A stretch of DNA of 64,000 nucleotides, from positions 62,001 to 126,000 of the forward strand of contig NZ_SIJK02000012.1 of assembly GCF_004762035.2 (NCBI RefSeq). Direction: 5' to 3'. The notes under the pieces were generated by a model that had not been told where the DNA came from, searched no databases, and saw nothing but the letters and a program-made list of their open reading frames with translations. Of this stretch, positions 1 to 64,000 are shown in pieces. Each line of letters opens with the position of its first letter. The first letter of the stretch is position 1. The position numbers and the translations under genes are program-made. Source of the stretch: Candidatus Chloroploca mongolica. Its GTDB lineage: Bacteria > Chloroflexota > Chloroflexia > Chloroflexales > Chloroflexaceae.

Positions 1-167
1 TCACCGGAGGCACCGGTCTCGGTCTGGCGATTGCCAAACAGATTGTGGAACAACACGGGGGCGAAATGTGGGTACCTTATAGCGAACCGGGACGCGGCAG
101 TGTCTTTAGTTTTATTCTGCCCCTTGAACAGCCTGAAGCTGAGCAGACTGACGAGGACGCCACGTGA
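1..167 (+). CDS. Sensor histidine kinase, C-terminal end only
   Basis: The reading frame that ends in TGA at 165-167 encodes the last ~54 residues of a HATPase_c domain. The G2 box ([19 protein letters not shown]) and the closing beta strand ([10 protein letters not shown]) are visible. The domain binds ATP and phosphorylates a response regulator through an upstream histidine. Sensor and dimerisation domains lie outside the window, so the signal is unknown. The stop overlaps the GTG start of the next gene (GTGA), which suggests translational coupling with the hydrolase that follows. Confidence 0.9.
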
Positions 168-1000
168 GTGCCATTCATCTTGACAATCGTCTGGTTCACT
201 ACGAGGTCGTAGGACGTGGCCAGCCAATTATTTTCCTCCATAGCTGGCTCGGCTCGTGGCGTTACTGGGTCTCAACGATGGATCTTGTCTCCGAGCGCTA
301 CCGTGCCTATGCCCTCGATTTCTGGGGCTTCGGTGAGAGCGATCGGCACGGCAGTCATTTCACGATTACCGATTATGTGCATATGCTCGGCCAGTTTATG
401 GATCAGATGGGGATTGCCAAAGCCAATCTGGTCGGTCACGGACTCGGTGGCATGGTGGCGATTCGTGCTGCACGCGAGCAACCAGACCGCTTTTTACGCC
501 TGATGACGGTCTCGACCCCGATGCAAGGCCATACCCTCGCCGATCTGGTCAAGCCAGGTACTTTTTCGCGCCTCCTCGGCAAGTCGAATCCGAGCAATGT
601 CTGGTCGAAGTTGCTCCGCAGCATCCCTATCACTGATCCTGAAGTGCAACACGAACTGCTCGAAGATACCGAGGGCCTCAGTGAAACAGTGCTCGCCAGT
701 GTGCAAGAATCACTCTTTGATACCGATCTCCGCTCAACCGTCAATGTGCTTGAGTGCCCCCTCTTGGCGGTCTATGGCGCCCAAGATAAGATTATTAATC
801 TTGACCATATCATGTTTCTCAATCAACTCCATGATCGCCCGGTGCAGTTGCTGATTCTGCCCAGAGCTAACCACTTCCCCTTCCTTGAGCAAACGACAAC
901 CTTTTCACGCCTGCTGCTCGATTTTCTCATCGCTGAACAGCAACCGGTGGAGATCAAGGAGGAATGGAAACGACGGGTCAATCAGCGCGAGTATCTCTAA
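164..1000 (+). CDS. Alpha/beta hydrolase-fold protein with a Gly at the nucleophile position
   Basis: A 278-residue protein with the fold's landmarks: the HSWLG oxyanion segment near residue 26, the [10 protein letters not shown] strand-turn near 51-60, a nucleophile-elbow sequence GHGLGG at 91-96, an acid-loop YGAQDK and a late NHF histidine. In active serine hydrolases the elbow is GxSxG; here residue 93 is Gly (codon gga). The family usually cleaves esters, amides or C-C bonds, but this copy may lack that activity or act by binding only. The GTG start overlaps the stop of the upstream kinase gene, so it may serve in the same signalling unit. Convergent with the gene at 1002. Confidence 0.85.
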
Positions 1001-1001
1001 T

Positions 1002-2132
1002 CTATGCCTGTACCGCGCTCCGCCGCATCGCATAGAGCATCATGCTCAGGACAATCAGGCCGAGACACAGCAGTGCCACCAGTTTTGCACTCGCTGGGAT
1101 GGCAAGCAAGGCGATAGCTCCAAAAACGGTGCTGAGGGTGTAGTAAATCAAGACGACCTGACGCTGTGACAGGCCCAGATCAAGTAGGCGATGGTGCAGG
1201 TGATCGCGTCCCGCATGGGCAGCCGAGTCGCCCCGCACCGTACGGCTCAGAATCAGCCAGGTCATGTCAATCAAGGGCAACCCCATCACGAGTAACGCGG
1301 TGGCTAGTTTGGCCCCACCAATGATGGCACTGACCCCCAGAATGTACCCCAGTGACATCGCGCCCACATCGCCCATAAACGTGCGTGCCGGGTGCATGTT
1401 AAAGGGTAAAAAGCCCGCACATGCCCCCGCCAGAGCAAGCGGCAGAAACGCAACCGTGTATTGTGGCGGCTCGAGACTTAGGGTGTGCAAGGCAAGAATA
1501 ACCCCGGCAATGAGCGTGATTCCCCCCGCCAACCCATCTAATCCATCCGTCCAGTTGACCATATTCTGCATCCCGACAATCCAGAAGACCGTGGCCCCAA
1601 TCGCAAGCCACGGACTCAGGTTATGCAGATGGATCTGTTGGAGAAAGGGGAAATTAAAGGCCGTCAGAATAATGCCCCGCGCCTCGGTGGCTTGCCCCAT
1701 CGCATCAGGATAGAGCGTCTGATCCCAGAGGTAGGGGCCAACCGCGATCAAAGCTGCCACGATATGCAGCACGAGACGGCGTCCGGCGGGCAGATTGCGC
1801 AGGTCGTCAATAAGGCTGACGACCGCCACGACGCTCAACCCCGCAAGCAAGAGCCCTAGCCGCATGCGTTCGGCTGAGGTGCGTTGCAACACAGGATCAA
1901 GCTGCTCAAAGGCAAAACTGGCGAGCAAGGCGATCGCAAAACCAGCAATCATCGCTAGGCCACCGACGGTTGGCGTCGCAATCCGATGCACATGGCGCGG
2001 CCCTGGTTGTGCTACCCATCCCTCGCGCTTGCTCAACCGGATCAGCGGTGGCGTGAGCAAGGCGGTGAGCACCAGGGCAAGCCCAAAGGTGAGCGCCAGG
2101 GCAAGGATTACCATGTCACGGTGCCCAATCAA
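1002..2132 (-). CDS. MraY/WecA-family undecaprenyl-phosphate GlcNAc-1-phosphate transferase
   Basis: A 376-residue, many-membrane-segment protein of the polyprenyl-phosphate HexNAc-1-P transferase family. It moves a sugar phosphate from a UDP-sugar to undecaprenyl phosphate at the inner membrane face, starting surface polysaccharide synthesis. Visible motifs: [14 protein letters not shown] (~45-58), the LIDD aspartates (~107-110), [15 protein letters not shown] (~190-204), [11 protein letters not shown], and the histidine-rich [10 protein letters not shown] loop. The cytoplasmic His loop and absence of mur-cluster neighbours favour a WecA/TagO type over MraY. The start overlaps the upp stop by four bases, so it is the last gene of the tig operon. 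Confidence 0.9.
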
Positions 2133-2758
2133 CCCGTCCCAAACTGACGGTCGCCGGCATCACCGAGGCCTGGCACAATGTAGCCAAGCTCATTGAGAAA
2201 ACTGTCAATCGCGGCCAGATGAATATCAACATCCGGATGCGCAGCCGTCAATGCCTGCACACCCTCGGGGGCAGCAATCAACCCGAGAAATTTGATCCGC
2301 CGCGACCCCCACTGCTTGAGAATATCTACTGCAGCCACGGCTGAACCACCCGTTGCCAGCATTGGATCAACGATCAGCGACAGGTCAATATTCGGTTCTG
2401 AAGGCAGTTTATTGTAATACGTAACCGGCTGAAGTGTCTCGTGATCACGATAGAGCCCGAGATGCCACACATGCACGGTGGGCAAAATATCAATAATGGC
2501 CTCAGACATTCCCAGGCCCGCCCGCAGAATCGGAATGACTCCGATGCGATCAGCGACTTCAAAGCCTTCACACGGGGCCAGCGGCGTCTGCACCGTCAGC
2601 GGGGCAAGACTGAGATCTTCCGTCGCTTCATAAAAGAGCAACTGGGCAATCTCGCGCACCAGTTCGCGGAATTTCTTCGGTTCGGTCAGATTGCTCCTGA
2701 GCAAGGCCAGTTTATGTTGAACAAGCGGATGGGTGGAAACAAAGACCTGATCGCCCAT
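2129..2758 (-). CDS. upp: Uracil phosphoribosyltransferase
   Basis: A 209-residue cytosolic enzyme that joins uracil to PRPP to make UMP in pyrimidine salvage. The PRPP-binding loop [10 protein letters not shown] (131-140) follows a hydrophobic strand, [10 protein letters not shown] (79-88) matches the family, and the C-terminal [13 protein letters not shown] is the uracil-binding signature. Length equals that of bacterial Upp. It sits between a response regulator gene (12-nt gap) and a polysaccharide transferase gene (4-nt overlap), probably cotranscribed with both. Confidence 0.96.
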
Positions 2759-2770
2759 AGCTAGGCACCT

Positions 2771-3505
2771 TTACGCTTCAGTGAGTTTATACCCTACACC
2801 TCGAACCGTCGCGATCAACACCGGGCGTGAGGGTACTTCCTCCACCTTCTCGCGCAGGCGTCGTATACAGACATCTACCAGATTCGTCTCGCCCGCATAC
2901 TCGTAGCCCCATACCTCACGAAAAAGTGTCTCACGGTCAAAGACCTGACCGGGATTTGCGGCCAGAAAATAGAGCAATTCAAACTCCATTGGCGTCAGAT
3001 TGACACTCTGCTCGCGGACGGTCACGTAATGGCGTGGTCCATCAATAAAGAGCGGCCCGATCCGCAGTGTAGGTGGGGCTCGTCGCGACTTATAACCCTC
3101 GACCCGACGCAGGATCGACTCGACACGGGCAATCAGTTCCACCGTCTTGAATGGTTTGCGAATATAATCGTCAGCCCCGAGTTCAAAGCCTTGAATGACA
3201 TCATCAGTCCCATCTCGGCTCGTCAGGATCACAATAGGGACATCGCTTTCAGCCCGGATGTGCCGACATACTTCAAAGCCATCAACAAAGGGCATCATGA
3301 CGTCAAGGATGACCACATCAAACGGCTGTTTACGAAACGCCTCGACCGCCTCAAGCCCATTACTAACCGCCGTCAGTTCATAGCGCGGATCACTGAGGGT
3401 GATTTTGATCAGATGGGCGATTGACGGGTCATCGTCGGCGATCAAAATACGCCGGGGGGGGCGTGGATCTTCAACGGCCCGGTCATTTGTACGAAGAAAA
3501 GGCAT
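2771..3505 (-). CDS. OmpR/PhoB-family response regulator
   Basis: A 244-residue DNA-binding regulator. The receiver domain (about 18-135) has the acidic pocket DDD at 24-26, the phospho-acceptor Asp68 in VVILDVMMP, and the conserved Lys117 in IRKPFK. A winged-helix output domain (about 145-244) ends in IATVRGVGYKL. A ~17-residue N-terminal extension precedes the usual start. No kinase gene is adjacent; the gene lies 15 nt after clpX and 12 nt before upp, so expression is tied to the protein quality-control operon and the partner kinase must be encoded elsewhere. Confidence 0.93.
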   Translation of the reverse strand: MPFLRTNDRAVEDPRPPRRILIADDDPSIAHLIKITLSDPRYELTAVSNGLEAVEAFRKQPFDVVILDVMMPFVDGFEVCRHIRAESDVPIVILTSRDGTDDVIQGFELGADDYIRKPFKTVELIARVESILRRVEGYKSRRAPPTLRIGPLFIDGPRHYVTVREQSVNLTPMEFELLYFLAANPGQVFDRETLFREVWGYEYAGETNLVDVCIRRLREKVEEVPSRPVLIATVRGVGYKLTEA

Positions 3506-3520
3506 CCGTATAGAACCTGA

Positions 3521-4831
3521 TCAGACGGCTTCATCAAGACGCCGACGATACTCACTGCGTTCGGTGCGGGGCATCAAGATCGGCAAGCCGCGCCCGTAAA
3601 CAACTTCGGCATTGATAATGCATCGTCCAATATGTTCCTGGGCCGGTACCTCATACATCACATCAAGCAGCACTTCTTCGACAATGCTCCGCAAGGCTCG
3701 CGCCCCGGTACGCGCCTGCATGGCCCGCTCAACAATTGCCTCGATCCCATCCGCAGTGAATTCCAACTCACAATGATCAAGTGCCAGCAACTTCTGATAC
3801 TGCTTGATCACGGCATTGCGCGGTTCGGTCAGAATCCGTGACATCGCGCTATGGGACAACGGCTCAAGGGCCACAACCACAGGCAGGCGCCCAATGAATT
3901 CAGGGATGAAGCCGTAGTGCATCAGATCATCAGGACTGATCTGCGCCACCAGGGCCGCATGATCATCGACGGTGTTCCCTGTCGCCTGGCCACCAAACCC
4001 GATCATTTGCCGACCCCGCAAGCGTTGTGTCACCACCGTTTCAATGCCTTCGAAGGCACCACCACAGATAAAGAGCACGTTCGTCGTGTCAAACGAAATA
4101 TACTCTTGCTGTGGGTGTTTGCGCCCTGGCAAAGGTGGCACATGCGCCACACCGCCCTCAAGAATCTTCAAAAGGGCCTGCTGTACCCCTTCCCCCGAGA
4201 CGTCGCGCGTAATCGAAGGATTATCAGCCTTACGGGCAATCTTATCAATCTCATCAAGATAGATGATGCCGGTCTGTGCACGCTCAACATCGCCATCGGC
4301 AGCCTGGATCAGACGCAAGAGGATATTTTCCACATCCTCGCCAACATACCCGGCCTCGGTCAGCGCCGTTGCATCGGCGATCGCAAAGGGGACATCAAGA
4401 ATACGTGCCAGCGTCTGGGCAAGCAAGGTCTTACCACTGCCCGTTGGCCCAAGCAAGAGGATATTGCTCTTGCTAATCTCGACATCATCAATTTTTGCCC
4501 CGGCGCGAACTCGCTTGTAGTGGTTGTAGACGGCAACTGAAAGCACGATCTTCGCTCGATCCTGCCCAATCACATACTGGTCAAGTTTCTCACGCAACTT
4601 GCGCGGGGCAGGCAAGCGTGCCGGACCGGGCGGTGTATTGCGACGCGGGGCCGCCATCTGCTGCTCGGTCTCTTCGGCAATGATCGCGCTACAGAGCGCC
4701 ACACACTCATCACAGATAAAGACCGTGCCTGGCCCGGCAATCAGGCGCTGCACCTCGTCCTGACCGCGACCACAAAACGAGCAGACATACGCTCCACGAT
4801 TGTTACTACCAGTATTACGAGAACGAGACAT
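3521..4831 (-). CDS. clpX: ATP-dependent Clp protease ATP-binding subunit ClpX
   Basis: AAA+ unfoldase that recognises tagged proteins and feeds them to ClpP. With the start chosen here it is 436 residues. The N-terminal zinc-binding domain has C17-x2-C20 and C40-x2-C43; Walker A is GPTGSGKT (128-135), the pore loop is GYVGED, and Walker B is IIYLDEIDK. The frame extends upstream to a TTG, but ATG at 4831 is preceded by GCGGAG at proper spacing and gives the usual MSRSRN-type start. It lies 98 nt downstream of clpP in the same operon, with a regulator gene following. Confidence 0.97.
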
Positions 4832-4929
4832 GAACTTCTCCGCTAATCCCCAGGTCAAGGTCGATCATCAAACCCGGCTTGCCTTGGTCTAACCCTTTCA
4901 GGCCCGTTGATCGACCTCACCCGGTCATG

Positions 4930-5577
4930 TCACTTCTTGTCAGTCAAATCTTCGCGCTTCAGAATTTCATCAATAATGCCGTACTCTTTGGCCTGTTCAG
5001 GCGTCATAAAGAGATCGCGGTCAAAATCTTTGGCAATGCGCTCAACTGTCTGACCCGTATCCTTTGAAAGCAATTCTCGCACCACCTGCTGCATACGCAG
5101 CAACTCACGCGCCATAATCTCGACATCAGGCGCATAGCCCCGCGCCCCACCACCAGCAGGATGCATGTGGATCGTCGAGTGCGGCAGACTATAGCGTTTG
5201 CCGCGCGCCCCACCCGCAAGGATCGGTGTTGCCATACTTCCTGCCATCCCTACGCAGACTGTAGCAACATCCGGGCGAATGTGGCGCATCGTATCATAGA
5301 TCCCCAACCCGGCTGTAACCGAACCGCCAGGGCTATTGATATAGAGCCAGATATCGCGATCGGGATCTTCACTTTCAAGAAAGAGCAACTGCGCGACGAT
5401 CAGATTAGCAATCTGATCTTCCACCGGCGTCCCAAGAATGATGATCCGTTCCTTGAGCAAGCGTGAATAAATATCGAAGGCTCGCTCACCACGACTCGTA
5501 CTCTCAACAACCATTGGAATCAGAGCTTCGGGGCCTTGTGATGACCATTCCATGCTCTTGGGCGAAATCCATTTCAT
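4930..5577 (-). CDS. clpP: ATP-dependent Clp protease proteolytic subunit ClpP
   Basis: Serine protease subunit that forms the barrel docked by ClpX. The 215-residue product has the family signatures [10 protein letters not shown] (81-90), nucleophile Ser114 in GMAGSMAT, His139 in the IHMHP segment and the Asp of KDFDRD near 184. The usual GMAASMG motif reads GMAGSMA here, a mild variant. The ATG overlaps the trigger factor stop (ATGA, 5574-5577), implying coupled translation. The order tig-clpP-clpX is common in bacteria and supports the call. Confidence 0.97.
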
Positions 5578-7019
5578 AGGGTTCGTTCCTCACTTGTCAC
5601 AGGCGCATCACGTGTCACCGGTGCCGTTTCGCTCACACTGGCTGCCTCAGCATCCTGAGCCTCACCCTCAAGCGCTTCCACGTCAGACCCTGCCGCATCG
5701 ACTGGTTCTTCTTCCACGCTAGGTTCAATCCCGGCTGCAAGCCTGAGTACCCGCTCACGCAATTTACGGTCAATCAACGCATTGAAAATCATGCCACGCA
5801 TCTCACCCTGAAAGGCTTGCATGACCTGATCGCGCTGCTCTTCACTGTAATCAGCGACCGCACGGATAATCTCGGCCTCGATCTCTTCTTCCGAGACATT
5901 CAATTCTTCACGTTCCACGACCTCGGCCAAAGCAAGCGTCACTCTCGTGCGCTTCTCGGCCTCGGGCAAGAGGGTCGCAATCGCCTGCTCTCTGGTTTCA
6001 CCACGAAACTGGAGCATCTGCTCGAGCGTAATGCCGTAGCGGGCAAATTCGCGGCCCTGATCTTTCAGCATATCATCCGCCATGTTCTCGATCATGACGT
6101 CAGGAACATCAAACTCGGTTATCTCGAGCACATGGTCGATGAATGTATCAAGCACTTTGCGCTCGGCGACATGACGCGCCGTTGTTTCAAGATCACTGCG
6201 CGTCTTGGCGCGGAGTTCTTCGAGGGTTCCCTCAAATTCTTGCAACTGGGGCAACTCTTCCCACGACGGCAAGACACGTTGTTGCATGCTCAGCACTTCA
6301 ACTTTGAATGTGACTTCCTTGCCACGCACACGCTCATCTTCGTGATCCTCAGCCATCTGCGAAACAACGTCAACGGTATCACCAACGTTGACCCCGATGA
6401 GTGCTTGGTAGAGTTCGTCTATCAGACGACCTTTGACCAGATCGAGGGTATGTTCAGGCCGCTCCTCGCCTTCTTCGCGCTCATCAAGTGTTTCACCATC
6501 GACAAAGGTCTCAAGGTGGACTTTGAGGCTATCACCCTCCTGGGTTGGCCGTGGCTCGTCCAGTTCTTTGAGCACCACATGACGATCACGCATTGCGTCC
6601 ATCATGCCCTCAAGCTGTTCGTCGGTGATTTCATCAGGCTCGAACGGCACCTGGATCGTGTGGTAATCACCGACCTTGACGGTGGGAGGCAATGGCACGG
6701 TAATGGTGAAAACAAAGGGATCAACCGAGGTAATGACATCAAGTTCGGCAGGGCCGATTGGTTCGAGCTCTTCCTGGATGATCGCATCCTGAAAGGCTTT
6801 TGAGATCAGATCATTCTGAGCATCTTGAATCAGTGCTTCGCGCCCAAAGGTACGCTCAATGATAAAACGCGGTGCTTTGCCTCGGCGAAAGCCATGAATC
6901 TGATACTTCTGAGAAAAACGACGAGCAGCCTGGTCGAGCCCGTGCTCGAAGCGTGCTGCATCAAGCTCAATCTGCAAAGACATCCGGCTCTTGGGTAATT
7001 TTTCGGTGGTAACCTTCAC
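5574..7019 (-). CDS. tig: Trigger factor, ribosome-associated chaperone and peptidyl-prolyl isomerase
   Basis: A 481-residue protein that binds ribosomal protein L23 at the exit tunnel and shields nascent chains. The ribosome-binding signature GFRRGKAP lies at 43-50, followed by a PPIase domain (~160-250) and a helical C-terminal chaperone domain. The last ~50 residues, after [10 protein letters not shown], are acidic and of low complexity (Glu/Asp/Ala/Val), longer than in typical trigger factors. It is the first gene of the tig-clpP-clpX-regulator-upp-transferase operon, served by the promoter at 7144-7116. Confidence 0.95.
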
Positions 7020-7115
7020 GCTGACATCTCTCCGTACTCAAAGCTACACTGCACGAGCACTAACTGTACCACAAGGCACAGCAGCACGCGCCGCTGCGAG
7101 ACGCTATCCTGTGCC

Positions 7116-7144
7116 ATTATAGCACGTTGATGCGGTCGTGGAAA
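7116..7144 (-). promoter_or_regulatory. Sigma70-type promoter for the tig-clpP-clpX operon
   Basis: On the minus strand, TTTCCA (7144-7139) is followed after 17 bp by a perfect TATAAT (7121-7116), about 95 bp before the trigger factor start. Confidence 0.6.
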
Positions 7145-7165
7145 GTCTTAGGTCGTTCGCTCTGG

Positions 7166-7194
7166 TTGACATCACTTCTTCTTCATGGTACATG
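7166..7194 (+). promoter_or_regulatory. Sigma70-type promoter for the HExxH protein gene
   Basis: A perfect TTGACA (7166-7171) is followed after 17 bp by TACATG (7189-7194), preceded by TGG as in other promoters of this window. It reads into the gene at 7264. Confidence 0.5.
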
Positions 7195-7263
7195 TTAGCC
7201 CAACTTCATCTGCGTCGTAGCCTTTTTCCGGCACCCTGTTAGTGCTGGAGGAGTAAACCTATC

Positions 7264-8235
7264 TTGTCGCCTATTCAACGCGGAATGACAGCGCTTACAT
7301 CGGTTGTCGGCTTGCTCACCCTCTTTGTATTGCTAGGAGCTGGTGTGCCTGAGCCTTCACCTTCGATGTACTCTGCTGCTGCTGTTGTCGCCCCCCAGCA
7401 ACTGACACCTTCAGCAGTGGCTGTTGTGCCAACTGCGACGGTAACACCAATCCCGTTGCATCCAACCGCAACCCTTGCACGTCGCGATTTTAATGAGACG
7501 ACGGCAGTCAAGGTTGCCCCCACGAGTTTTCTCCCCGGACGTGGGCCTGCGCTCCCGGGTGAGTTTGTCTATGCTAGTCGCCGAGTCGATTTTTATGTGG
7601 GTCGGGGAACCTTTTCTCCTGAACAGGTCATTGAGCTTGCTCTCAAGTCCGAGCACGCCCTTTCGTACATGCAACGCCGTTTTGCTGTAACCCTGAATGA
7701 GCGCATTTCAGCTGGTGTCTACCATACGAGCCTCGCGCCTGGTCGAGGAACCCGTGGCATTGCGTATACCCACGGTAATACGAATGTTCGCATTTATTAC
7801 CGTGCCGGCGAAGATATGCATAATGCGCTCGTCATCCTGGCGCACGAGTTTGCGCATGCACTTCAAGCCGAAGCTTATGGCAAAGATGCGCAGTCCCGTT
7901 CCGATCTGGTTTTGCTCGAGGGCCTCGCGAGTTGGATCGCTGGCGAATACTGGCTGAGCCTGTCGGGCGCCGTGTCATTTCAAGAGCTCGCCCAAAATCA
8001 CTATCGGGCTGGCTATACGAGCAGCCTTGCGACCATGGATCGCCGCAATCAGAATGTTGCCTACGATATGTGGGTCGGCTTTGTTGATTATCTGACCCGT
8101 ACCTATGGCTGGGATAAGTTCAATACGCTCTATGCCAATGGTCGTGGGCGTGCCGCAGGCTCAGCCAATTATGCCGAGATCTATGGCAAGTCGTTTCAGG
8201 AGTTGCAAAACGAGTGGTATGCGACCCTCCGATAG
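7264..8235 (+). CDS. Exported HExxH metallopeptidase-like protein
   Basis: A 323-residue protein with a hydrophobic N-terminal segment (about 8-28) acting as signal peptide or membrane anchor, then a Pro/Thr/Ala/Val linker to about residue 80. The catalytic-type motif HEFAH is at 194-198 inside LVILAHEFAHALQ, with a downstream LLEGLASWIAGEYW segment that could supply the third (Glu) zinc ligand, as in gluzincins. It likely cleaves proteins outside the membrane. The TTG at 7264 follows GGAGGAG by ~11 nt; an in-frame ATG at 7285 is an alternative start. The 3' end overlaps the next gene by 22 nt. Confidence 0.75.
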   Translation: MSPIQRGMTALTSVVGLLTLFVLLGAGVPEPSPSMYSAAAVVAPQQLTPSAVAVVPTATVTPIPLHPTATLARRDFNETTAVKVAPTSFLPGRGPALPGEFVYASRRVDFYVGRGTFSPEQVIELALKSEHALSYMQRRFAVTLNERISAGVYHTSLAPGRGTRGIAYTHGNTNVRIYYRAGEDMHNALVILAHEFAHALQAEAYGKDAQSRSDLVLLEGLASWIAGEYWLSLSGAVSFQELAQNHYRAGYTSSLATMDRRNQNVAYDMWVGFVDYLTRTYGWDKFNTLYANGRGRAAGSANYAEIYGKSFQELQNEWYATLR

Positions 8236-8990
8236 GCCCCTGGAGCTATCTTGGGCTTGATCTGGCTTGGTCAGCCCGCAATCCGAGTGGTCTTGCTGTT
8301 CTCCGTGGTGGGCCGCATGGCGCAACGCTCGTTGAACCACCACGCCTGATAACGGCGCTTGATGATCTTGTTGCCTATATGCTGGCTCAGGTCGGCGATG
8401 GCCCGGCGATCCTTGCCGTTGATGCACCCCTCTGGGTGCCCAATGTGACTGGTCAGCGTCCTGCTGAAACTGCCCTCGCACGCGCCTTTCGTGCGTATGA
8501 AGCTGCAGCCCATCCTGCGAATCGCCGCTTGCTCAATCGTGATGGCACTGGTGTACGCGGCGAACAACTACTCGAACGCCTGGCCCCCTACGGTTTTCTG
8601 CCTGTCACCTGCCCTGAACCCACCGCCAGCGGTCGTTTGGTGACCGAGGTCTATCCGCATCCCGCCATGATCGCCCTCTTCGGACTCAACAAGACCTTGA
8701 AATACAAAAGCCGCCCCGGGCGTGACCACAACCAGCGAGTCGCAGCATGGCACATCTATCAACAGCATCTGCGCTTGCTCACCAACACCGATCCGAGCCT
8801 CAATGGCCACCTCGCTATGCTCGAGCCTGATGTCGCCACTCTACGCGGACAGCGCCTCAAAGCCTACGAAGACCAGATCGATGCCCTCTTCTGTGCCTAC
8901 ATTGGTCTCTATGCCCATCGGTGGGGCGAGGCACATTGCCAGGTCTTTGGTGATCGTGCTACTGGCTGGATCATGACGCCGCGTATCTAG
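8214..8990 (+). CDS. DUF429 family protein, predicted RNase H-like fold
   Basis: About 258 residues. The N-terminal strand GLDLAWSARNPSG, the central VDAPLW and the later TEVYPHPAMIALFG match the DUF429 family, whose conserved acidic residues and RNase H-like fold suggest a nuclease, although no substrate is established. The GTG start at 8214 overlaps the preceding gene; a start slightly downstream is possible because the conserved region begins only near residue 13. A long perfect hairpin lies 31 nt after the stop. Confidence 0.75.
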   Translation: MVCDPPIGPWSYLGLDLAWSARNPSGLAVLRGGPHGATLVEPPRLITALDDLVAYMLAQVGDGPAILAVDAPLWVPNVTGQRPAETALARAFRAYEAAAHPANRRLLNRDGTGVRGEQLLERLAPYGFLPVTCPEPTASGRLVTEVYPHPAMIALFGLNKTLKYKSRPGRDHNQRVAAWHIYQQHLRLLTNTDPSLNGHLAMLEPDVATLRGQRLKAYEDQIDALFCAYIGLYAHRWGEAHCQVFGDRATGWIMTPRI

Positions 8991-9021
8991 GGCTGACGCT
9001 ATGCCACCCTCACCCGTATCA

Positions 9022-9059
9022 GCATAGGTTGGTAGGGCGAACGCCCTACCAACCTATGC
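9022..9059. terminator. Bidirectional hairpin between convergent genes
   Basis: A perfect 18-bp inverted repeat with a 2-nt centre (arms 9022-9039 and 9042-9059) lies between the DUF429 gene and the oppositely oriented E2 gene. There is no U tract on either side, so its action as a terminator is inferred from position. Confidence 0.6.
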
Positions 9060-9071
9060 GCCATCCCTCAC

Positions 9072-10394
9072 CTACACAGCTTCAAGCGCACGCTTGATAT
9101 CCAGCAAAAACGCATCTGCGGTCGCCCCGTCAGCAATGCGGTGATCAAAGGTAAGCGATAGATATGCCATAGGCTTGATCGCAATCGCATCCACCCCATG
9201 CTGGGTGATGATGATCGGTCGTTTGACGACCGCCCCGACACCGAGGATGGCTGCCTGTGGCTGATTGATGATCGGGGTGGCAAAGAGGCTGCCTCCGACC
9301 CCGTGGTTGGTAATGGTAAAGGTGCCGCCCTGGGTCTCGTCAGGTTGGAGCCGCCGGGTGCGTGCGCGGCTTGCCAGGTCACCCACCGCCCGGGCCAAAC
9401 CAAGCAGGTTCTTTTCGTCGGCATCGCGAACCACCGGTACCAGCAGGCCTTCATCAAGCGCAACGGCCACCCCAATGTGGATGCGCCGATGGATCACAAT
9501 GCCTTCGGCGGTGAAACTGCCGTTCAAGACCGGCGTTTTGCCTAGCGCCGTCGCTACCGCCTGGACGACATATGGTGTCACCGTCAGACGTACGCCCTGT
9601 TGCTCAAAGCTCGCCCGCTGCGCCTCACGGTGCGCCATAACGCTGCTCAGGTCAACTTCCATCACGGTGGTTACATGGGGCGCTATGCGCACCGAACGTT
9701 CCATGTGTTCGGCGATCCTGCGACGCATCGGCGAAAGCGTTACCAATTCAGCGTCTTCAGGCAGGGCAATCCGTTCCACCGAACGTGCCTGCGATCCCGG
9801 CATTGCTGGCCCCACCTGCGCAACCGCAGGAGCCATCGCTGGCACCGGGGCTGAGACAGGTGTCGCCGGTTGGGCTGGAGCGCTCGTAGTGGCACCGTCA
9901 CGCGCCGCAACAAAGCGCAGGACATCTTGCTTGGTAATCCGGCCTCCCTGACCCGTTCCAGGAATACCCGCCGGATCAAGCCCATGTTCAGCGATCAGGC
10001 GCGCAACAACCGGCGAAAGAAACGTATTGTGTGCCGGAGCAGAGGGTGTCGGCGTAGCTGACAGAGCAGCGATGACCTCGGCACGAGGCAGCAGCCCGGC
10101 CTCTGTGGGTGCTGGTTGCACCGCCATCTCAGGCGGCGCTGGCGCTACCGCACCAGCAGGGCTACCCAGCCGGGCAATGACCGTACCTACTCGGACGGTT
10201 TCACCCTCTGGCACCAGAATCTCCAGCAACGTCCCAGCAACAGGTGCCGGTACCTCACTATCAACTTTATCGGTAATCACCTCAAGCAGAGGCTCATATT
10301 TCGCAACAGGCTCGCCCGGTTGTTTCAACCAGCGCCCGATGGTTCCCTCAGTAACACTCTCGCCCAGTTGGGGCATCGTAAGCTCGGTAGTCAT
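9072..10394 (-). CDS. 2-oxoacid dehydrogenase complex E2, dihydrolipoamide acyltransferase
   Basis: A 440-residue core subunit that transfers the acyl group from lipoyl arms to CoA. The N-terminal lipoyl domain (1-78) carries the lipoylated lysine in ITDKVDSEV (Lys43). An Ala/Pro linker leads to the peripheral-subunit-binding domain (about 125-165, FLSPVVARLIAEHG...GRITKQDV). After a second linker the catalytic domain (~215-440) ends with DHRIADG, the HxxxDG active-site motif. The 24-nt gap to E1beta places it third in an operon. No E3 gene follows; the shared lipoamide dehydrogenase must lie elsewhere. Confidence 0.95.
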   Translation of the reverse strand: MTTELTMPQLGESVTEGTIGRWLKQPGEPVAKYEPLLEVITDKVDSEVPAPVAGTLLEILVPEGETVRVGTVIARLGSPAGAVAPAPPEMAVQPAPTEAGLLPRAEVIAALSATPTPSAPAHNTFLSPVVARLIAEHGLDPAGIPGTGQGGRITKQDVLRFVAARDGATTSAPAQPATPVSAPVPAMAPAVAQVGPAMPGSQARSVERIALPEDAELVTLSPMRRRIAEHMERSVRIAPHVTTVMEVDLSSVMAHREAQRASFEQQGVRLTVTPYVVQAVATALGKTPVLNGSFTAEGIVIHRRIHIGVAVALDEGLLVPVVRDADEKNLLGLARAVGDLASRARTRRLQPDETQGGTFTITNHGVGGSLFATPIINQPQAAILGVGAVVKRPIIITQHGVDAIAIKPMAYLSLTFDHRIADGATADAFLLDIKRALEAV

Positions 10395-10418
10395 AGGTTG
10401 TTGCGTTCCATCTGCACA

Positions 10419-11402
10419 CTAATAGGCGGCGAGGCGGCGCATCGCCTCGATAATCTTCTGCGGATTCGGCATAAATGCATCTTCGAGCGACCGCGCAAAG
10501 GGCATCGCAGGCACATCAGGCCCACCAAGCCGCACAATCGGGGCATCTAGATACTCGAAGGCATGCTCAGCGATCAGGGCCGCGATTTCACCCCCGAAAC
10601 CTCCGGTCAGATTATCCTCGTGGACAATCAACACCTTGCCAGTACGGCGACTACTCGCCAGGATCGTCGGCACATCCAGCGGGCGCAGCGTACGCAGATC
10701 AACGACTTCAACGCTCACCCCACTGGCAGCAAGACTCTGCGCTGCCTCAAGGCAATAATGGATCATCAAGCCATAAGCAAAAACAGAGAGATCCTCGCCA
10801 GGACGTTTGATCTCCGCAGGCCCGATCGGCACGCGATAATCATGCTCGGGAACCTGTCCTTTGATCAAGCGATAGGTCTTTTTATGTTCAAGAAAGAGCA
10901 CAGGGTTATTATCTTCAATCGCGCTCTTCAACAGACCCTTGGCATCATAGGGGGTCGCAGGAGCAACCACCTTCAGCCCCGGCACGTGCGCAAAAAAAGC
11001 CTCGATACTCTGACTATGATAGAGTGCGCCGTGAATCCCGCCGCCATAGGGGGCACGGATCACCATCGGCACCGACCAGTCACCATTCGAGCGATAATGG
11101 ATGCGGGCGGCCTCCTGGACAATCTGGTTAAAAGCGGGGGCAATGAAATCCGCAAACTGAATCTCAGCAATCGGGCGCGTATCATTCATCGCGGCCCCGA
11201 TGCAGGCGCCAACAATCACACTCTCGGCGAGGGGTGAGTCGAGCACCCGCAAAGGCCCATATTTGTCAATCAAGCCCTCGGTTACGCGAAAGACCCCGCC
11301 ACGGCGTCCGACATCCTCCCCAAAAATAAAGATACGGTCATCCTGAGCCATCATCTCATCGAGGCCCTGACGGATGGCCTCCAGTAGGTTTATCTCTGGC
11401 AT
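10419..11402 (-). CDS. 2-oxoacid (branched-chain type) dehydrogenase E1 beta subunit
   Basis: A 327-residue transketolase-like protein that pairs with E1alpha to form the thiamine diphosphate site and decarboxylate 2-oxoacids. The N-terminal INLLEAIRQGLDEMMAQD, the FGEDVGRRGGVFRVTEGL segment (26-44), EIQFADFIAPAFNQIV and the C-terminal transketolase domain with TGKVLIVHEDN are all present. It starts 9 nt after the E1alpha stop. Domain content does not by itself separate pyruvate from branched-chain substrates; the E1alpha motifs favour the latter. Confidence 0.95.
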   Translation of the reverse strand: MPEINLLEAIRQGLDEMMAQDDRIFIFGEDVGRRGGVFRVTEGLIDKYGPLRVLDSPLAESVIVGACIGAAMNDTRPIAEIQFADFIAPAFNQIVQEAARIHYRSNGDWSVPMVIRAPYGGGIHGALYHSQSIEAFFAHVPGLKVVAPATPYDAKGLLKSAIEDNNPVLFLEHKKTYRLIKGQVPEHDYRVPIGPAEIKRPGEDLSVFAYGLMIHYCLEAAQSLAASGVSVEVVDLRTLRPLDVPTILASSRRTGKVLIVHEDNLTGGFGGEIAALIAEHAFEYLDAPIVRLGGPDVPAMPFARSLEDAFMPNPQKIIEAMRRLAAY

Positions 11403-11411
11403 AATCGTTTC

Positions 11412-12428
11412 TCACAGCGCATAAACATAGTTATGGAGCGTCTCGGGATCGGGCATAGGTGCCTGTTCAGCCGCTTCGGTTGCAGCATCGACTTCAGCAC
11501 CAATTTCAGCACGCAGATCGCGTTCTTCGGCCTCACTCAGCATATCCTGGTCGTGCAGATAGGCCGCAAAACGGGCCAGAGGATCGCTGAGGCGCATACT
11601 CTTCAGTTCACGCTGTGAGCGATAGGTACGATCATTATCATCAGAGCTATGGGCAGTGAGACGAACGACACGCGCTTCAATCAAGGTAGACCCATCGCCA
11701 CGCCGGGCTCGTTCAACCGCACGGCGGGTCACCTCGTAGACCGAGAGCAGATCGGTGCCATCAACACTGATGCCAGGAATGCCATAGGCTGGTCCACGGT
11801 CAGCCACACTCGTCACGGCCATCTGCTGCTTCTGAGGAACACTGATCGCGTACTCATTATTTTCACACTGGAAAATGACCGGCAACTGTTGCACCGCAGC
11901 CAGGTTAATACCCTCGTGAAAATCACCCTGACTGGTTGTCCCTTCACCAAAGCTTGTCCAGACCACGGCATCACCACCTTTGATTCGTTCCGCAAGACCA
12001 ACACCAGCTGCGTGGGCAATCTGGGTTCCCACCGGTGACGACTGCGTAATAATCTTGAGACGGCGATGCGAATAGTGGGCTGGCATCTGCCGCCCACCTG
12101 AACTGGGGTCAGTCGCCCGGGCAAAGAGCCCGAGCATCACTTCGGTGGGGGTCATCCCCATCACCAGCACGGTTGCCAGCCCACGGTAATAGGGCAACGT
12201 GAAATCCTTGCCACGGGTCAGCGCAAAGGCCGCACCAACCTGTGCGGCCTCGTGACCCTGGCACGAAATAACAAAGGGGGCCTTGCCAGCCCGGTTCAGC
12301 AACCACATCCGCTCATCGAGCACCCGTGCCAGCAACATAAACCGAAACATCTCGCGCAATGTCGCTGCCGATAGATCCCCTCCCGACTCGGAGGCACCAG
12401 GGACAAGATCAGCAATGGATACAGTCAT
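11412..12428 (-). CDS. 2-oxoisovalerate (branched-chain) dehydrogenase E1 alpha subunit
   Basis: A 338-residue thiamine-diphosphate-dependent subunit. It has GRQMPAHYSHR, SSPVGTQIAHAAGVG, and the cofactor motif beginning GEGTTSQGDFHEGIN and ending ENNEYAIS. The phosphorylation-loop-like YRSQRELKSM segment is also seen. These wordings are closer to branched-chain enzymes than to pyruvate dehydrogenase. It begins the operon E1alpha-E1beta-E2. The leader upstream contains a promoter at 12616-12588 and an intrinsic-terminator-like hairpin, suggesting attenuation. Confidence 0.93.
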   Translation of the reverse strand: MTVSIADLVPGASESGGDLSAATLREMFRFMLLARVLDERMWLLNRAGKAPFVISCQGHEAAQVGAAFALTRGKDFTLPYYRGLATVLVMGMTPTEVMLGLFARATDPSSGGRQMPAHYSHRRLKIITQSSPVGTQIAHAAGVGLAERIKGGDAVVWTSFGEGTTSQGDFHEGINLAAVQQLPVIFQCENNEYAISVPQKQQMAVTSVADRGPAYGIPGISVDGTDLLSVYEVTRRAVERARRGDGSTLIEARVVRLTAHSSDDNDRTYRSQRELKSMRLSDPLARFAAYLHDQDMLSEAEERDLRAEIGAEVDAATEAAEQAPMPDPETLHNYVYAL

Positions 12429-12449
12429 CAGGCTCTCCTCAATCTGCGC

Positions 12450-12533
12450 CTACGCACAATACCTACGCAGCAAAAAACCCCGTAACCGTGTGGCACGGGG
12501 TGCATTGAAAAGTGTGCGCCGGTTGGCACTCAT
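12450..12533 (-). other. Possible 27-codon leader peptide of the E1alpha operon
   Basis: A small frame begins at ATG 12533-12531 and ends at TAG 12452-12450, running right through the terminator-like hairpin. It contains four Leu codons (CTT, TTA, TTG, CTG), some clustered near the end. No good ribosome-binding site precedes it. Leader peptides of branched-chain pathways often carry such codons, but this is a weak, inferred call. Confidence 0.2.
12471..12501 (-). terminator. Candidate transcription attenuator in the E1alpha leader
   Basis: Read on the minus strand, a 7-bp stem (ACCCCGT at 12501-12495 with ACGGGGT at 12483-12477) is followed by a run of T (12477-12472). It lies ~80 nt after the predicted transcription start and ~45 nt before the E1alpha start codon, where it would end transcription before the operon. 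A competing CCGTG/CACGG pairing inside the same segment is possible. Confidence 0.5.
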
Positions 12534-12587
12534 GCGAAACAGAGTTGACACACAACGTCTTCTTTGACGGCCACCTGGATATATAGT

Positions 12588-12616
12588 AGTGTAGCACAGA
12601 GCACGTCTCGCTGCAA
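12588..12616 (-). promoter_or_regulatory. Sigma70-type promoter for the E1alpha-E1beta-E2 operon
   Basis: On the minus strand, TTGCAG (12616-12611) and TACACT (12593-12588) are separated by 17 bp. Transcription starting near 12581 would give a ~150-nt leader containing the attenuator. Confidence 0.5.
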
Positions 12617-12713
12617 AAGCGCTAAGGTTGCTATGGCGTAGCTGCGCCCCTCATGCTACAATATGCTCGTTCATAGTCCATCGCTTCTGCATTGACGTAA
12701 GGTATACCGTCTC

Positions 12714-12917
12714 ATGAGTAGTGAAACGATCACGAAGCCGAGCCTGAAGCGCGATATTGCTCGCCTCATTCCTGCCGAAGATGAACAACCGCTCCTGCGC
12801 GGTGTCTTGATCGGTGTCGCAATCGGGGCGACAATCGTGACGGTCGTGCTAGTTGCACGGACAATCAAACAACGACGAGCAGCGGCCAACCGTACCCCGC
12901 CTGCATCGTCAGCCTGA
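12714..12917 (+). CDS. Small single-span membrane protein
   Basis: A 67-residue protein of unknown function. A charged N terminus (about 1-27) is followed by one strong membrane helix (GVLIGVAIGATIVTVVLVA, about 29-48) and a basic tail (RTIKQRRAAANR). The ATG follows GTAAGG by ~11 nt. It sits 27 nt before a membrane zinc peptidase gene in the same direction, so it could be a substrate or partner of that enzyme, but nothing in the sequence proves it. Confidence 0.65.
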   Translation: MSSETITKPSLKRDIARLIPAEDEQPLLRGVLIGVAIGATIVTVVLVARTIKQRRAAANRTPPASSA

Positions 12918-12944
12918 ATATGGAGTATCTCGACGGAGTAAAAA

Positions 12945-13652
12945 ATGTTTGTTTTTGATCCACTTTACTTTCTCTTTGCTGTCCCTGCAATGTTGTTCGC
13001 AATGTGGGCACAGTTCCGGGTCAAGTCTGCCTATAAAAAATGGTCGCAGGTGCGCAGTGCGCGCAGTCTGAATGGGTTCGACGTTGCCCGTACGTTGATG
13101 GAAAATGAAGGCCTGCAACATGTCGGGGTGGAACGCATCGATGGCATGTTGACCGATCATTACGATCCACGCGACAAGGTTATCCGTCTCTCCGAGGGCT
13201 CTATTCAGCCTTCGGTAGCAGCAATGGCTATCGTGGCCCACGAGCTTGGGCATGCCGCTCAAGACAAAGAGGGTTACTTCTGGTTGCGTGCCCGTGCCAG
13301 CATTGTTGGCATTGCCAATCTTGGCTCGAACCTCGGGACGATCCTCTTTTTTGTTGGTTTGTTGCTGGCCTCCCTGGTTGGGCAGGGGCAGCTTGGTTAT
13401 AATATCGCTGTTGCTGGGGTTATCCTCTTCTCAGCGGCAGTCGCCTTTACGCTGGTGACATTGCCCGTCGAGTTCAATGCCAGCGCACGTGCCAAAGTTA
13501 TGCTCGAGCGAAGTGGTCTTGTCTCAACGAGCGAAGCTGCGGGTGTCAATGCGGTCTTGCAGGCGGCCGCCCTGACCTATGTTGCTGCTGCCGCCCAGTC
13601 GATTGCCCAGTTACTCTATTTCATCACCATCCTTATGCGACGGAGGGACTAA
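12945..13652 (+). CDS. Membrane-embedded neutral zinc metallopeptidase (Zn_peptidase_2/YugP type)
   Basis: A 235-residue integral membrane protein. A membrane helix occupies about 5-24, the zinc motif HELGH is at 99-103 (AIVAHELGHAAQDKEG), and three hydrophobic segments follow (about 118-146, 150-175 and the C terminus). The sequence VTLPVEFNASARA after the third segment is typical of the YugP family. Substrate unknown. An SD-like GGAG precedes the ATG. It is flanked by two tiny membrane proteins in a probable operon. Confidence 0.9.
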   Translation: MFVFDPLYFLFAVPAMLFAMWAQFRVKSAYKKWSQVRSARSLNGFDVARTLMENEGLQHVGVERIDGMLTDHYDPRDKVIRLSEGSIQPSVAAMAIVAHELGHAAQDKEGYFWLRARASIVGIANLGSNLGTILFFVGLLLASLVGQGQLGYNIAVAGVILFSAAVAFTLVTLPVEFNASARAKVMLERSGLVSTSEAAGVNAVLQAAALTYVAAAAQSIAQLLYFITILMRRRD

Positions 13653-13655
13653 ACA

Positions 13656-13781
13656 ATGGATCAGGATTTACGACGAAGAATGGTACATGGCCTCATTAAT
13701 CTTGCGCTGGGCCTGGCTGCGGCATGGCTGGCAACTTATCTCACCAACAAAATCCTTGGATCATCTGAGAGCGAGGCCTAA
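13656..13781 (+). CDS. 41-residue membrane protein
   Basis: This short frame starts at ATG 13656, only 3 nt after the peptidase stop, with GGAGGG about 9 nt upstream, a good ribosome-binding site. The product has a basic start (MDQDLRRRM), a hydrophobic helix (LINLALGLAAAWLATYL, about 14-30) and an acidic tail (SSESEA). It is unrecognised. Close spacing suggests translational coupling to the peptidase, and it might be a regulatory peptide of it. Confidence 0.6.
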   Translation: MDQDLRRRMVHGLINLALGLAAAWLATYLTNKILGSSESEA

Positions 13782-13810
13782 AGCGTCCGTTGACCAGAAA
13801 AGGTAGGCCA

Positions 13811-14260
13811 ATGGAGAACTGGCAAGCTAATTTGCTGCACACGTCTGATGCCATTCGGCAGTTATTGAGTCAGTTGCGTCGCGTGGCGGTACTTGGTATT
13901 CGTCCCGAACGTATGGCACATAAACCAGCCCATTATGTCCCAGCGGCCTTGGTCGAGATGGGGCTCGAGATTGTCCCTGTCCCAGTGCTCGACCAGGATG
14001 TTCCGACCATCCTGGGCCGCCAGGTCTATCCAACGCTTGCCGCCATCCCTGGCCCGCTCGATCTGGTTGATGTCTTTCGCCGCTCGCAAGACCTGCCAGC
14101 CCATCTTGATGATATGCTGGCCACTCGTCCACAGGCTGTCTGGTTCCAATCGGGCATTTACAACCATGAAGTTGCTGAACAACTCGCTCGCGCTGGCATT
14201 CAGGTCGTGCAGAGCCGCTGCCTGATGGTTGATTACCGCCACTTCCTCCATACACCATAG
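13811..14260 (+). CDS. CoA-binding domain protein (YccU-like)
   Basis: About 149 residues forming one Rossmann-like CoA_binding domain. Typical elements are RVAVLGIRPERMAHKPAHYVPAALVEMGLEIVPV, the VDVFRRSQDLPAHLDDML segment, and the C-terminal VWFQSGIYNHEVAEQLARAGIQVVQSRCLMVDYRH with the conserved Cys of this family. It probably binds CoA or a related nucleotide; its physiological role is not established. The frame extends to TTG at 13790, but ATG at 13811, preceded by AGGTAGG, gives the standard start. A perfect hairpin follows the stop. Confidence 0.82.
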   Translation: MENWQANLLHTSDAIRQLLSQLRRVAVLGIRPERMAHKPAHYVPAALVEMGLEIVPVPVLDQDVPTILGRQVYPTLAAIPGPLDLVDVFRRSQDLPAHLDDMLATRPQAVWFQSGIYNHEVAEQLARAGIQVVQSRCLMVDYRHFLHTP

Positions 14261-14281
14261 GGGATGGGGTCAACATCCCCC

Positions 14282-14328
14282 GGTTCAGATGAGAATGGAC
14301 GCCGATGGCGTCCATTCTCATCTGAACC
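14282..14328. terminator. Long perfect hairpin after the CoA-binding gene
   Basis: Two 22-nt arms (14282-14303 and 14307-14328) are perfectly complementary around a 3-nt GAT loop. It separates the upstream unit from the atp promoter at 14344. No U tract follows, so termination is inferred from placement. Confidence 0.65.
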
Positions 14329-14343
14329 AAATTCTCGCCTCAT

Positions 14344-14372
14344 TTGCCGCACGAAAAAGGGTGTGGTATACT
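14344..14372 (+). promoter_or_regulatory. Promoter of the ATP synthase operon
   Basis: TTGCCG (14344-14349) and TATACT (14367-14372) are separated by 17 bp, and the -10 box is preceded by TGG. It lies ~207 bp upstream of the subunit a start, leaving a long leader in which no convincing gene is seen. The same TGGTATACTC core occurs in the tRNA promoter at 45886. Confidence 0.65.
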
Positions 14373-14578
14373 CGCCCTTGGCACCCGAAAAGCCCTGTCT
14401 CGTTAGCCACGTTGCAACTTGTGCTTTTTACCGTCCTGTGTTATTCTTGTTTGTGAAGGACGGAACGAATGGCCGGTGCAACTGTCAAGGGGGCTGGCTT
14501 GAGCGTTCTAACCATAACGCGTGACAGAGTCAGGTTGGCCGCCAGGGTGCGGTTTGGCAGTGTCGAGGAGGTAGTGCG

Positions 14579-15526
14579 TTGTCGTCACGTAATCGCAACA
14601 TCCTGATCGTGGTTGGCGCGATCATTGCCGGAATTGCCGCACGGTTACTTTTCCCCATGGGTCAGCCCGCCATCTCGGTCAAGGCTGAAGAAATCTTCGG
14701 TATCCCCAATTTCACCAATTCCATGCTTGTTTTGATTCTGGTAGACATCTTCTTGATTGTGGTCGCCTTCCTGGCGACGCGCAATATGCAGATGGTTCCT
14801 AAAGGGATCCAAAACTTTATGGAGTGGGTGATCGAGATGATGTTCAACTTCTTCAGTTCGATCAACAAGAAGTGGACACCAGCCGCCTTTCCACTACTCG
14901 CCACCATCTTTTTGATGGTACTGGTCTCGAACTGGACGGGGTTGATCCCTGGTTTTGGTTCCATCGGTTTTTGTCACGCTGGCGAGACGCACGGTTCGCT
15001 TGCCCTCAATGTGCAGGATCCGTATGCAGGTCTGGTTCCGTCACCGTTTGCTGCTGCCGAAGGCGAAAGCAAGTACCTCGGGTGTCAACCCGGTGAGAGC
15101 CTGGTTGCGTTGTTCCGTGCCCCCACAGCTGATTTAAATCTCACCCTGGCTCTGGCTTTGATTGCCGTCTTTGCCATCGAATACTTTGGCTTCCGAGCAC
15201 TGGGTGTCGGCTACCTCGGCAAGTTCTTCAACCTCAAAGGTGGGCCTGTCGGGTTTATTGTTGGTATCTTTGAATTCATTTCCGAGATTGCCCGTATCCC
15301 AGCGTTTATGTTTCGTCTCTTTGGCAACATCTTCGCGGGCGAAGTGCTGTTGATCGTAATGATCTTCCTGTTGCCCCTGGCACTGCCCATTCCCTTCTAC
15401 ATCTTTGAAGTCTTCGTCGGCTTCATCCAGGCCTTTATCTTCTCGGTACTGACCATTGCCTTCATTGGTCTGGCAACCGAACACCACGGCGACGATCATA
15501 GTCACGCCGAGGGAGCCCATCACTAA
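14579..15526 (+). CDS. atpB: F-type ATP synthase subunit a
   Basis: A 315-residue membrane subunit that forms the proton half-channels beside the c ring. The essential arginine is Arg246 in FMFRLFGNIFAGE. Several long membrane helices are visible, and a non-membrane insert of ~50 residues (about 125-180, containing two Cys) lies between helices, longer than in E. coli. The start is TTG at 14579, preceded at good spacing by GAGGAGG; no better ATG is available. The C terminus is His-rich (HHGDDHSHAEGAHH). It is the first gene of the atp operon; no atpI-like gene precedes it. Confidence 0.95.
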   Translation: MSSRNRNILIVVGAIIAGIAARLLFPMGQPAISVKAEEIFGIPNFTNSMLVLILVDIFLIVVAFLATRNMQMVPKGIQNFMEWVIEMMFNFFSSINKKWTPAAFPLLATIFLMVLVSNWTGLIPGFGSIGFCHAGETHGSLALNVQDPYAGLVPSPFAAAEGESKYLGCQPGESLVALFRAPTADLNLTLALALIAVFAIEYFGFRALGVGYLGKFFNLKGGPVGFIVGIFEFISEIARIPAFMFRLFGNIFAGEVLLIVMIFLLPLALPIPFYIFEVFVGFIQAFIFSVLTIAFIGLATEHHGDDHSHAEGAHH

Positions 15527-15587
15527 GCGGTTCCGGGTCTTTCGGCCCTGTTCCATACAAGACTGTACGACAAGGTATAGAGGATAG

Positions 15588-15839
<252 letters not shown>

Positions 15840-15863
15840 CGTCGCGTCACGTAGGGGGTCTTC

Positions 15864-16358
15864 ATGGAAGCGCTGGGATTGAATCTGCCCAAGCTGATCT
15901 ATCAGATCATCAACTTTGTTCTGTTGATGGTCATCCTCTACGCGCTGCTCTATCAGCGGGTGCTGGCGATGCTTGCAGAGCGCCGACAGCGGATTGAGCA
16001 GAGCTTGAAGGACGCCGAACAGGTGAAGTTGCAACTGGCTAACGCCAGACGGGATTACGACGCCGAGATTGCCAAGGCCCGTCAAGAGGCTGCGACAATT
16101 GTGGCTCAGGCCCAGGAACGTGCTCGGGCACAAGAGGCCGAGATTGTCGCACAGGCCCGCCGTGAGGCGGAGCGCGTGCGCGATGAGGCCCGCACCCAGG
16201 CGGTTCAAGAGCGTGAACAGTTGTTGCGTGAGGCGAAAGATCAGATTGCCGAGTTGGTCACGTTGACGGCTAGTCGGGTTCTCGATGCAGAATTGAAGGC
16301 GAGTGGGCACGATAAGCTGATCGCTGAGTCGTTGTCGGCCCTTGGTCGTCGTAACTAA
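15864..16358 (+). CDS. atpF: F-type ATP synthase subunit b
   Basis: A 164-residue peripheral stalk subunit. One N-terminal membrane helix (about 9-27, [19 protein letters not shown]) is followed by a long charged coiled coil rich in Ala, Glu, Arg and Gln, and a C-terminal [15 protein letters not shown] segment that contacts delta. Only one b-type gene is present, so the stalk is probably a homodimer rather than the b/b' pair of many phototrophs. Confidence 0.93.
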
Positions 16359-16462
16359 CGCACGTTCTGTCGCTGTGGCCTGAACGTTCTTGTAAAGACC
16401 GTAGCGACATAACGTATTGCACAAGCTCGTGTGGCCTCAGGCCGCGCACGAATGAGAAGATT

Positions 16463-16954
16463 ATGGCAACGACAGTTGACGCCAGGGCAATCGCAAGTAC
16501 ACTCTATGATGCACTGATCGGCACAGCCGTTGAGCAGTTGCAGCTGGCTGCACCCAAGCTCGCCAAAGTTTCAGGTGGTGAGCTGGCCAAACAGATCGAT
16601 GCAGCGTTGCCACCCCAGGCTCTGCCTCAGGTGCGTAATTTCTTGCTCGGTCTCGCCCGCGAAGGCTTGCTCGACCAGTTGGATGACATTGTGACCGCTT
16701 TCACCGCGTTTGCGAGTGGGGCACCCGAAGCAACCCTCGATGCTATGGTGACAAGTGCCGTAGAGTTGTCGTCGGCCCAGCAAGCGAAAATTCTTGCTGA
16801 ACTGAAAGAACGCTATGGCACAGGCGTGGTGGTGAGTTTTGCGGTCGATCCGACCTTGATTGGTGGCCTGATTATTCGTGTCGGTGATCAGGTGCTTGAT
16901 AATAGTCTGCGTACGCGCCTGAGCGTGTTGCAGCGCAATATGCTTGCAGGGTAG
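16463..16954 (+). CDS. atpH: F-type ATP synthase subunit delta
   Basis: A 163-residue soluble subunit that joins the b stalk to the top of the alpha/beta hexamer. An N-terminal helical bundle (about 5-105) and the C-terminal signature region VVVSFAVDPTLIGGLIIRVGDQVLDNSLRTRL match the delta/OSCP family. Position between atpF and atpA confirms it. A 104-nt gap with an imperfect GC-rich hairpin separates it from atpF. Confidence 0.93.
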   Translation: MATTVDARAIASTLYDALIGTAVEQLQLAAPKLAKVSGGELAKQIDAALPPQALPQVRNFLLGLAREGLLDQLDDIVTAFTAFASGAPEATLDAMVTSAVELSSAQQAKILAELKERYGTGVVVSFAVDPTLIGGLIIRVGDQVLDNSLRTRLSVLQRNMLAG

Positions 16955-17045
16955 TTTCCAATATCCAGGGGCGACAAGGCCGGCGGCTTCAGGACGTGTA
17001 TGCGCCCGCAGGCTCCGGCTTTTCATCTGCTGATGGAGCGTCTAG

Positions 17046-18614
17046 ATGACCACGATGACTGATGAATTGCTTGCCCGCTTGAAGCAAGGCATTGCGAGCG
17101 GGGTTGAATTTGAGCCGCGTCAGGTTAATGTTGGCACTGTTACCTCAATTGGTGATGGTGTGGCCCGCATTAGCGGCCTTGACCAGGTGCGTGCTTCCGA
17201 GTTGATCGAGTTTCCGCCGAAGGCAGGACGTGTCGAGTCGATCTTTGCCTATGCCCTAAACCTTGAAGAAAGTAGCGTTGGTGCGATCATCCTCGGTGAT
17301 TATCAGTCCATCGAGCAAGGCGATATCGTCACGTCGACGGGACGGGTGATCTCGGTGCCGGTTGGCCAGAGTTTGCTTGGACGGGTGGTTAATCCGCTCG
17401 GTCAGCCGATGGACGGCAAAGGCCCGGTGGATGTTAAGGCCTATCGCGAGGTCGAGCGCATTGCCCCTGGTGTGATTACCCGCCAGTCGGTTGATACGCC
17501 AGTGCAAACAGGAATCGTGGCGATTGACGCCCTTATTCCGGTTGGCCGCGGCCAGCGTGAGTTGATTATCGGTGACCGGCAGACTGGCAAGACGGCTGTT
17601 GCTGTTGATACCATCCTGAACCAAAAGGGTCAGGGGATGGTCTGTATCTATGTAGCAATTGGCCAACGCCGGGCTCAGGTTGCCCAGGTCGTGGGTATTC
17701 TCGAAAAGTATGGTGCGCTTGATTACACCATTGTTGTTTCGGCAACCGCATCTGAGTCAGCAGCGCTGCAGTATATTGCACCCTATGCTGGCTGTGCAAT
17801 GGCCGAAGAGGTCATGGAAAATGGGGTCACGCTGGATGGGCAACTCGTTAAGGATGCCTTGATTGTGTATGACGATCTGAGCAAGCACGCAGTGGCGTAT
17901 CGCCAGGTGTCGTTGCTGCTCCGTCGGCCTCCTGGCCGCGAAGCCTACCCCGGCGATGTCTTCTACCTCCACTCACGCCTGCTTGAACGCGCTGCGCGTC
18001 TTAATGATAATTATGGCGGTGGCTCGATTACGGCCCTGCCGGTGATTGAGACCCAGGCCAATGACGTGTCAGCCTATATCCCGACCAATGTTATCTCGAT
18101 TACCGATGGACAGATCTATCTCGAGACCGACCTCTTCAATGCAGGCCAGCGCCCCGCCTTAAATGTTGGGATCTCGGTGAGCCGCGTCGGTTCTTCGGCG
18201 CAAACCCGGGCGATGCGCTCGGTTGCTGGTAAGCTCAAGGGTGAACTGGCACAGTTCCGCGATCTGGCTGCGTTTGCCCAGTTTGCCTCGGATCTTGATG
18301 CAACGACCCGCGCCCAGATCGAGCGAGGCCAGCGGATGCAGGAGTTGCTCAAGCAACCCCAGTATAATCCACTGCCCATTGAAGATCAGGTCGCCATCCT
18401 GTATGCAGCCAACAATGGCTTCCTCGAGGAAATTCCCGTTGCCTTTATTACAACGTGGCGCGATGATTTCTTGAGCTTCCTCAAGACAGCCCATCCCGAG
18501 GTGCGTACCCTGATCCGCGATAATCGCCTGGATCGCAAGTTCCCCTCGGATGAGGTTAAGAATGCGCTTACGTCGGCGATTAAAGAGTTTAACGCCACGA
18601 GTAACTATGCTTGA
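17046..18614 (+). CDS. atpA: F-type ATP synthase subunit alpha
   Basis: A 522-residue F1 subunit carrying non-catalytic nucleotide sites. The P-loop is [10 protein letters not shown] (about 176-185), and the C-terminal part contains the [15 protein letters not shown] signature. Length and domain order (beta barrel, nucleotide-binding, helical bundle) are standard. A 67-nt gap with a strong hairpin separates it from the gamma gene. Confidence 0.98.
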
Positions 18615-18622
18615 TGTTTGTG

Positions 18623-18656
18623 CATGGACGTTGCCCCTGACAGGGCAACGTCCATG
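18623..18656 (+). other. Intercistronic hairpin between atpA and atpG
   Basis: Perfect 14-bp arms (18623-18636 and 18643-18656) enclose a 6-nt loop, 9 nt after the alpha stop and 26 nt before the gamma start. There is no U tract. In an operon it may act in mRNA stability, processing or partial termination to set subunit ratios. Confidence 0.7.
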
Positions 18657-18681
18657 AGCAAACTGCAATTCGGAGTATCCC

Positions 18682-19557
18682 ATGGCGAGTAGCCGTGAAA
18701 TCAAGCGGCGGATCCGCTCAGTCAAGAATGTTGCCCAGATCACTCGCGCAATGGAGATGGTCTCGGCTTCGAAGATGCGCCGTGCGCAGCGGAATGTGGT
18801 CGCTACACGTCCCTACGCTCAGAGTATGCGTCAATTGATTGCTGAGTTGACCGGCCGTATTGTTGGTACCGGGCGTAAAGGCACGTTGCTGGAAGTCCAA
18901 CCTGATAGTCGAAAAGTGGGGTTGATTGTTGTGACCCCTGACCGTGGTCTGTGTGGGAGCCTTATCTCGAATGTGCAGCGCCAAACCGGGCGCTTTATTC
19001 TTGAACAGAATAAGGCAGGCAATCAGGTCGAGACCTTTACGTATGGCAAAAAGGGGCGCGATTTTCTTGTGCGCAGCGGTCAGAAGGTGGTCGCTGAGAC
19101 CATGAAACTCGGTGATGCTCCGTCCCTCGAACAGGTGCTTGGGGTGGCCCAGGCAGCGTTGGCCCGCGTGCAGACAGGCGAGTATAGCGAAGTGCATATT
19201 GTCTATAGTGAGTTTGTCAATACGCTTGTCCAGCGACCTGCCCTGAAACGCCTAGTTCCGGTGGAAACACCTGAAGCAAGCGGGACACCACGCCTCGACT
19301 TCACATATGAGCCAAGCCAGGAAGAGTTGCTCGAAGAATTGTTGCCGCGCTATGTCGAAACCCAGATCTATCAGGCCGTGCTCGAAAGCATTGCTAGCGA
19401 ACATTCGGCACGCATGGTGGCGATGCGCAATGCAACCAAGAGTGCCAAGGATCTCGCACGTGAATTGACCCTGACCTTTAATAAGGCTCGCCAGGCAGCA
19501 ATTACCAAAGAGGTGAGTGAGATCTCTTCGGGAGCCAATGCCCTGGCCGATGGATAG
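18682..19557 (+). CDS. atpG: F-type ATP synthase subunit gamma
   Basis: A 291-residue central shaft subunit. The N-terminal helix [33 protein letters not shown] and the C-terminal helix [37 protein letters not shown] form the coiled coil that rotates inside the F1 hexamer; the middle Rossmann-like part has [18 protein letters not shown] precedes the ATG. Confidence 0.97.
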
Positions 19558-19559
19558 TG

Positions 19560-19579
19560 CTGCCAGCACTGGCTGGCAG
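19560..19579 (+). other. Intercistronic hairpin between atpG and atpD
   Basis: Perfect 8-bp arms (19560-19567 and 19572-19579) enclose a 4-nt loop directly after the gamma stop. It is the second intercistronic stem in the operon; function is inferred only from position. Confidence 0.5.
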
Positions 19580-19624
19580 GCCCCTGAGCAATCGCGGTGG
19601 ATGCCGCTGTAACTGCAACACTGA

Positions 19625-21070
<1,446 letters not shown>

Positions 21071-21073
21071 GCC

Positions 21074-21490
21074 ATGCCAGTCCATCTTGAGATTGTCACT
21101 GCCGAGCGCCAGATCTATTCCGATGAGGTAGATCTGATCAGTGCCCCAACACGTGATGGGCGCGTCGGTATCCTGCCCCGCCATGCACCATTGCTGACCA
21201 TCTTGCAGCCTGGTGAGTTGACGATTGTCAAGGACGGCACGCGCACCCCGTTTGCGGTCTCGGGTGGCTTTATGCAGGTTTTGCCCGATCGCGTCACGAT
21301 CCTGGCTGATACGGTGGAACGCGCTGATGATATTGATGCCGCTCGGGTTGAAGCGGCAATTAAACGAGCCGAAGAACTGCGTCAGTCGGCTCAGACCGAT
21401 CAAGAGCTGGCGCTCGCCGAAGCCAAGTTGCGCAAAGAGATGGTACGCCTCCAGGTGATGCGTATGCGCGAAATCGGCCGACGCCAGTAA
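21074..21490 (+). CDS. atpC: F-type ATP synthase subunit epsilon
   Basis: A 138-residue rotor subunit. The N-terminal beta sandwich (about 1-85; IVTAERQIYSDEVD, GRVGILPRHAPLLTIL) is followed by a two-helix C-terminal domain (about 90-138, rich in Ala, Glu, Arg) that can block rotation. It ends the operon. Confidence 0.95.
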   Translation: MPVHLEIVTAERQIYSDEVDLISAPTRDGRVGILPRHAPLLTILQPGELTIVKDGTRTPFAVSGGFMQVLPDRVTILADTVERADDIDAARVEAAIKRAEELRQSAQTDQELALAEAKLRKEMVRLQVMRMREIGRRQ

Positions 21491-21591
21491 GGTCTGCCTT
21501 CGACAGTGCTGCCAGAGGGTCAGGGTGAGCGTTTGGCACGCCCTGGCCTTCGCTTTTGCGCATCATTGGTCGCGGTACATCAGCTTTTTGT

Positions 21592-21647
21592 CAGCTACAG
21601 ATACGCTAAAGAGGTTCTTGGACAGCTATAGATACGTTATAATAGAG
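21592..21647 (+). repeat. Imperfect tandem repeat spanning the mreB promoter
   Basis: CAGCTACAGATACGCTAA-AGAGG (from 21592) recurs 31 bp later as CAGCTATAGATACGTTATAATAGAGG (from 21623). The second copy contains a perfect TATAAT (21638-21643), with TTCTTG 17 bp upstream as a weak -35. The pair could be a duplicated promoter or a regulator site about three helical turns apart. Confidence 0.5.
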
Positions 21648-21707
21648 GATGTTTTGGCTCTCTTTCTGTACCTACTGGGTGTATGTTGGTAGATACCAGG
21701 GGAAATT

Positions 21708-22718
21708 ATGGCCCGCAAAATTGGCATTGATCTCGGAACCGCAAATGTCCTCGTGTATGTCAAAGGCAAAGGCATTGTACTCTCTGAGCCGTCGGTGGTG
21801 GCGCTGAGCACCCGCGATGGCCGTGTGCGCGCTGTTGGTGCCGAGGCCCTGGCTATGCTTGGGCGTGAACCCGAGAGCATTGAAGTGGTGCGCCCGATGC
21901 GCAATGGTGTCATTGCCGACTATGTTGTCACCGAGGCGATGCTGAAATATTTCATCATACGGGCGGCAGGGCGCTTTCGGGTAGCCAAGCCAGAGGTAAT
22001 GATCTGTATTCCAGCCGGGGTGACAAGCGTCGAGATGCGTGCGGTTCGTGATGCCGCGCTCGAGGCCGGGGCTGGGCGCGCTTTTCTGATCCGTGAACCA
22101 CTTGCCGCAGCGATCGGGGCGAATATTCCGGTCGCCCAACCCTCGGGCAACTTGATCATTGATATTGGTGGTGGCACAACCGAAGTGGCCGTTATTTCCC
22201 TCAATGATATTGTGGTCAGTACTTCGGTGCGGGTCGGCGGCAATAAGTTTGATGAGGCGATCGCGGCTTATGTCAAGCGCAAATATAATGTTCTCATTGG
22301 AGAACGTACTGCCGAGAGTATCAAGATCGAGATTGGGTCGGCACTCCCCCTCGAACGACCTTTGACCACCCAGGTGCGCGGGCGGGACCAAGTCGCTGGT
22401 TTGCCTCGAACCATCGAGGTTGACTCAAATGAAATCACTGAAGCGATCCAGGAACCCCTCGAGGCGATTGTCAATGCGGTACGGGCGGTGCTGGTCGAAA
22501 CCCCGCCGGAACTGTCGTCGGATATCATTGATAAGGGTATGGTGATGACCGGCGGTGGATCCATGCTTCGCCGAATCAATGAATTGCTCACCGAGGTCAC
22601 CGGTGTGCCATGCTATGTCGCTGATCAGCCGGCTTCGTGTGTGGCGATTGGCACAGGCCTGGCCCTCGAAAACCTCGATATTCTGCGTGATAGTCTCAGT
22701 GGGGATGATTTGAATTGA
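21708..22718 (+). CDS. mreB: Rod shape-determining protein MreB
   Basis: A 336-residue bacterial actin that guides lateral cell wall synthesis. The phosphate-1 loop is [19 protein letters not shown] (4-22), phosphate-2 [15 protein letters not shown] (about 149-163) and the adenosine motif [14 protein letters not shown] (near 282-295), all standard. mreC and mreD do not follow; a hairpin overlaps the stop codon, so it is probably transcribed alone or with the methyltransferase. A repeated element lies in its promoter. Confidence 0.95.
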
Positions 22719-22750
22719 TGGGCAAGGGCCAGAGGCCCTTGTCCATCAAT
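22714..22750. terminator. Hairpin across the mreB stop codon
   Basis: Arms 22714-22730 and 22734-22750 form a 17-bp stem with one G-T mismatch and a 3-nt loop. The mreB stop lies in the left arm. Its presence argues that the methyltransferase starts downstream of it. Confidence 0.6.
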
Positions 22751-22771
22751 GCGGGCTTTGGCGGTAGCATT

Positions 22772-23470
22772 ATGAAACAGTCATGTAACCCTCCCAGCGA
22801 TGGGCTTGTGCTTGAGATTGGGAGTGGGGATAATCCGAATCCACGGTCGAATGTGCTGGTGGATCGTTTTTTGGGGTCAGATAATCGCGAACGCGGCGGC
22901 GATCTGGTGGTCGATCGCCCGTTTGTGGTAGCTGATGCGCACTTTTTGCCCTTCAAGGATGGGGCTTTTGCCTATGCGATCTGTTCGCATATCCTTGAAC
23001 ATATGGACGACCCCGAGCAATTTGCGCATGAGTTGCAACGTACCAGTGCCGCCGGGTATATCCAGAGTCCTTCAGAAATTGCCGAGCGCCTCTTTCACTG
23101 GTCCTTTCACCGTTGGTATGTCAATCTTGTTGGCGACACGCTTGTCTTGCACCCCAAAGAACCTGCCGAACCCTTTGGCGAGTTGTTTGATTATCTCTAT
23201 GAGTATAATCCAGCCTACTATTTTTTTCAGCGCAGCATGCCCGACCTCTTCTGGGTTGAGCGTGAATGGCACGGTGACAATTTGCGGGTAGAGGTACGCG
23301 AAACTTCACCGTTACCGCTACGCGATCCGGTCGCCCTGCGTGAACTTGTTCGCCCGCGCCGCACCCCCCTGGCGCTGATCGGCCTCTTTTTTGCTGCCCT
23401 TGGGGCGCGAAGCCTGCGCACTGGCGCACGCCGCCTCTTGCGTAAGGCTGTTGGGCGGAGCTACGTCTGA
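22772..23470 (+). CDS. Class I SAM-dependent methyltransferase
   Basis: About 232 residues. SAM-binding motif I is LVLEIGSGDNPNPRS near the N terminus, an acidic residue follows in VVDRPFVVAD, and ICSHILEHMDDPEQFAHELQR is the motif IV-like region of Methyltransf_11 proteins. The substrate is unknown; similar proteins act in polysaccharide or lipid modification. The frame is open from 22715, but that start falls within the hairpin, so ATG 22772 is preferred, though with only a weak SD. The last 10 bases overlap the convergent kinase gene. Confidence 0.75.
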   Translation: MKQSCNPPSDGLVLEIGSGDNPNPRSNVLVDRFLGSDNRERGGDLVVDRPFVVADAHFLPFKDGAFAYAICSHILEHMDDPEQFAHELQRTSAAGYIQSPSEIAERLFHWSFHRWYVNLVGDTLVLHPKEPAEPFGELFDYLYEYNPAYYFFQRSMPDLFWVEREWHGDNLRVEVRETSPLPLRDPVALRELVRPRRTPLALIGLFFAALGARSLRTGARRLLRKAVGRSYV

Positions 23471-24543
23471 GTCTGGTGTGCCGGTATCTGTATGGGGTGC
23501 ACAGGATCATTGATCGGCAGGGTTACGGTACATGTGGTGCCGTGGCCTTTGCCTTGACTCGATGCGCTCACGTTGCCACCATGCATTTCACTAATGGCTT
23601 TCACGATTGCCAGGCCGAGACCTGTTCCTCCCGTTCCTCGACTCCGGGAGCTATCGGTGCGGTAAAAGCGCTCAAAGATCGTATCGATCTGTTCTGGGGT
23701 CAACCCTTCCCCGGTATCACGTATTTCAAGACGGATCCATCGCTCATCAACGCTCGTCACCACCGTAACGCTTCCCCCGAAAGGCGTGTGTCGTAGTGCA
23801 TTCGTGAGCAGATTAAAGAGCACTTGCCGTATGCGGAGTGGGTCGATCCACAAGCGAGGCAAGCTCACAAGCTGACTGGTCAAGCGCACACCTGCTTCGT
23901 CGGCAAGTGGCGTAAGAGCTTGGAGACTCTCGGTTACAAGATCGCTCAGGTCAGTCCATTGGCGTGTAAGTGGCAACTGATGGCTTTCAGCGAGCGCGAG
24001 TTCACCAAGGTCAGTTACAAGGCGGGTTAGGTGGCGTGTCTGACCATAGAGGTGAGCGATGGCAGCCCCATCGAGCGGGGTGAACTCGTCTAACGCAATG
24101 CGAAGATTGCCTTCGAGGACGGCCAATGGTGTACGTAACTCGTGCGAAATATCATTCATCAGATTGCGGCGTACGATCTCGCCTTGATGCAATTCATTTG
24201 CCATCTTATTAAACGTCCGGGCCAGATCTTGCAATTCCTCACTGCCACATACAGGAACCGTCACTGTCAAATTGCCTGAGCCAATTTGCCGAGCAGCCTG
24301 GGCTATGGCACTTACCGGGGCACTCACCACGCGGGCAATGACGATACCACTAGCGAGACCTACCAACGCAGAGAGTGCCATAAACTCGAGTAAACGGCTG
24401 GCAATCTCTGCATCAGGCGGATCGCCACGGGGTTCTTCCCAACCAGCGGTATGTGGGATCATGATGGAGAGGAACTGGAGGAAAAAGACCGCAAAAAGCA
24501 CCCCTCCGATCAGCACGCTAAAGCGCACCCAGAGGCGATTCAT
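23461..24543 (-). CDS. HAMP-domain sensor histidine kinase
   Basis: A 360-residue membrane kinase. Two membrane helices (about 9-30 and 53-72) flank a very short external loop of ~20 residues, so it may sense a membrane or internal signal. HAMP covers about 72-125, the H box is DISHELRTPLAVLEGNL, and the HATPase domain contains N, G1 (DTGEGL) and G2 ([11 protein letters not shown]) boxes. The gene lies 8 nt after its response regulator gene, so the two form one system. Confidence 0.95.
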   Translation of the reverse strand: MNRLWVRFSVLIGGVLFAVFFLQFLSIMIPHTAGWEEPRGDPPDAEIASRLLEFMALSALVGLASGIVIARVVSAPVSAIAQAARQIGSGNLTVTVPVCGSEELQDLARTFNKMANELHQGEIVRRNLMNDISHELRTPLAVLEGNLRIALDEFTPLDGAAIAHLYGQTRHLTRLVTDLGELALAESHQLPLTRQWTDLSDLVTESLQALTPLADEAGVRLTSQLVSLPRLWIDPLRIRQVLFNLLTNALRHTPFGGSVTVVTSVDERWIRLEIRDTGEGLTPEQIDTIFERFYRTDSSRSRGTGGTGLGLAIVKAISEMHGGNVSASSQGKGHGTTCTVTLPINDPVHPIQIPAHQTQT

Positions 24544-24551
24544 AGCTGTTC

Positions 24552-25253
24552 CTACTGTTTAACCAAGCGATAACCGACGCCATAGACGGTACAGATATAG
24601 CGCGGGTTATTGGGATCGGGTTCAATTTTACGGCGCAGATTGCGGATGTGCGTATCAAGCACACGGCCCATACCTTCGTAGGCATAACCCATCGCTCGTT
24701 CAAGCAGATCATCACGGGTGAGGGTATAGCCAGGATGTTCGAGCAGTGCCTCAAGCAGTTTGAACTCGGTACGAGTGAGTTCAACCGGCTGCCCCTGAAT
24801 GGTCAGGCTATGCTGATCCAAATCGAGACAAAGTTCCCCAGCGATGAGCGTACGGGGCGGGACCGAGCCGTGCAGATCAAGGGATCGGCGGCGAAGGAGA
24901 GCGCCAACACGAGCAACCACCTCGCGCCCGTTGAATGGTTTGGTAATGTAGTCATCGGCGCCAAGTTCGAGACCTAGGATCTTATCCCCTTCATCAATAC
25001 GCGCAGTCACCAGAATGATTGGTAGGGCACCAAGGATCGCATCAGAACGTGCGATACGAATGAGCGACCAGCCATCGCGGCCTGGCAGCATGAGATCAAG
25101 GATAACGAGATCAACCTGATCGTAGCGCATTGCTTGCAAGGCTGCGTTGCCATCGTGTGCCGTCAGCACATGATAGCCAGCCTGCTCGAGATAGCTCCGC
25201 AAGATATGGGCGATTGATTGGTCATCGTCAACGACTAGAATGCGCTGCTTCAT
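24552..25253 (-). CDS. OmpR/PhoB-family response regulator, partner of the kinase at 23461
   Basis: About 233 residues. The receiver domain has DDD near residue 9-11, the phospho-acceptor Asp in LVILDLMLPG, and a TKPF lysine segment; the winged-helix DNA-binding domain ends in ICTVYGVGYRLVKQ. The frame is open to 25373, but that extension lies over operator-like repeats; ATG 25253 (MKQRILVVDDD) or ATG 25259 is the family start. No SD is seen before either. Direct repeats just upstream suggest self-regulation and control of the divergent esterase gene. Confidence 0.93.
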   Translation of the reverse strand: MKQRILVVDDDQSIAHILRSYLEQAGYHVLTAHDGNAALQAMRYDQVDLVILDLMLPGRDGWSLIRIARSDAILGALPIILVTARIDEGDKILGLELGADDYITKPFNGREVVARVGALLRRRSLDLHGSVPPRTLIAGELCLDLDQHSLTIQGQPVELTRTEFKLLEALLEHPGYTLTRDDLLERAMGYAYEGMGRVLDTHIRNLRRKIEPDPNNPRYICTVYGVGYRLVKQ

Positions 25254-25275
25254 AGGCATATCGTAGCACATCATG

Positions 25276-25346
25276 CTGAAGAAACTCTGAAGAAATGGGG
25301 CCATTTCTTGAGAAAGCTTCGAGACAATCTGCGGATTTTCTTGAGA
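25276..25346. promoter_or_regulatory. Repeated operator-like sites between regulator and esterase genes
   Basis: CTGAAGAAA occurs at 25276-25284 and 25287-25295, an 11-bp period typical of OmpR/PhoB-family sites. TTTCTTGAGA occurs at 25304-25313 and 25337-25346, a 33-bp period (three turns). On opposite strands the two sets share TTTCTTSAG. They fill the divergent gap between the regulator gene and the esterase gene. Confidence 0.55.
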
Positions 25347-25399
25347 TTCTCTTGTTATGCTAGTGATGTTCACCTTTATTAGGAGGGGATTGGATCACT

Positions 25400-26509
25400 A
25401 TGAATGATAGGATTATGTTCAAACGTCGGTTGGCCATGCTGAGTCTGGTTCTTACGCTTGCCGTAGTTGCGCTTGCCGGGTGCGGTGCAACCCCTGCTTC
25501 GCCAACGGTGCCTTCTGCCGTTCCAGTTGAGGGCACCATGATCGCCCCAACGGCGGAGGTTTCCGTAGCGACTACCGAGCAGCCAAGTTCTACTCCTGCT
25601 GCACAGATGCCATCTGGTGGACGCCCCGCAGGTGTGATGCCTGGTGGGCCGGGTAGCAGTATGCCTGCCACCACAGCCACCCCCATCGTGAAAGATGCCG
25701 CCTATGCAAATATCTCGACCGCACAGCAACTTGACCTGTATGTTCCTGAGGGTGAAGGCCCGTTTCCCATCATCGTGATTATTCATGGCGGTGGCTTTAT
25801 GCTCGGTGACAAAGCGGATGCGATGGCTACGACGGGTATTGATCAATTGCTTGAAGCGGGATATGCCGTTGCGAGTATTAACTACCGTTTGAGCAGCGAA
25901 GCATTGGCACCTGCACAAATCCAGGATGCCAAAGCTGCTGTCCGCTGGCTCCGTGCGAATGCAGCAACATACCAATTAGACCCCGAGCGTATTGCTGCGT
26001 GGGGCGCTTCAGCAGGTGGAAACCTGGCAGCGCTTTTGGGTACATCGTGTGATGTTGCTGCATTAGAAGGTGCTGAGTTAGGCAACGCAGATCAGTCGAG
26101 TTGTGTGCAGGCCGTGGTGGACTGGTTTGGCCCAACCGATTTTCTCCAGATGGATACTCAATTTGCTGATACAAGTTGTCCGCAAACCCATGATGAAGCC
26201 AACTCACCCGAGTCGCAATTGCTTGGTGCTCCTATTCAAAGCGTACCAGAGCAAGCGCAGCTGGTTAACCCGCTCACCTACATTGATGCCAATGATGCAC
26301 CATTCCTGATCCAGCATGGAACGGCTGATTGCAATGTGCCACCGCAACAGAGCGCCTTACTCTATGATGCGCTTGTGGCGGCACAGGGTGATGAGAACGT
26401 GACCTTTATATCGATTGAAGGTGCTGGTCACGGCGGCGAACAGTTCTTTGATGCCGCCAACTTCCAAGTGGTACTCGACTTCTTTGCTACGCATCTGGGA
26501 AAGTCGTGA
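25400..26509 (+). CDS. Lipoprotein alpha/beta hydrolase (acyl esterase type)
   Basis: A 369-residue exported protein. A signal peptide with lipobox LAGC (Cys about residue 29) implies lipid attachment, then a Pro/Thr/Ser-rich linker to about residue 95. The hydrolase domain resembles the BD-FAE/HSL group: oxyanion motif HGGGF, nucleophile elbow GASAGG, an acidic residue in GTADCNVPP and the catalytic His in GAGHGG. It likely cleaves esters outside the membrane. AGGAGGGG precedes the start by ~13 nt. Divergent from a two-component system that may control it. Confidence 0.9.
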   Translation: MNDRIMFKRRLAMLSLVLTLAVVALAGCGATPASPTVPSAVPVEGTMIAPTAEVSVATTEQPSSTPAAQMPSGGRPAGVMPGGPGSSMPATTATPIVKDAAYANISTAQQLDLYVPEGEGPFPIIVIIHGGGFMLGDKADAMATTGIDQLLEAGYAVASINYRLSSEALAPAQIQDAKAAVRWLRANAATYQLDPERIAAWGASAGGNLAALLGTSCDVAALEGAELGNADQSSCVQAVVDWFGPTDFLQMDTQFADTSCPQTHDEANSPESQLLGAPIQSVPEQAQLVNPLTYIDANDAPFLIQHGTADCNVPPQQSALLYDALVAAQGDENVTFISIEGAGHGGEQFFDAANFQVVLDFFATHLGKS

Positions 26510-26547
26510 AAAGGACAAACGAAGGGCGCATGCTGAACTGAGTGGGC

Positions 26548-27534
26548 TTACTCGCCCTCGAGAATCTCAAAGACCATGCTGTGAGGAAGTACCAATGTTC
26601 GTTGATCCAGCAGGTCGTGACGAATCTGGGCCATCTCGATGAGATGGCCTTTTTCATGCTCAACAACCCAGTTGCCTTGATGGGTCAGCGGGATAGTGCC
26701 AAAGATTGTGTGGTGCCCAGTGCGGCGCCAGGCAGCCACCGTCAGACCACGGAGCAGATCGATCGTCTGCACACGACTGGTATGGAAGGCCTCCATGAGA
26801 TCAACAATCAGGTGGGTGCGATAGCGGCCAGCCTGCACCAGGGTTGGCGGATGGGCATTGGGCAACTGCGGGTTATCTGTTTCAAGGATCAACCAGGCCC
26901 GTTCGCGAAAAACCACGTCCATATCCGTCAGATGACCGATCTGCTCTTTGATCGAAGCTGCGCCCACAGCTGGGGTAGCCAGTTGCTCTTCGTTGAGATC
27001 GGCCACCAGAGCCTGGAGGGTTGCCCAGGTCTGCTCAAGTTGACGGACAATCGTATGAGGGCCAAGGGTTCCCATTGACTCGGTGGCACGGAAACTAAGA
27101 AAACCCTCGCGCACCGTCCCACAGACGTCACATGTGGCCGGTGCTCCCTCCATAAGTTCACCGCAACTCCCACAGACGAAGAGATCGCCCATCTCTTCGG
27201 CAACAAGATCGCGGCCTTCGCCAAGAGCCTGGGCCGCCCGTTCGAGCAATTCCCGCGGGAGTGTGCTGATACCTGTCACTGGCCCGGATGCGATCATATC
27301 AGGCTCAAACCCTGCCAGCGCGTGGGCCACATTGAGGCGTGTTTTGCCAACTTCGCCGAGAGCGCGAAAGGCTTGTTCGGCCCGCACCCGCTTCATACTG
27401 CTGAGGGCAGCAAGTAAGCGGGAGACATTGTATTTGCGCTCACGGCGAGCCTGGAGTGACCAGACATAATAGGCTGTGTAGCCCAGGCTGGTACTGCAGA
27501 GCAACTTCCGATAATCTTCTTGATCAGAATTCAT
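26548..27534 (-). CDS. Rubrerythrin-like/DinB-like fusion protein
   Basis: A 328-residue protein with two parts. Residues 1-145 resemble rubrerythrin: a helical region followed by a rubredoxin-like knuckle with C121-x2-C124 and C135-x2-C138. The usual diiron ExxH appears as E53-Q-A-F56, so the diiron site is probably damaged. Residues ~155-328 form a DinB-like four-helix bundle (TIVRQLEQTW start, GHLTDMD, VVEHEKGHLIEM), a fold that often binds a metal through three histidines. Function unknown; thiol or redox chemistry is plausible. It starts 12 nt before the epimerase stop on the same strand. Confidence 0.75.
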   Translation of the reverse strand: MNSDQEDYRKLLCSTSLGYTAYYVWSLQARRERKYNVSRLLAALSSMKRVRAEQAFRALGEVGKTRLNVAHALAGFEPDMIASGPVTGISTLPRELLERAAQALGEGRDLVAEEMGDLFVCGSCGELMEGAPATCDVCGTVREGFLSFRATESMGTLGPHTIVRQLEQTWATLQALVADLNEEQLATPAVGAASIKEQIGHLTDMDVVFRERAWLILETDNPQLPNAHPPTLVQAGRYRTHLIVDLMEAFHTSRVQTIDLLRGLTVAAWRRTGHHTIFGTIPLTHQGNWVVEHEKGHLIEMAQIRHDLLDQRTLVLPHSMVFEILEGE

Positions 27535-27546
27535 GGCTTGCTTGCT

Positions 27547-27954
27547 CTAATGCTGATGTTGTACCAGTTCAGTCAGGACACCCTGGGCACCGGCTTTGGG
27601 ATGCACGAAGGCAACCAGTGTATTGTGGATGCCCGGACGCGCCTGTTTGTCGATCAGCGGAACACCGCGTGCCTGAAGTTGAGCGAGCGAGGCAGCGATA
27701 TCATCAACGCGATAGGCAATATGGTGAATGCCGGGTCCTTTCTCACTTAGAAACTTGGAGAAGGCCGCTTGATCTGAGGTTGGGGCAATCAATTCGATCA
27801 AAGTCTCACCAAGGCGGGCCACCCCGACGGCCATATGGCGATCGTCCAGACTGATGCGCTCCCACTCGGTGATGCCGTAAGCCTGACTGTAAAAAGCAAT
27901 AGCCTCCTCGACATTATGAACAGCAAAGCCAATGTGATCAATAACCGTGAACAT
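27547..27954 (-). CDS. mce: Methylmalonyl-CoA epimerase
   Basis: About 135 residues of the glyoxalase/VOC fold. It interconverts (S)- and (R)-methylmalonyl-CoA for the B12-dependent mutase. IDHIGFAVHNVEEAIAFY at the start, PGIHHIAYRVDDI near the middle and the metal ligands His/Glu (ETLIELIAP) fit the family. The frame is open to 27972, but ATG 27954 is preceded by AAAGGAG at ideal spacing. In this lineage it could serve propionate handling or the 3-hydroxypropionate cycle; the mutase B12 subunit and MeaB genes lie at 44-46 kb. Confidence 0.93.
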   Translation of the reverse strand: MFTVIDHIGFAVHNVEEAIAFYSQAYGITEWERISLDDRHMAVGVARLGETLIELIAPTSDQAAFSKFLSEKGPGIHHIAYRVDDIAASLAQLQARGVPLIDKQARPGIHNTLVAFVHPKAGAQGVLTELVQHQH

Positions 27955-27997
27955 ATGTACTCCTTTGTGCATAGTAACTAGCGCTCAGATACAGGCT

Positions 27998-28026
27998 ATT
28001 ATACCCTGTCTCGCCAGATCTGGCAG
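27998..28026 (-). promoter_or_regulatory. Promoter for the epimerase gene
   Basis: On the minus strand CTGCCA (28026-28021) is followed after 17 bp by a perfect TATAAT (28003-27998), 44 bp before the start codon. Confidence 0.5.
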
Positions 28027-28164
28027 ATGAATCTGGGTCTACGTCACTTTTTTGTAAACTAAACCATAGCGTCAATGCCCATGAGAGAGTACAATGCAAA
28101 CAATGGTATGGTGGAAACACTTGTAGAGTTTACGCTGCCCTACATTATAGTACGGTCTTCCCTT

Positions 28165-30351
28165 ATGCTGAGTGTACAGCCTGAGCAAGCGACAGAGGCC
28201 CTGATGCTGCTGGCCGAAGCAACCCGGTTGCTGTACGAAGATCAGCCGCTCCAACAGCGTGTTCATCGTGTGTTTGAACTCTTGCGCGGGCCAGTCAGTT
28301 TTCGTGATGCACGCTTGACATGCTGGCTCCAGTCGGCTCAACCTGGCACAGCGCGCCAGCAATACTATTCTGCCCGTGGTTGGCCCTATCCGTGGGATGA
28401 AGCCCTCACACGGCGGGTAGCCCTGAACGGAGTTTTTGAGAGTCGGACAATCGTGCTGAGCAACGAGGCGGCTGGAGATGGCGATTTACCAGTCATGCAG
28501 GCCACCTACCTCGGCACACCGATCTTCTGGGGCGGGCGTTTATGGGGTGTCATCGAATTGCGCGCCCCCACAGGTACCAACCTGGTCAACCTCGGACGCG
28601 AAATGCTAACAGGCTTGCTGCCTCAGTTAGCCATTGCGATTGCCCGGGAAGGGCGACGTGAACCAGTACCTGTTGGCCTTGCGCCAGTGAGTGAGACGCC
28701 AACTGGTCTCACCCTTGAGCCACAACGTCACCAGCAGTTGAGTGAGCTCGATACGAATTTAGAGCAGATGCTCGATCTGCATGAATTATTGAGTCTACTG
28801 TTACGGCGTACAATCGAGGCAACCGGGGCTGACGCCGGAGCCATTGTGCTTGTTGATCACCAACGGCGTCAGCTGATCCTGCAACTGGCCGAAGGTTATC
28901 CATCATCTTTGCAGCAGGGGCTGACGAGCCAGGGACGACAGCGGTTTAACTGGGAAACAGGCTTGGCGGGTCAGGCGGCCCACAGCGGTCGGGTCTTGCT
29001 TGTGCGCGATCACACAACGCAAGCCGGGCTACAACCTACCTGGGCAGGAGCGCGCACCGAACTTGCTGCACCAGTTTTGCTCGGCGACCGTCCTGCCGCC
29101 ATCATTTTATTGCACAGTACGCGGGCAAATGCCTTTGGTGAAGATGAACTGAGTTTTATGCGTGCCCTCTGCCGCCGGGTCGCCAACCCGCTCAACCGGG
29201 CCATTCATTACCAGGAAGCGCTTGAGAGTGCCAATTATCTTGGTCAAGTCTTTGCTAGTTTGCCAACCGGGCTGGCATTGATTGATGCAAGTGGCAAAGT
29301 GTTGCGGGCCAACCCTGCCTGGAGTGAAATCTGGGGCTTGCGCGGGGTACTGGCACGTTCGCCCTTTCACGTCAGTTTTGATCTCGTCGAACTACTCTTG
29401 CCACGCCTGCAGGATCCCATGCGCCTGACCGAATTTTTCACCCGGTGTCAGCGCAACCCCGCCGAACTACAGACGACCCGTGTGCGCATGGTCAACCCGA
29501 ATCAGAATCTGCAAATCCTCTCGGTGCCAACGTCTGACAGCCAGCACCGGATCACCGGACGGCTCTGGGCCGTGACTGATGTCACTCGCGAAGGCGAAGC
29601 GGATCGCCTCAAACACGAATTTGTTTCGATGGTCAGCCACGAACTGCGCACACCACTAACCTCAATCCTCGGTTATACTGAACTCTTGTTGAACCGTGAA
29701 TTTACTGCACCTGACCGTATGCAGTTTATGCAAACAGTCTTTGATGAAGCGAGTCGTCTCTCGCAACTGGTTGAAGACTTGCTCAGCATTTCACGGATTG
29801 AAGCGGGCAAAGTTCAGCTCAATCGGTGGCTCACCTCACTCCATAGCATTGTGGCCGAGTTGACAACGCAACTCAACACCCAACTGGCGCGTCATCGTAT
29901 GTTGCTCGATGTGGCCCACAACTTACCACCAGTCTATATTGATCGTGACAAAGTGAAGCAGATTATCTTCAATCTTTTAACCAACGCGATCAAGTATAGC
30001 CCTAATGGTGGGCAGATTGTGTTGGCCATCAAGGAGACTGACGAAGCAGACCTGCCGCTTGATCATCCACCAGGGAGGTGGATCCGGATTGCCATTAGTG
30101 ACAAGGGACTTGGCATTGCCCCCGAGGATCTGCCACGTATCTGGGAGCGTTTCTATCGCGTGGATAATACGAATACGCGCAGGATTGGCGGAACGGGTTT
30201 AGGTTTGAGCATTACCCGTGCGCTTGTCGAATTGCATGGAGGGCGAATCTGGGCTGAAAGCGAACTCGGAACTGGTTCGACCTTTACCTTTACTCTTCCT
30301 ATTCCTGGCGTCAACGTTGGCTTTCGTCAACGTCTTGCTGATAGTGTGTAA
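28165..30351 (+). CDS. GAF/PAS sensor histidine kinase
   Basis: About 728 residues with no membrane helix, so cytoplasmic. A GAF-like region covers about 25-180, a second GAF domain about 215-365 (ADAGAIVLVDHQRRQLILQLAEG), a PAS domain about 380-500 (GQVFASLPTGLALIDASGKVLRANPAW), then HisKA with SHELRTPLTSILGYTELLL and HATPase_c ending GTGLGLSITRALVELHGGRI. GAF and PAS domains could bind small ligands or chromophores. The frame opens at 28075, but ATG 28165 fits the family start; a TATAGT box sits just before it. The phosphoesterase gene follows after 4 nt. Confidence 0.9.
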   Translation: MLSVQPEQATEALMLLAEATRLLYEDQPLQQRVHRVFELLRGPVSFRDARLTCWLQSAQPGTARQQYYSARGWPYPWDEALTRRVALNGVFESRTIVLSNEAAGDGDLPVMQATYLGTPIFWGGRLWGVIELRAPTGTNLVNLGREMLTGLLPQLAIAIAREGRREPVPVGLAPVSETPTGLTLEPQRHQQLSELDTNLEQMLDLHELLSLLLRRTIEATGADAGAIVLVDHQRRQLILQLAEGYPSSLQQGLTSQGRQRFNWETGLAGQAAHSGRVLLVRDHTTQAGLQPTWAGARTELAAPVLLGDRPAAIILLHSTRANAFGEDELSFMRALCRRVANPLNRAIHYQEALESANYLGQVFASLPTGLALIDASGKVLRANPAWSEIWGLRGVLARSPFHVSFDLVELLLPRLQDPMRLTEFFTRCQRNPAELQTTRVRMVNPNQNLQILSVPTSDSQHRITGRLWAVTDVTREGEADRLKHEFVSMVSHELRTPLTSILGYTELLLNREFTAPDRMQFMQTVFDEASRLSQLVEDLLSISRIEAGKVQLNRWLTSLHSIVAELTTQLNTQLARHRMLLDVAHNLPPVYIDRDKVKQIIFNLLTNAIKYSPNGGQIVLAIKETDEADLPLDHPPGRWIRIAISDKGLGIAPEDLPRIWERFYRVDNTNTRRIGGTGLGLSITRALVELHGGRIWAESELGTGSTFTFTLPIPGVNVGFRQRLADSV

Positions 30352-30355
30352 TATC

Positions 30356-30982
30356 ATGCGGATTCTTACGATCAGTGATGAGGTTGTCCCCACAATCTAC
30401 AGCTTGAATATCAAACAGCGCTTTCCCGCGATTGATTTTGTCTTAAGTTGCGGCGATCTGCCCTATTACTATATCGAGTTTGTCATGACCATGCTTAGCG
30501 TGCCATGTTTCTATGTCTATGGCAACCACGATGGTTCACAGTTTCTGGAGACCGGGGAGGAGTTAACGGCACCTCGTGGAGCTATTTCGGTTGAAGGGCG
30601 CGGCATGCGCCATGGGGGGCTCAGTATCGCCGGGCTCGGTGGAAGTTTACGCTACAAACTTGATGGGTATCATATGTATACTGATGCCGAGATGATGCGG
30701 CGTGCCTGGCGTCTGGTACCCTGGATGCTGCTCAATAACTATCGTTATGGCAGTTATCTTGATATTCTGATAACCCATGCCCCACCTCTTGATATCCACA
30801 ACGGCCCGGATTACCCACATCGTGGCTTCCAGACGTTTCTCTGGCTGATGGATCGCTTTCGTCCGCGCTATCTCATTCACGGTCATATTCACCTCTCGTA
30901 TGGCTATACGAGCACGACCGAAACCCGTTATGGCGATACGATGGTGATCAATACGGCTGGATATGGCCTGCTTGAACTCTGA
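30356..30982 (+). CDS. Calcineurin-like metallophosphoesterase
   Basis: A 208-residue cytosolic protein. It shows CGDLPYYY (motif II), YGNHDG (motif III), THAPP (motif IV) and HGHIH (motif V) of the family, which binds two metals and cleaves phosphate esters. Motif I, usually DxH, reads SDEV here, a variant that would alter one metal ligand. ATG 30356, 4 nt after the kinase stop, is taken as start because the longer frame lies inside the kinase gene. Coupling to the GAF/PAS kinase suggests a signalling role. Confidence 0.88.
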   Translation: MRILTISDEVVPTIYSLNIKQRFPAIDFVLSCGDLPYYYIEFVMTMLSVPCFYVYGNHDGSQFLETGEELTAPRGAISVEGRGMRHGGLSIAGLGGSLRYKLDGYHMYTDAEMMRRAWRLVPWMLLNNYRYGSYLDILITHAPPLDIHNGPDYPHRGFQTFLWLMDRFRPRYLIHGHIHLSYGYTSTTETRYGDTMVINTAGYGLLEL

Positions 30983-30994
30983 CCAAAAGCTAAG

Positions 30995-31041
30995 AACTGG
31001 CTGTGAGGGTGCTGGCTTTGCTCGCCCCCTCACAGCCAGTT
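30995..31041. terminator. Hairpin terminator after the phosphoesterase gene
   Basis: Perfect 15-bp arms (30995-31009 and 31027-31041) enclose a 17-nt loop, 12 nt after the stop codon. Confidence 0.6.
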
Positions 31042-31056
31042 ATCAGATCAATCCTC

Positions 31057-31085
31057 TTGCAATGAAAGACTGTTCGTGCTACCCT
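31057..31085 (+). promoter_or_regulatory. Promoter for the ParB-like gene
   Basis: TTGCAA (31057-31062) and TACCCT (31080-31085) with a 17-bp spacer lie 100 bp before the start at 31185. Confidence 0.4.
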
Positions 31086-31184
31086 AGGCTTAGAGTGACG
31101 CAACCATAGCGGCTGCGCAGGTCACGTCGAAGGTAGACAGACAATCACACGGCGTCGTGCGACGTAGCCAGGAGATAGGTATCG

Positions 31185-32111
31185 ATGTCCTGGATTCAGC
31201 AGACGACCCGTGAAGATTTTAGTCGAGCCCGGCGCAAAGCTCTGTTCACTCAGTTGCTTTCGCTGGTTGATCGTTCTTCGAGTGAACTGCTCGCGTTTGA
31301 AGAGGTACGCTCACGCCTGAATGTGCGGAGCCAGCGCGATCTGGGCCTCCAGAGTGTGCCGGTCGCGCAAATTATTGGCAGCGAAGGCCGCTACGCCGAT
31401 TTTGACCGTCAGTTTGCACCACGACATCAGGCTACGATGTCACGCTGGCTGTCGGTTGACCGTGCCTTCCACGAGGCGGTGACGTTGCCGGCGGTCGAAC
31501 TTTACAAGATCGGTGATATTTATTTTGTCAAGGACGGCAACCATCGTGTCTCAGTAGCCCGTTTGCAGGGCCAGGTAGACATTGATGCGTTGGTGATTGA
31601 ACTGGTCGTTGATGTGCCGCTTGGTTCAGATTTGAGTATGCGCGATCTCTTGCTGAAGGAGGAGTATAGCGATTTTCTTGAATGGACTGAACTGGCAAGC
31701 TTGCGTCCAGAGCAGCGGATCGAGTTTAGTGAACCGGGGGGCTACCTGGCCTTGATCCAGCATATCAATGCCCATCGCTACTATCTAAGTCAGGAACAAG
31801 GCAGTGAAGTTACCCGCGACGAAGCTGTTACAAGGTGGTACGATACGGTCTACATGCCGGTTGTCAGTGTAATCCGTGAGAGTGGGTCCTTGCGTTCATT
31901 CCCAGGTCGTACCGAGGCTGACCTCTATCGCTGGATTATGGATCATCGCTGGTATCTGCGCGAACGCAATGGTGGGGCTGACCCTGGCCCACTCGTTGCC
32001 GTTGAAGACTATGTCCGCCTGTTTGGACGACGGAGCCTTGCCGAATTAACCGAGCGCCTTATGCGTGGGCTTCGTGCTGTCGTCCAGCCCTCTGCCGACC
32101 GCGCTGCGTAA
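31185..32111 (+). CDS. ParB-like fold protein of unknown function
   Basis: A 308-residue soluble protein. The segment ELYKIGDIYFVKDGNHRVSVARLQG (about 105-130) resembles the ParB/sulfiredoxin nucleotide-binding core, where the GNHR motif holds a nucleotide phosphate. The flanking helices and C-terminal half (RWYDTVYMPVVSVIRE...) are not recognised, and no helix-turn-helix is evident. Not a chromosomal ParB, since parA is absent and the protein lacks the usual layout. It starts an apparent operon with a large membrane glycosyltransferase 15 nt downstream, which may hint at a surface role. Confidence 0.55.
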   Translation: MSWIQQTTREDFSRARRKALFTQLLSLVDRSSSELLAFEEVRSRLNVRSQRDLGLQSVPVAQIIGSEGRYADFDRQFAPRHQATMSRWLSVDRAFHEAVTLPAVELYKIGDIYFVKDGNHRVSVARLQGQVDIDALVIELVVDVPLGSDLSMRDLLLKEEYSDFLEWTELASLRPEQRIEFSEPGGYLALIQHINAHRYYLSQEQGSEVTRDEAVTRWYDTVYMPVVSVIRESGSLRSFPGRTEADLYRWIMDHRWYLRERNGGADPGPLVAVEDYVRLFGRRSLAELTERLMRGLRAVVQPSADRAA

Positions 32112-32126
32112 CAGAAGGTCTGTGTT

Positions 32127-34805
32127 GTGAGTCCGACCGTGTCTGTTGTTCCTACACGATCTGCGCGCCTCCCACGGCAGGTTGTGGCCATGGTTGTGAC
32201 TCCAACCCTGCTGGCGCTCTTCACCCTGGCACTTCTGATGCTCGGTTCGTCGCTAGCACGCGCTTCTCACCACATGAGGGTCGATGATCCGCTACTCGGG
32301 CGATCGTTGTTCCGTTTTTATCCCCTCGAAGTGAGTGAAACCGGGATCTATCGCTGGTCACGCCCCGAGGCGACACTCTTTCTCTATGGCTATGATGGGC
32401 GTGCCGTGGTGACGAGTCTGCGCCTGGCGGCGTTTCGACCTGCCGATCAGCCGGTTGCCCTGGTCCATCTGCGCGGCGACACTATTGATCCAGGCTCATT
32501 TCCGGTCGACTCTGTCTGGCGAACCTATCATCTGCTGATGCCAATGCGCCCTACTGGTGAAACACCGCTCCACTTCACGACAGAAGCCTATCAACCACCC
32601 GCTGATCCACGTGAACTCGGGGTGGCCCTGAGTGACGTGACGATCACCGCGACGCAGGGCTTGATGCTCCATCCGGTGCGCCTGGTCTATCTGCTCGGCT
32701 GGCCGTTACTTGTCTGGCTTGTGCTGGTGCGCTTGCGTGCATCGCCCAGGATGGCGGTGGGGGGCGGCCTGGTGATGGCGCTCGGGGTTGGCTGGGCTGC
32801 CGCTTTTCCGGTTGAAGCAGGCTATTGGTGGCCAACCCTTGGCTGGCCCTGGTGGCCGCTGCTGCCGTTCGCACTGCTGATGGCAGCCCCGCAACTCGGC
32901 GTATTGCTTGCTCGCGTACGCTCGTATCTTGTCACCCACCAGGCGCTCAGTCTGGCAGGCATTGGCCTGGCCCTGGGAGCCTTGCTCGCGCTGCGCCTGG
33001 GCTTTGCTGTTGCACCTGGGATGCTGCTGCTCGTGGTAGGCACGTGGCTGGGACAGGCCTGGCTCAAGCGTGCTGCATCTCACCAGGGACTGCTGAGCAC
33101 GCGCAATGCTGTGATCATTCTCGCGCTGCTTGGGCTCCTTGCCCTTGGCACACGCCTCGTAAACCTTGACACACAGCCCGCTGGCCTCTGGCGCGACGAA
33201 TCGCGTCACGGTTTGCAGGCCCTGCGTATCTGGGAAGATCCGGCGTATCGTCCCGTCTATGTTGTAGAAGGGGCCGATCTGCCTGCCATGCTCTTCTACC
33301 TGATGGCCCCGGTCATCGGCAGCGCTGGCCCGCACCCGTGGAGTGTGCGCCTGGTGAGTGCGCTGGCCGGTGCGCTGACACCGCTGGCACTTTATTGGGC
33401 TTCTGTGCCCCTTATTGGTCGTCGCGCCGCGCTCATAGCCGCGGGGTTGCTTGCAAGTGCATCGTGGGCCTTGAGCATGAGTCGATGGGCGTTTCCGGCA
33501 ACCCTGGATCATCTGCTTGTCCTGACAGCACTTGGTCTGGTCTGGCGTACACTGCCCGTTGAGGCGTCCCGACTGAGCCTGCTAGCTGTGCCGCGCACAA
33601 AGCCAGAGGTAGATCAGCATCTCGGGAGCGCAGCCCCTTCCGTGATTGGCATGGCGCTGGCAGGCTTGCTTGGTGGCCTGGCGATGTATACCTACCACAC
33701 GGGTCGGCTGGCCCCGGTTGCCCTTGGTGCCGCTGTGGTGATACGCCTTGGCCTAAACCCGTACTTATGGCGTAAGGCGGCGCCGGGGCTTGCCATCGCG
33801 CTCGTTGTCGGGGCACTCACGATCACGCCACTTGGTCTGGCGATCCTGGGCGATCTTGAAGGCTATAACCGACGAGTCGGAACTGTTTCGTGGCTTGATG
33901 CCAATAATCCTGATAGCCGGGCACCGCTTGCGCTTGCGCTCGATAATATGCAACGCTATGCCCTAGCCTACCATGCCGTTGGCGAGCGCAATGGCCGACA
34001 TCATCTCCCCGATGTCCCCCTCCTCGATCCCGTGACAGGTCTGTTGCTCACGCTTGGGCTTGGGGCAGCGCTCCCTCGCCTTCGGCAACAGCCGGGATTC
34101 CTTGTGGTTGTAGCCCTGGGCGTAATCTATCTTGTGCCAGCCGTCTTGAGTAACGACGCACCTCACGCAATGCGTGCGCTCGGCACGCTTGCCCCGGCTT
34201 GCATGCTGGCCGGGATCGGGTTTGTAGGTCTGCGTTATGGCCTGGGAGGATCTGATCAAAGCCAGCCTGTGTGGATTAACGAGCCCGCAGAGGCAGGCCT
34301 GGCATCAAGAAGCCCGCGCATTTACGCACGGGGTGCGCCCGCGCATACTGTGATGCGCTCTGCTGCTCTTGTCCTACTTGGGGCGAGCCTGCTCTTCAAC
34401 CTCTGGCTCTATTTTGGGGTGATGCGTCTCGAACCCCGCGTCTATGGCGAATTTGATCTGGTCGAAACCGCCGTGGGTCGGCTGATTCAGCAGCATCATA
34501 GCCAGAACAATCTGGCAAGTGAAGACCTGACAATCTATTTGCCTGAAGCACTGCGTACGACCGACACCGTCCGCTTCCTAACCTGGGGAATCGAGATAGG
34601 ACGTTACGATGGTCGTCCCCTTGAAACAGAAGGGGCAGCAGTGATCTTGTTGCCTGCCAGTGCGGATGAGCCAGAACAAGCTGCGGCTCTGGCAGCACTC
34701 GGGGCCGAAGGACGCGCTCTTGGCGTGGTGGCAACCACGCCTAACGGTACACCACTGGTACTTGCTTTTGGACGTGGGCAAGCCGCTGATCGGATACTGC
34801 GCTGA
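32127..34805 (+). CDS. GT39/ArnT-like polytopic membrane glycosyltransferase
   Basis: An 892-residue membrane protein with more than ten helices. The external-loop motif GLWRDESRHGLQALRIW (about 355-372) matches the acidic D/E motif of dolichol/undecaprenyl-phosphate sugar transferases of the GT-C class, which move a sugar from a lipid carrier to an acceptor outside the membrane. A ~200-residue soluble N-terminal region between helices 1 and 2 is beta-rich and atypical. The GTG start follows GAAGG. Acceptor unknown; S-layer or glycolipid is possible. Confidence 0.8.
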   Translation: MSPTVSVVPTRSARLPRQVVAMVVTPTLLALFTLALLMLGSSLARASHHMRVDDPLLGRSLFRFYPLEVSETGIYRWSRPEATLFLYGYDGRAVVTSLRLAAFRPADQPVALVHLRGDTIDPGSFPVDSVWRTYHLLMPMRPTGETPLHFTTEAYQPPADPRELGVALSDVTITATQGLMLHPVRLVYLLGWPLLVWLVLVRLRASPRMAVGGGLVMALGVGWAAAFPVEAGYWWPTLGWPWWPLLPFALLMAAPQLGVLLARVRSYLVTHQALSLAGIGLALGALLALRLGFAVAPGMLLLVVGTWLGQAWLKRAASHQGLLSTRNAVIILALLGLLALGTRLVNLDTQPAGLWRDESRHGLQALRIWEDPAYRPVYVVEGADLPAMLFYLMAPVIGSAGPHPWSVRLVSALAGALTPLALYWASVPLIGRRAALIAAGLLASASWALSMSRWAFPATLDHLLVLTALGLVWRTLPVEASRLSLLAVPRTKPEVDQHLGSAAPSVIGMALAGLLGGLAMYTYHTGRLAPVALGAAVVIRLGLNPYLWRKAAPGLAIALVVGALTITPLGLAILGDLEGYNRRVGTVSWLDANNPDSRAPLALALDNMQRYALAYHAVGERNGRHHLPDVPLLDPVTGLLLTLGLGAALPRLRQQPGFLVVVALGVIYLVPAVLSNDAPHAMRALGTLAPACMLAGIGFVGLRYGLGGSDQSQPVWINEPAEAGLASRSPRIYARGAPAHTVMRSAALVLLGASLLFNLWLYFGVMRLEPRVYGEFDLVETAVGRLIQQHHSQNNLASEDLTIYLPEALRTTDTVRFLTWGIEIGRYDGRPLETEGAAVILLPASADEPEQAAALAALGAEGRALGVVATTPNGTPLVLAFGRGQAADRILR

Positions 34806-34813
34806 GAACCAAC

Positions 34814-35944
34814 ATGAACACACAGATCTGGAATCACACCCAACTACGCTGGCACCAGTTAAACTGTCAGGGTTTGGTCTGCCCACTGGCAACCCCCGAA
34901 GCGGTCGCATCTCAACTAATTGGCGTTCAGGCGCAAATTGTGCCCGCAGCCGGTTTGGCCCTGTGGAACCGGCTCCCGGCATTTACTGCAGCCGAGTTAG
35001 CCGAGCGCTTGTATGTGCAGCGGAGCCTGGTCAAGCTCTGGGGGCAACGCCATACCCTGCACCTCTATCCTCGCGAGGATTGGGCGCTGCTCTATGCGGC
35101 ACAGGCGGATCTGAAGAGTTACTGGGAGCGTGAGGCGCGCAAGACAGGGGCTAATCTGACGGAACTTGAAGCACTGGTCAGCACGGTAGAAGCCCTCTTG
35201 CGTGAGCGAGATGATCTGGGGCGAAGCGACTTGCGTGCGACGGAACTAGCACTTGATGAGACACACCTTTCGGGTTGGGGTGGCATCTTCTCGATTCTGG
35301 CGCGGCGTGGTCGTGCGTGCCATGCGCAACCGCAGGCAGGCGAAGCACGGATGGCCCACCGAACACGCTGGCTACCAGAAATGGCCTGGGAGCCACCAGA
35401 CCTGGAGGAAGCCAATCTGACTCTGATGAAGCGATACTTCGGCACGTATGGGCCAGCGACCCTTCAGGATTTTGCCTACTGGCGCGGGCGGACCTTGACC
35501 GAAGTTCGTCGTTGGGCGGTCTTACTGGCTGATGAACTGGTCCACGTGCAAGTTGAAGAGCAAACAATGCTGGCGTTGCGTACAGCCTTGCCTGAGCTTG
35601 ATCCCGTTCCACCCGACGCTGAAGCATGGCCAGTCAAGCTCCTCGGGCGCTTTGATCCGCTCTTGCTAAGCATCAAAGACAAAAGTCAGTTGATTGCGCC
35701 TGAACACTACCAGCGTGTCTGGCGTCCCGCCGGACATATCGAGGCGACCGTGCTGGTGGCCGGGCATCTTGTTGGTACGTGGCGTTATGAGCGCCGCCAG
35801 GGTGGCCTGGTCTTGACGATTGAGCCTTTTCAGCCTCTTTCCGCAAGGATACGCCAAAGCGTTGAAGCGCAGGCTGAAGGTGTCGCCACACACTTTGGTC
35901 TTCCTCTGGTAACATTGAACTGGCTTTCAGCCACAGCACGATGA
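34814..35944 (+). CDS. AlkZ/YcaQ-like winged-helix DNA glycosylase
   Basis: A 376-residue protein of the HTH_42 family. Members such as AlkZ and YcaQ remove alkylated or crosslinked bases and use a Q-x-Q/D motif; here Q39-A-Q41 in LIGVQAQIVPA fits. Following winged-helix repeats contain LYVQRSLVKLWGQRHTLHLY, HRTRWLPEMAW and RFDPLLLSIKDKSQL, all typical. It starts 8 nt after the glycosyltransferase gene and precedes a lipoate ligase gene, so it may be co-transcribed with functionally unrelated genes. Confidence 0.85.
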   Translation: MNTQIWNHTQLRWHQLNCQGLVCPLATPEAVASQLIGVQAQIVPAAGLALWNRLPAFTAAELAERLYVQRSLVKLWGQRHTLHLYPREDWALLYAAQADLKSYWEREARKTGANLTELEALVSTVEALLRERDDLGRSDLRATELALDETHLSGWGGIFSILARRGRACHAQPQAGEARMAHRTRWLPEMAWEPPDLEEANLTLMKRYFGTYGPATLQDFAYWRGRTLTEVRRWAVLLADELVHVQVEEQTMLALRTALPELDPVPPDAEAWPVKLLGRFDPLLLSIKDKSQLIAPEHYQRVWRPAGHIEATVLVAGHLVGTWRYERRQGGLVLTIEPFQPLSARIRQSVEAQAEGVATHFGLPLVTLNWLSATAR

Positions 35945-35972
35945 CAACGCATAGCAGGAACGATGGAGCACG

Positions 35973-36785
35973 ATGAGCTTGCACAAGTGGCGTGTGCTGC
36001 CCTATCAAGCGACTGACGTTGCGAACGGGCTCGCGGCGAGTGATAGTTTATTGGCGGGGCTTGCGGATGTGGCGCAGCCTGTGGTGCGCTGGTATGGCTC
36101 GCCTGGCGAGGCCCTGGTGCTTGGTTCGGGGCAACGGATCAGTGACATTGACCGCGAAGCCGCCAGGCAAACCGGGGTGACAGTGCATCGTCGCGGCTCG
36201 GGCGGGGGCGCCGTACTCTTTACGCCTGACTTTCTGATGCAGGATATTGCCTTGCCACCAACCTCGCCACTCTACCGGACTGACGTAACCGAAGCGTACC
36301 GCTGGCTTGGCGAAGTCTGGGGGAGTGCGCTGGGCCGCCTGGGGCTTACGACAACGCTGGTTAGCGTGGCTGAGGCGCGTGCCGATGCGAGCAGCCTTGA
36401 TGAGTTGGTGCGGCGAGCCTGTTTTGGCGGACGCTCGCCGTACGAACTACTTGCCGACGGGCGCAAACTGGTCGGTTTTTCGCAGATCCGTCGGCGCCCT
36501 GGGGCGCTGTTTCAGGTTGGCCTGTACCGCCATTGGCCCGGAGCGGAACTGGTGCGGTTGCTCGGTCTTCCCACCGCGAGCCAGACGCACCTGATTGCCA
36601 GGCTGGCCGAGCGCGTTGTTGGCCTCGATGAACTGCTCACACCAGTTCCAGGCGAACGCATCATCATGGATGCATTTGCGCACGCCCTGGCCGAGCGTTA
36701 CGAGGTTCAGCTTGTGGCTGACACATGGCGAAGTGAAGAACTCCAGGGAGCGGCGCAAGCAACTGGACGCTATCTGCCCTTGTAG
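35973..36785 (+). CDS. Lipoate--protein ligase A family protein
   Basis: A 270-residue BPL/LplA/LipB-fold enzyme. The lipoyl-AMP-binding motif RRGSGGGAV (73-81) and the catalytic lysine Lys165 in DGRKLVGFSQ are present. It attaches lipoate or octanoate, or moves it between proteins. A likely client is the lipoyl domain of the E2 subunit encoded at 9072-10394. The classical C-terminal accessory domain of LplA seems replaced by a short helical tail, as in LipM/LipL relatives, so octanoyltransferase activity is equally possible. Confidence 0.85.
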   Translation: MSLHKWRVLPYQATDVANGLAASDSLLAGLADVAQPVVRWYGSPGEALVLGSGQRISDIDREAARQTGVTVHRRGSGGGAVLFTPDFLMQDIALPPTSPLYRTDVTEAYRWLGEVWGSALGRLGLTTTLVSVAEARADASSLDELVRRACFGGRSPYELLADGRKLVGFSQIRRRPGALFQVGLYRHWPGAELVRLLGLPTASQTHLIARLAERVVGLDELLTPVPGERIIMDAFAHALAERYEVQLVADTWRSEELQGAAQATGRYLPL

Positions 36786-36788
36786 GAT

Positions 36789-38225
36789 TCACGGCGTTCG
36801 CAACGGATCGCGCACCTTGTACCAGAGCACCACGAGCAAGATCAACGTCTCGCCGAACGCACTCAACACATGGGCCATCGGCACAGCAGCCACCCCAAAC
36901 GGTTCGAGCAAGAGCATTGCGAGCATGATGCGGATCACAAGCTGGAGCATATTGGCGAGCATCGCGGTCAGGGTGTCATAACGAGCAACGAGGGCGCGAG
37001 TCGCAACTTCAGTCGCAACATAACTGGGCAACCCGAGCGCATAGATCGCGAGCACCTGATAGGTCAGATCGACTGCCGCAGCATCGAATGCTCCTCGTTG
37101 AAAGAGCAGGATCAGCAAGGGGCGTCCGAGCAAGATCAAGAGCGCAGCAGCAAATAAGGCAAGAACCGAGACCGTAACGAGGGTACGAAAGAGGAGCCGA
37201 CGAAAGCCAGCCAGATCGTTGCGAATACCGAGCAAGGCGAGGTGGGGCAAAGCTGCCTGGCCGACGGCAACCCCGAGTAAGCGGGTGGGCAAACCAATCA
37301 GGAGCCATGCATTGAAGAGCGCACCGACAGCCGCTGCAATGCCGGTGAGACTAGCAAAGGCCGTATCAACAATATTGCCCGCATAATTCGAGACCGCGCC
37401 CAGCGCATTGGGCACCATCAAGCGTCCGACCGTATGCAGATCAACATTATTGGGTTCCCAGATAACCTCTGGGCGATACCCGCGCTGGCGAAGACCGGGC
37501 ACCAGCAGCAGAAGTTGGATCAGGGCATCAATAAGAGCGCCGATGGTTGGCCCATAGATGCCCACCTCAGGGATCAGAAGGGCGAGCAGAATGCCGCCGA
37601 TCAGGGTCACATTGCGCGCAGCGATTGCGAGAGCCGGAAGCAACACCTGATTACGGCTAATCAAAATAGCAGCAAGGGCTGCCTCAGTCACAACAAGCAG
37701 CACCTCCATCAGCATCAGGCGCGAAAGGCTCACCGTAAGGGCCTGGGTTGGGGCATCAAAACCTGGGGCGAGCAGGGTGCGCACAAAGAGCGGAGCGGCC
37801 AAGGCTGCCACGAGCGCAAGCGGCGCGATGAAGGCCAGCATCATCGTCAGGGTCGCATTGACGAGACGCAGGGCGGACTGTTCGTCATCACGGTTTGCCA
37901 CACGCAGCAAGACCGGAATCAACGCATTGGTCAGGGCACCGCCGGCGACCAGCATCGCCACAGTCTCGGGCAAACGAAACGCTGCATAATAAGCGGCGGC
38001 CTCGGGACCGAGGCCAAAGCGGGCATTGAGCAAGATCTGTCGGATCACACCGAGCGACGCCGAGATCAGAAACGTCACGACATAGAGTGCCGTGGCTTCA
38101 CGCACCTCAAACTCAAGGGTAGGCCATGCGCGCAACGGCGTACGACGAAGGCGCTGGCCGAGACCAACGAATAACGCGAGGTAGCGTTGGATATACGAAT
38201 AGATCAGCGTGCGTTGCACAAGCAC
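36789..38225 (-). CDS. MurJ/MviN-like lipid flippase
   Basis: A 478-residue membrane protein with about 12-14 helices of the MOP exporter superfamily. An N-terminal LISASLGVIRQILLNARFGLGPEAAAYYAAFRLPE resembles the MurJ start, and repeated LPTRLLGVAVGQAALP and GAFDAAAVDL segments are typical. It would move lipid II or an undecaprenyl-linked glycan across the membrane. A second flippase may exist elsewhere. It is convergent with the lipoate ligase gene (3-nt gap), with a hairpin upstream that isolates it from the PHA genes. Confidence 0.85.
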   Translation of the reverse strand: MLVQRTLIYSYIQRYLALFVGLGQRLRRTPLRAWPTLEFEVREATALYVVTFLISASLGVIRQILLNARFGLGPEAAAYYAAFRLPETVAMLVAGGALTNALIPVLLRVANRDDEQSALRLVNATLTMMLAFIAPLALVAALAAPLFVRTLLAPGFDAPTQALTVSLSRLMLMEVLLVVTEAALAAILISRNQVLLPALAIAARNVTLIGGILLALLIPEVGIYGPTIGALIDALIQLLLLVPGLRQRGYRPEVIWEPNNVDLHTVGRLMVPNALGAVSNYAGNIVDTAFASLTGIAAAVGALFNAWLLIGLPTRLLGVAVGQAALPHLALLGIRNDLAGFRRLLFRTLVTVSVLALFAAALLILLGRPLLILLFQRGAFDAAAVDLTYQVLAIYALGLPSYVATEVATRALVARYDTLTAMLANMLQLVIRIMLAMLLLEPFGVAAVPMAHVLSAFGETLILLVVLWYKVRDPLRTP

Positions 38226-38250
38226 AAAAGAGAAAGGGTCAGAAAGAGTG

Positions 38251-38290
38251 AGCAGGTGTCACACGGTCTTGCGACCGTGTGACACCTGCT
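38251..38290. terminator. Perfect hairpin between the PHA genes and the flippase gene
   Basis: Perfect 18-bp arms (38251-38268 and 38273-38290) enclose a 4-nt loop, 27 nt past the stop of the reductase gene on the minus strand. Confidence 0.65.
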
Positions 38291-38317
38291 TTGACAAAAC
38301 TGTACGCACACGATGGA

Positions 38318-39058
38318 CTAGAAGAGCAACCCACCGTCCACCGAAAGCGTAACACCAGTGATAAAGCTCGACTCTTCTGATGCAAGGAAGAGATAAGCAT
38401 TCGCAATATCCTCGGGGAGACCGAGGCGGCGGAGAGGCGTCCGCTCACGGACACTTTCGAGAACCTTTTCGGGAACCGTGGCAATCATCTCGGTTGCCGT
38501 AAACCCGGGGGCAATTGCATTGACCCGAATCCCATTGGGACCAAGCTCACGGGCCCAGGTCTTGGTCATCCCAATGACACCGGCCTTAGCGGCGACATAA
38601 TTGGTCTGCCCAAAATTACCATAGAGGCCGACGACCGAAGCAGCATTAATAATCGAGCCACCGCCACGGCTAATCATGCTTGGCACAGCGGTTTTAGCGC
38701 AGAGCCAGACACCCTTCAGGTTGACCGCAATAACCGAATCAAACTGAGCCTCGGTCATCTTCTGCATCCGCGAGTCGCGGGTAATACCAGCGTTATTGAC
38801 CAGGATATCAACGCCACCGGCCCAGTTCATCAACGACTGAAACGCTGCTTCGACCGAGTCAGCCCGGCTCACATCGAGGAAAACAGCCTTGGCCTGCCCA
38901 TCAGCCTGCTCAATTTCTTCAGCAGCGGCCTGAGCGGCGCTCATGTTAATATCAGCAACAACAACTTTGGCACCTTCGCGAGCGAACGTCATTGCGGTCA
39001 ATTTACCAATACCCTGACCACCCCCTGTGACCAAGGCGACCTTGTCTTTGAGGCGCAT
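38318..39058 (-). CDS. Short-chain dehydrogenase, probably acetoacetyl-CoA reductase (PhaB/FabG type)
   Basis: About 246 residues. The NADPH-binding TGGGQGIG motif (near 10-17), the NNAG motif, catalytic Ser (INAASVVGLYG), YVAAK with Tyr-x3-Lys, and PGFTATEM are all present. FabG-type enzymes reduce 3-oxoacyl-thioesters; in a PHA locus the expected reaction is acetoacetyl-CoA to (R)-3-hydroxybutyryl-CoA. The ATG at 39058 has GAGGAA upstream; the frame extends further but without support. A 189-nt gap with a small hairpin separates it from phaC. Confidence 0.88.
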   Translation of the reverse strand: MRLKDKVALVTGGGQGIGKLTAMTFAREGAKVVVADINMSAAQAAAEEIEQADGQAKAVFLDVSRADSVEAAFQSLMNWAGGVDILVNNAGITRDSRMQKMTEAQFDSVIAVNLKGVWLCAKTAVPSMISRGGGSIINAASVVGLYGNFGQTNYVAAKAGVIGMTKTWARELGPNGIRVNAIAPGFTATEMIATVPEKVLESVRERTPLRRLGLPEDIANAYLFLASEESSFITGVTLSVDGGLLF

Positions 39059-39195
39059 AGTGTTCCTCATGGCGAGGATACTGGATCGTCGACAGAGACA
39101 CCGCTGGTGGGCATCGGTGGGCCGACCCTGTAACCTGGCTTGAATAATTAGTTGAATGCTACAACGAACCGTGTTAGACAGACGTAACCAGAACA

Positions 39196-39227
39196 TAGGC
39201 CGCGCCCTACATCGCTGATGCGGCCTA
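39196..39227. terminator. Weak hairpin after phaC
   Basis: Arms of 8 bp (39196-39203 and 39220-39227) enclose a 16-nt loop in the gap between phaC and the reductase gene. It could partly terminate transcription. Confidence 0.35.
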
Positions 39228-39247
39228 CCATCATCTACAATCGACCC

Positions 39248-40354
39248 CTACGCACTCCGCTTGGCAAGCCAGTTATCAATCTGAGGCCATGTACGCTTAC
39301 TCGCGCCACTGCCCACCATCAGACCAATATGACCGCCCTTCATCTCGAGCAAGAGCTTATCTTGCGTGCCGAACTTATCCATAGCTGCCGTCGACTGGCA
39401 ATTAGGAACGATATGGTCTTTGTCGGCGATCACATTCAGCACACTGGCCTTGATATTCTGGAGCTCGACCGGACGGCCCTCCATGATCAACGTACCTTCC
39501 ATCAAGCGGTTCTCACGGAAAAACTCCTTGACCCACTGACGGAATGCAGCCCCAGGAAAATCGACATTATCGGTAACCCAGGTATTCATCGAGAGCCATG
39601 ACTCGACGACATTAGGATTATCGAGATTATCCCAGAGCTTGAGATAGTTCATGACATAGTTTTCGACTGGCTTGAGCATTTTGCTCCCATAGTCGATCAC
39701 TGCACCAGGAACATTGCCATATTGACGCACGAGTTCGTCAACATTGTAGAACTCAGTATTAAGCCACTTGTTGTAAGGGCCGGCTTCTTTGTTGGCAAAA
39801 TCGAGTGGCGCGGTCAACAAGATCAGATTGCGCAGGCCATCATCAGGACGCATTGCCGCATAGAGTGCGGTAATCGTTGCCCCGATACACCAGCCACACA
39901 AACTGAACTCGCGCGAGCCTGAATGACGTTGCACTGCCCTGACAGCCCGGGGGAGAAACTTGAGCGAGAAGTCCTCGAAATCATAGTTTGCATCTTCGAG
40001 ACCAGGCCGTCCCCAATCAAGCAGATAGATGTCATAGCCCTGCCGCACCATGTATTCAATGAAACTGTTGCCAGGCCGCAGATCATAAATATCAGGCCGG
40101 TTAATCAAAGCAAACACAAGCAGCAGCGGAGTGCCTTTGCGCTGCTCGGGGGGGGTCTGCGGATAGAAGTGGTACAGCTTCATCTTGTTGAGTGTCCAGA
40201 TTGTTTCACGGGGCGTTTGCCCGATCTGGACATTCATACGACTGGCGGCAATCTTTGAGAAGGTGTCGCTGCTCTTACCAAGGCGCTCCATCTCTTCATA
40301 CAATTTTGCCGTCATCACCTCAACATCGAAGGTTGCGGTGCTCGGTGTAGTCAT
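39248..40354 (-). CDS. phaC: Poly(3-hydroxyalkanoate) synthase, class III-like catalytic subunit
   Basis: A 368-residue enzyme that polymerises (R)-3-hydroxyacyl-CoA into storage polyester granules. The lipase-like box is GWCIGA with the nucleophilic Cys (in FSLCGWCIG), followed by the Asp region NVIADKDHIVP and the catalytic His in KGGHIGLMVGS. Its short length fits class III or IV (PhaC with PhaE or PhaR) rather than class I. ATG 40354 has AGGGAG upstream; TTG at 40360 is less likely. The companion gene lies 94 nt upstream. Confidence 0.95.
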   Translation of the reverse strand: MTTPSTATFDVEVMTAKLYEEMERLGKSSDTFSKIAASRMNVQIGQTPRETIWTLNKMKLYHFYPQTPPEQRKGTPLLLVFALINRPDIYDLRPGNSFIEYMVRQGYDIYLLDWGRPGLEDANYDFEDFSLKFLPRAVRAVQRHSGSREFSLCGWCIGATITALYAAMRPDDGLRNLILLTAPLDFANKEAGPYNKWLNTEFYNVDELVRQYGNVPGAVIDYGSKMLKPVENYVMNYLKLWDNLDNPNVVESWLSMNTWVTDNVDFPGAAFRQWVKEFFRENRLMEGTLIMEGRPVELQNIKASVLNVIADKDHIVPNCQSTAAMDKFGTQDKLLLEMKGGHIGLMVGSGASKRTWPQIDNWLAKRSA

Positions 40355-40448
40355 GGGCAACTCCCTAATATAGACGAAGAATGATCATGGCATGCAACAA
40401 CATCATGCCGTGACAACAGCACCCACTTGCATGTCTGCGCGGCGCGGC

Positions 40449-40883
40449 CTAACTTTCAGTTGTTTGCTTCCGGCTACGACGGTTGGCTGGCTTGGCCTCT
40501 TCAGCGGATGGATCAACAGACTGAGCAGGTTGTACCGAACCGAGCGCACGAATAGCAAACAGCACGTCGTCGAGTTGTGCCTGCATGTCATCAAGACGAA
40601 GTTCGATATTGGTCATACGGGCTGCAAGGCTTACAACTTCAGCACGCGAAGGCATGTTGACCTGGGCAAGGTAGGTCTCCATGTACTGTTGAACAGCCTT
40701 CTGTGCCGGAGCAGAAGCCGCAAGCAGCGTGTCGAGCTGCATGCCAATGGCTTTGGAAAAGACTTCCGTGTTGACCAGCGAAGTCATACCTTTCGCCCAG
40801 GCATCGAGGTTGGCGTCGCGAATGGTGCGCCAGGTGCCGAGCGGATCGTTAGGGTCAAACCCGCCGGTCGCGTTCTGGCTCAT
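40449..40883 (-). CDS. Short PhaE-like PHA synthase partner subunit
   Basis: A 144-residue mostly helical protein. The segment VNMPSRAEVVSLAARMTNIELRLDDMQ matches the C-terminal part of PhaE, the partner required by class III synthases; the long N-terminal part of typical PhaE (about 350 residues) is missing. It could also be a PhaR or phasin-like protein. ATG 40883 has AAAGGAGAC upstream. The Lys/Arg-rich tail (ANRRSRKQ) may bind DNA or the granule. Expressed just ahead of phaC. Confidence 0.7.
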   Translation of the reverse strand: MSQNATGGFDPNDPLGTWRTIRDANLDAWAKGMTSLVNTEVFSKAIGMQLDTLLAASAPAQKAVQQYMETYLAQVNMPSRAEVVSLAARMTNIELRLDDMQAQLDDVLFAIRALGSVQPAQSVDPSAEEAKPANRRSRKQTTES

Positions 40884-40959
40884 AAGAGTCTCCTTTGACA
40901 GTGCGCAATAAACACGCATTCCTTCTGTTTTAGTATTACCCCAAGGGTACCGTAGATAG

Positions 40960-40987
40960 TTACGACAGGGTTACATTGCAGTATAAT
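40960..40987 (+). promoter_or_regulatory. Promoter for the M3 peptidase gene
   Basis: TTACGA (40960-40965) and a perfect TATAAT (40982-40987) are 16 bp apart, 42 bp before the start codon. Confidence 0.5.
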
Positions 40988-41028
40988 TCATTCTAACGGA
41001 AGAGATAGAGAGAGAATGAGGTCATTCT

Positions 41029-42732
41029 ATGCAATTGTCACTACCCACATCAGCGCTCGAGACGCTTGAATGGGGCTGGGATGCGTGGCGCCCGGGGTTT
41101 GATCTGCTCCGTGAGGCACCACTTGATGCAAGCACCGTTGCAACATGGCTGGCAACGTGGACAACCTTGAGCAATTTGATCAGTGAGACCTATGCGCGTC
41201 TTTCGGTCGCAACAACGTGTGATACAACCGACCCCGTTGCCGAGCGGCGTTTTCATGCGTTTTTGAACGATGTCTACCCACAAGCGATGGCGGCTGATCA
41301 GGTATTGAAGCAACGTTTGCTGGCAAGCGGTCTTGAGCCAGAAGGGTTTGCGGTGCCGTTACGTCATTTGCGTGCTGAAGCAGCCTTGTTCCGCGAGGCA
41401 AATCTGCCGTTGCAAACCGAAGAACGACGGCTTGGCAATGAATATAATCGGGTAATCGGTGCTCAGACGGTGCATTGGGATGAACGTGAGTTGACGATTG
41501 CGCAGTTGGCCCCCTATTTTGAAGATCCTGACCGCAGGGTGCGCGAACAGGTCTGGCAACTGGCCTCCACCCGTCAACTGGCTGATCGTGAAGTCATCAA
41601 CGATCTCTGGCGCCAACTGCTCGCCTCGCGTTTGCAACTCGCGGCAAACGCCGATCTGCCTGATTACCGTACCTATGCCTGGCAAGCACGTCAGCGCTTT
41701 GACTATACGCCTGACGATTGTCTGCGCTTCCACGAAGCCATTGAAGAGGTAGCAGTGCCGGCTGCCGAGCGTGTCTATGCCCGGCGTGCGGCGCGTCTGG
41801 GGCTTGACCGCCTGCGGCCCTGGGATATCATTGCCCGTGCCCCCGAGGATAACCCGTTACGCCCATTTGCCAATGGCGAAGAACTGGCTGCCCGTGGCGA
41901 AGCCGTCTTGAGCCAGGTTGATCCGGTGCTCGGTACCCATTTTGGGACGATGAGGCGTGAACAGTTGCTTGATCTTGATAATCGTAAAGGCAAGGCTCCG
42001 GGTGGGTACTGCACGACTTTTGCGGCAGCCGGGCGTCCATTTATTTTTATGAATGCCGTCGGGATGGCAACGGATGTCCGTACCCTGCTGCACGAGGCCG
42101 GGCATGCCTTCCATGTCTTTGCGACCGATGCGTTGCCATACCATCAGCAGCGCTCAGTGCCAATTGAGTTTGCCGAAGTTGCCTCGATGGCGATGGAGTT
42201 GCTGGCCGCACCATATTTGCGCCGTGGCGATGGTGGCTACTATGCCGATGAAGCGGCATATGCACGCGCACGGATCGAGCATCTTGAGGGTATTCTGCTC
42301 TTCTGGCCGTATATGGCTGTAGTTGATGCGTTTCAGCATTGGGCATACACCAATCCTGAAGCAGCCGATGATCCATCAGCATGCGATACGGCCTGGGATG
42401 GCCTTTGGTCACGTTTCATGGGGACCCTTGACTGGTCAGGCTTTGAAAGTGACCGGATGACTGGCTGGCATCGCAAGCAGCATATCTATCGTTACCCATT
42501 TTATTATGTTGAGTATGGTATGGCACAACTCGGTGCCGTGCAAGTCTGGCGCAATGCGTTGCACGATCAACCAACTGCCGTCAAGCGCTACCGTGAGGCG
42601 CTGGCGCTTGGCGGAACAGTCACCCTCCCTGAACTCTTTGCCGCTGCGGGCGCACGTTTTGCCTTTGATCAGGGAACTCTGCAAGCCGCAGTCACGTTGA
42701 TTGAAGAGACGATTGACGAATTACAAGGGTGA
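41029..42732 (+). CDS. M3 family oligoendopeptidase
   Basis: A 567-residue cytosolic zinc peptidase of the thimet/PepF type. The metal motif HEAGH starts at His355 (TLLHEAGHAFH); a downstream ASMAMELLAAPYL provides the third ligand Glu, and APGGYCTTF and YYVEYGMAQLGAVQVW are family landmarks. It degrades short peptides. Monocistronic, with its own promoter; divergent from the PHA genes. Confidence 0.93.
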   Translation: MQLSLPTSALETLEWGWDAWRPGFDLLREAPLDASTVATWLATWTTLSNLISETYARLSVATTCDTTDPVAERRFHAFLNDVYPQAMAADQVLKQRLLASGLEPEGFAVPLRHLRAEAALFREANLPLQTEERRLGNEYNRVIGAQTVHWDERELTIAQLAPYFEDPDRRVREQVWQLASTRQLADREVINDLWRQLLASRLQLAANADLPDYRTYAWQARQRFDYTPDDCLRFHEAIEEVAVPAAERVYARRAARLGLDRLRPWDIIARAPEDNPLRPFANGEELAARGEAVLSQVDPVLGTHFGTMRREQLLDLDNRKGKAPGGYCTTFAAAGRPFIFMNAVGMATDVRTLLHEAGHAFHVFATDALPYHQQRSVPIEFAEVASMAMELLAAPYLRRGDGGYYADEAAYARARIEHLEGILLFWPYMAVVDAFQHWAYTNPEAADDPSACDTAWDGLWSRFMGTLDWSGFESDRMTGWHRKQHIYRYPFYYVEYGMAQLGAVQVWRNALHDQPTAVKRYREALALGGTVTLPELFAAAGARFAFDQGTLQAAVTLIEETIDELQG

Positions 42733-42768
42733 AAAGCCCACGCGCTACGATGAGCGAAGATGCTCAGT

Positions 42769-44235
42769 TTAGACCTGAACCGTCTCGTCAACGGGGCGGG
42801 CTTCCACCAGATCAGGCTGCACCGCAAGGGGTAGCCAGATGGCAAAGGTACTGCCGCGTCCTAGCTGGCTTGCAACCGTAGCATATCCTTGATGGGCTTC
42901 GGCGACACGCTTGACAATCGAGAGACCGAGCCCCGCACCGCCACTATGCCGCGAGCGCGACTGGTCGGCGCGGTAGAAACGGGCAAAAACATGCGCGAGT
43001 TCGGTCTCTTCGATGCCAATGCCAGTATCGGCGACACTCAGGCAAGCAAAGCCGTCCCGTTGTTCAAGACTCAACGTCACCGAGCCACCCTGCGGCGTAT
43101 ACTGCAACGCATTGACGCCCAGGTTGAGCAAGGCCTGTTTGAGACGATCACGGTCACCTTTGATGGTAACTTGGTCTTCGTTCCCAATGCGGAGGTGGAC
43201 ACCCTGAGCAAGGGGGCGCAACTCGCGATAGACTTCGAGCACGAGGGTATCAAGTTCCACCAGTTCACAGCGTAGTTCCACGTGGGCATCACTCTGGGCC
43301 AGGAGCAACAGATCATTCACCATGCGAATCAATCGTCCGGTCTCGCGGCGCATATCAATAACTGCCTCGGTCGCAAGCTCAGCATCACGCAAGCCTCCGC
43401 GGTCGAGCACCTCAAGATTGCCTTGCATCGCGGCGAGTGGGGTGCGCAGTTCATGGCTTACATCGGCAACAAAGCGTCGTTGGGTCGTAAAAAGATCTTC
43501 AAGGCGGGCAAGCAGATCATTAATCGTAATGGTCAAACGCTGGAACTCATCCTGATGAGGCGGCACAGGCACGCGCTGAGCAAGATCTTCGGCATTGACA
43601 ATGCCCTGTGCCGTCCGTGTCAATTCATCAATGGGGCGCAAGACCCGTCCTGCAATGAGCGTCGCACCGAGACCGGTGAGTAACAGGGCAATAGCGCTGC
43701 CACTGATCAACATTGCCGTCAGAACCCCCAGGGTCAGATCGACATCGCGCAGAGGACGCGAGATCTGAACGAGGCCAACCACCTGTTCATTACCCGATAA
43801 GACAAGTGGGGTCACAAGTGACTCGATGCGGAGACCGCCGACCTCACGCACAACACTATAGCCAGTTCCAACATCTTCGGGGCCGAGCAATAAGGCCTCG
43901 GGAGGAAGGGGAAGTTCACGATTGCCAAGATTGGGAGTACTATCGAGCAACTCGCCATCGGTACGAAAGATCTGCGCAACGAGATTGGGATTATTAAAAA
44001 TCTGGATAAACTCAACCCGCAAAAAAAGGCGGAGTTCGCCCGTGGGCGTACGAATCGGCTCGAGTCCACCGGCATTAAAAATGGCCCGCACCTGACTGGT
44101 GGCAGCCGAGAGCTCACGCTGCACCCCGGCATAAAGCGCCTGGCGGACAGCAAAATAGGTACCGCATCCGAGGAGCAGTAGAGCGAGGGCAAAAAAGACG
44201 GTATAGATAAGAGTCAGGCGTGCACGAAATGACAT
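42769..44235 (-). CDS. HAMP-domain sensor histidine kinase without an adjacent regulator
   Basis: A 488-residue membrane kinase. Helix 1 (about 8-30) and helix 2 (about 167-190) flank a ~135-residue external sensor region; HAMP spans about 190-245, the H box is DVSHELRTPLAAMQGNLEVL, and the HATPase ends with GGAGLGLSIVKRVAEAHQG. No response regulator gene is beside it; the nearest genes are meaB upstream and the peptidase (convergent). The regulator at 2771, also without kinase, is one possible partner but this is a guess. Confidence 0.93.
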   Translation of the reverse strand: MSFRARLTLIYTVFFALALLLLGCGTYFAVRQALYAGVQRELSAATSQVRAIFNAGGLEPIRTPTGELRLFLRVEFIQIFNNPNLVAQIFRTDGELLDSTPNLGNRELPLPPEALLLGPEDVGTGYSVVREVGGLRIESLVTPLVLSGNEQVVGLVQISRPLRDVDLTLGVLTAMLISGSAIALLLTGLGATLIAGRVLRPIDELTRTAQGIVNAEDLAQRVPVPPHQDEFQRLTITINDLLARLEDLFTTQRRFVADVSHELRTPLAAMQGNLEVLDRGGLRDAELATEAVIDMRRETGRLIRMVNDLLLLAQSDAHVELRCELVELDTLVLEVYRELRPLAQGVHLRIGNEDQVTIKGDRDRLKQALLNLGVNALQYTPQGGSVTLSLEQRDGFACLSVADTGIGIEETELAHVFARFYRADQSRSRHSGGAGLGLSIVKRVAEAHQGYATVASQLGRGSTFAIWLPLAVQPDLVEARPVDETVQV

Positions 44236-44294
44236 AGCAACTCGATGGGTCTTGCGCCTGCATCATCTGCAACGGCAAGGCCCGATGTAGATAC

Positions 44295-45248
44295 TCATGA
44301 TTGCAAGAGCAACTCAGCAGCCGTATAGGGATCGCGTTCGCGTGAAGCAATCATTGCCACGAGATCTTGCCAAGCCGTGCCACGTAACCGTTCAACAGCC
44401 AACTCCTGAACCGCAGCAATCAACTCACGCTCGGCAGCGTCAAGAGCACGTTGGCTTGTTGTCCCTGTTTCGCGGAGATACGCCAAATGTTGAGCAGCGG
44501 CATCAACAATGGCCTCACTGCCCTGATCCTTGAGCGCGACCGCCTTGAGCACGGGTGGTTGCCAGGCATCAGGCTGGTACGTACCGAGATGGAGCATCGT
44601 CTTGAGTTGTTGAACCACCCGATCAGCCCCGTCATGATCGGCCTTATTGACCACAAAGAGATCAGCAATTTCGAGCATACCGGCCTTGATGCTCTGCACA
44701 TCATCGCCCATCCCGGGCACCTCAACGACAATCGTCGTCTGGGCAGTACGGGCAATATCCACCTCGGACTGACCGGCCCCGACCGTTTCGATCAGAACCA
44801 CATCAAAGCCTGCCGCATCGAGGAGCACCACTGCATCGGCAGTAGCCCGTGCAAGCCCCCCAAGGCGACCACGGCTCGCCATCGAACGAATGAAGACCCC
44901 GGGGTCACCACCCAGCACTTGCATCCGAATGCGATCACCGAGGACGGCCCCACCACTAAAAGGCGAACTCGGATCAACGGCAATAATGCCCACCGTCATA
45001 CTACGGCGGCGCCATACCTGGGCCAGTACTGTAACCAGGGTTGACTTGCCGGCCCCAGGTGCCCCTGTGATCCCAACCACATGAGCATGACCCGTATAGG
45101 GGTAGGCATCCGCGAGCAGAGTACGGGCACGTGAACCACCCTGCTCTACCAGTGAAATCGCTCGTGCCAGAGCCCGACGATCCCCAGCCCGTAGGCGGGG
45201 GATCAAGTCGTCAGCACGCATAATGGAAGAAGGTTTGCTATTCGTCAC
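44295..45248 (-). CDS. meaB: MeaB/ArgK GTPase, methylmalonyl-CoA mutase chaperone
   Basis: A 317-residue G3E-family GTPase. Walker A is GAPGAGKST, followed by VDPSSPFSGGAVLGDRIRM, VIIETVG-like DVVLIETVGAGQSEVD, and NKAD for guanine specificity. It protects and reactivates B12-dependent methylmalonyl-CoA mutase. The GTG at 45248 starts 1 nt after the mutase B12 subunit gene, a strong functional link; ATG 45221 is an alternative start. Confidence 0.95.
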   Translation of the reverse strand: MTNSKPSSIMRADDLIPRLRAGDRRALARAISLVEQGGSRARTLLADAYPYTGHAHVVGITGAPGAGKSTLVTVLAQVWRRRSMTVGIIAVDPSSPFSGGAVLGDRIRMQVLGGDPGVFIRSMASRGRLGGLARATADAVVLLDAAGFDVVLIETVGAGQSEVDIARTAQTTIVVEVPGMGDDVQSIKAGMLEIADLFVVNKADHDGADRVVQQLKTMLHLGTYQPDAWQPPVLKAVALKDQGSEAIVDAAAQHLAYLRETGTTSQRALDAAERELIAAVQELAVERLRGTAWQDLVAMIASRERDPYTAAELLLQS

Positions 45249-45249
45249 A

Positions 45250-45657
45250 TCAATCTCGGCTTGCTAGTGCATGAGCCTTTATAAACCTGACAATATCGTG
45301 GGTTGAAGCGCCGGGGCCAAAGATCTCGGCGATACCATGTTCTGCCTTGAGAACCGCTGCTTCATTATCTGAGATAATACCACCAGCTACAACCAGCACA
45401 TCATCCATACCCTGTTCAGCTAGCAGACGCGTTACTTTGGGCAACAGGGTCATATGTGCTCCAGAGAGAATTGACAGACCGATGACATCAACATCTTCCT
45501 GAAGCGCAGCTTCCACAATCATCTGGGGAGTTTGTTGCAGACCAGTATAAATGACTTCCATGCCTGCATCACGTAGTGAACGGGCAATGACTTTGGCCCC
45601 ACGATCGTGACCATCAAGACCTGGCTTCGCAACAAGCACGCGGATTTTCCGCTCCAT
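45250..45657 (-). CDS. Methylmalonyl-CoA mutase, separate cobalamin-binding subunit
   Basis: A 135-residue B12-binding domain protein. The cobalt-ligand motif DGHDRG (15-20, His17) follows RVLVAKPGL, and GLSILSGAH and ADNE-type [11 protein letters not shown] complete the fold. In many bacteria this domain is the C terminus of the mutase; here it is a free subunit, so a separate large TIM-barrel subunit must lie elsewhere in the genome. SD AGGAGG precedes the start. It forms an operon with meaB. Confidence 0.95.
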
Positions 45658-45885
45658 AGTGAGCCTCCTGGACTGGATAGGGTGAACATCGTTCGGGAAT
45701 TCCCGTATGAAAACTAAGACAGGGTTGTGGAAGGGCTAAATCAGCGTTCCATTCGTAGTGCCGACTGATGGTTTTTAAGAATTACATCAGGTAGTGCCGG
45801 CTTCTTAATCATTAGAGAGAAGTGCAAGACTGAAGAAATTATAGCATGGCTCTGATGTTCATTGCTAACAGTGGCTTTGTAAGAT

Positions 45886-45914
45886 TTGCATCTTTAGGAA
45901 TGATATGGTATACT
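45886..45914 (+). promoter_or_regulatory. Promoter of the tRNA-Glu/tRNA-Asp unit
   Basis: TTGCAT (45886-45891) and TATACT (45909-45914) are 17 bp apart; the -10 is preceded by TGG as at the atp promoter. The tRNA begins 20 bp after the -10 box. Confidence 0.7.
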
Positions 45915-45934
45915 CCTCGCTGTGATGAGGTTGT

Positions 45935-46011
45935 GGCCCCATCGTCTAGCGGCCTAGGACGCCACCCTCTCAAGGTGGAGATCGCGGGTTCGAATCCCGC
46001 TGGGGTCACCA
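45935..46011 (+). tRNA. tRNA-Glu (anticodon CTC), CCA encoded
   Basis: The 77-nt segment folds as a cloverleaf: the acceptor stem GGCCCCA pairs with TGGGGTC (one G-T pair), the anticodon stem CCACC/GGTGG carries loop CTCTCAA, the T loop is GGTTCGAATCC, and ACCA ends it. The anticodon CTC reads GAG codons. Confidence 0.96.
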
Positions 46012-46024
46012 ACAAACAAATCCT

Positions 46025-46100
46025 GGACCCGTGGTGTAGCGGTTAACATGTGGCCCTGTCAAGGCCAAGAGCGCGGGTTCGAATCCCGTCGGGTCCGCCA
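46025..46100 (+). tRNA. tRNA-Asp (anticodon GTC), CCA encoded
   Basis: The 76-nt segment folds as a cloverleaf: acceptor GGACCCG with CGGGTCC, anticodon stem TGGCC/GGCCA around loop CTGTCAA, T loop GGTTCGAATCC and terminal GCCA. It follows tRNA-Glu by 13 nt and shares its promoter and terminator. Confidence 0.96.
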
Positions 46101-46110
46101 ACCAGGTAGC

Positions 46111-46140
46111 AAAACGCTCAGAGTATACTCTGAGCGTTTT
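46111..46140. terminator. Bidirectional intrinsic terminator after the tRNAs
   Basis: A perfect 30-nt dyad (arms 46111-46125 and 46126-46140) has AAAA at one end and TTTT at the other, so it gives a hairpin with a U tract in both directions. It lies 4 bp past the stop of the YukD/FHA gene on the minus strand and 10 bp after tRNA-Asp, and would end both units. Confidence 0.85.
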
Positions 46141-46143
46141 GTG

Positions 46144-46818
46144 TTATGCCTCTTCCTCGCTTTCGACGTGACCAGTGACCATCTGGATGCGCAAGGTCGG
46201 CCCGGCATCGCCAGGCATAATGCGATCACCGTCGCGAAGCGGCACCATCGTTGCTGGGGGCAAGCGTTCTTGGTTGAGAAAGGTGGCAAGATCGGTACGC
46301 CGGGTAGCGATTGACCATCCCCCACGGGCCTCAGGCCCGATGTCACAGTGGGCTTCCCGTGACACGTAGGCATAGGCTGAGGTACGCTGGGCGAGGCGTG
46401 CCAGTTCCGCCTGATATGATCCAGGGTTCAGAAGTGCCATCATATGGAAGCACCAGGCTCGGGTCAAGGCAAGACGATGCTGCGGCAGAGTAATGGTGCT
46501 TCCATCAGGCAAACTGAGCAGACAGGCGATCTGACGGGTCAGCGCTTGCTCGGTCAACCAGAGATGAGTGCCACTTCGTATGCCGTGGATGCTCAGAGGT
46601 GCCTTGCTCGGCAAGGCTGGGCCATCAATGGTGCTGTTGCGGAGTTGGTATCGATGCATGTGACCCGTACGATCATGGGTGGGAAGGCCGCACCCGTGCG
46701 CCAGGAGGGGGATCAGTTGCACCGGAGGGCTGTCTTCACAGACAACAGTCGTTGTCTGCTCATGCCCCTCAACGAGCCAGTGCAGCGTAACAGTAAGGCT
46801 TTCACGCCGTGCTTGCAT
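46144..46818 (-). CDS. YukD-like ubiquitin-fold/FHA fusion protein of the type VII-like locus
   Basis: A 224-residue protein with no membrane helix. Residues 1-92 have the pattern of the YukD/EsaB ubiquitin-like domain (LTVTLHWLVEG start, a Pro-Pro turn, closing HGIRSGTHLWL). Residues ~95-215 look like an FHA domain, which binds phosphothreonine: ITLPQHRLALTRA, AYVSREAHCDI, GGWSIATRRTDLATFLN, and VPLRDGDRIMPG. YukD and FHA domains both occur in type VII secretion genes. SD GGAAG precedes the ATG, 15 nt after the ATPase stop. Last gene of the operon. Confidence 0.7.
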   Translation of the reverse strand: MQARRESLTVTLHWLVEGHEQTTTVVCEDSPPVQLIPLLAHGCGLPTHDRTGHMHRYQLRNSTIDGPALPSKAPLSIHGIRSGTHLWLTEQALTRQIACLLSLPDGSTITLPQHRLALTRAWCFHMMALLNPGSYQAELARLAQRTSAYAYVSREAHCDIGPEARGGWSIATRRTDLATFLNQERLPPATMVPLRDGDRIMPGDAGPTLRIQMVTGHVESEEEA

Positions 46819-46833
46819 CTCACTTCCTTTCGG

Positions 46834-49800
46834 TCAAACCCGGGCAAGCTGGAGAAGCTGATGCTCATCTTCTCTGACCAGAAGCGCGCGTCCTGGAGGT
46901 TGCTCGGCACTGCGTTGATCGCTCAGAGGGAGGGTGATTCCCAGCAGGCGGGTGCCGGGATCATATCGGCCAGGCCAGAAAATAAGGCCGGAACGCCCCG
47001 CATCCAGCGCACGGAGTAGGTTATCATCAGCATAGGCCACGCTGGCGGCGAGCAGTAGATGCTCACCATAACGACCACCAACCTGGATCATTTCGCCCAG
47101 CGTATCGAGCAGATTGGGGCTGCCACCATAACTCTGCGCAAACTGGGCGCGCATACGCTCACGGCAAAGGTTGTAATCATCAATGAGGACAAGGCGTCGG
47201 GGCGGTGAAGCGGCCATCCGTGCTGCGATGAGATCGATACTCAGCGCACCCGCCCCATGTTCATCATCCGCATAGAAACGGGTATGGGCCAGTTCACGCA
47301 GCGCAGACAGGTTGCTCCGCGGACCATCAAGAATGTACAGGCCGAGTTCAGCGGGATCGTGATGGGCAGTCAGTTGATGCACGATCAGGTGGAGCAGGCT
47401 CGTTTTACCACTACGCCGGGGGCCAATCACAAGGGCATGAGGCGATTCACTATCCAGCGCCAGCCAGGCAGTATGAAGATTACGGCTTTCGCGACCAACA
47501 GGGAGCACCAACCCACCGTTCGTATGTGCGGGCGGCATAGGCGTGGCAAGGGTAGCAACCGTGATGAGTTCGGGGAGCAACTCAACACGCATTGGTTCGG
47601 GATCAGAGCTTCCTCTTTCGCCCCAGAACGTAGCCAGATACGTCACATAATCGCGTACCTCACTGGTGAGATCAGGCTCGAATGGACTTGCCTCGCGTTC
47701 GGCGCCACCGGTTGGGGCCAAAACCATAGAAGGAAGGGCAACCTGGAGATCTAGCGCTCCATAGTCGGGATGCATCACCAGAGCACGTCCAGGCTGACCA
47801 GCAGGCAGCGGCGTTATCACCCGCGTGCCGAGCAATTCGCTATAGTCGTGAAGTTCGGGCTGACGGAGCGTAAGGCGATGCTCGATCAAAGCTAACAAAC
47901 GATAGCTCAGGTCAGTGGCGCGATCGGCACTTATGACCAGATGCATACCACAGGATCGTCCGAGGCGCGCCAGACGGATCAGGGTTGCCAACAGTTCATC
48001 GTCGCCACCCTGTTCGCCAAATTCTTCACGGAGAACGGCGAGCTTATCAATGACAACCAGAAGTTCTGGTAGAACGATACCTGTCCGCAGCCGGTAGGCC
48101 ACGAGATCAGCCGCATCAGCAGCGCGCAAAAGCTCTTGCCGTTCACGAAGCGTGGTGTCCAACATACGCAGAAGGCGACGCACTCGTTCAACCTCACGAG
48201 CTTGCAAATGGTCACCAACATGCGGGAGACCAATGAGCGAACCGAGCCCCTGACCACCCGCGTCAACCAGATAACACCAGAGCGCCTGGGGCGCAAAGGT
48301 CTGGGCCAGACTCAGCACGAGCGTACGCAGCAGCGTTGTTTTACCACTGCCGGGGGCGCCTACCAGAGCCACATGCCCGGTCGCGAAGTCAAAGGCAAAA
48401 GGTTGGCGGCGACACTCTTGAGGCACATCAAGCAAGCCAATAGGTGCCCCCTGCCATTGTGCTTGCCCAGATGCTTCGCTTGACGAAAGAGACGTTGGCT
48501 CGGCAACCAGTGCTCTGAGGGTCAGGCGGAGTGGAAGTGGCGGTTGCCAGATGGGCTGCGGTAGCCAGCCAGGGTATGCTGGTTCCATGGTGCTGCCAGC
48601 CGTGCGGAGGGCACGAACGAGCAGATCGAGGTCCGTTTCGCCTTCAGTTGAAGGGCCGGGATACCCTGGAGCAACCGGTTGTTCCTGGCCGTTGCGCAAG
48701 AAACTCACGCGGGGGCCGTGTGTCCCAGGTTCAGTAGGCTGATAGACTCCGGTAACGACGGCGACCTGGAGAGGCCGCACTTCGCCGCCTGAGCGCATAT
48801 AGGCCCGTCCGGGCAAATCAGTTGTCAAGAAGGCTGCATCAGGCTTGAGCAACATTGTGCGACTATCTTCCGCATTGCCCAAACGCAGAGCGACAAAGAA
48901 ACTCAACTGGCTCCGAATTTCATCAGTAACGGCACGCGAAGGTTGCTGTGTTGCGAGCAGCAGATGCACGCCGAGACTGCGGCCCTGTTTGACGACCCGG
49001 ATTAACTCGGCGACAAAGTCTGGATAGGTGCGCGCTAATTCGTCAAACTCATCAACAACAATCAGTAGATTGGGCAAAGGTGGAAGACCCTGGCTAGCGG
49101 CGAGGTGGCGGTAATCGCGGATATTTTCAACCTTGACCTCGTGGGTTGTAGCCAGGGCCTTGAGCAAACTCTTGCGGCGTCGCAACTCACTCTTGATCGA
49201 CGTCACGGCGCGTTCGGCCATGCGGCCCTCGAGATCAGTGACGAGACCGGCGGTATGCGGAAGGGGTTCAAACATCATCAGACTGGCCCCGCCCTTGAAA
49301 TCAATCAAGAGCAACTGCAAGCGTTCGGGGCTATGGGTGGCGCACAGCGCAGCAACCATTGTTTGCAGCAACACACTCTTGCCTGCACCGGTTGCCCCGG
49401 CGATAATGCCGTGCGGACCATGACGGCCTTCATTAAGATCGAGGCAGACCGGCACGCCATCTGCCCCGGCACCGATCGGAACATCGGGATGCCAGGCCAG
49501 AGGCAATGGTTTTGACCAAGCTGCGGGTGGCGTCAGACTCAGTTCATTGCGTATACCAAGCAAATCAAAGAGTCTGACGCTACGCGGAAGATCCTGTGCA
49601 CCACCGCGTTCGAGCAAACGAATGCCTGCGAGGCGGCGTGCGAGCTGATCACTTATGGCAAGCGCAACCTGATCGGGCGTAAAACGCCCACGGGGCCACT
49701 GTTCGCCGCTGCGTACCCAGCGACCACCGTAGGGATCCAGTTCCAGCATCGCGGCACAATCTTCGGGGATTTGATGCCACGCCGCGACCAGCAAGAGACA

Positions 49801-50847
49801 GATCATACCAAGAGAGGCACCATGGCGGATAACCTCGGCCAGCGCGGGGTAGGTCTGGGGCAAATCGGCCCCATCGATCAACAACAGGATACGGGGTTCT
49901 TGCTGTGATGATGGATCGGCCCCGGGACGCTGCTCACGGCGCCGACTGAGTTGATCGAGCAACTCGCTTCCGAGGGTACCGATAGCGCCTGGTGAAGTGG
50001 CAAGCATGCGCTTGCCAGGGGCAGAATCATTGCCCAACGGGATCGTATGGGGGAGCCAACGGAGCCATTCCCATTCATCGGCGGTAGCAGTCGGGCAAAA
50101 CAGAGCGACGCGGAGATCACCCGGAGCATGCAACACCACTGCTTGCCAGAGGAGAGCACGTGTGAGGGCACTTGCGGCAGCACGTGGGCCTGCCACACCA
50201 AGCGAACCGAGCGTGCCAAGCGGCACCGTGATAGGCACCTGGCGCAGGGTTGCATATTCAGTGGCAATCCGGTAGAGCCGCTGATCGACTATACCATCAC
50301 GCATGGGGGGAGGAACATAGGCCTGACTGGAGGCAGGTATACTACCAATCCCCACCCGCAGATCGAGAAAATCATCGTCGGTGATACGGCGCTCCCACAA
50401 CCGTGGCTCAGGGCGCGCCTCGCCGCTACCAGCAATTAACAAGAGCTCGTTGGTCTCGGGATGAAGGTAGGATCGCGCAGTGCGTTCCTGGTCATAGAGG
50501 CGGCGCAGGCGTGTCCGACCTGTTTCCAGCTGATCTTCAAAAAGATCCGTGCGGCTGCGATGAACAGCAGCCGCATGACGAGCCTTAACGCGATGCTGAT
50601 GGAAGCCCAGGCCAAGACCGAGCAGGGCCATTGTTCCGGTTGGCAAAGCAACCAGCAACGGATTGCCACCAGCGAGGCTCGCGGTACCGGCAAACACACC
50701 GGCCCCGGCAAGCGGCAACAGCATCGGCAACAAATCAGGCCGTCCGCTTTGAGGCGGATCAGGCGGCTCGGGCAAATCAACGCTTTCGCAGGGCCAGTGA
50801 GGACGAATCCGGGGAGGACGATTAAAGATCTGGTATGTCATGCGCAT
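46834..50847 (-). CDS. EccC/EssC-type FtsK/SpoIIIE ATPase, three ATPase domains
   Basis: About 1337 residues. Two adjacent membrane helices lie in the first ~90 residues, followed by the EccC-type linker (RRLYDQERTARSYLHP, LWERR, DDDFLDLRVGIG). The three P-loops are GATGAGKS (Lys490), GAPGSGKT (Lys836) and GPRRSGKT (Lys1148). Domain 1 has an intact Walker B VVDEFDE (Asp599), while domain 2 reads VIDKL and domain 3 LIDDY, so the later two are probably degenerate. In type VII systems this motor recognises WXG100 substrates. ATG 50847 after AGGA is the chosen start; the frame extends upstream through the preceding gene. No N-terminal FHA pair as in Firmicutes EssC. Confidence 0.9.
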   Translation of the reverse strand: MRMTYQIFNRPPRIRPHWPCESVDLPEPPDPPQSGRPDLLPMLLPLAGAGVFAGTASLAGGNPLLVALPTGTMALLGLGLGFHQHRVKARHAAAVHRSRTDLFEDQLETGRTRLRRLYDQERTARSYLHPETNELLLIAGSGEARPEPRLWERRITDDDFLDLRVGIGSIPASSQAYVPPPMRDGIVDQRLYRIATEYATLRQVPITVPLGTLGSLGVAGPRAAASALTRALLWQAVVLHAPGDLRVALFCPTATADEWEWLRWLPHTIPLGNDSAPGKRMLATSPGAIGTLGSELLDQLSRRREQRPGADPSSQQEPRILLLIDGADLPQTYPALAEVIRHGASLGMICLLLVAAWHQIPEDCAAMLELDPYGGRWVRSGEQWPRGRFTPDQVALAISDQLARRLAGIRLLERGGAQDLPRSVRLFDLLGIRNELSLTPPAAWSKPLPLAWHPDVPIGAGADGVPVCLDLNEGRHGPHGIIAGATGAGKSVLLQTMVAALCATHSPERLQLLLIDFKGGASLMMFEPLPHTAGLVTDLEGRMAERAVTSIKSELRRRKSLLKALATTHEVKVENIRDYRHLAASQGLPPLPNLLIVVDEFDELARTYPDFVAELIRVVKQGRSLGVHLLLATQQPSRAVTDEIRSQLSFFVALRLGNAEDSRTMLLKPDAAFLTTDLPGRAYMRSGGEVRPLQVAVVTGVYQPTEPGTHGPRVSFLRNGQEQPVAPGYPGPSTEGETDLDLLVRALRTAGSTMEPAYPGWLPQPIWQPPLPLRLTLRALVAEPTSLSSSEASGQAQWQGAPIGLLDVPQECRRQPFAFDFATGHVALVGAPGSGKTTLLRTLVLSLAQTFAPQALWCYLVDAGGQGLGSLIGLPHVGDHLQAREVERVRRLLRMLDTTLRERQELLRAADAADLVAYRLRTGIVLPELLVVIDKLAVLREEFGEQGGDDELLATLIRLARLGRSCGMHLVISADRATDLSYRLLALIEHRLTLRQPELHDYSELLGTRVITPLPAGQPGRALVMHPDYGALDLQVALPSMVLAPTGGAEREASPFEPDLTSEVRDYVTYLATFWGERGSSDPEPMRVELLPELITVATLATPMPPAHTNGGLVLPVGRESRNLHTAWLALDSESPHALVIGPRRSGKTSLLHLIVHQLTAHHDPAELGLYILDGPRSNLSALRELAHTRFYADDEHGAGALSIDLIAARMAASPPRRLVLIDDYNLCRERMRAQFAQSYGGSPNLLDTLGEMIQVGGRYGEHLLLAASVAYADDNLLRALDAGRSGLIFWPGRYDPGTRLLGITLPLSDQRSAEQPPGRALLVREDEHQLLQLARV

Positions 50848-50857
50848 AGGTTCCTGC

Positions 50858-51247
50858 TCAAGGTTTCTTTGCCAATTGGCGTTCACGCTCACGTTCGCGC
50901 TCACGCGCTTCTTCCTCTTCACGTTCACGCTCCTGGCGTTCCCACTCGGCGCGATCGCGTACACGGCGAACCTGTTCATCGTAAGCTTCGGCATCAGCGC
51001 GGGCAAGACGATTGGCCGCATCGCGGCAATCGCCTACAAGCTGACCTGCGTCGAGGTTCTGGGTATGGCGTTGCTGATCAAAGAAGCTGCGATGGCTTCC
51101 TAGCCAGACCTGGCAAGCATCGATCCCCAGCCTTGTGCAATCACCAATAGTGCGTTCGATCGTGTCAGCAGCATAGCGCAGGGCAAAGATAGCAGCCCCG
51201 GCAGCACCATGATCCCAGCGCACATCTTCATAATTGGGTCTTTCCAT
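50858..51247 (-). CDS. WXG-motif protein with a charged C-terminal tail
   Basis: About 129 residues. Residues ~8-90 form two helices joined by VWLGSHR, containing W-x-G at the turn position of WXG100 proteins (family length ~100). The rest (about 90-129) is a highly charged Glu/Arg helix (EREREEEEARERERE), likely a coiled coil. It starts 10 nt before the ATPase gene on the minus strand. It is probably a secreted substrate or chaperone-type partner of the locus. SD is weak; ATG 51247 is preferred over the longer frame. Confidence 0.6.
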   Translation of the reverse strand: MERPNYEDVRWDHGAAGAAIFALRYAADTIERTIGDCTRLGIDACQVWLGSHRSFFDQQRHTQNLDAGQLVGDCRDAANRLARADAEAYDEQVRRVRDRAEWERQEREREEEEARERERERERQLAKKP

Positions 51248-51331
51248 GATTGTTTGCTCTCTAGGACTAGCCAGGTTGGTTTTCGCCAGCACAAGCGCGA
51301 TGGCGGGAAGCGATGCGACTCCACCGGCCTT

Positions 51332-51374
51332 CTTCGCTGGAACAAACCTGCGACGCTAGCTTGTTCCAGCGAAG
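51332..51374. terminator. Hairpin inside the type VII-like operon
   Basis: Perfect 14-bp arms (51332-51345 and 51361-51374) enclose a 15-nt loop in the 208-nt gap between the lipase-like gene and the WXG-tail gene. It might partly terminate transcription, so the downstream ATPase genes may be made at a lower level or from another promoter. Confidence 0.5.
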
Positions 51375-51455
51375 GAAAGACTCCATTAGAGCCGCAAGCC
51401 CCAAAGACCCAGCCAGAGGCTTCCCTTGCATACGGATGGGAATGCCGACAGGCAC

Positions 51456-53282
51456 TTACCTTGATGGGTCTGGTGAAGGCGACGTTGGTGTTGGCACGGG
51501 CACGGGTGTCGGTGTTGGCACGGGCACGGGTGTTGGTGTTGGCACAACAACATTCCAGGCAAACGACTCTGGCGTTGGCATCAGGTTTTCGGAAGCTTCA
51601 AGGTTGAAGGGCGCGGGCGTGGGCCTGGGGCCAGGGCCAGGCGGCGGTGGTGCAGGTGCAGGCAACGGGGCAAGTTCGAGCAGATCGCTATAGGCGCGAT
51701 AACTGATGCTCGCAACCTCGTAAGGCGCGATCTGGAGCTCGTAGGGCAGATCCTGATATTTGCTGATATCCTCATAGCTAGTATGGGCCTGGATGGGATC
51801 ATCAATAGAATAATTGTTGAGCATGATGATATTCTCGTATCCACTATGACCAGCCCCGACGCTCAGGGCTAGCGCATCGTCAGAGTCAACATAATGGCGT
51901 TCGATCGTGTGCGCAAACGGATCATCATCTTCGGCAGGAGGCTTGTCGGCACCGGCGGGACCATTTGGTCGTACCATGCCGAGGGTAATCAGAGAAGCAC
52001 AGACAATACCCGCTTCTTGCATCCGTTGGCGTACTTCGGGATCGTTGCGCAAGAGCAGACACATTCCACCACCCATGCTGTGGCCTTCGAGATGCAGTCT
52101 ACTCCCAGGTGGGATGCGCTCGAGTGCAGCAAGGAACCGTGCCTTGACCTGCAAATAGTAGGCGTTCGTTTCGGTCAGGTTCATAGAGGTCTGGATGACA
52201 GCGGTGAGATTATTGGCGGCACCGGGCTTGTGTGGATCAAGCCCGGCAAAACTGATGCGATAGTCACCCGTGGCGTCATTGAGCCGTTCGACACGAACCT
52301 GTTCATACGGCCAGTAGCTAATCCCACAGTGATCGCCAAAACGAGCATCCGCAATCAGCGGGTGAAAGTGTGCTTCGGGAACACCGCCAGCGCTGAGTTG
52401 GAAGGCCTGGGTCACACTGACATTGAGGATGCCCTCTTCGGCATCAATCAGGTATTCAGCGGTGGTTTCGTCACGGGCCTCAACCGTCTTGCCGAGTTGC
52501 CGACTCAGATTGAGCGAAAGTTGATCAAGCTGGGTGGTGATCAAGAGAAAGAGTTGAGGATGCAGGTGGGCTTGACTCTCGTACCAGAAGCCCTGGTGCA
52601 GCAGATCAAGCAGATCGCTGGTCTCTTGCACATCTTCGTAAGCCCAGCGTGGGCCATTGCCAAAGGTCGCAAGGAAGATGGTCTCGAGGCCACAATGAAC
52701 CAACCCCAAGGCCAGGAACTGGGTCAAGGCAGGTGCGAGCAAGGGAAAGGCCGGGCCGACCCACTCTAGCGACAGATTGAGGCTTGTCACTAGCAATAAC
52801 AAGCGCAGACCAATCCAGTTCCAATGCATCTCTTCGTAGGTGGCGACAATCTCACCAAGGGTAAAATCAACCCCAAAGAAGACCGGTTGGTCGGCTCCCT
52901 GCTCCCAGAGGGTCTGGGCGATCAACATCAAGGCACCGTCGAAACCATGCTGATCGTAGTGATGACTAAGCACCCGCAGCCCATTGTGCATCGTCTCGAC
53001 GAGTGAGCGACCTCCGCCCAGGGCCGTATCGGCGATGGCAAAACCATGGGCGATCTGCGCTGTCCACGACGCAAGTTCAGCTTCGCGGCGTGCGAGTTGC
53101 AAGAGGCGAGCCGGGAGATCAGGCATGCCACCAGGCGCAGGGAACTCGGTGCAACGGGCCAGACATGGGCCAAGGGCTGCATCAAGCCGACGTGCCTCAT
53201 CTTCGAGACGTGCAGCCGCATCATTGCCGCCACGAGCGTAGATGGTGAGTAGCGGAGGACGAGCTGAGCTAGTCGTGAGCAT
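51456..53282 (-). CDS. Candidate type VII-like effector with lipase-like domain and Pro/Thr/Val repeat tail
   Basis: A 608-residue protein. Residues ~1-120 are helical and may be a WXG-like targeting region; 155-205 is strongly hydrophobic (one or two membrane-inserting helices). The alpha/beta hydrolase part has the elbow GHSMGGG with Ser402, an acid in HYVDSDDALAL (Asp466-469) and His500, a plausible triad of class 3 lipases. The tail (about 538-608) is Pro-rich, ending in an 8-residue PTPVPVPT-type repeat from a 24-bp DNA repeat. SD AGGGAG precedes the ATG. No Sec signal peptide is seen. Located between WXG-type and EspG-like genes. It could instead be a housekeeping lipase. Confidence 0.65.
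   Translation of the reverse strand: MLTTSSARPPLLTIYARGGNDAAARLEDEARRLDAALGPCLARCTEFPAPGGMPDLPARLLQLARREAELASWTAQIAHGFAIADTALGGGRSLVETMHNGLRVLSHHYDQHGFDGALMLIAQTLWEQGADQPVFFGVDFTLGEIVATYEEMHWNWIGLRLLLLVTSLNLSLEWVGPAFPLLAPALTQFLALGLVHCGLETIFLATFGNGPRWAYEDVQETSDLLDLLHQGFWYESQAHLHPQLFLLITTQLDQLSLNLSRQLGKTVEARDETTAEYLIDAEEGILNVSVTQAFQLSAGGVPEAHFHPLIADARFGDHCGISYWPYEQVRVERLNDATGDYRISFAGLDPHKPGAANNLTAVIQTSMNLTETNAYYLQVKARFLAALERIPPGSRLHLEGHSMGGGMCLLLRNDPEVRQRMQEAGIVCASLITLGMVRPNGPAGADKPPAEDDDPFAHTIERHYVDSDDALALSVGAGHSGYENIIMLNNYSIDDPIQAHTSYEDISKYQDLPYELQIAPYEVASISYRAYSDLLELAPLPAPAPPPPGPGPRPTPAPFNLEASENLMPTPESFAWNVVVPTPTPVPVPTPTPVPVPTPTSPSPDPSR
51487..51545 (-). repeat. 24-bp tandem repeat encoding the C-terminal tail of the lipase-like protein
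   Basis: Two 24-bp units (51487-51510 and 51511-51534), differing at the last base, are followed by a partial third copy (51535-51545). Translation gives a Pro/Thr/Val octapeptide repeat. Such repeats can change copy number between strains. Confidence 0.85.
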
Positions 53283-53294
53283 CGAAGAATCTCC

Positions 53295-54095
53295 CTAAGC
53301 AACAGGCTGAAGCCATGTGGTCATAGCGGCAAGTTCATTGCGGAGCCTAGTTCCATCAACGGGATGCAAAGTCAGCGTCGTAGAGGAGCCATCTGATGGG
53401 CTCCACCAGGTACCAGATGTGCCAACAAGCGCGACAGCCCCACAGACCTGCGGAGGAAGGCCAGTGGTCATACCGCGCATAGCCCCAAAGGCAAAACGGG
53501 CGGGTTGTGGCCCAACCGCGTACAAGAACTGGCTAGCCAGATCAGATTCAAGACCACTGGTCATAAGTGAGCGATGAGCAATCGCAACGTCACCCCGATC
53601 GATAGCATCAAGTGTAGTAGCGAGCACATCCACTCCGACCGTCACAACTGGCCTGGGCTGTTCAGGATGAGCATCAAGCGTAGCAACCAGCCAGGCTGTC
53701 GCCTCAGCGTGGCTCCCCAGGAGCATGAGGCGATGCGTACGGGGCAAGGGACTGGTATGGAGGACAACAAGGCCCTCACACGACGTGAGATGCGCAACCT
53801 GTCGCTCGTTGGCGCGACGCTCCACCAGGACGAGACAGCTATCAGCCAGAGCGACTGAGCGGGCAAGCTCGGCGAGCGGACGAACAGGTTCGGGAGGATA
53901 GAGGGCTTCAGTATCCAGTTGGACGAGTTCGCGTGCAAGGAGACTCCCGGTTGCTGCGGCGAGCGCAATGCCCAGCCCGATCTGGTCGTACCCTTCGGTT
54001 GGACGAGGACCCAGGGCGAGCGGGGTAGGCAAACCCAGCAGACCGAGGAGGAGGAGCAGTTCCTCGTGGCTAAGTTGGAACGAGTGGGGATCCAT
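53295..54095 (-). CDS. Possible EspG-like chaperone of the type VII-like locus
   Basis: A 266-residue soluble protein with no recognised motif. Its N terminus (FQLSHEELLLLLGLLG), a central series of alternating hydrophobic strands, and a C-terminal TTLTLHPVDGTRLRNELAAM segment are loosely similar to EspG proteins, the cytosolic chaperones of mycobacterial ESX substrates. The position between a WXG100 gene and an effector-like gene supports a secretion role. I cannot confirm the fold from the sequence alone. SD GAGG precedes the ATG. Confidence 0.4.
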   Translation of the reverse strand: MDPHSFQLSHEELLLLLGLLGLPTPLALGPRPTEGYDQIGLGIALAAATGSLLARELVQLDTEALYPPEPVRPLAELARSVALADSCLVLVERRANERQVAHLTSCEGLVVLHTSPLPRTHRLMLLGSHAEATAWLVATLDAHPEQPRPVVTVGVDVLATTLDAIDRGDVAIAHRSLMTSGLESDLASQFLYAVGPQPARFAFGAMRGMTTGLPPQVCGAVALVGTSGTWWSPSDGSSTTLTLHPVDGTRLRNELAAMTTWLQPVA

Positions 54096-54176
54096 GGTCT
54101 ACCTCGGTTTCGTAGCGTGCCTGGCAAGGTATGTGTTGTCGGCGGAACACCCCTTGCCAGGGCACCAGCTTCAGCC

Positions 54177-54458
54177 TCACATATTGCCGCCAGCTTGCAT
54201 GATGTTCTGATTGATCTGATGGATCTGCAGGCGCAATTCTTCGAGGGCATGCTGAATCGCGATTAGCTTCTGATGCGTATCACTCCAATGGGCACGAAAT
54301 TCGGTGGCAAGTCGTCCATCCCAGTTGTCGGGCTGCGAGAGAAGCTGGCCTTTGCTGTTGAGTTGGTTGATCTGGTCAAGCAGTGGGCCGTTGACGATCC
54401 CTTGAAAGGCAACGATAGCTTCACGAGCGGTAGCCGTCGAAAGAACACGATCACTCAT
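54177..54458 (-). CDS. WXG100-family protein
   Basis: A 93-residue helical protein. Two helices (about 5-40 and 48-88) flank the turn NWDG (W-D-G), matching the W-x-G hairpin and size of ESAT-6/EsxA-like proteins that are exported as dimers by type VII systems. No signal peptide. ATG 54458 has AGGAGG at good spacing, and the family length supports this start over the longer frame. It is the first gene of the leftward operon that ends with the ATPase and YukD/FHA genes. Confidence 0.8.
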   Translation of the reverse strand: MSDRVLSTATAREAIVAFQGIVNGPLLDQINQLNSKGQLLSQPDNWDGRLATEFRAHWSDTHQKLIAIQHALEELRLQIHQINQNIMQAGGNM

Positions 54459-54561
54459 AGCGAACCTCCTGTAGACAATGCGTTTATAATCGTCTCGCAC
54501 GTTATACCGTGGAGCACGCCAAAAAGTTACGATCGTTGCTCAAACAATCGAAAGATCTGCC

Positions 54562-54846
54562 ATGAATATTTCAGAGCATCGTCTCAAGCGCCGCAAGCGT
54601 TGGGCTCTGTGGGGAGCCTTGATTCTCGCCACCCTATCAATTGTGCTCGGGGGGCTCTTCAACGTCTTAATTGCGTTGGCTGGACACAACCTTCCACCTG
54701 AGCCAGGCATAGGCTTCTGGGGCCTCTTGCTGTTGCGTTCATCGTTGGCCTGGGGCGGGGGCGCACTCTTCTTTGGCGCCGTGCTAGGCATATTTGCCTC
54801 GATGATCTGGCGCGACGACGAAGAATTGCGAGAGCACAAAAGCTAA
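54562..54846 (+). CDS. Small two-span membrane protein
   Basis: A 94-residue protein with a basic N terminus (HRLKRRKRW), a first membrane helix (about 15-40), a short external loop with PPEPG, and a second helix (about 49-80) before an acidic C terminus (DDEELREHK). Unrecognised. It is divergent from the WXG100 gene with a ~100-bp shared upstream region, so it may be a membrane partner of that system, but there is no direct evidence. Confidence 0.6.
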   Translation: MNISEHRLKRRKRWALWGALILATLSIVLGGLFNVLIALAGHNLPPEPGIGFWGLLLLRSSLAWGGGALFFGAVLGIFASMIWRDDEELREHKS

Positions 54847-54872
54847 CGAGTATCAACGTATCTAAAATCTGC

Positions 54873-54901
54873 TTGCAGAAACGATAGGGGTATGTTATAC
54901 T
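54873..54901 (+). promoter_or_regulatory. Distal promoter upstream of the membrane protein gene at 55090
   Basis: TTGCAG (54873-54878) and TATACT (54896-54901) have a 17-bp spacer. It would give a ~180-nt leader before the start at 55090. I see no gene in 54847-55089. Confidence 0.55.
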
Positions 54902-55029
54902 CAAATTGCATATAAACAAAAAATATGCCTTATGTGAATTGTCATTTCATACCTAAATTGCTCCTGCTGTCCTGAGAAAAAGTCGATACCCGTTTCGGTT
55001 CTGTGTATGTGCAAAAGGATTGATTAACG

Positions 55030-55059
55030 CTTGCATATGCTGTGCAAGTATGATACACT
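55030..55059 (+). promoter_or_regulatory. Proximal promoter with overlapping inverted repeat
   Basis: TTGCAT (55031-55036) and TACACT (55054-55059) are 17 bp apart. The -35 box lies within an inverted repeat CTTGCA (55030-55035)/TGCAAG (55043-55048), which could bind a repressor. Confidence 0.45.
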
Positions 55060-55089
55060 CAGCCTGATACCATCACAGCGGAGTCACTC

Positions 55090-55779
55090 GTGAATGTACA
55101 ATTAAACAAAAACTTCCCCAAGGCGGGTGAAGAACCAAGCAGTGTGACGATACGCAATGCGGAACGCCTGATCTTATTTTACTGGCTTATTTCCGGGGTG
55201 CTCGGGGTAATCTTTCTCTGGGACTGGCTCACGGCATGGAATGTTCCCGTGACGTTCAGCCATCCATGGTTCGTGCTCTACCTGATCTTGTCTTTTGGAC
55301 TGACCCAGGTTCTCTATCTGCTGGTAGCGCGTCATGATGGGCGACAGTTGCACTGGGGGGCAACAGCGATCTTTGCAATTGGCAATGGGATCGCCGAAAC
55401 GCTCGCGTTTGCCTTGATCTACCGGCTAGGCGAAGTGATCGGGACATGGCTGATTGGTCTCGTTGCGCCTTCCTTGGCGGCCCTTGGTGGGTTGATGATG
55501 GGCATTATCTTCTTTACCATTTATGGTGGCCTGATTCATGGCCTCTTCTGGCTGCGCATTTTGCCTCCACATCTTGATGACTCACCGCGTTCGCAGGCGA
55601 TTCGGAAGAACCGCCCAATCGCCGAAATTGTCCTGGTTCTCGGGTGGAGTCTCTGCTTGTGGTGGACCCGCGACATCTGGACGGTGATCTTCTTCCATAT
55701 TCTGGTGGATATTGGCCTGATGGTGCTGGTTCGTCCACCGCTCTTTGGGGCGCGACCGGCTTCAGTGCCAGTGAGTTGA
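55090..55779 (+). CDS. Polytopic membrane protein of unknown function
   Basis: A 229-residue protein with about six membrane helices. Motifs are weakly like the CPBP/Abi membrane protease family (GIAETLAF, GGLIHGLFW, FFHILVDIG), but the family's EExxxR is not intact, so the assignment is uncertain. The GTG start follows GGAG by 6 nt. Two promoters lie upstream, and a perfect 21-bp hairpin follows the stop, so it is monocistronic. Confidence 0.55.
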   Translation: MNVQLNKNFPKAGEEPSSVTIRNAERLILFYWLISGVLGVIFLWDWLTAWNVPVTFSHPWFVLYLILSFGLTQVLYLLVARHDGRQLHWGATAIFAIGNGIAETLAFALIYRLGEVIGTWLIGLVAPSLAALGGLMMGIIFFTIYGGLIHGLFWLRILPPHLDDSPRSQAIRKNRPIAEIVLVLGWSLCLWWTRDIWTVIFFHILVDIGLMVLVRPPLFGARPASVPVS

Positions 55780-55790
55780 ACGTTGAGATA

Positions 55791-55835
55791 GAGCAAACGC
55801 AAACAGCCAGCTTTGCTGGCTGTTTGCGTTTGCTC
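55791..55835. terminator. Perfect 21-bp hairpin terminator
   Basis: Arms 55791-55811 and 55815-55835 are perfectly complementary around a 3-nt TTT loop, 12 nt past the stop of the membrane protein gene. No U tract. Confidence 0.7.
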
Positions 55836-55935
55836 CACAGACATGCACGAGCGGTGAAAATCCCGTGCATGATTGCCCTCATTTCATACATCCGTCCTCT
55901 CAGCTGCTGCGTAATGCTATATGTAACAATGACTG

Positions 55936-55963
55936 TGCATATCCTATGCATAATGTTTGCATA
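55936..55963 (+). promoter_or_regulatory. Three TGCATA direct repeats with an 11-bp period
   Basis: TGCATA occurs at 55936, 55947 and 55958, exactly 11 bp apart, on one face of the helix. They sit 39-66 bp before the GTG start of the DUF4397 gene. This spacing is typical of OmpR-family regulator sites. Confidence 0.5.
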
Positions 55964-56001
55964 GGGGCTTAACGCAAAAAGCCGTTTTGAGGAGGAAGTC
56001 T

Positions 56002-56820
56002 GTGAAATTGTCAAAGCTGTTCGTATTTGCCCTAGTTGCGGTTCTCGCATCGCTTTCGTTTGTGCCCGCCACCTTCGCTCAGGAAGGCAATGCTCAGGTT
56101 CGGGTTATTCACGCGTCGCCTGATGCGCCTGCGGTTGATGTTTTTGTTGACGGCGATCGGGTGCTTTCGAATGTACCTTTCTTTACTGCGAGTGATTATC
56201 TTTCACTGCCGGCGGGCACGTATCGCATTCAGGTGAGCCCGACGGGTCAGCCTGCAAGCGCTGCGGTGATTGATGCCAATGCGACCGTCAGCGCTGGTCA
56301 GGCGTATACGATTGCGGCCACCGGCCTGGTTGCTTCGATCCAGCCGACGATTATCGTTGACAACCTTACTGCTCCGGCGAGCGGCAACGCCAAGGTGCGC
56401 GTCTACCACTTCTCGCCCGATGCGCCTGCGGTCGACATCAAGCTTGCCAGTGGCGACACCCTGGTTTCGGGTCTGGCTTTCCCCAATGCAACTGACTACC
56501 TTGAGGTTCCTGCCGGTACCTACGACCTTCAGGTGACCCCTGCCGGTGCTAGCGCCGTGGTCATTGACTTGCCTGGTACCACGCTTCAGGCTGGACAGAT
56601 CTACTCGGTTTTTGCCACCAATGTGGTTGCTTCGATCACTCCGGAGCTTGCTGTGACCCAGGGTCTTCAGGTCGCTGTTCCGCTGCCTGCTCCTGCCCCT
56701 GAAGCACCGACCACGCTGCCAACTACGAGTGGCTCGTCGGCTCCGCTTGCACTGTTCGCCGCTGTCGCTCTGGCGATGGTTGCTGGTGCGCTGATGCTGC
56801 GCCGCCGCGCTTCGCTCTAA
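56002..56820 (+). CDS. Secreted DUF4397 two-repeat surface protein with sortase-like C terminus
   Basis: About 272 residues. A signal peptide (LFVFALVAVLASLSFVPATFAQ, cut near FAQ-EG) is followed by two DUF4397 domains, each starting V-R-V-[IY]-H-[AF]-SPDAPAVD (about 31-46 and 130-146), a beta fold often on cell surfaces. The end has LPTTSG, a hydrophobic helix and RRRASL, the layout of a cell-wall sorting or similar C-terminal signal. GTG 56002 has GGAGGAAG upstream and gives the correct signal peptide. A strong terminator follows. Confidence 0.82.
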   Translation: MKLSKLFVFALVAVLASLSFVPATFAQEGNAQVRVIHASPDAPAVDVFVDGDRVLSNVPFFTASDYLSLPAGTYRIQVSPTGQPASAAVIDANATVSAGQAYTIAATGLVASIQPTIIVDNLTAPASGNAKVRVYHFSPDAPAVDIKLASGDTLVSGLAFPNATDYLEVPAGTYDLQVTPAGASAVVIDLPGTTLQAGQIYSVFATNVVASITPELAVTQGLQVAVPLPAPAPEAPTTLPTTSGSSAPLALFAAVALAMVAGALMLRRRASL

Positions 56821-56838
56821 AAGCCTCGGTTGGATAAG

Positions 56839-56881
56839 GCCGCAGGGGAGGTCAGCTTTGCTGACCTCCCCTGCGGCTTTT
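56839..56881 (+). terminator. Intrinsic terminator after the DUF4397 gene
   Basis: Perfect 18-bp arms (56839-56856 and 56860-56877) around TTT are followed by TTTT (56878-56881), 18 nt past the stop codon. Confidence 0.85.
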
Positions 56882-56900
56882 AGCTGTACTATAGGGTTGT

Positions 56901-57626
56901 TTATCCGGTGAGCGGTTTACGCGTAGGGGTGCCGACTGGCCGTGGGTAACGGCGATCGGTAGGGGCAATTTTCTCGATAAGAACGACGCTACGTGGTTCA
57001 AGTCCGGGGAGCAGCACTGGCTCGATGCTGTGCAAACGACCACCGAGCATAGCAAAGACGGGTATGGCAGCCTCAACCTCGGCCTGAGGATCGGCCCCCT
57101 TCGGCGCGAGCAGCCGTCCACCGGGGGCCAGCAAAGGTAGCGCATATTCCGCGAGCACGCGTACATCAGCGACAGCTCGTGCGGTCACAACAGGATAGCG
57201 TTCGCGCTCGTAGGGGATACGGGCAAAAGCCTCGACCCGTTCGGTGACAATGCGCACCTGCTCAAGCCCAAGTTGCATGATCAGATGTTTCAAAAAGTTG
57301 GTCTTTTTGGCAACCGAGTCGATCAAGACAAGCTCAAGTTCAGGAAACAGGATCTTGAGGGGCACACCTGGTAAGCCTGCCCCGCTGCCGATATCGATCA
57401 GTGCAGATGGTGACGTACCGCAGAAACGAGCAAGAGCCAGTGCATCGAGAAAATGGCGCAGATAGATCTGCTGGCGATCAGTGATCGCAGTCAGGTTGGT
57501 ATGGGTATTCCACTGGGCCAGGGTCTCGGCATAGAGACGAAAGAGCGTCAGCTGCTTCAAATCAAGGGCAAGGCCCCACGCCTCAGCCTGGGTCACAAGC
57601 ATCTTTTCAGCAACATCATCAGTCAT
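56901..57626 (-). CDS. rsmG: 16S rRNA (guanine527-N7)-methyltransferase
   Basis: A 241-residue SAM-dependent enzyme that methylates G527 of 16S rRNA. Motif I is DIGSGAGLPGVPLKI, preceded by RHFLDALAL, with VTARAVADVRVLAEYALPLL as the later conserved region. The frame extends to 57659, but ATG 57626, 8 nt inside the nadD gene, has AGGTGAG upstream and gives the usual length. It overlaps nadD, suggesting coupled translation. Confidence 0.95.
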   Translation of the reverse strand: MTDDVAEKMLVTQAEAWGLALDLKQLTLFRLYAETLAQWNTHTNLTAITDRQQIYLRHFLDALALARFCGTSPSALIDIGSGAGLPGVPLKILFPELELVLIDSVAKKTNFLKHLIMQLGLEQVRIVTERVEAFARIPYERERYPVVTARAVADVRVLAEYALPLLAPGGRLLAPKGADPQAEVEAAIPVFAMLGGRLHSIEPVLLPGLEPRSVVLIEKIAPTDRRYPRPVGTPTRKPLTG

Positions 57627-58263
57627 GGTCGGGCTCACCTTTTGCTTGGCTTGCATCACAATAGAGTTGATGGGCCTCGATATAGTGGCGGACAGGCTCT
57701 GGTACCTGATAGCGTACCGAGCGTCCTGTGCTGATACGTTGACGAAGATCGCGGCTTGAAATCGTCAATTGAGGGCCCTCGATCAGACGTGCTGTCCTGA
57801 TAACTGTGGCTGGCAAATGATGAGCAAGGAGTTGAGGAGTATGAGGATAGCCAGGCCGCAGCATAAGAGCAAAGCGCGTTAAGCGGGCAATCTCGGGGAA
57901 GCGATGCCAGCGTGGCAATTCCAGAGCCGCATCAACGCCGAGAATAAACCAGAAGGTTGCCATTGCGCCATAGCGTTGGGCAAGAAATTCAAGGGTCGCG
58001 ATCGTATACGAAGGAGGTGGCCGCTCGACCTCAAAGGGTTCAGGAAGAAAGGCTGGATGATCTTCGCAGGCCAAGCGCACCATTGCGAGGCGATGGTGGG
58101 GTGTGGCTACAACCTCATCCTTAAACGGTTGGCGAGCAGCAGGCACAAAGAGCACCTGATCAAGCCCAAGCACGTCACGAGCTTCTTCAGCGATCACCAG
58201 ATGGCCAAGATGGATGGGATCAAAACTCCCCCCATACACCCCGATGCGCCTGAGGTGTGGCAC
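57619..58263 (-). CDS. nadD: Nicotinate-nucleotide adenylyltransferase
   Basis: About 214 residues. It converts nicotinate mononucleotide and ATP to deamido-NAD. GGSFDPIHLGHL contains the HxGH nucleotidyltransferase signature near the start, and the C-terminal ISSRDLRQRIS motif (ISxTxxR-type) is typical. The start is uncertain: GTG 58263 gives the normal length, GTG 58302 gives 227 residues, and neither has a strong SD. Upstream lies a small gene whose stop is at 58277. Confidence 0.9.
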   Translation of the reverse strand: MPHLRRIGVYGGSFDPIHLGHLVIAEEARDVLGLDQVLFVPAARQPFKDEVVATPHHRLAMVRLACEDHPAFLPEPFEVERPPPSYTIATLEFLAQRYGAMATFWFILGVDAALELPRWHRFPEIARLTRFALMLRPGYPHTPQLLAHHLPATVIRTARLIEGPQLTISSRDLRQRISTGRSVRYQVPEPVRHYIEAHQLYCDASQAKGEPDHD

Positions 58264-58276
58264 TGGCAGCTGCTGC

Positions 58277-58525
58277 TCAGGCTGCGGCAAGGTCAAACTC
58301 ACGGGCAGACTGAAAGAGATGCCAGACCACCCACGAGAGTGCGTGCTGATCATCAGGCGACAGATCATCAACGTAAGGCGCGATCAACTCGAGCACATCA
58401 CTACGGGGCAACAGATAGACACGCGGCCCGAGTGACTCGTGGATCTGGAGGGCGAGAATATCAGCGAGATCGAGCATATCACGTTCGGGGAGATGCCGAT
58501 CCGTGGAAAAACGATAGCCTTGCAT
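58277..58525 (-). CDS. Small uncharacterised protein
   Basis: An 82-residue soluble helical protein. Features: an acidic and hydrophobic middle (LDLADILALQIHESLG), SDVLELIAPYVDDLSPDDQHALSWVVWHLFQS and a C-terminal FDLAAA. No family recognised. It lies 17 nt before the 58543 gene's stop on the same strand, is followed by nadD, and has AGGG upstream of the ATG. A coding call is supported by spacing and codon usage by eye. Confidence 0.6.
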   Translation of the reverse strand: MQGYRFSTDRHLPERDMLDLADILALQIHESLGPRVYLLPRSDVLELIAPYVDDLSPDDQHALSWVVWHLFQSAREFDLAAA

Positions 58526-58542
58526 AGGAACAGCCCTGTAGA

Positions 58543-59493
58543 CTAATAACGACCCGTTGGCCGATGGCGCCCTTCAACATACCGGCCAGCATCATCATAA
58601 TAGGCTTCACCGTGGGCTTGTTGCGGTTGCACGGGGACAGGGACGCGTTCCTGGGTGCGGCTACGACCGGGTATTAACGCATTGTCTGTCAGGCTCTCGT
58701 GAATATAATCGAGATAACTACGGATATCATCATTATCATCAAGACTAGAAAAAGGCACAGTTGCGCCACTCACTGTTTTCACACTTTCACCAATATCACG
58801 CAGGGTATGATCAATGCCTTTGACCAGACCGCGCATGACACCAGCCAGTTCTTCTTTTTCTTGAACAGTCAAATTCGCGAAACCAATCAAGGCTTTTTCC
58901 TGTGCTCGTAACAATGTCGCACGGAGAATCGCAATATCAGCCTGGGTTTGCAACTCGTAGCGACGCACCAAATGCGCCTGACGCACCTGTTCTACCAATT
59001 CTTCGCTGGTGACAGGCGTCCAGAGCAACGCCGGAATAATAATAAAGCCAATAATGCCAATAATAACCTGCTGGAGGATCAAGCCTGTCCCGGCGACCAC
59101 CGGCTGGGACGCCCACCAGGAATACTGGATTTCAAACGAATAGTAAAGCAAATAGAGCGAAGCGCCGATAATGACGGCATAGCCCCAGGTACGGGCATTG
59201 ATCTTCTGGAGCAACATCCCACCGGGAGACCAAGGAATCAAAAAAGAGGTCAGACTCGGCGGAGCCAGGACAAGAATAGCGGTAAAGGCGGTTGCGACAA
59301 CCCAGTTATTCGTCAGCTGACTCTGGACACCCCACCAATAGACGGCGGAACCAATCATCGCTACGACCGCCAGAAGCGCCAGGAGCGATTTTGCGGTAAA
59401 CTGCCACCCTCCATTGCCACGCCGCCGCTGCCCTCGAACCATGTCAAGATATCGGCTACTCACATCATCTCTCACTTCCAGGTTTACGATCAC
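58543..59493 (-). CDS. Four-span membrane protein of unknown function
   Basis: About 306-316 residues. Four membrane helices fall at about 35-55, 65-95, 107-127 and 138-158; then a long cytosolic helical region (~165-260) rich in Glu, Gln and Leu, and a Pro/Gly/Tyr-rich C terminus (YDDAGRYVEGRHRPTGRY). No family recognised. The start is unclear: the promoter's TATAAT lies so close to GTG 59493 that the mRNA could be nearly leaderless; GTG 59463 with GGAAGTGAGAG is an alternative. Followed by the 82-residue gene and nadD. Confidence 0.65.
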   Translation of the reverse strand: MIVNLEVRDDVSSRYLDMVRGQRRRGNGGWQFTAKSLLALLAVVAMIGSAVYWWGVQSQLTNNWVVATAFTAILVLAPPSLTSFLIPWSPGGMLLQKINARTWGYAVIIGASLYLLYYSFEIQYSWWASQPVVAGTGLILQQVIIGIIGFIIIPALLWTPVTSEELVEQVRQAHLVRRYELQTQADIAILRATLLRAQEKALIGFANLTVQEKEELAGVMRGLVKGIDHTLRDIGESVKTVSGATVPFSSLDDNDDIRSYLDYIHESLTDNALIPGRSRTQERVPVPVQPQQAHGEAYYDDAGRYVEGRHRPTGRY

Positions 59494-59499
59494 CCTGCC

Positions 59500-59528
59500 A
59501 TTATAGCACTTGTGTTCTCATCGGACAA
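59500..59528 (-). promoter_or_regulatory. Promoter for the four-span membrane protein gene
   Basis: On the minus strand TTGTCC (59528-59523) and a perfect TATAAT (59505-59500) have a 17-bp spacer, with the -10 box 6 bp before GTG 59493. Confidence 0.65.
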
Positions 59529-59540
59529 GGCGGTTTTTGC

Positions 59541-60248
59541 TTACAAAGGTGTAATGTTAGAACCGACAAAAACATATGTTTCGATCCAATCCGAAAAGCC
59601 AGCCACCCGAATACGTTCGAGCAAGGCTGGCGAAAGGGCTGTCAACCCATAGCCTACATTGACTTGATACGGCACTTCAAATGCCTCGACCCCCTGACCC
59701 CGCAAAATAAAGCGAGCCTGGGCAACAAACGGCCCATTTATGCGTCCAAGGATCACTGATTGCTGTTGCACAGGATCATACCACCAGAGCTCACTCCCAG
59801 TTGTCGCAAAAGCAATGGGCGCAGCGAAGATCTGCCGATCAATCTGTTGGAGGCGCCAGCGTTCTTCGTACGTCAGTTGAGGAGGTGGAGGGACTGCGAG
59901 GGTTGGTAAGATTTCTGGCGCAGGTGGAGGTTCAAGGGAAGGCAACGGTGTGAAGGTCTGAGCGGGGAGCGATGTCGCTTCTGGTGAAGGAACAGCTGTC
60001 GCTGGATCGGGGGCTAAACTACCGGGTGCAGTCGGATTTATCGCTATCGTCACGGTCGGGCTGGTTGGTCTGGGTAATGCTGAAGGACGTTCTACAGAAG
60101 GTATCTGGCTTGTTTGCAACACAGTCATGCAACCCGACAGCAGAAGGATACTGCAGGTTAAAAAAAACAAACGAAGCCAACATCGAAATGAAGATACTCC
60201 GCCTGATTGCGGACAGTTTGAGGCTACCTTACGCTGGTGGCTCACCAC
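59541..60248 (-). CDS. Proline-rich lipoprotein of unknown function
   Basis: A 235-residue exported protein. A hydrophobic stretch (LRLFFLTCSILLL) leads to the lipobox LSGC (Cys near residue 40). A Pro/Ser/Thr-rich linker (about 50-125) connects to a globular C-terminal domain (about 125-235) with no recognised motif. The frame starts at GTG 60248 or 60245 without a clear SD, and the N terminus is longer than a typical lipoprotein signal, so the true start may be further in. It is upstream of the four-span protein gene on the same strand. Confidence 0.6.
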   Translation of the reverse strand: MVSHQRKVASNCPQSGGVSSFRCWLRLFFLTCSILLLSGCMTVLQTSQIPSVERPSALPRPTSPTVTIAINPTAPGSLAPDPATAVPSPEATSLPAQTFTPLPSLEPPPAPEILPTLAVPPPPQLTYEERWRLQQIDRQIFAAPIAFATTGSELWWYDPVQQQSVILGRINGPFVAQARFILRGQGVEAFEVPYQVNVGYGLTALSPALLERIRVAGFSDWIETYVFVGSNITPL

Positions 60249-60672
60249 AGTTTTTCGCTTGCTACGGTAGAGCAGAACCGCTTGTCGAATGGTTCTATAC
60301 CGTCAACGTCATATCCAGACTATGATACCACAGTTGTTAATTCTCTTAAGACGACATGCCTGATCGCATGATTACAAGAAAAGGCATGGGGCGCAGAGGA
60401 AACACGGCTACGCTGTGTGGCAAGATCTGGGTAAACATCACCGCTGGCTCGTCTATCGTCTAGACTGAGCCATGAGCGGGATAGGGCCCATCAAGGCCCG
60501 GGAGTAGTTAGGGAAAGGTTAGCATACTCGTTAGCTTGTGTCAATAGGTTAAGATTGGGCAAAACCTGACTGCCATGCTAGAATGAGAGGGTAGAACAAT
60601 CTGGTCGGAACAGGGGTTCCGTACAATGATACCGGAGACCAAGCGTACCAGTTAAGGGAGGAAAGTTCGACT
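60249..60672 (+). other. Gene-free divergent region upstream of pspA
   Basis: No gene is seen in this 424-bp stretch. It separates the leftward lipoprotein gene from the rightward pspA gene. The pspA-side promoter is listed separately; no convincing promoter was found for the lipoprotein. Confidence 0.6.
60555..60584 (+). promoter_or_regulatory. Promoter for the pspA gene
   Basis: TTGGGC (60555-60560) and TAGAAT (60579-60584) have an 18-bp spacer, 88 bp before the start codon. Neither sigma54 elements nor an upstream enhancer motif is seen. Confidence 0.45.
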
Positions 60673-61332
60673 ATGTCAATTCTTACGCGTATCAAAGATC
60701 TGGTCAGTGCGAACGTCAACTCGATGCTTGATCGTGCTGAAGATCCCGAGAAGATGGCTAACGAGTATCTGCGTCAACTCACCAACGAGCTCTACGAAGT
60801 TCGTACAGGGGTGGCAACGGCAATGGCCGATGAGACCCGGCTTGAGCAGCGACGGATTTCGGCCTTTGCCGAAGCTGAGCAATGGACAGCGCGGGCTGAA
60901 GCGGCGCTCCGTGCTGGTGATGAAGAACTGGCCCGTGCGGCCCTTGCGCGCAAAGTACAGAGCCAAAAACTCGCCGAGCAGTTTCTCACCCAGGAGCAGG
61001 CCCAGGAAGAGCAGGTCAACGCGATGCAGGATGCCCTGGTGCAACTCGAGACCCGCATTGCCGAGGTGAAGGCCAAGAAAGAACTGATCATTGCCAAGAA
61101 GAATCGAGCGCAAACCCAGGAAGCCCTCCAGCGCACAGCACAGAGTATGAGCCGGGTCGGAACGATGGACAAGCTGAGTCAGTTGGAAGAGCGGGTTGAC
61201 GACCAGTTGGCGAAGGCTGACGCAATGGCAAAACTCGAGCAGGGTTCACTCGAAGCACGCTTCGAGGATCTCTCGAAACAAACAGAAGTTGACTCAGAAC
61301 TGGAAGAACTGAAGCGCAAACTTGGGATGTAA
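60673..61332 (+). CDS. pspA: PspA/IM30 (Vipp1-like) membrane-stress protein
   Basis: A 219-residue coiled-coil protein that binds stressed membranes and keeps the proton gradient. The N-terminal amphipathic helix (SILTRIKDLVSANVNSMLDRAEDPEKM) and the long helical middle with Glu, Arg and Gln are typical; the end (EELKRKLGM) is the normal PspA end, without a Vipp1-type C-terminal extension. AGGGAGGAAAG precedes the ATG. A terminator follows immediately. Confidence 0.93.
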   Translation: MSILTRIKDLVSANVNSMLDRAEDPEKMANEYLRQLTNELYEVRTGVATAMADETRLEQRRISAFAEAEQWTARAEAALRAGDEELARAALARKVQSQKLAEQFLTQEQAQEEQVNAMQDALVQLETRIAEVKAKKELIIAKKNRAQTQEALQRTAQSMSRVGTMDKLSQLEERVDDQLAKADAMAKLEQGSLEARFEDLSKQTEVDSELEELKRKLGM

Positions 61333-61362
61333 GCGCCTGGTGGGAACAATTGACGCCCCGTG

Positions 61363-61390
61363 CCGGGCAGGAGGAACTGCCCGGTTTTTT
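61363..61390 (+). terminator. Intrinsic terminator after pspA
   Basis: CCGGGCAG (61363-61370) pairs with CTGCCCGG (61377-61384) around a 6-nt loop, followed by TTTTTT (61385-61390). Confidence 0.85.
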
Positions 61391-61415
61391 GTGTCGGGCA
61401 GGATGGGTGAACGTT

Positions 61416-61619
61416 ATGCCATTCTATAAAGATATGGAATTGATCTGTCGCAGCTGTGGCGAGTCGTTTATCTTCACGGCAGGCGAGCAGGAATTTTATG
61501 CCGATAAGGGCTTTCTGCATGAGCCGACCCGCTGCCCGCGGTGCCGGTCGCGACGCGATGGGCCACCATCACGTCCGCGTGAAACTGAACCGCGGCATGG
61601 TCGCCGGCCAAAGGATTAA
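61416..61619 (+). CDS. Small zinc-ribbon protein (zf_Tbcl type)
   Basis: A 67-residue protein. C-x2-C at CRSC and CPRC, separated by FTAGEQEFYADKGF, match the probable zinc-ribbon family found widely in bacteria, of unknown function. The tail is basic (RPRETEPRHGRRPKD). ATG 61416 is preferred; the frame extends across the terminator upstream without support. It is followed by the oxidoreductase gene after 2 nt. Confidence 0.8.
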   Translation: MPFYKDMELICRSCGESFIFTAGEQEFYADKGFLHEPTRCPRCRSRRDGPPSRPRETEPRHGRRPKD

Positions 61620-61621
61620 GT

Positions 61622-63157
61622 ATGCGTGACCGGAGTCCGCTGCGTGAGCGGTATGAAGTGGTGGTGATCGGGGCAGGCATTGGGGGGTTGACCGCAGGAG
61701 CACTGCTTGCCGCACGGGGCAAAGATGTGCTTGTGCTCGAGCAACACTATCTGCCGGGTGGTTCGGCACAGACGTTTCCCAGTGGGCGCTATCGGTTTGA
61801 TGTCGGCCCCAAGCTCTTTTTTGGGATGGATCAGGGTCGCGGCAATATGCGCTATCATCAAGAGGTTTTTGCCGAACTTGATGAGTGGCCTGAATTAAGC
61901 TCGTACGAGAGTTACTACACCTTTCGGCACCCCCGAGGCACCTTGCGGATCGCTGGGTCAACGGAAGAGTATCTTCACGAGTTGATCACATGTTTTCCTG
62001 AGGAGGCGGCAGGAATTCGGGCTTTTTATCGGCGGCTCGAACAACTCCACGAACTGTTTGTGGCCATGCCAAACCTCCCGCTTGATGATCCCTGGACGTA
62101 TGCAACCCTGCTGTGGCGCGTCCCACTTGAGCGACTGGTTGAACTCAACCACTGGAGTCAAGTGACGCTCGGGGAACTCTTTGACCGTTACATCACTTCG
62201 CCCGAGGTGCGCTCAATCATCAATGCCGAGATGATCGCTTTCTGTTACTCGGATCTTGACGAGACCCCAGCGGTTCTGGGGGCACTGGTCTTGATCGAGC
62301 GGCATAAGGGAGGCGGCACTTTTACCAAAGGTGGGAGTGGTGAACTGGCGAAATTGCTGATTCGAGGGCTTGAAAAGCATAATGGACGGATCAGCTATCG
62401 CAGCCCTGTTGTCAGGATCGGTGTCGAAGACGGACGAGCACGTGGGGTCGTGCTTGGCGATGGAACCCGGATCAGAGCCGACTGGGTGATCAGCAATGCG
62501 GGAGTCATCAATACGTTTGGGCGTACTGGAACACCGGTTGAGCCCCTCGTTGAGCGGCGTTGGGTGAGGCCAGCGACACGAGCGCGGGTTGACCAGTTGA
62601 AACTCACCGACTCATTTATCACGCTCTTTGCAGGTGTTGATGCAAGCGTCTTTCCCGAAGGAACCGACCCGCACACCCTCTATATTGATCGCTATGCGCA
62701 AACAGGCAATGAGTTGCGCATGATCTGTTTCTGTAACTCGTCCTTCAAGGATCCGAGTCTGGCTCCGCGGGGGAAACATGCCCTGCAGATCGTCTATTTT
62801 GACCCTGACTATTGCCGATATGACGTATGGCAACGGAATGAAGAGTACGCCGCACGCAAAGCCGAAGCGACCGAGCGTGCATTGACGATGGCCGAGCAGG
62901 TCTTTCCCGGGATCAGAGCAGGCATTGAGCGGCTGGAAGTCGGGACACCGCTGACCTACGAAGACTACCTGGCAAAATGGGGTGGCGGCTGGGGAGCCAG
63001 AATGAGCGTTGATCAGTTTGCCTTTCAGCGCTTCCAGCACAAAACCGACATTGACCGTCTGTTACTGGTAGGGGCCGACACCCACCCTGGTATTGGGGTC
63101 GTGAGTGTCACCATGAGTGGGATCAACTGTGCGAGCTTGATTGCACGACCGCGCTAA
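61622..63157 (+). CDS. FAD-dependent oxidoreductase of the CrtI/CrtISO type
   Basis: A 511-residue flavoprotein. The N-terminal dinucleotide fold is VVVIGAGIGGLTAGALLAARG (residues ~11-30), then EQHYLPGGSAQTF, DVGPKLFFGM, and a C-terminal LLLVGADTHPGIGVVSVTMSG as in phytoene desaturases and carotenoid isomerases. Substrate is uncertain: carotenoid isomerase (CrtISO/CrtH), phytoene desaturase or retinol reductase-like proteins share this layout. In a phototroph carotenoid work would be expected, but no other carotenoid gene is adjacent. It overlaps no neighbour and is 2 nt after the zinc-ribbon gene. Confidence 0.82.
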   Translation: MRDRSPLRERYEVVVIGAGIGGLTAGALLAARGKDVLVLEQHYLPGGSAQTFPSGRYRFDVGPKLFFGMDQGRGNMRYHQEVFAELDEWPELSSYESYYTFRHPRGTLRIAGSTEEYLHELITCFPEEAAGIRAFYRRLEQLHELFVAMPNLPLDDPWTYATLLWRVPLERLVELNHWSQVTLGELFDRYITSPEVRSIINAEMIAFCYSDLDETPAVLGALVLIERHKGGGTFTKGGSGELAKLLIRGLEKHNGRISYRSPVVRIGVEDGRARGVVLGDGTRIRADWVISNAGVINTFGRTGTPVEPLVERRWVRPATRARVDQLKLTDSFITLFAGVDASVFPEGTDPHTLYIDRYAQTGNELRMICFCNSSFKDPSLAPRGKHALQIVYFDPDYCRYDVWQRNEEYAARKAEATERALTMAEQVFPGIRAGIERLEVGTPLTYEDYLAKWGGGWGARMSVDQFAFQRFQHKTDIDRLLLVGADTHPGIGVVSVTMSGINCASLIARPR

Positions 63158-63174
63158 CAAAAGGAGAGCGGGTC

Positions 63175-64000
63175 ATGAACGAATTGATCAGGTTGCGCGA
63201 GGCGGCTCTCGGGCTCGTGAATATCGGGCGTGGGAAGGACGTGTTGAATGAGGGAACCGTTGATGCGGAAACGATTCCCATTCACGCCATCCCAGGTGCC
63301 ATGGTGCGGGCTTTGCTCATGCTCAAAACGGCCGCAATCAGTGATGAGGGAACGAAGGTTGCGTATGACACATTACGTAAGAGCGAGGCATATCGCGAAT
63401 TGCGCAACCTGACGCCACATCTGCGTCGGCTGAGGCCAGAAGACCTGCCAGGCCGAACCGAGCGTCTCGCTTTTTGGATCAACCTCTACAACACGCTTGT
63501 TCTCGATGCCGTGATCAGCTATGACATTCAGCGCAGTGTGAACGAGCGCCTGGGGGGGCTCGGTTTCTTTCGGCGAGCAGCGTACAATGTGGGCGGCCTG
63601 CGCTTCAGTGCCGACGATATTGAACATGGCATCTTGCGTGCCAATGACTCACACCCCTTCTTGCCAGGGCACCAGTTTGCCCAGGGCGATCCACGGTTGG
63701 CCTGGATGATGGAGAGCCGCGACCCACGGATCCATTTTGCACTCAACTGCGCGAGCCGCTCGTGCCCACCGATTGCCGCATACCGTGCCGATCAGATCGA
63801 TGCGCAACTGGAACAAGCAGTGCGCAACTTTGTTGATGCCGAGACCAGCGTGGATGCAGCGGAAGGAACGTTGCAGCTTTCAAGCATTTTCAACTGGTTT
63901 CGGGACGATTTTGGTGGCCTGGACGGGGTCGTCGCCTTTGTACGGCGCTATCTCCCGCACGATGAGCGACGGACATGGTTAGAGACCAGGCAAGAAATTG
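63175..64000 (+). CDS. DUF547 family protein, 3' end outside window
   Basis: The frame starts at ATG 63175, with AAAGGAG at good spacing, and stays open to the window end, giving ~275 residues so far. It contains LAFWINLYNTLVLDAVI and ALNCASRSCPPI, the core of DUF547, a papain-like-fold family of unknown activity, with conserved Asn, His and Cys residues. It starts 17 nt after the oxidoreductase gene and is probably in the same operon. Confidence 0.8.
   Translation, partial: MNELIRLREAALGLVNIGRGKDVLNEGTVDAETIPIHAIPGAMVRALLMLKTAAISDEGTKVAYDTLRKSEAYRELRNLTPHLRRLRPEDLPGRTERLAFWINLYNTLVLDAVISYDIQRSVNERLGGLGFFRRAAYNVGGLRFSADDIEHGILRANDSHPFLPGHQFAQGDPRLAWMMESRDPRIHFALNCASRSCPPIAAYRADQIDAQLEQAVRNFVDAETSVDAAEGTLQLSSIFNWFRDDFGGLDGVVAFVRRYLPHDERRTWLETRQEI

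Follow-up and report, generated by a model that had tools for sequence, protein, structure and literature searches.

A conserved fusion of a rubrerythrin-derived half, a rubredoxin-type Cys4 knob and a DinB-type domain in Candidatus Chloroploca mongolica and related Chloroflexota

The closest described relatives of the two halves of the protein reported here carry one half each. Rubrerythrin and nigerythrin end after their cysteine-bearing knob, and YfiT, 2rd9, BstA and the mycothiol S-transferase MST are chains of 156-184 residues which consist of the DinB domain alone. DinB domains are also found joined to another domain in EgtB, OvsA and SenA, where the partner is of another kind and is located after the DinB part. 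As set out in PMC10950700, DinB/YfiT-like proteins are thiol S-transferases with three histidines, and MST has two histidines and one aspartate.

Compared with these proteins, the gene analysed here combines both halves. The window, i.e., the whole stretch of 64,000 nucleotides that was analysed (contig NZ_SIJK02000012.1, positions 62,001 to 126,000), contains on its minus strand a single open reading frame (26548..27534) for a protein of 328 residues, in which a pseudo-rubrerythrin and a rubredoxin-type Cys4 knob are followed by a DinB domain. This assignment is based on the reading frame, its orthologues and an AF2 model, which reached a mean pLDDT of 85.3 and a pTM of 0.76 for the whole protein and a mean pLDDT of 89.6 when residues 1-152 were modelled alone. 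The protein is 95% identical to the closest named loci, which belong to Candidatus Chloroploca. A sequence-only reading had already proposed that rubrerythrin-like and DinB-like parts are fused in one frame, and this was confirmed by sequence matches to both (DinB_2, E 6e-16). Judging from the sequences compared, the fusion is a conserved but modest oddity; all of its parts are known, and their combination was found undescribed in the literature at the level of titles and abstract starts, where no rubrerythrin-DinB fusion was mentioned. In the following, the conservation of residues is counted over 36 distinct close sequences, and the diiron ligands were aligned with true rubrerythrins in a set of 25 distinct close sequences, the protein of the window being included in both.

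Rubrerythrin ancestry, diiron ligands and the Cys4 knob

The N-terminal half is homologous to rubrerythrin by sequence: its ferritin-like helices, of which helix 3 is mostly missing, lead into a rubredoxin-type domain. Its helical part, residues 1-115 (27190..27534, minus strand), is modelled with helices at residues 3-31, 35-58, 65-74 (short) and 91-105. The homology is drawn from sequence matches, and the fold is used as support. First, P. furiosus rubrerythrin was matched over residues 12-148 when the window protein alone was searched with phmmer (E 8e-8), and it was matched at E 6e-19 by the profile of the fusion family. Second, residues 1-76 of the model were superimposed on 1nnq at 1.3 A (Z 7.2, 76 aligned) in a fold search, and the half as a whole was closest to nigerythrin (Z 11.4, 127 aligned, 3.6 A), with ferritins at Z 6-7. 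The queries of these searches were the complete model and, separately, residues 1-152; Z values of 7-11 are weak on their own for helical bundles, and families missing from the fold lists may still match. The half has no Pfam match above cut-off, RUBY_RBDX reaching E 0.018 (14.9 bits against the 26.5 needed). The Pfam model Rubrerythrin (PF02915), which recognizes the true rubrerythrin L137 at E 4e-26, was absent among the matches of the window protein up to E 1, from the tally of the 27 alignment members at E<=0.1 and from the entire genome of the window. Separately, PF02915 was observed in several relatives (G009, G020, G024, G004 and others; loci L075-L084) within open frames of 364-479 codons, where it is probably joined to something else.

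The position of the diiron ligands was then read from the alignments. The sequence-only reading had taken E53-QA-F56 for an altered ExxH motif of helix 2. Residues 53-56 do read EQAF, but phmmer, the profile and a joint alignment with six Chloroflexota rubrerythrins all pair ExxH with K48-RV-R51 (27382..27393, minus strand), five residues before E53, and the former assignment was rejected. Position 48 is lysine or arginine and position 51 arginine or lysine in all 36 close sequences. In the window protein, the glutamate of helix 1 corresponds to T15, the glutamate and histidine of helix 2 to K48 and R51, and those of helix 4 to S90 and P93; in addition, helix 3 has a deletion of about 20 residues relative to rubrerythrins. 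Not one of these five ligands is kept in any of the 25 close fusions, whereas the six rubrerythrins keep 41 of 42 ligand cells in the same alignment. At the first glutamate position of helix 3, the window protein has D79, and an acidic residue is found there in 23 of the 36 sequences; this is a possible remnant ligand, but the pairing, which borders on a 20-column deletion, is unreliable. The altered diiron site was thus borne out, and the change is larger than had been described, since it comprises five ligands and most of helix 3. A full set of diiron ligands was also sought by alignment elsewhere in the N-terminal domain; none was found, and a hidden full set in this half is thereby rejected. 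Because the same five ligands are lost in all 25 distinct close sequences, neither chance nor sequencing error explains the losses, and a recent change in the genome of the window is excluded. Among the 11 distant fusions read, the helix-1 glutamate, the helix-2 histidine and the helix-4 glutamate and histidine are each absent throughout (0/11), and the helix-2 glutamate position is still glutamate in four. As far as the alignments tell, the rubrerythrin-type diiron site is gone from the N-terminal half.

The cysteines are all preserved. The rubredoxin-type knob (residues 118-148, 27091..27183, minus strand), which was delimited by RUBY_RBDX and the AF2 models, has strands at residues 118-121, 127-129 and 145-148, and it carries C121-GS-C124 (27163..27174) and C135-DV-C138 (27121..27132). 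The four cysteines, reported as intact in the earlier reading, are indeed present at these positions and, together with G125, in 36/36 close sequences; G139 is found in 33. The window protein thus shows the rubredoxin-type arrangement of two CxxC pairs with a glycine after each. Among three Chloroploca species, residues 118-150 show no amino-acid change (dN 0 in three pairs), and by these measures the knob is the most constrained part of the protein. RUBY_RBDX matches 24 of the 27 alignment members at E<=0.1. Since the window protein stays below the curated cut-off of this model and some alignment members also match zinc-ribbon models, iron and zinc are indistinguishable as the metal of the Cys4 site.

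The constraint on the knob and the rubrerythrin origin of the half are both consistent with a redox or metal sensor, in which the Cys4 site (Fe or Zn) would be oxidised or demetallated under oxygen or peroxide stress and would switch the DinB half, the rubrerythrin remnant being the sensory and not the catalytic part. However, structural zinc knuckles show equal conservation, and no regulator gene is a common neighbour of the f1 and f4 loci compared (the two families that carry close fusions, f1 being that of the window), and we regard a sensor as unlikely.

The DinB half, its histidines and a possible thiol partner

The C-terminal half (residues 155-311, 26602..27072, minus strand) is a DinB/YfiT-type four-helix bundle. 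DinB_2 matches it over residues 165-300 with 59.5 bits against a cut-off of 24.8, and the same model matches all 27 alignment members at E<=0.1. The closest fold is YfiT (1rxq; Z 19.0, 157 aligned, 2.3 A), and further matches were obtained to 2rd9 (Z 17.2), M. tuberculosis MST (8f5v, Z 15.5) and BstA (5wk0, Z 11.0). With a profile match over cut-off and the four-helix fold, this half is ordinary for the DinB superfamily. In family f3, two adjacent DinB-type matches on one strand were seen in six genomes (G026:C30, G029:C78, G035:C2, G038:C1, G058:C1 and G059:C9).

The DinB half keeps its histidines, as the earlier reading had noticed. They are H201 (26932..26934), H293 (26656..26658) and H297 (26644..26646), all on the minus strand, and they form a metal-type ligand pattern in which one helix provides a single histidine and a second helix the HxxxH motif. 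The same reading had suggested that the metal chemistry was moved from the rubrerythrin half to the DinB half, and this finds no support: the three residues align with histidines of the DinB/YfiT proteins 2rd9 and 1rxq. As they are the family's own, there was no transfer; the rubrerythrin half has lost a site, and the DinB half has retained the one it had. H201 is present in 36/36 of the distinct close sequences, H293 in 35/36 and H297 in 31/36, and the complete set in 31/36. The five exceptions have tyrosine at position 297 and come from two genera (three from g4, two from g23), and one of them also has leucine in place of H293. Because one histidine is lost in four of the 36 sequences and two in one, metal binding through these three residues is not required in every case, and the pattern of losses indicates that the histidine site is decaying in one genus. 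In genus g23, G068 carries a broken copy of the fusion (L092, about 2700-3607) with internal stops and pieces in different frames, and in other members of the genus one or two of the DinB histidines are missing.

Two conserved metal-type sites in one chain raise another reading, in which iron in the Cys4 site would pass electrons to an iron at H201/H293/H297, so that a mononuclear peroxide or oxygen reductase would replace the diiron one. If true, the protein would be a new kind of rubredoxin-driven reductase, with the DinB site substituting for the diiron site that was lost. Both sites are retained in most close sequences, and the fold matches include the DinB domains that are part of the sulfoxide and selenoxide synthases EgtB, OvsA and SenA, which use a histidine-bound iron for oxygen chemistry. 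However, the loss of H297, and once of H293 as well, in five of 36 sequences while the Cys4 site stays argues against this, as does the lack of a redox partner gene common to the loci compared, and we consider such a reductase very unlikely.

We tentatively prefer, with somewhat less than even confidence, to read the protein as a DinB/YfiT-type, S-transferase-like metalloprotein, in which the diiron-free hairpin and the Cys4 knob serve as a dimerisation or regulatory module. Its N-terminus is a shortened rubrerythrin that has lost the diiron site and would do no diiron chemistry. The DinB half would bind one divalent metal, probably zinc, and may activate a small thiol or a related nucleophile, by analogy with YfiT and BstA. 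The remaining helix hairpin with the Cys4 knob, holding zinc or, as in rubredoxin, iron, would join two subunits or tune the DinB site.

Several results count against the S-transferase-like reading. First, there are the histidine losses in 5/36 sequences described above. Second, the window protein reaches no curated S-transferase cut-off; among the NCBIfam models, it scores best with NF009807 (YfiT bacillithiol transferase), at 24.8 bits against a cut-off of 160. The Mycothiol-S-transferase (MST) model matches 24 of the 27 alignment members at E<=0.1, and the window protein is outside those 24. Third, the searches for BshC, MshC and MshB yielded no thiol partner. BshC, for bacillithiol, was found in none of the 41 relatives (0/41; the control was positive in 3/14), and the MshC model has no match above cut-off in any of them. 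The MshB model is above cut-off in 10 of the 41, the genome of the window not being among them. The MshC-like protein of G000, when tested, was above the cut-off for cysteinyl-tRNA synthetase (CysS). MshC in Chloroflexi is not mentioned in the accessible part of PMC2922099.

The CysS/MshC-like genes were also observed in their own right. A match is present in 39 of the 41 Chloroflexales relatives with 327-401 bits to the MshC model (cut-off 485), and most relatives have a second one with 244-310 bits; in G036 and G040, the lower-scoring match is the sole one. In G000, the gene lies at G000:C55:114461-115570 (L144 4962-6071, minus strand). These may be two CysS-like paralogues, one of which may act as a cysteine ligase for a small thiol.

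Distribution, selection and gene neighbourhood

A close match (E<=1e-70, no internal stops) was found in 50 of the 158 genomes of the class, 30 in f1 and 20 in f4, of which G067 and G069 cover only residues 1-232 and 3-269. The genomes of f2 and f3 gave no match at E<=1e-12. Beyond these, the reading covered 11 distant homologues whose parts are arranged in the same order: two belong to the class, and nine were taken from the matches listed by a profile search across 400 genomes of the phylum. Each of the nine spans both halves, G174 (residues 130-313) and DinB-only matches being left out, and one of them, L136, starts at the end of its contig. The presence in 50/158 class genomes and the agreement of the 11 distant fusions in part order and ligand loss together indicate that the fusion gene is old.

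A tree of DinB domains groups the 25 close fusions at 100/99, and it splits the 36 fusions, together with one long-branched other DinB, from 13 other DinB domains at 97/88; meeting long branches are flagged in this tree, and the other DinBs are best search matches that are assumed to be single-domain proteins. One old fusion event is suggested, with which the tree is compatible, and the long branches weaken this point.

Selection was estimated from the three Chloroploca species. The dN/dS ratio is 0.07-0.09 for the whole gene, 0.02-0.10 for the helices, 0 for the Cys4 knob and 0.05-0.13 for the DinB part, and the mean identities in f1 are 0.705, 0.739 and 0.673 for the helices, the knob and the DinB part, respectively. 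By these estimates, both halves are under purifying selection, and the half without a metal site is constrained about equally to the enzyme-like half. Here, strong selection has preserved a rubrerythrin scaffold well after the disappearance of its catalytic metal site, beside an intact Cys4 site and a second domain of metalloprotein type. A decaying relic without function would fit the broken copy in G068 and the DinB ligand losses in the same genus, but the frames are open in 50/158 class genomes, none with an internal stop, and the low dN/dS of the whole gene argues in the same direction, making a relic extremely improbable. A link to phototrophy was examined as well and was rejected. Of the 41 relatives, 29 carry the reaction-centre gene (PF00124), but it is missing from G033, which has the fusion, and present in G003, G008 and others, which lack the fusion.

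The gene directly upstream encodes a methylmalonyl-CoA epimerase of 141 residues (27547..27972, minus strand), which ends 12 nt before the start of the fusion and was assigned by TIGR03081 (115.1 bits, barely above the cut-off of 114.95). The neighbourhood to an epimerase gene, pointed out in the earlier reading, holds in f1 and fails in f4. An epimerase gene lies directly upstream on the same strand, with gaps of about 6-534 nt, in all 27 f1 genomes examined (of 30), and it was found within the examined flank in none of the eight f4 genomes examined. The constant position in f1 would suit an accessory protein of the epimerase or of the 3-hydroxypropionate cycle that is made together with the epimerase. 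However, besides its absence from the f4 flanks, G003 (L091) has an epimerase, together with MreB-like, ATP synthase and kinase neighbours, and no fusion, and a strong epimerase match (E<=5e-45) is present in 40 of the 41 relatives (weak in the remaining one) as against a full-length fusion in 21 of 41; G024 was not counted among the true absences, because its contig breaks off close to the epimerase, in the direction in which a fusion gene would be expected. In addition, the f1 loci compared (window, L090 and L101) also have an MreB-like gene, ATP synthase genes and a histidine kinase nearby, some with intervening genes, and conservation of gene order by itself may account for the linkage. 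The link to the epimerase looks like local gene order and not like a fixed partnership, and an accessory role is decidedly unlikely. The accessible part of the C. aurantiacus genome paper (PMC3150298) names an epimerase, Caur_3037, and contains no mention of rubrerythrin or rubredoxin.

Other neighbours were noted as well. On the plus strand of the window, a predicted esterase (25400-26509; BD-FAE, E 4e-71) is the convergent neighbour of the fusion and has no relative among the open reading frames of the 19 other loci compared. A terminator-like hairpin with 10 pairs (26628-26650, plus strand) lies within the fusion gene, in its 3' part, where the convergent esterase transcript could end; it is a consensus match only, and three terminator-like sites were found versus 1.4 in shuffles. 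In the f4 genomes G030 and G033, the gene after the fusion encodes a protein of 233-248 residues without a Pfam match (L087 5837-6538, plus strand; L088 4021-4767, minus strand), and the two proteins are 42% identical to each other.

Comparison with known systems

In conclusion, the fusion can be compared with three groups of known proteins. It is like classical rubrerythrin (P. furiosus 1nnq/3mps) and nigerythrin (1yux/1yuz) in helices 1-2 and in the C-terminal CxxC-x10-CxxC knob, and it differs from them by the absence of the diiron ligands, by the deletion of most of helix 3 and by the DinB domain that comes after the knob, where the known proteins end. YfiT (1rxq), 2rd9, BstA (5wk0) and MST (8f5v) have the same fold as its DinB half, and 2rd9 and 1rxq have the H...HxxxH set in common with it, but the fusion adds a rubrerythrin-derived module in front of the domain, scores far under the family cut-offs of YfiT-type S-transferases and has tyrosine in place of the third histidine in 5/36 sequences. 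Finally, it resembles EgtB, OvsA and SenA, which are fold matches to the DinB half, in that a DinB domain is joined to another domain.
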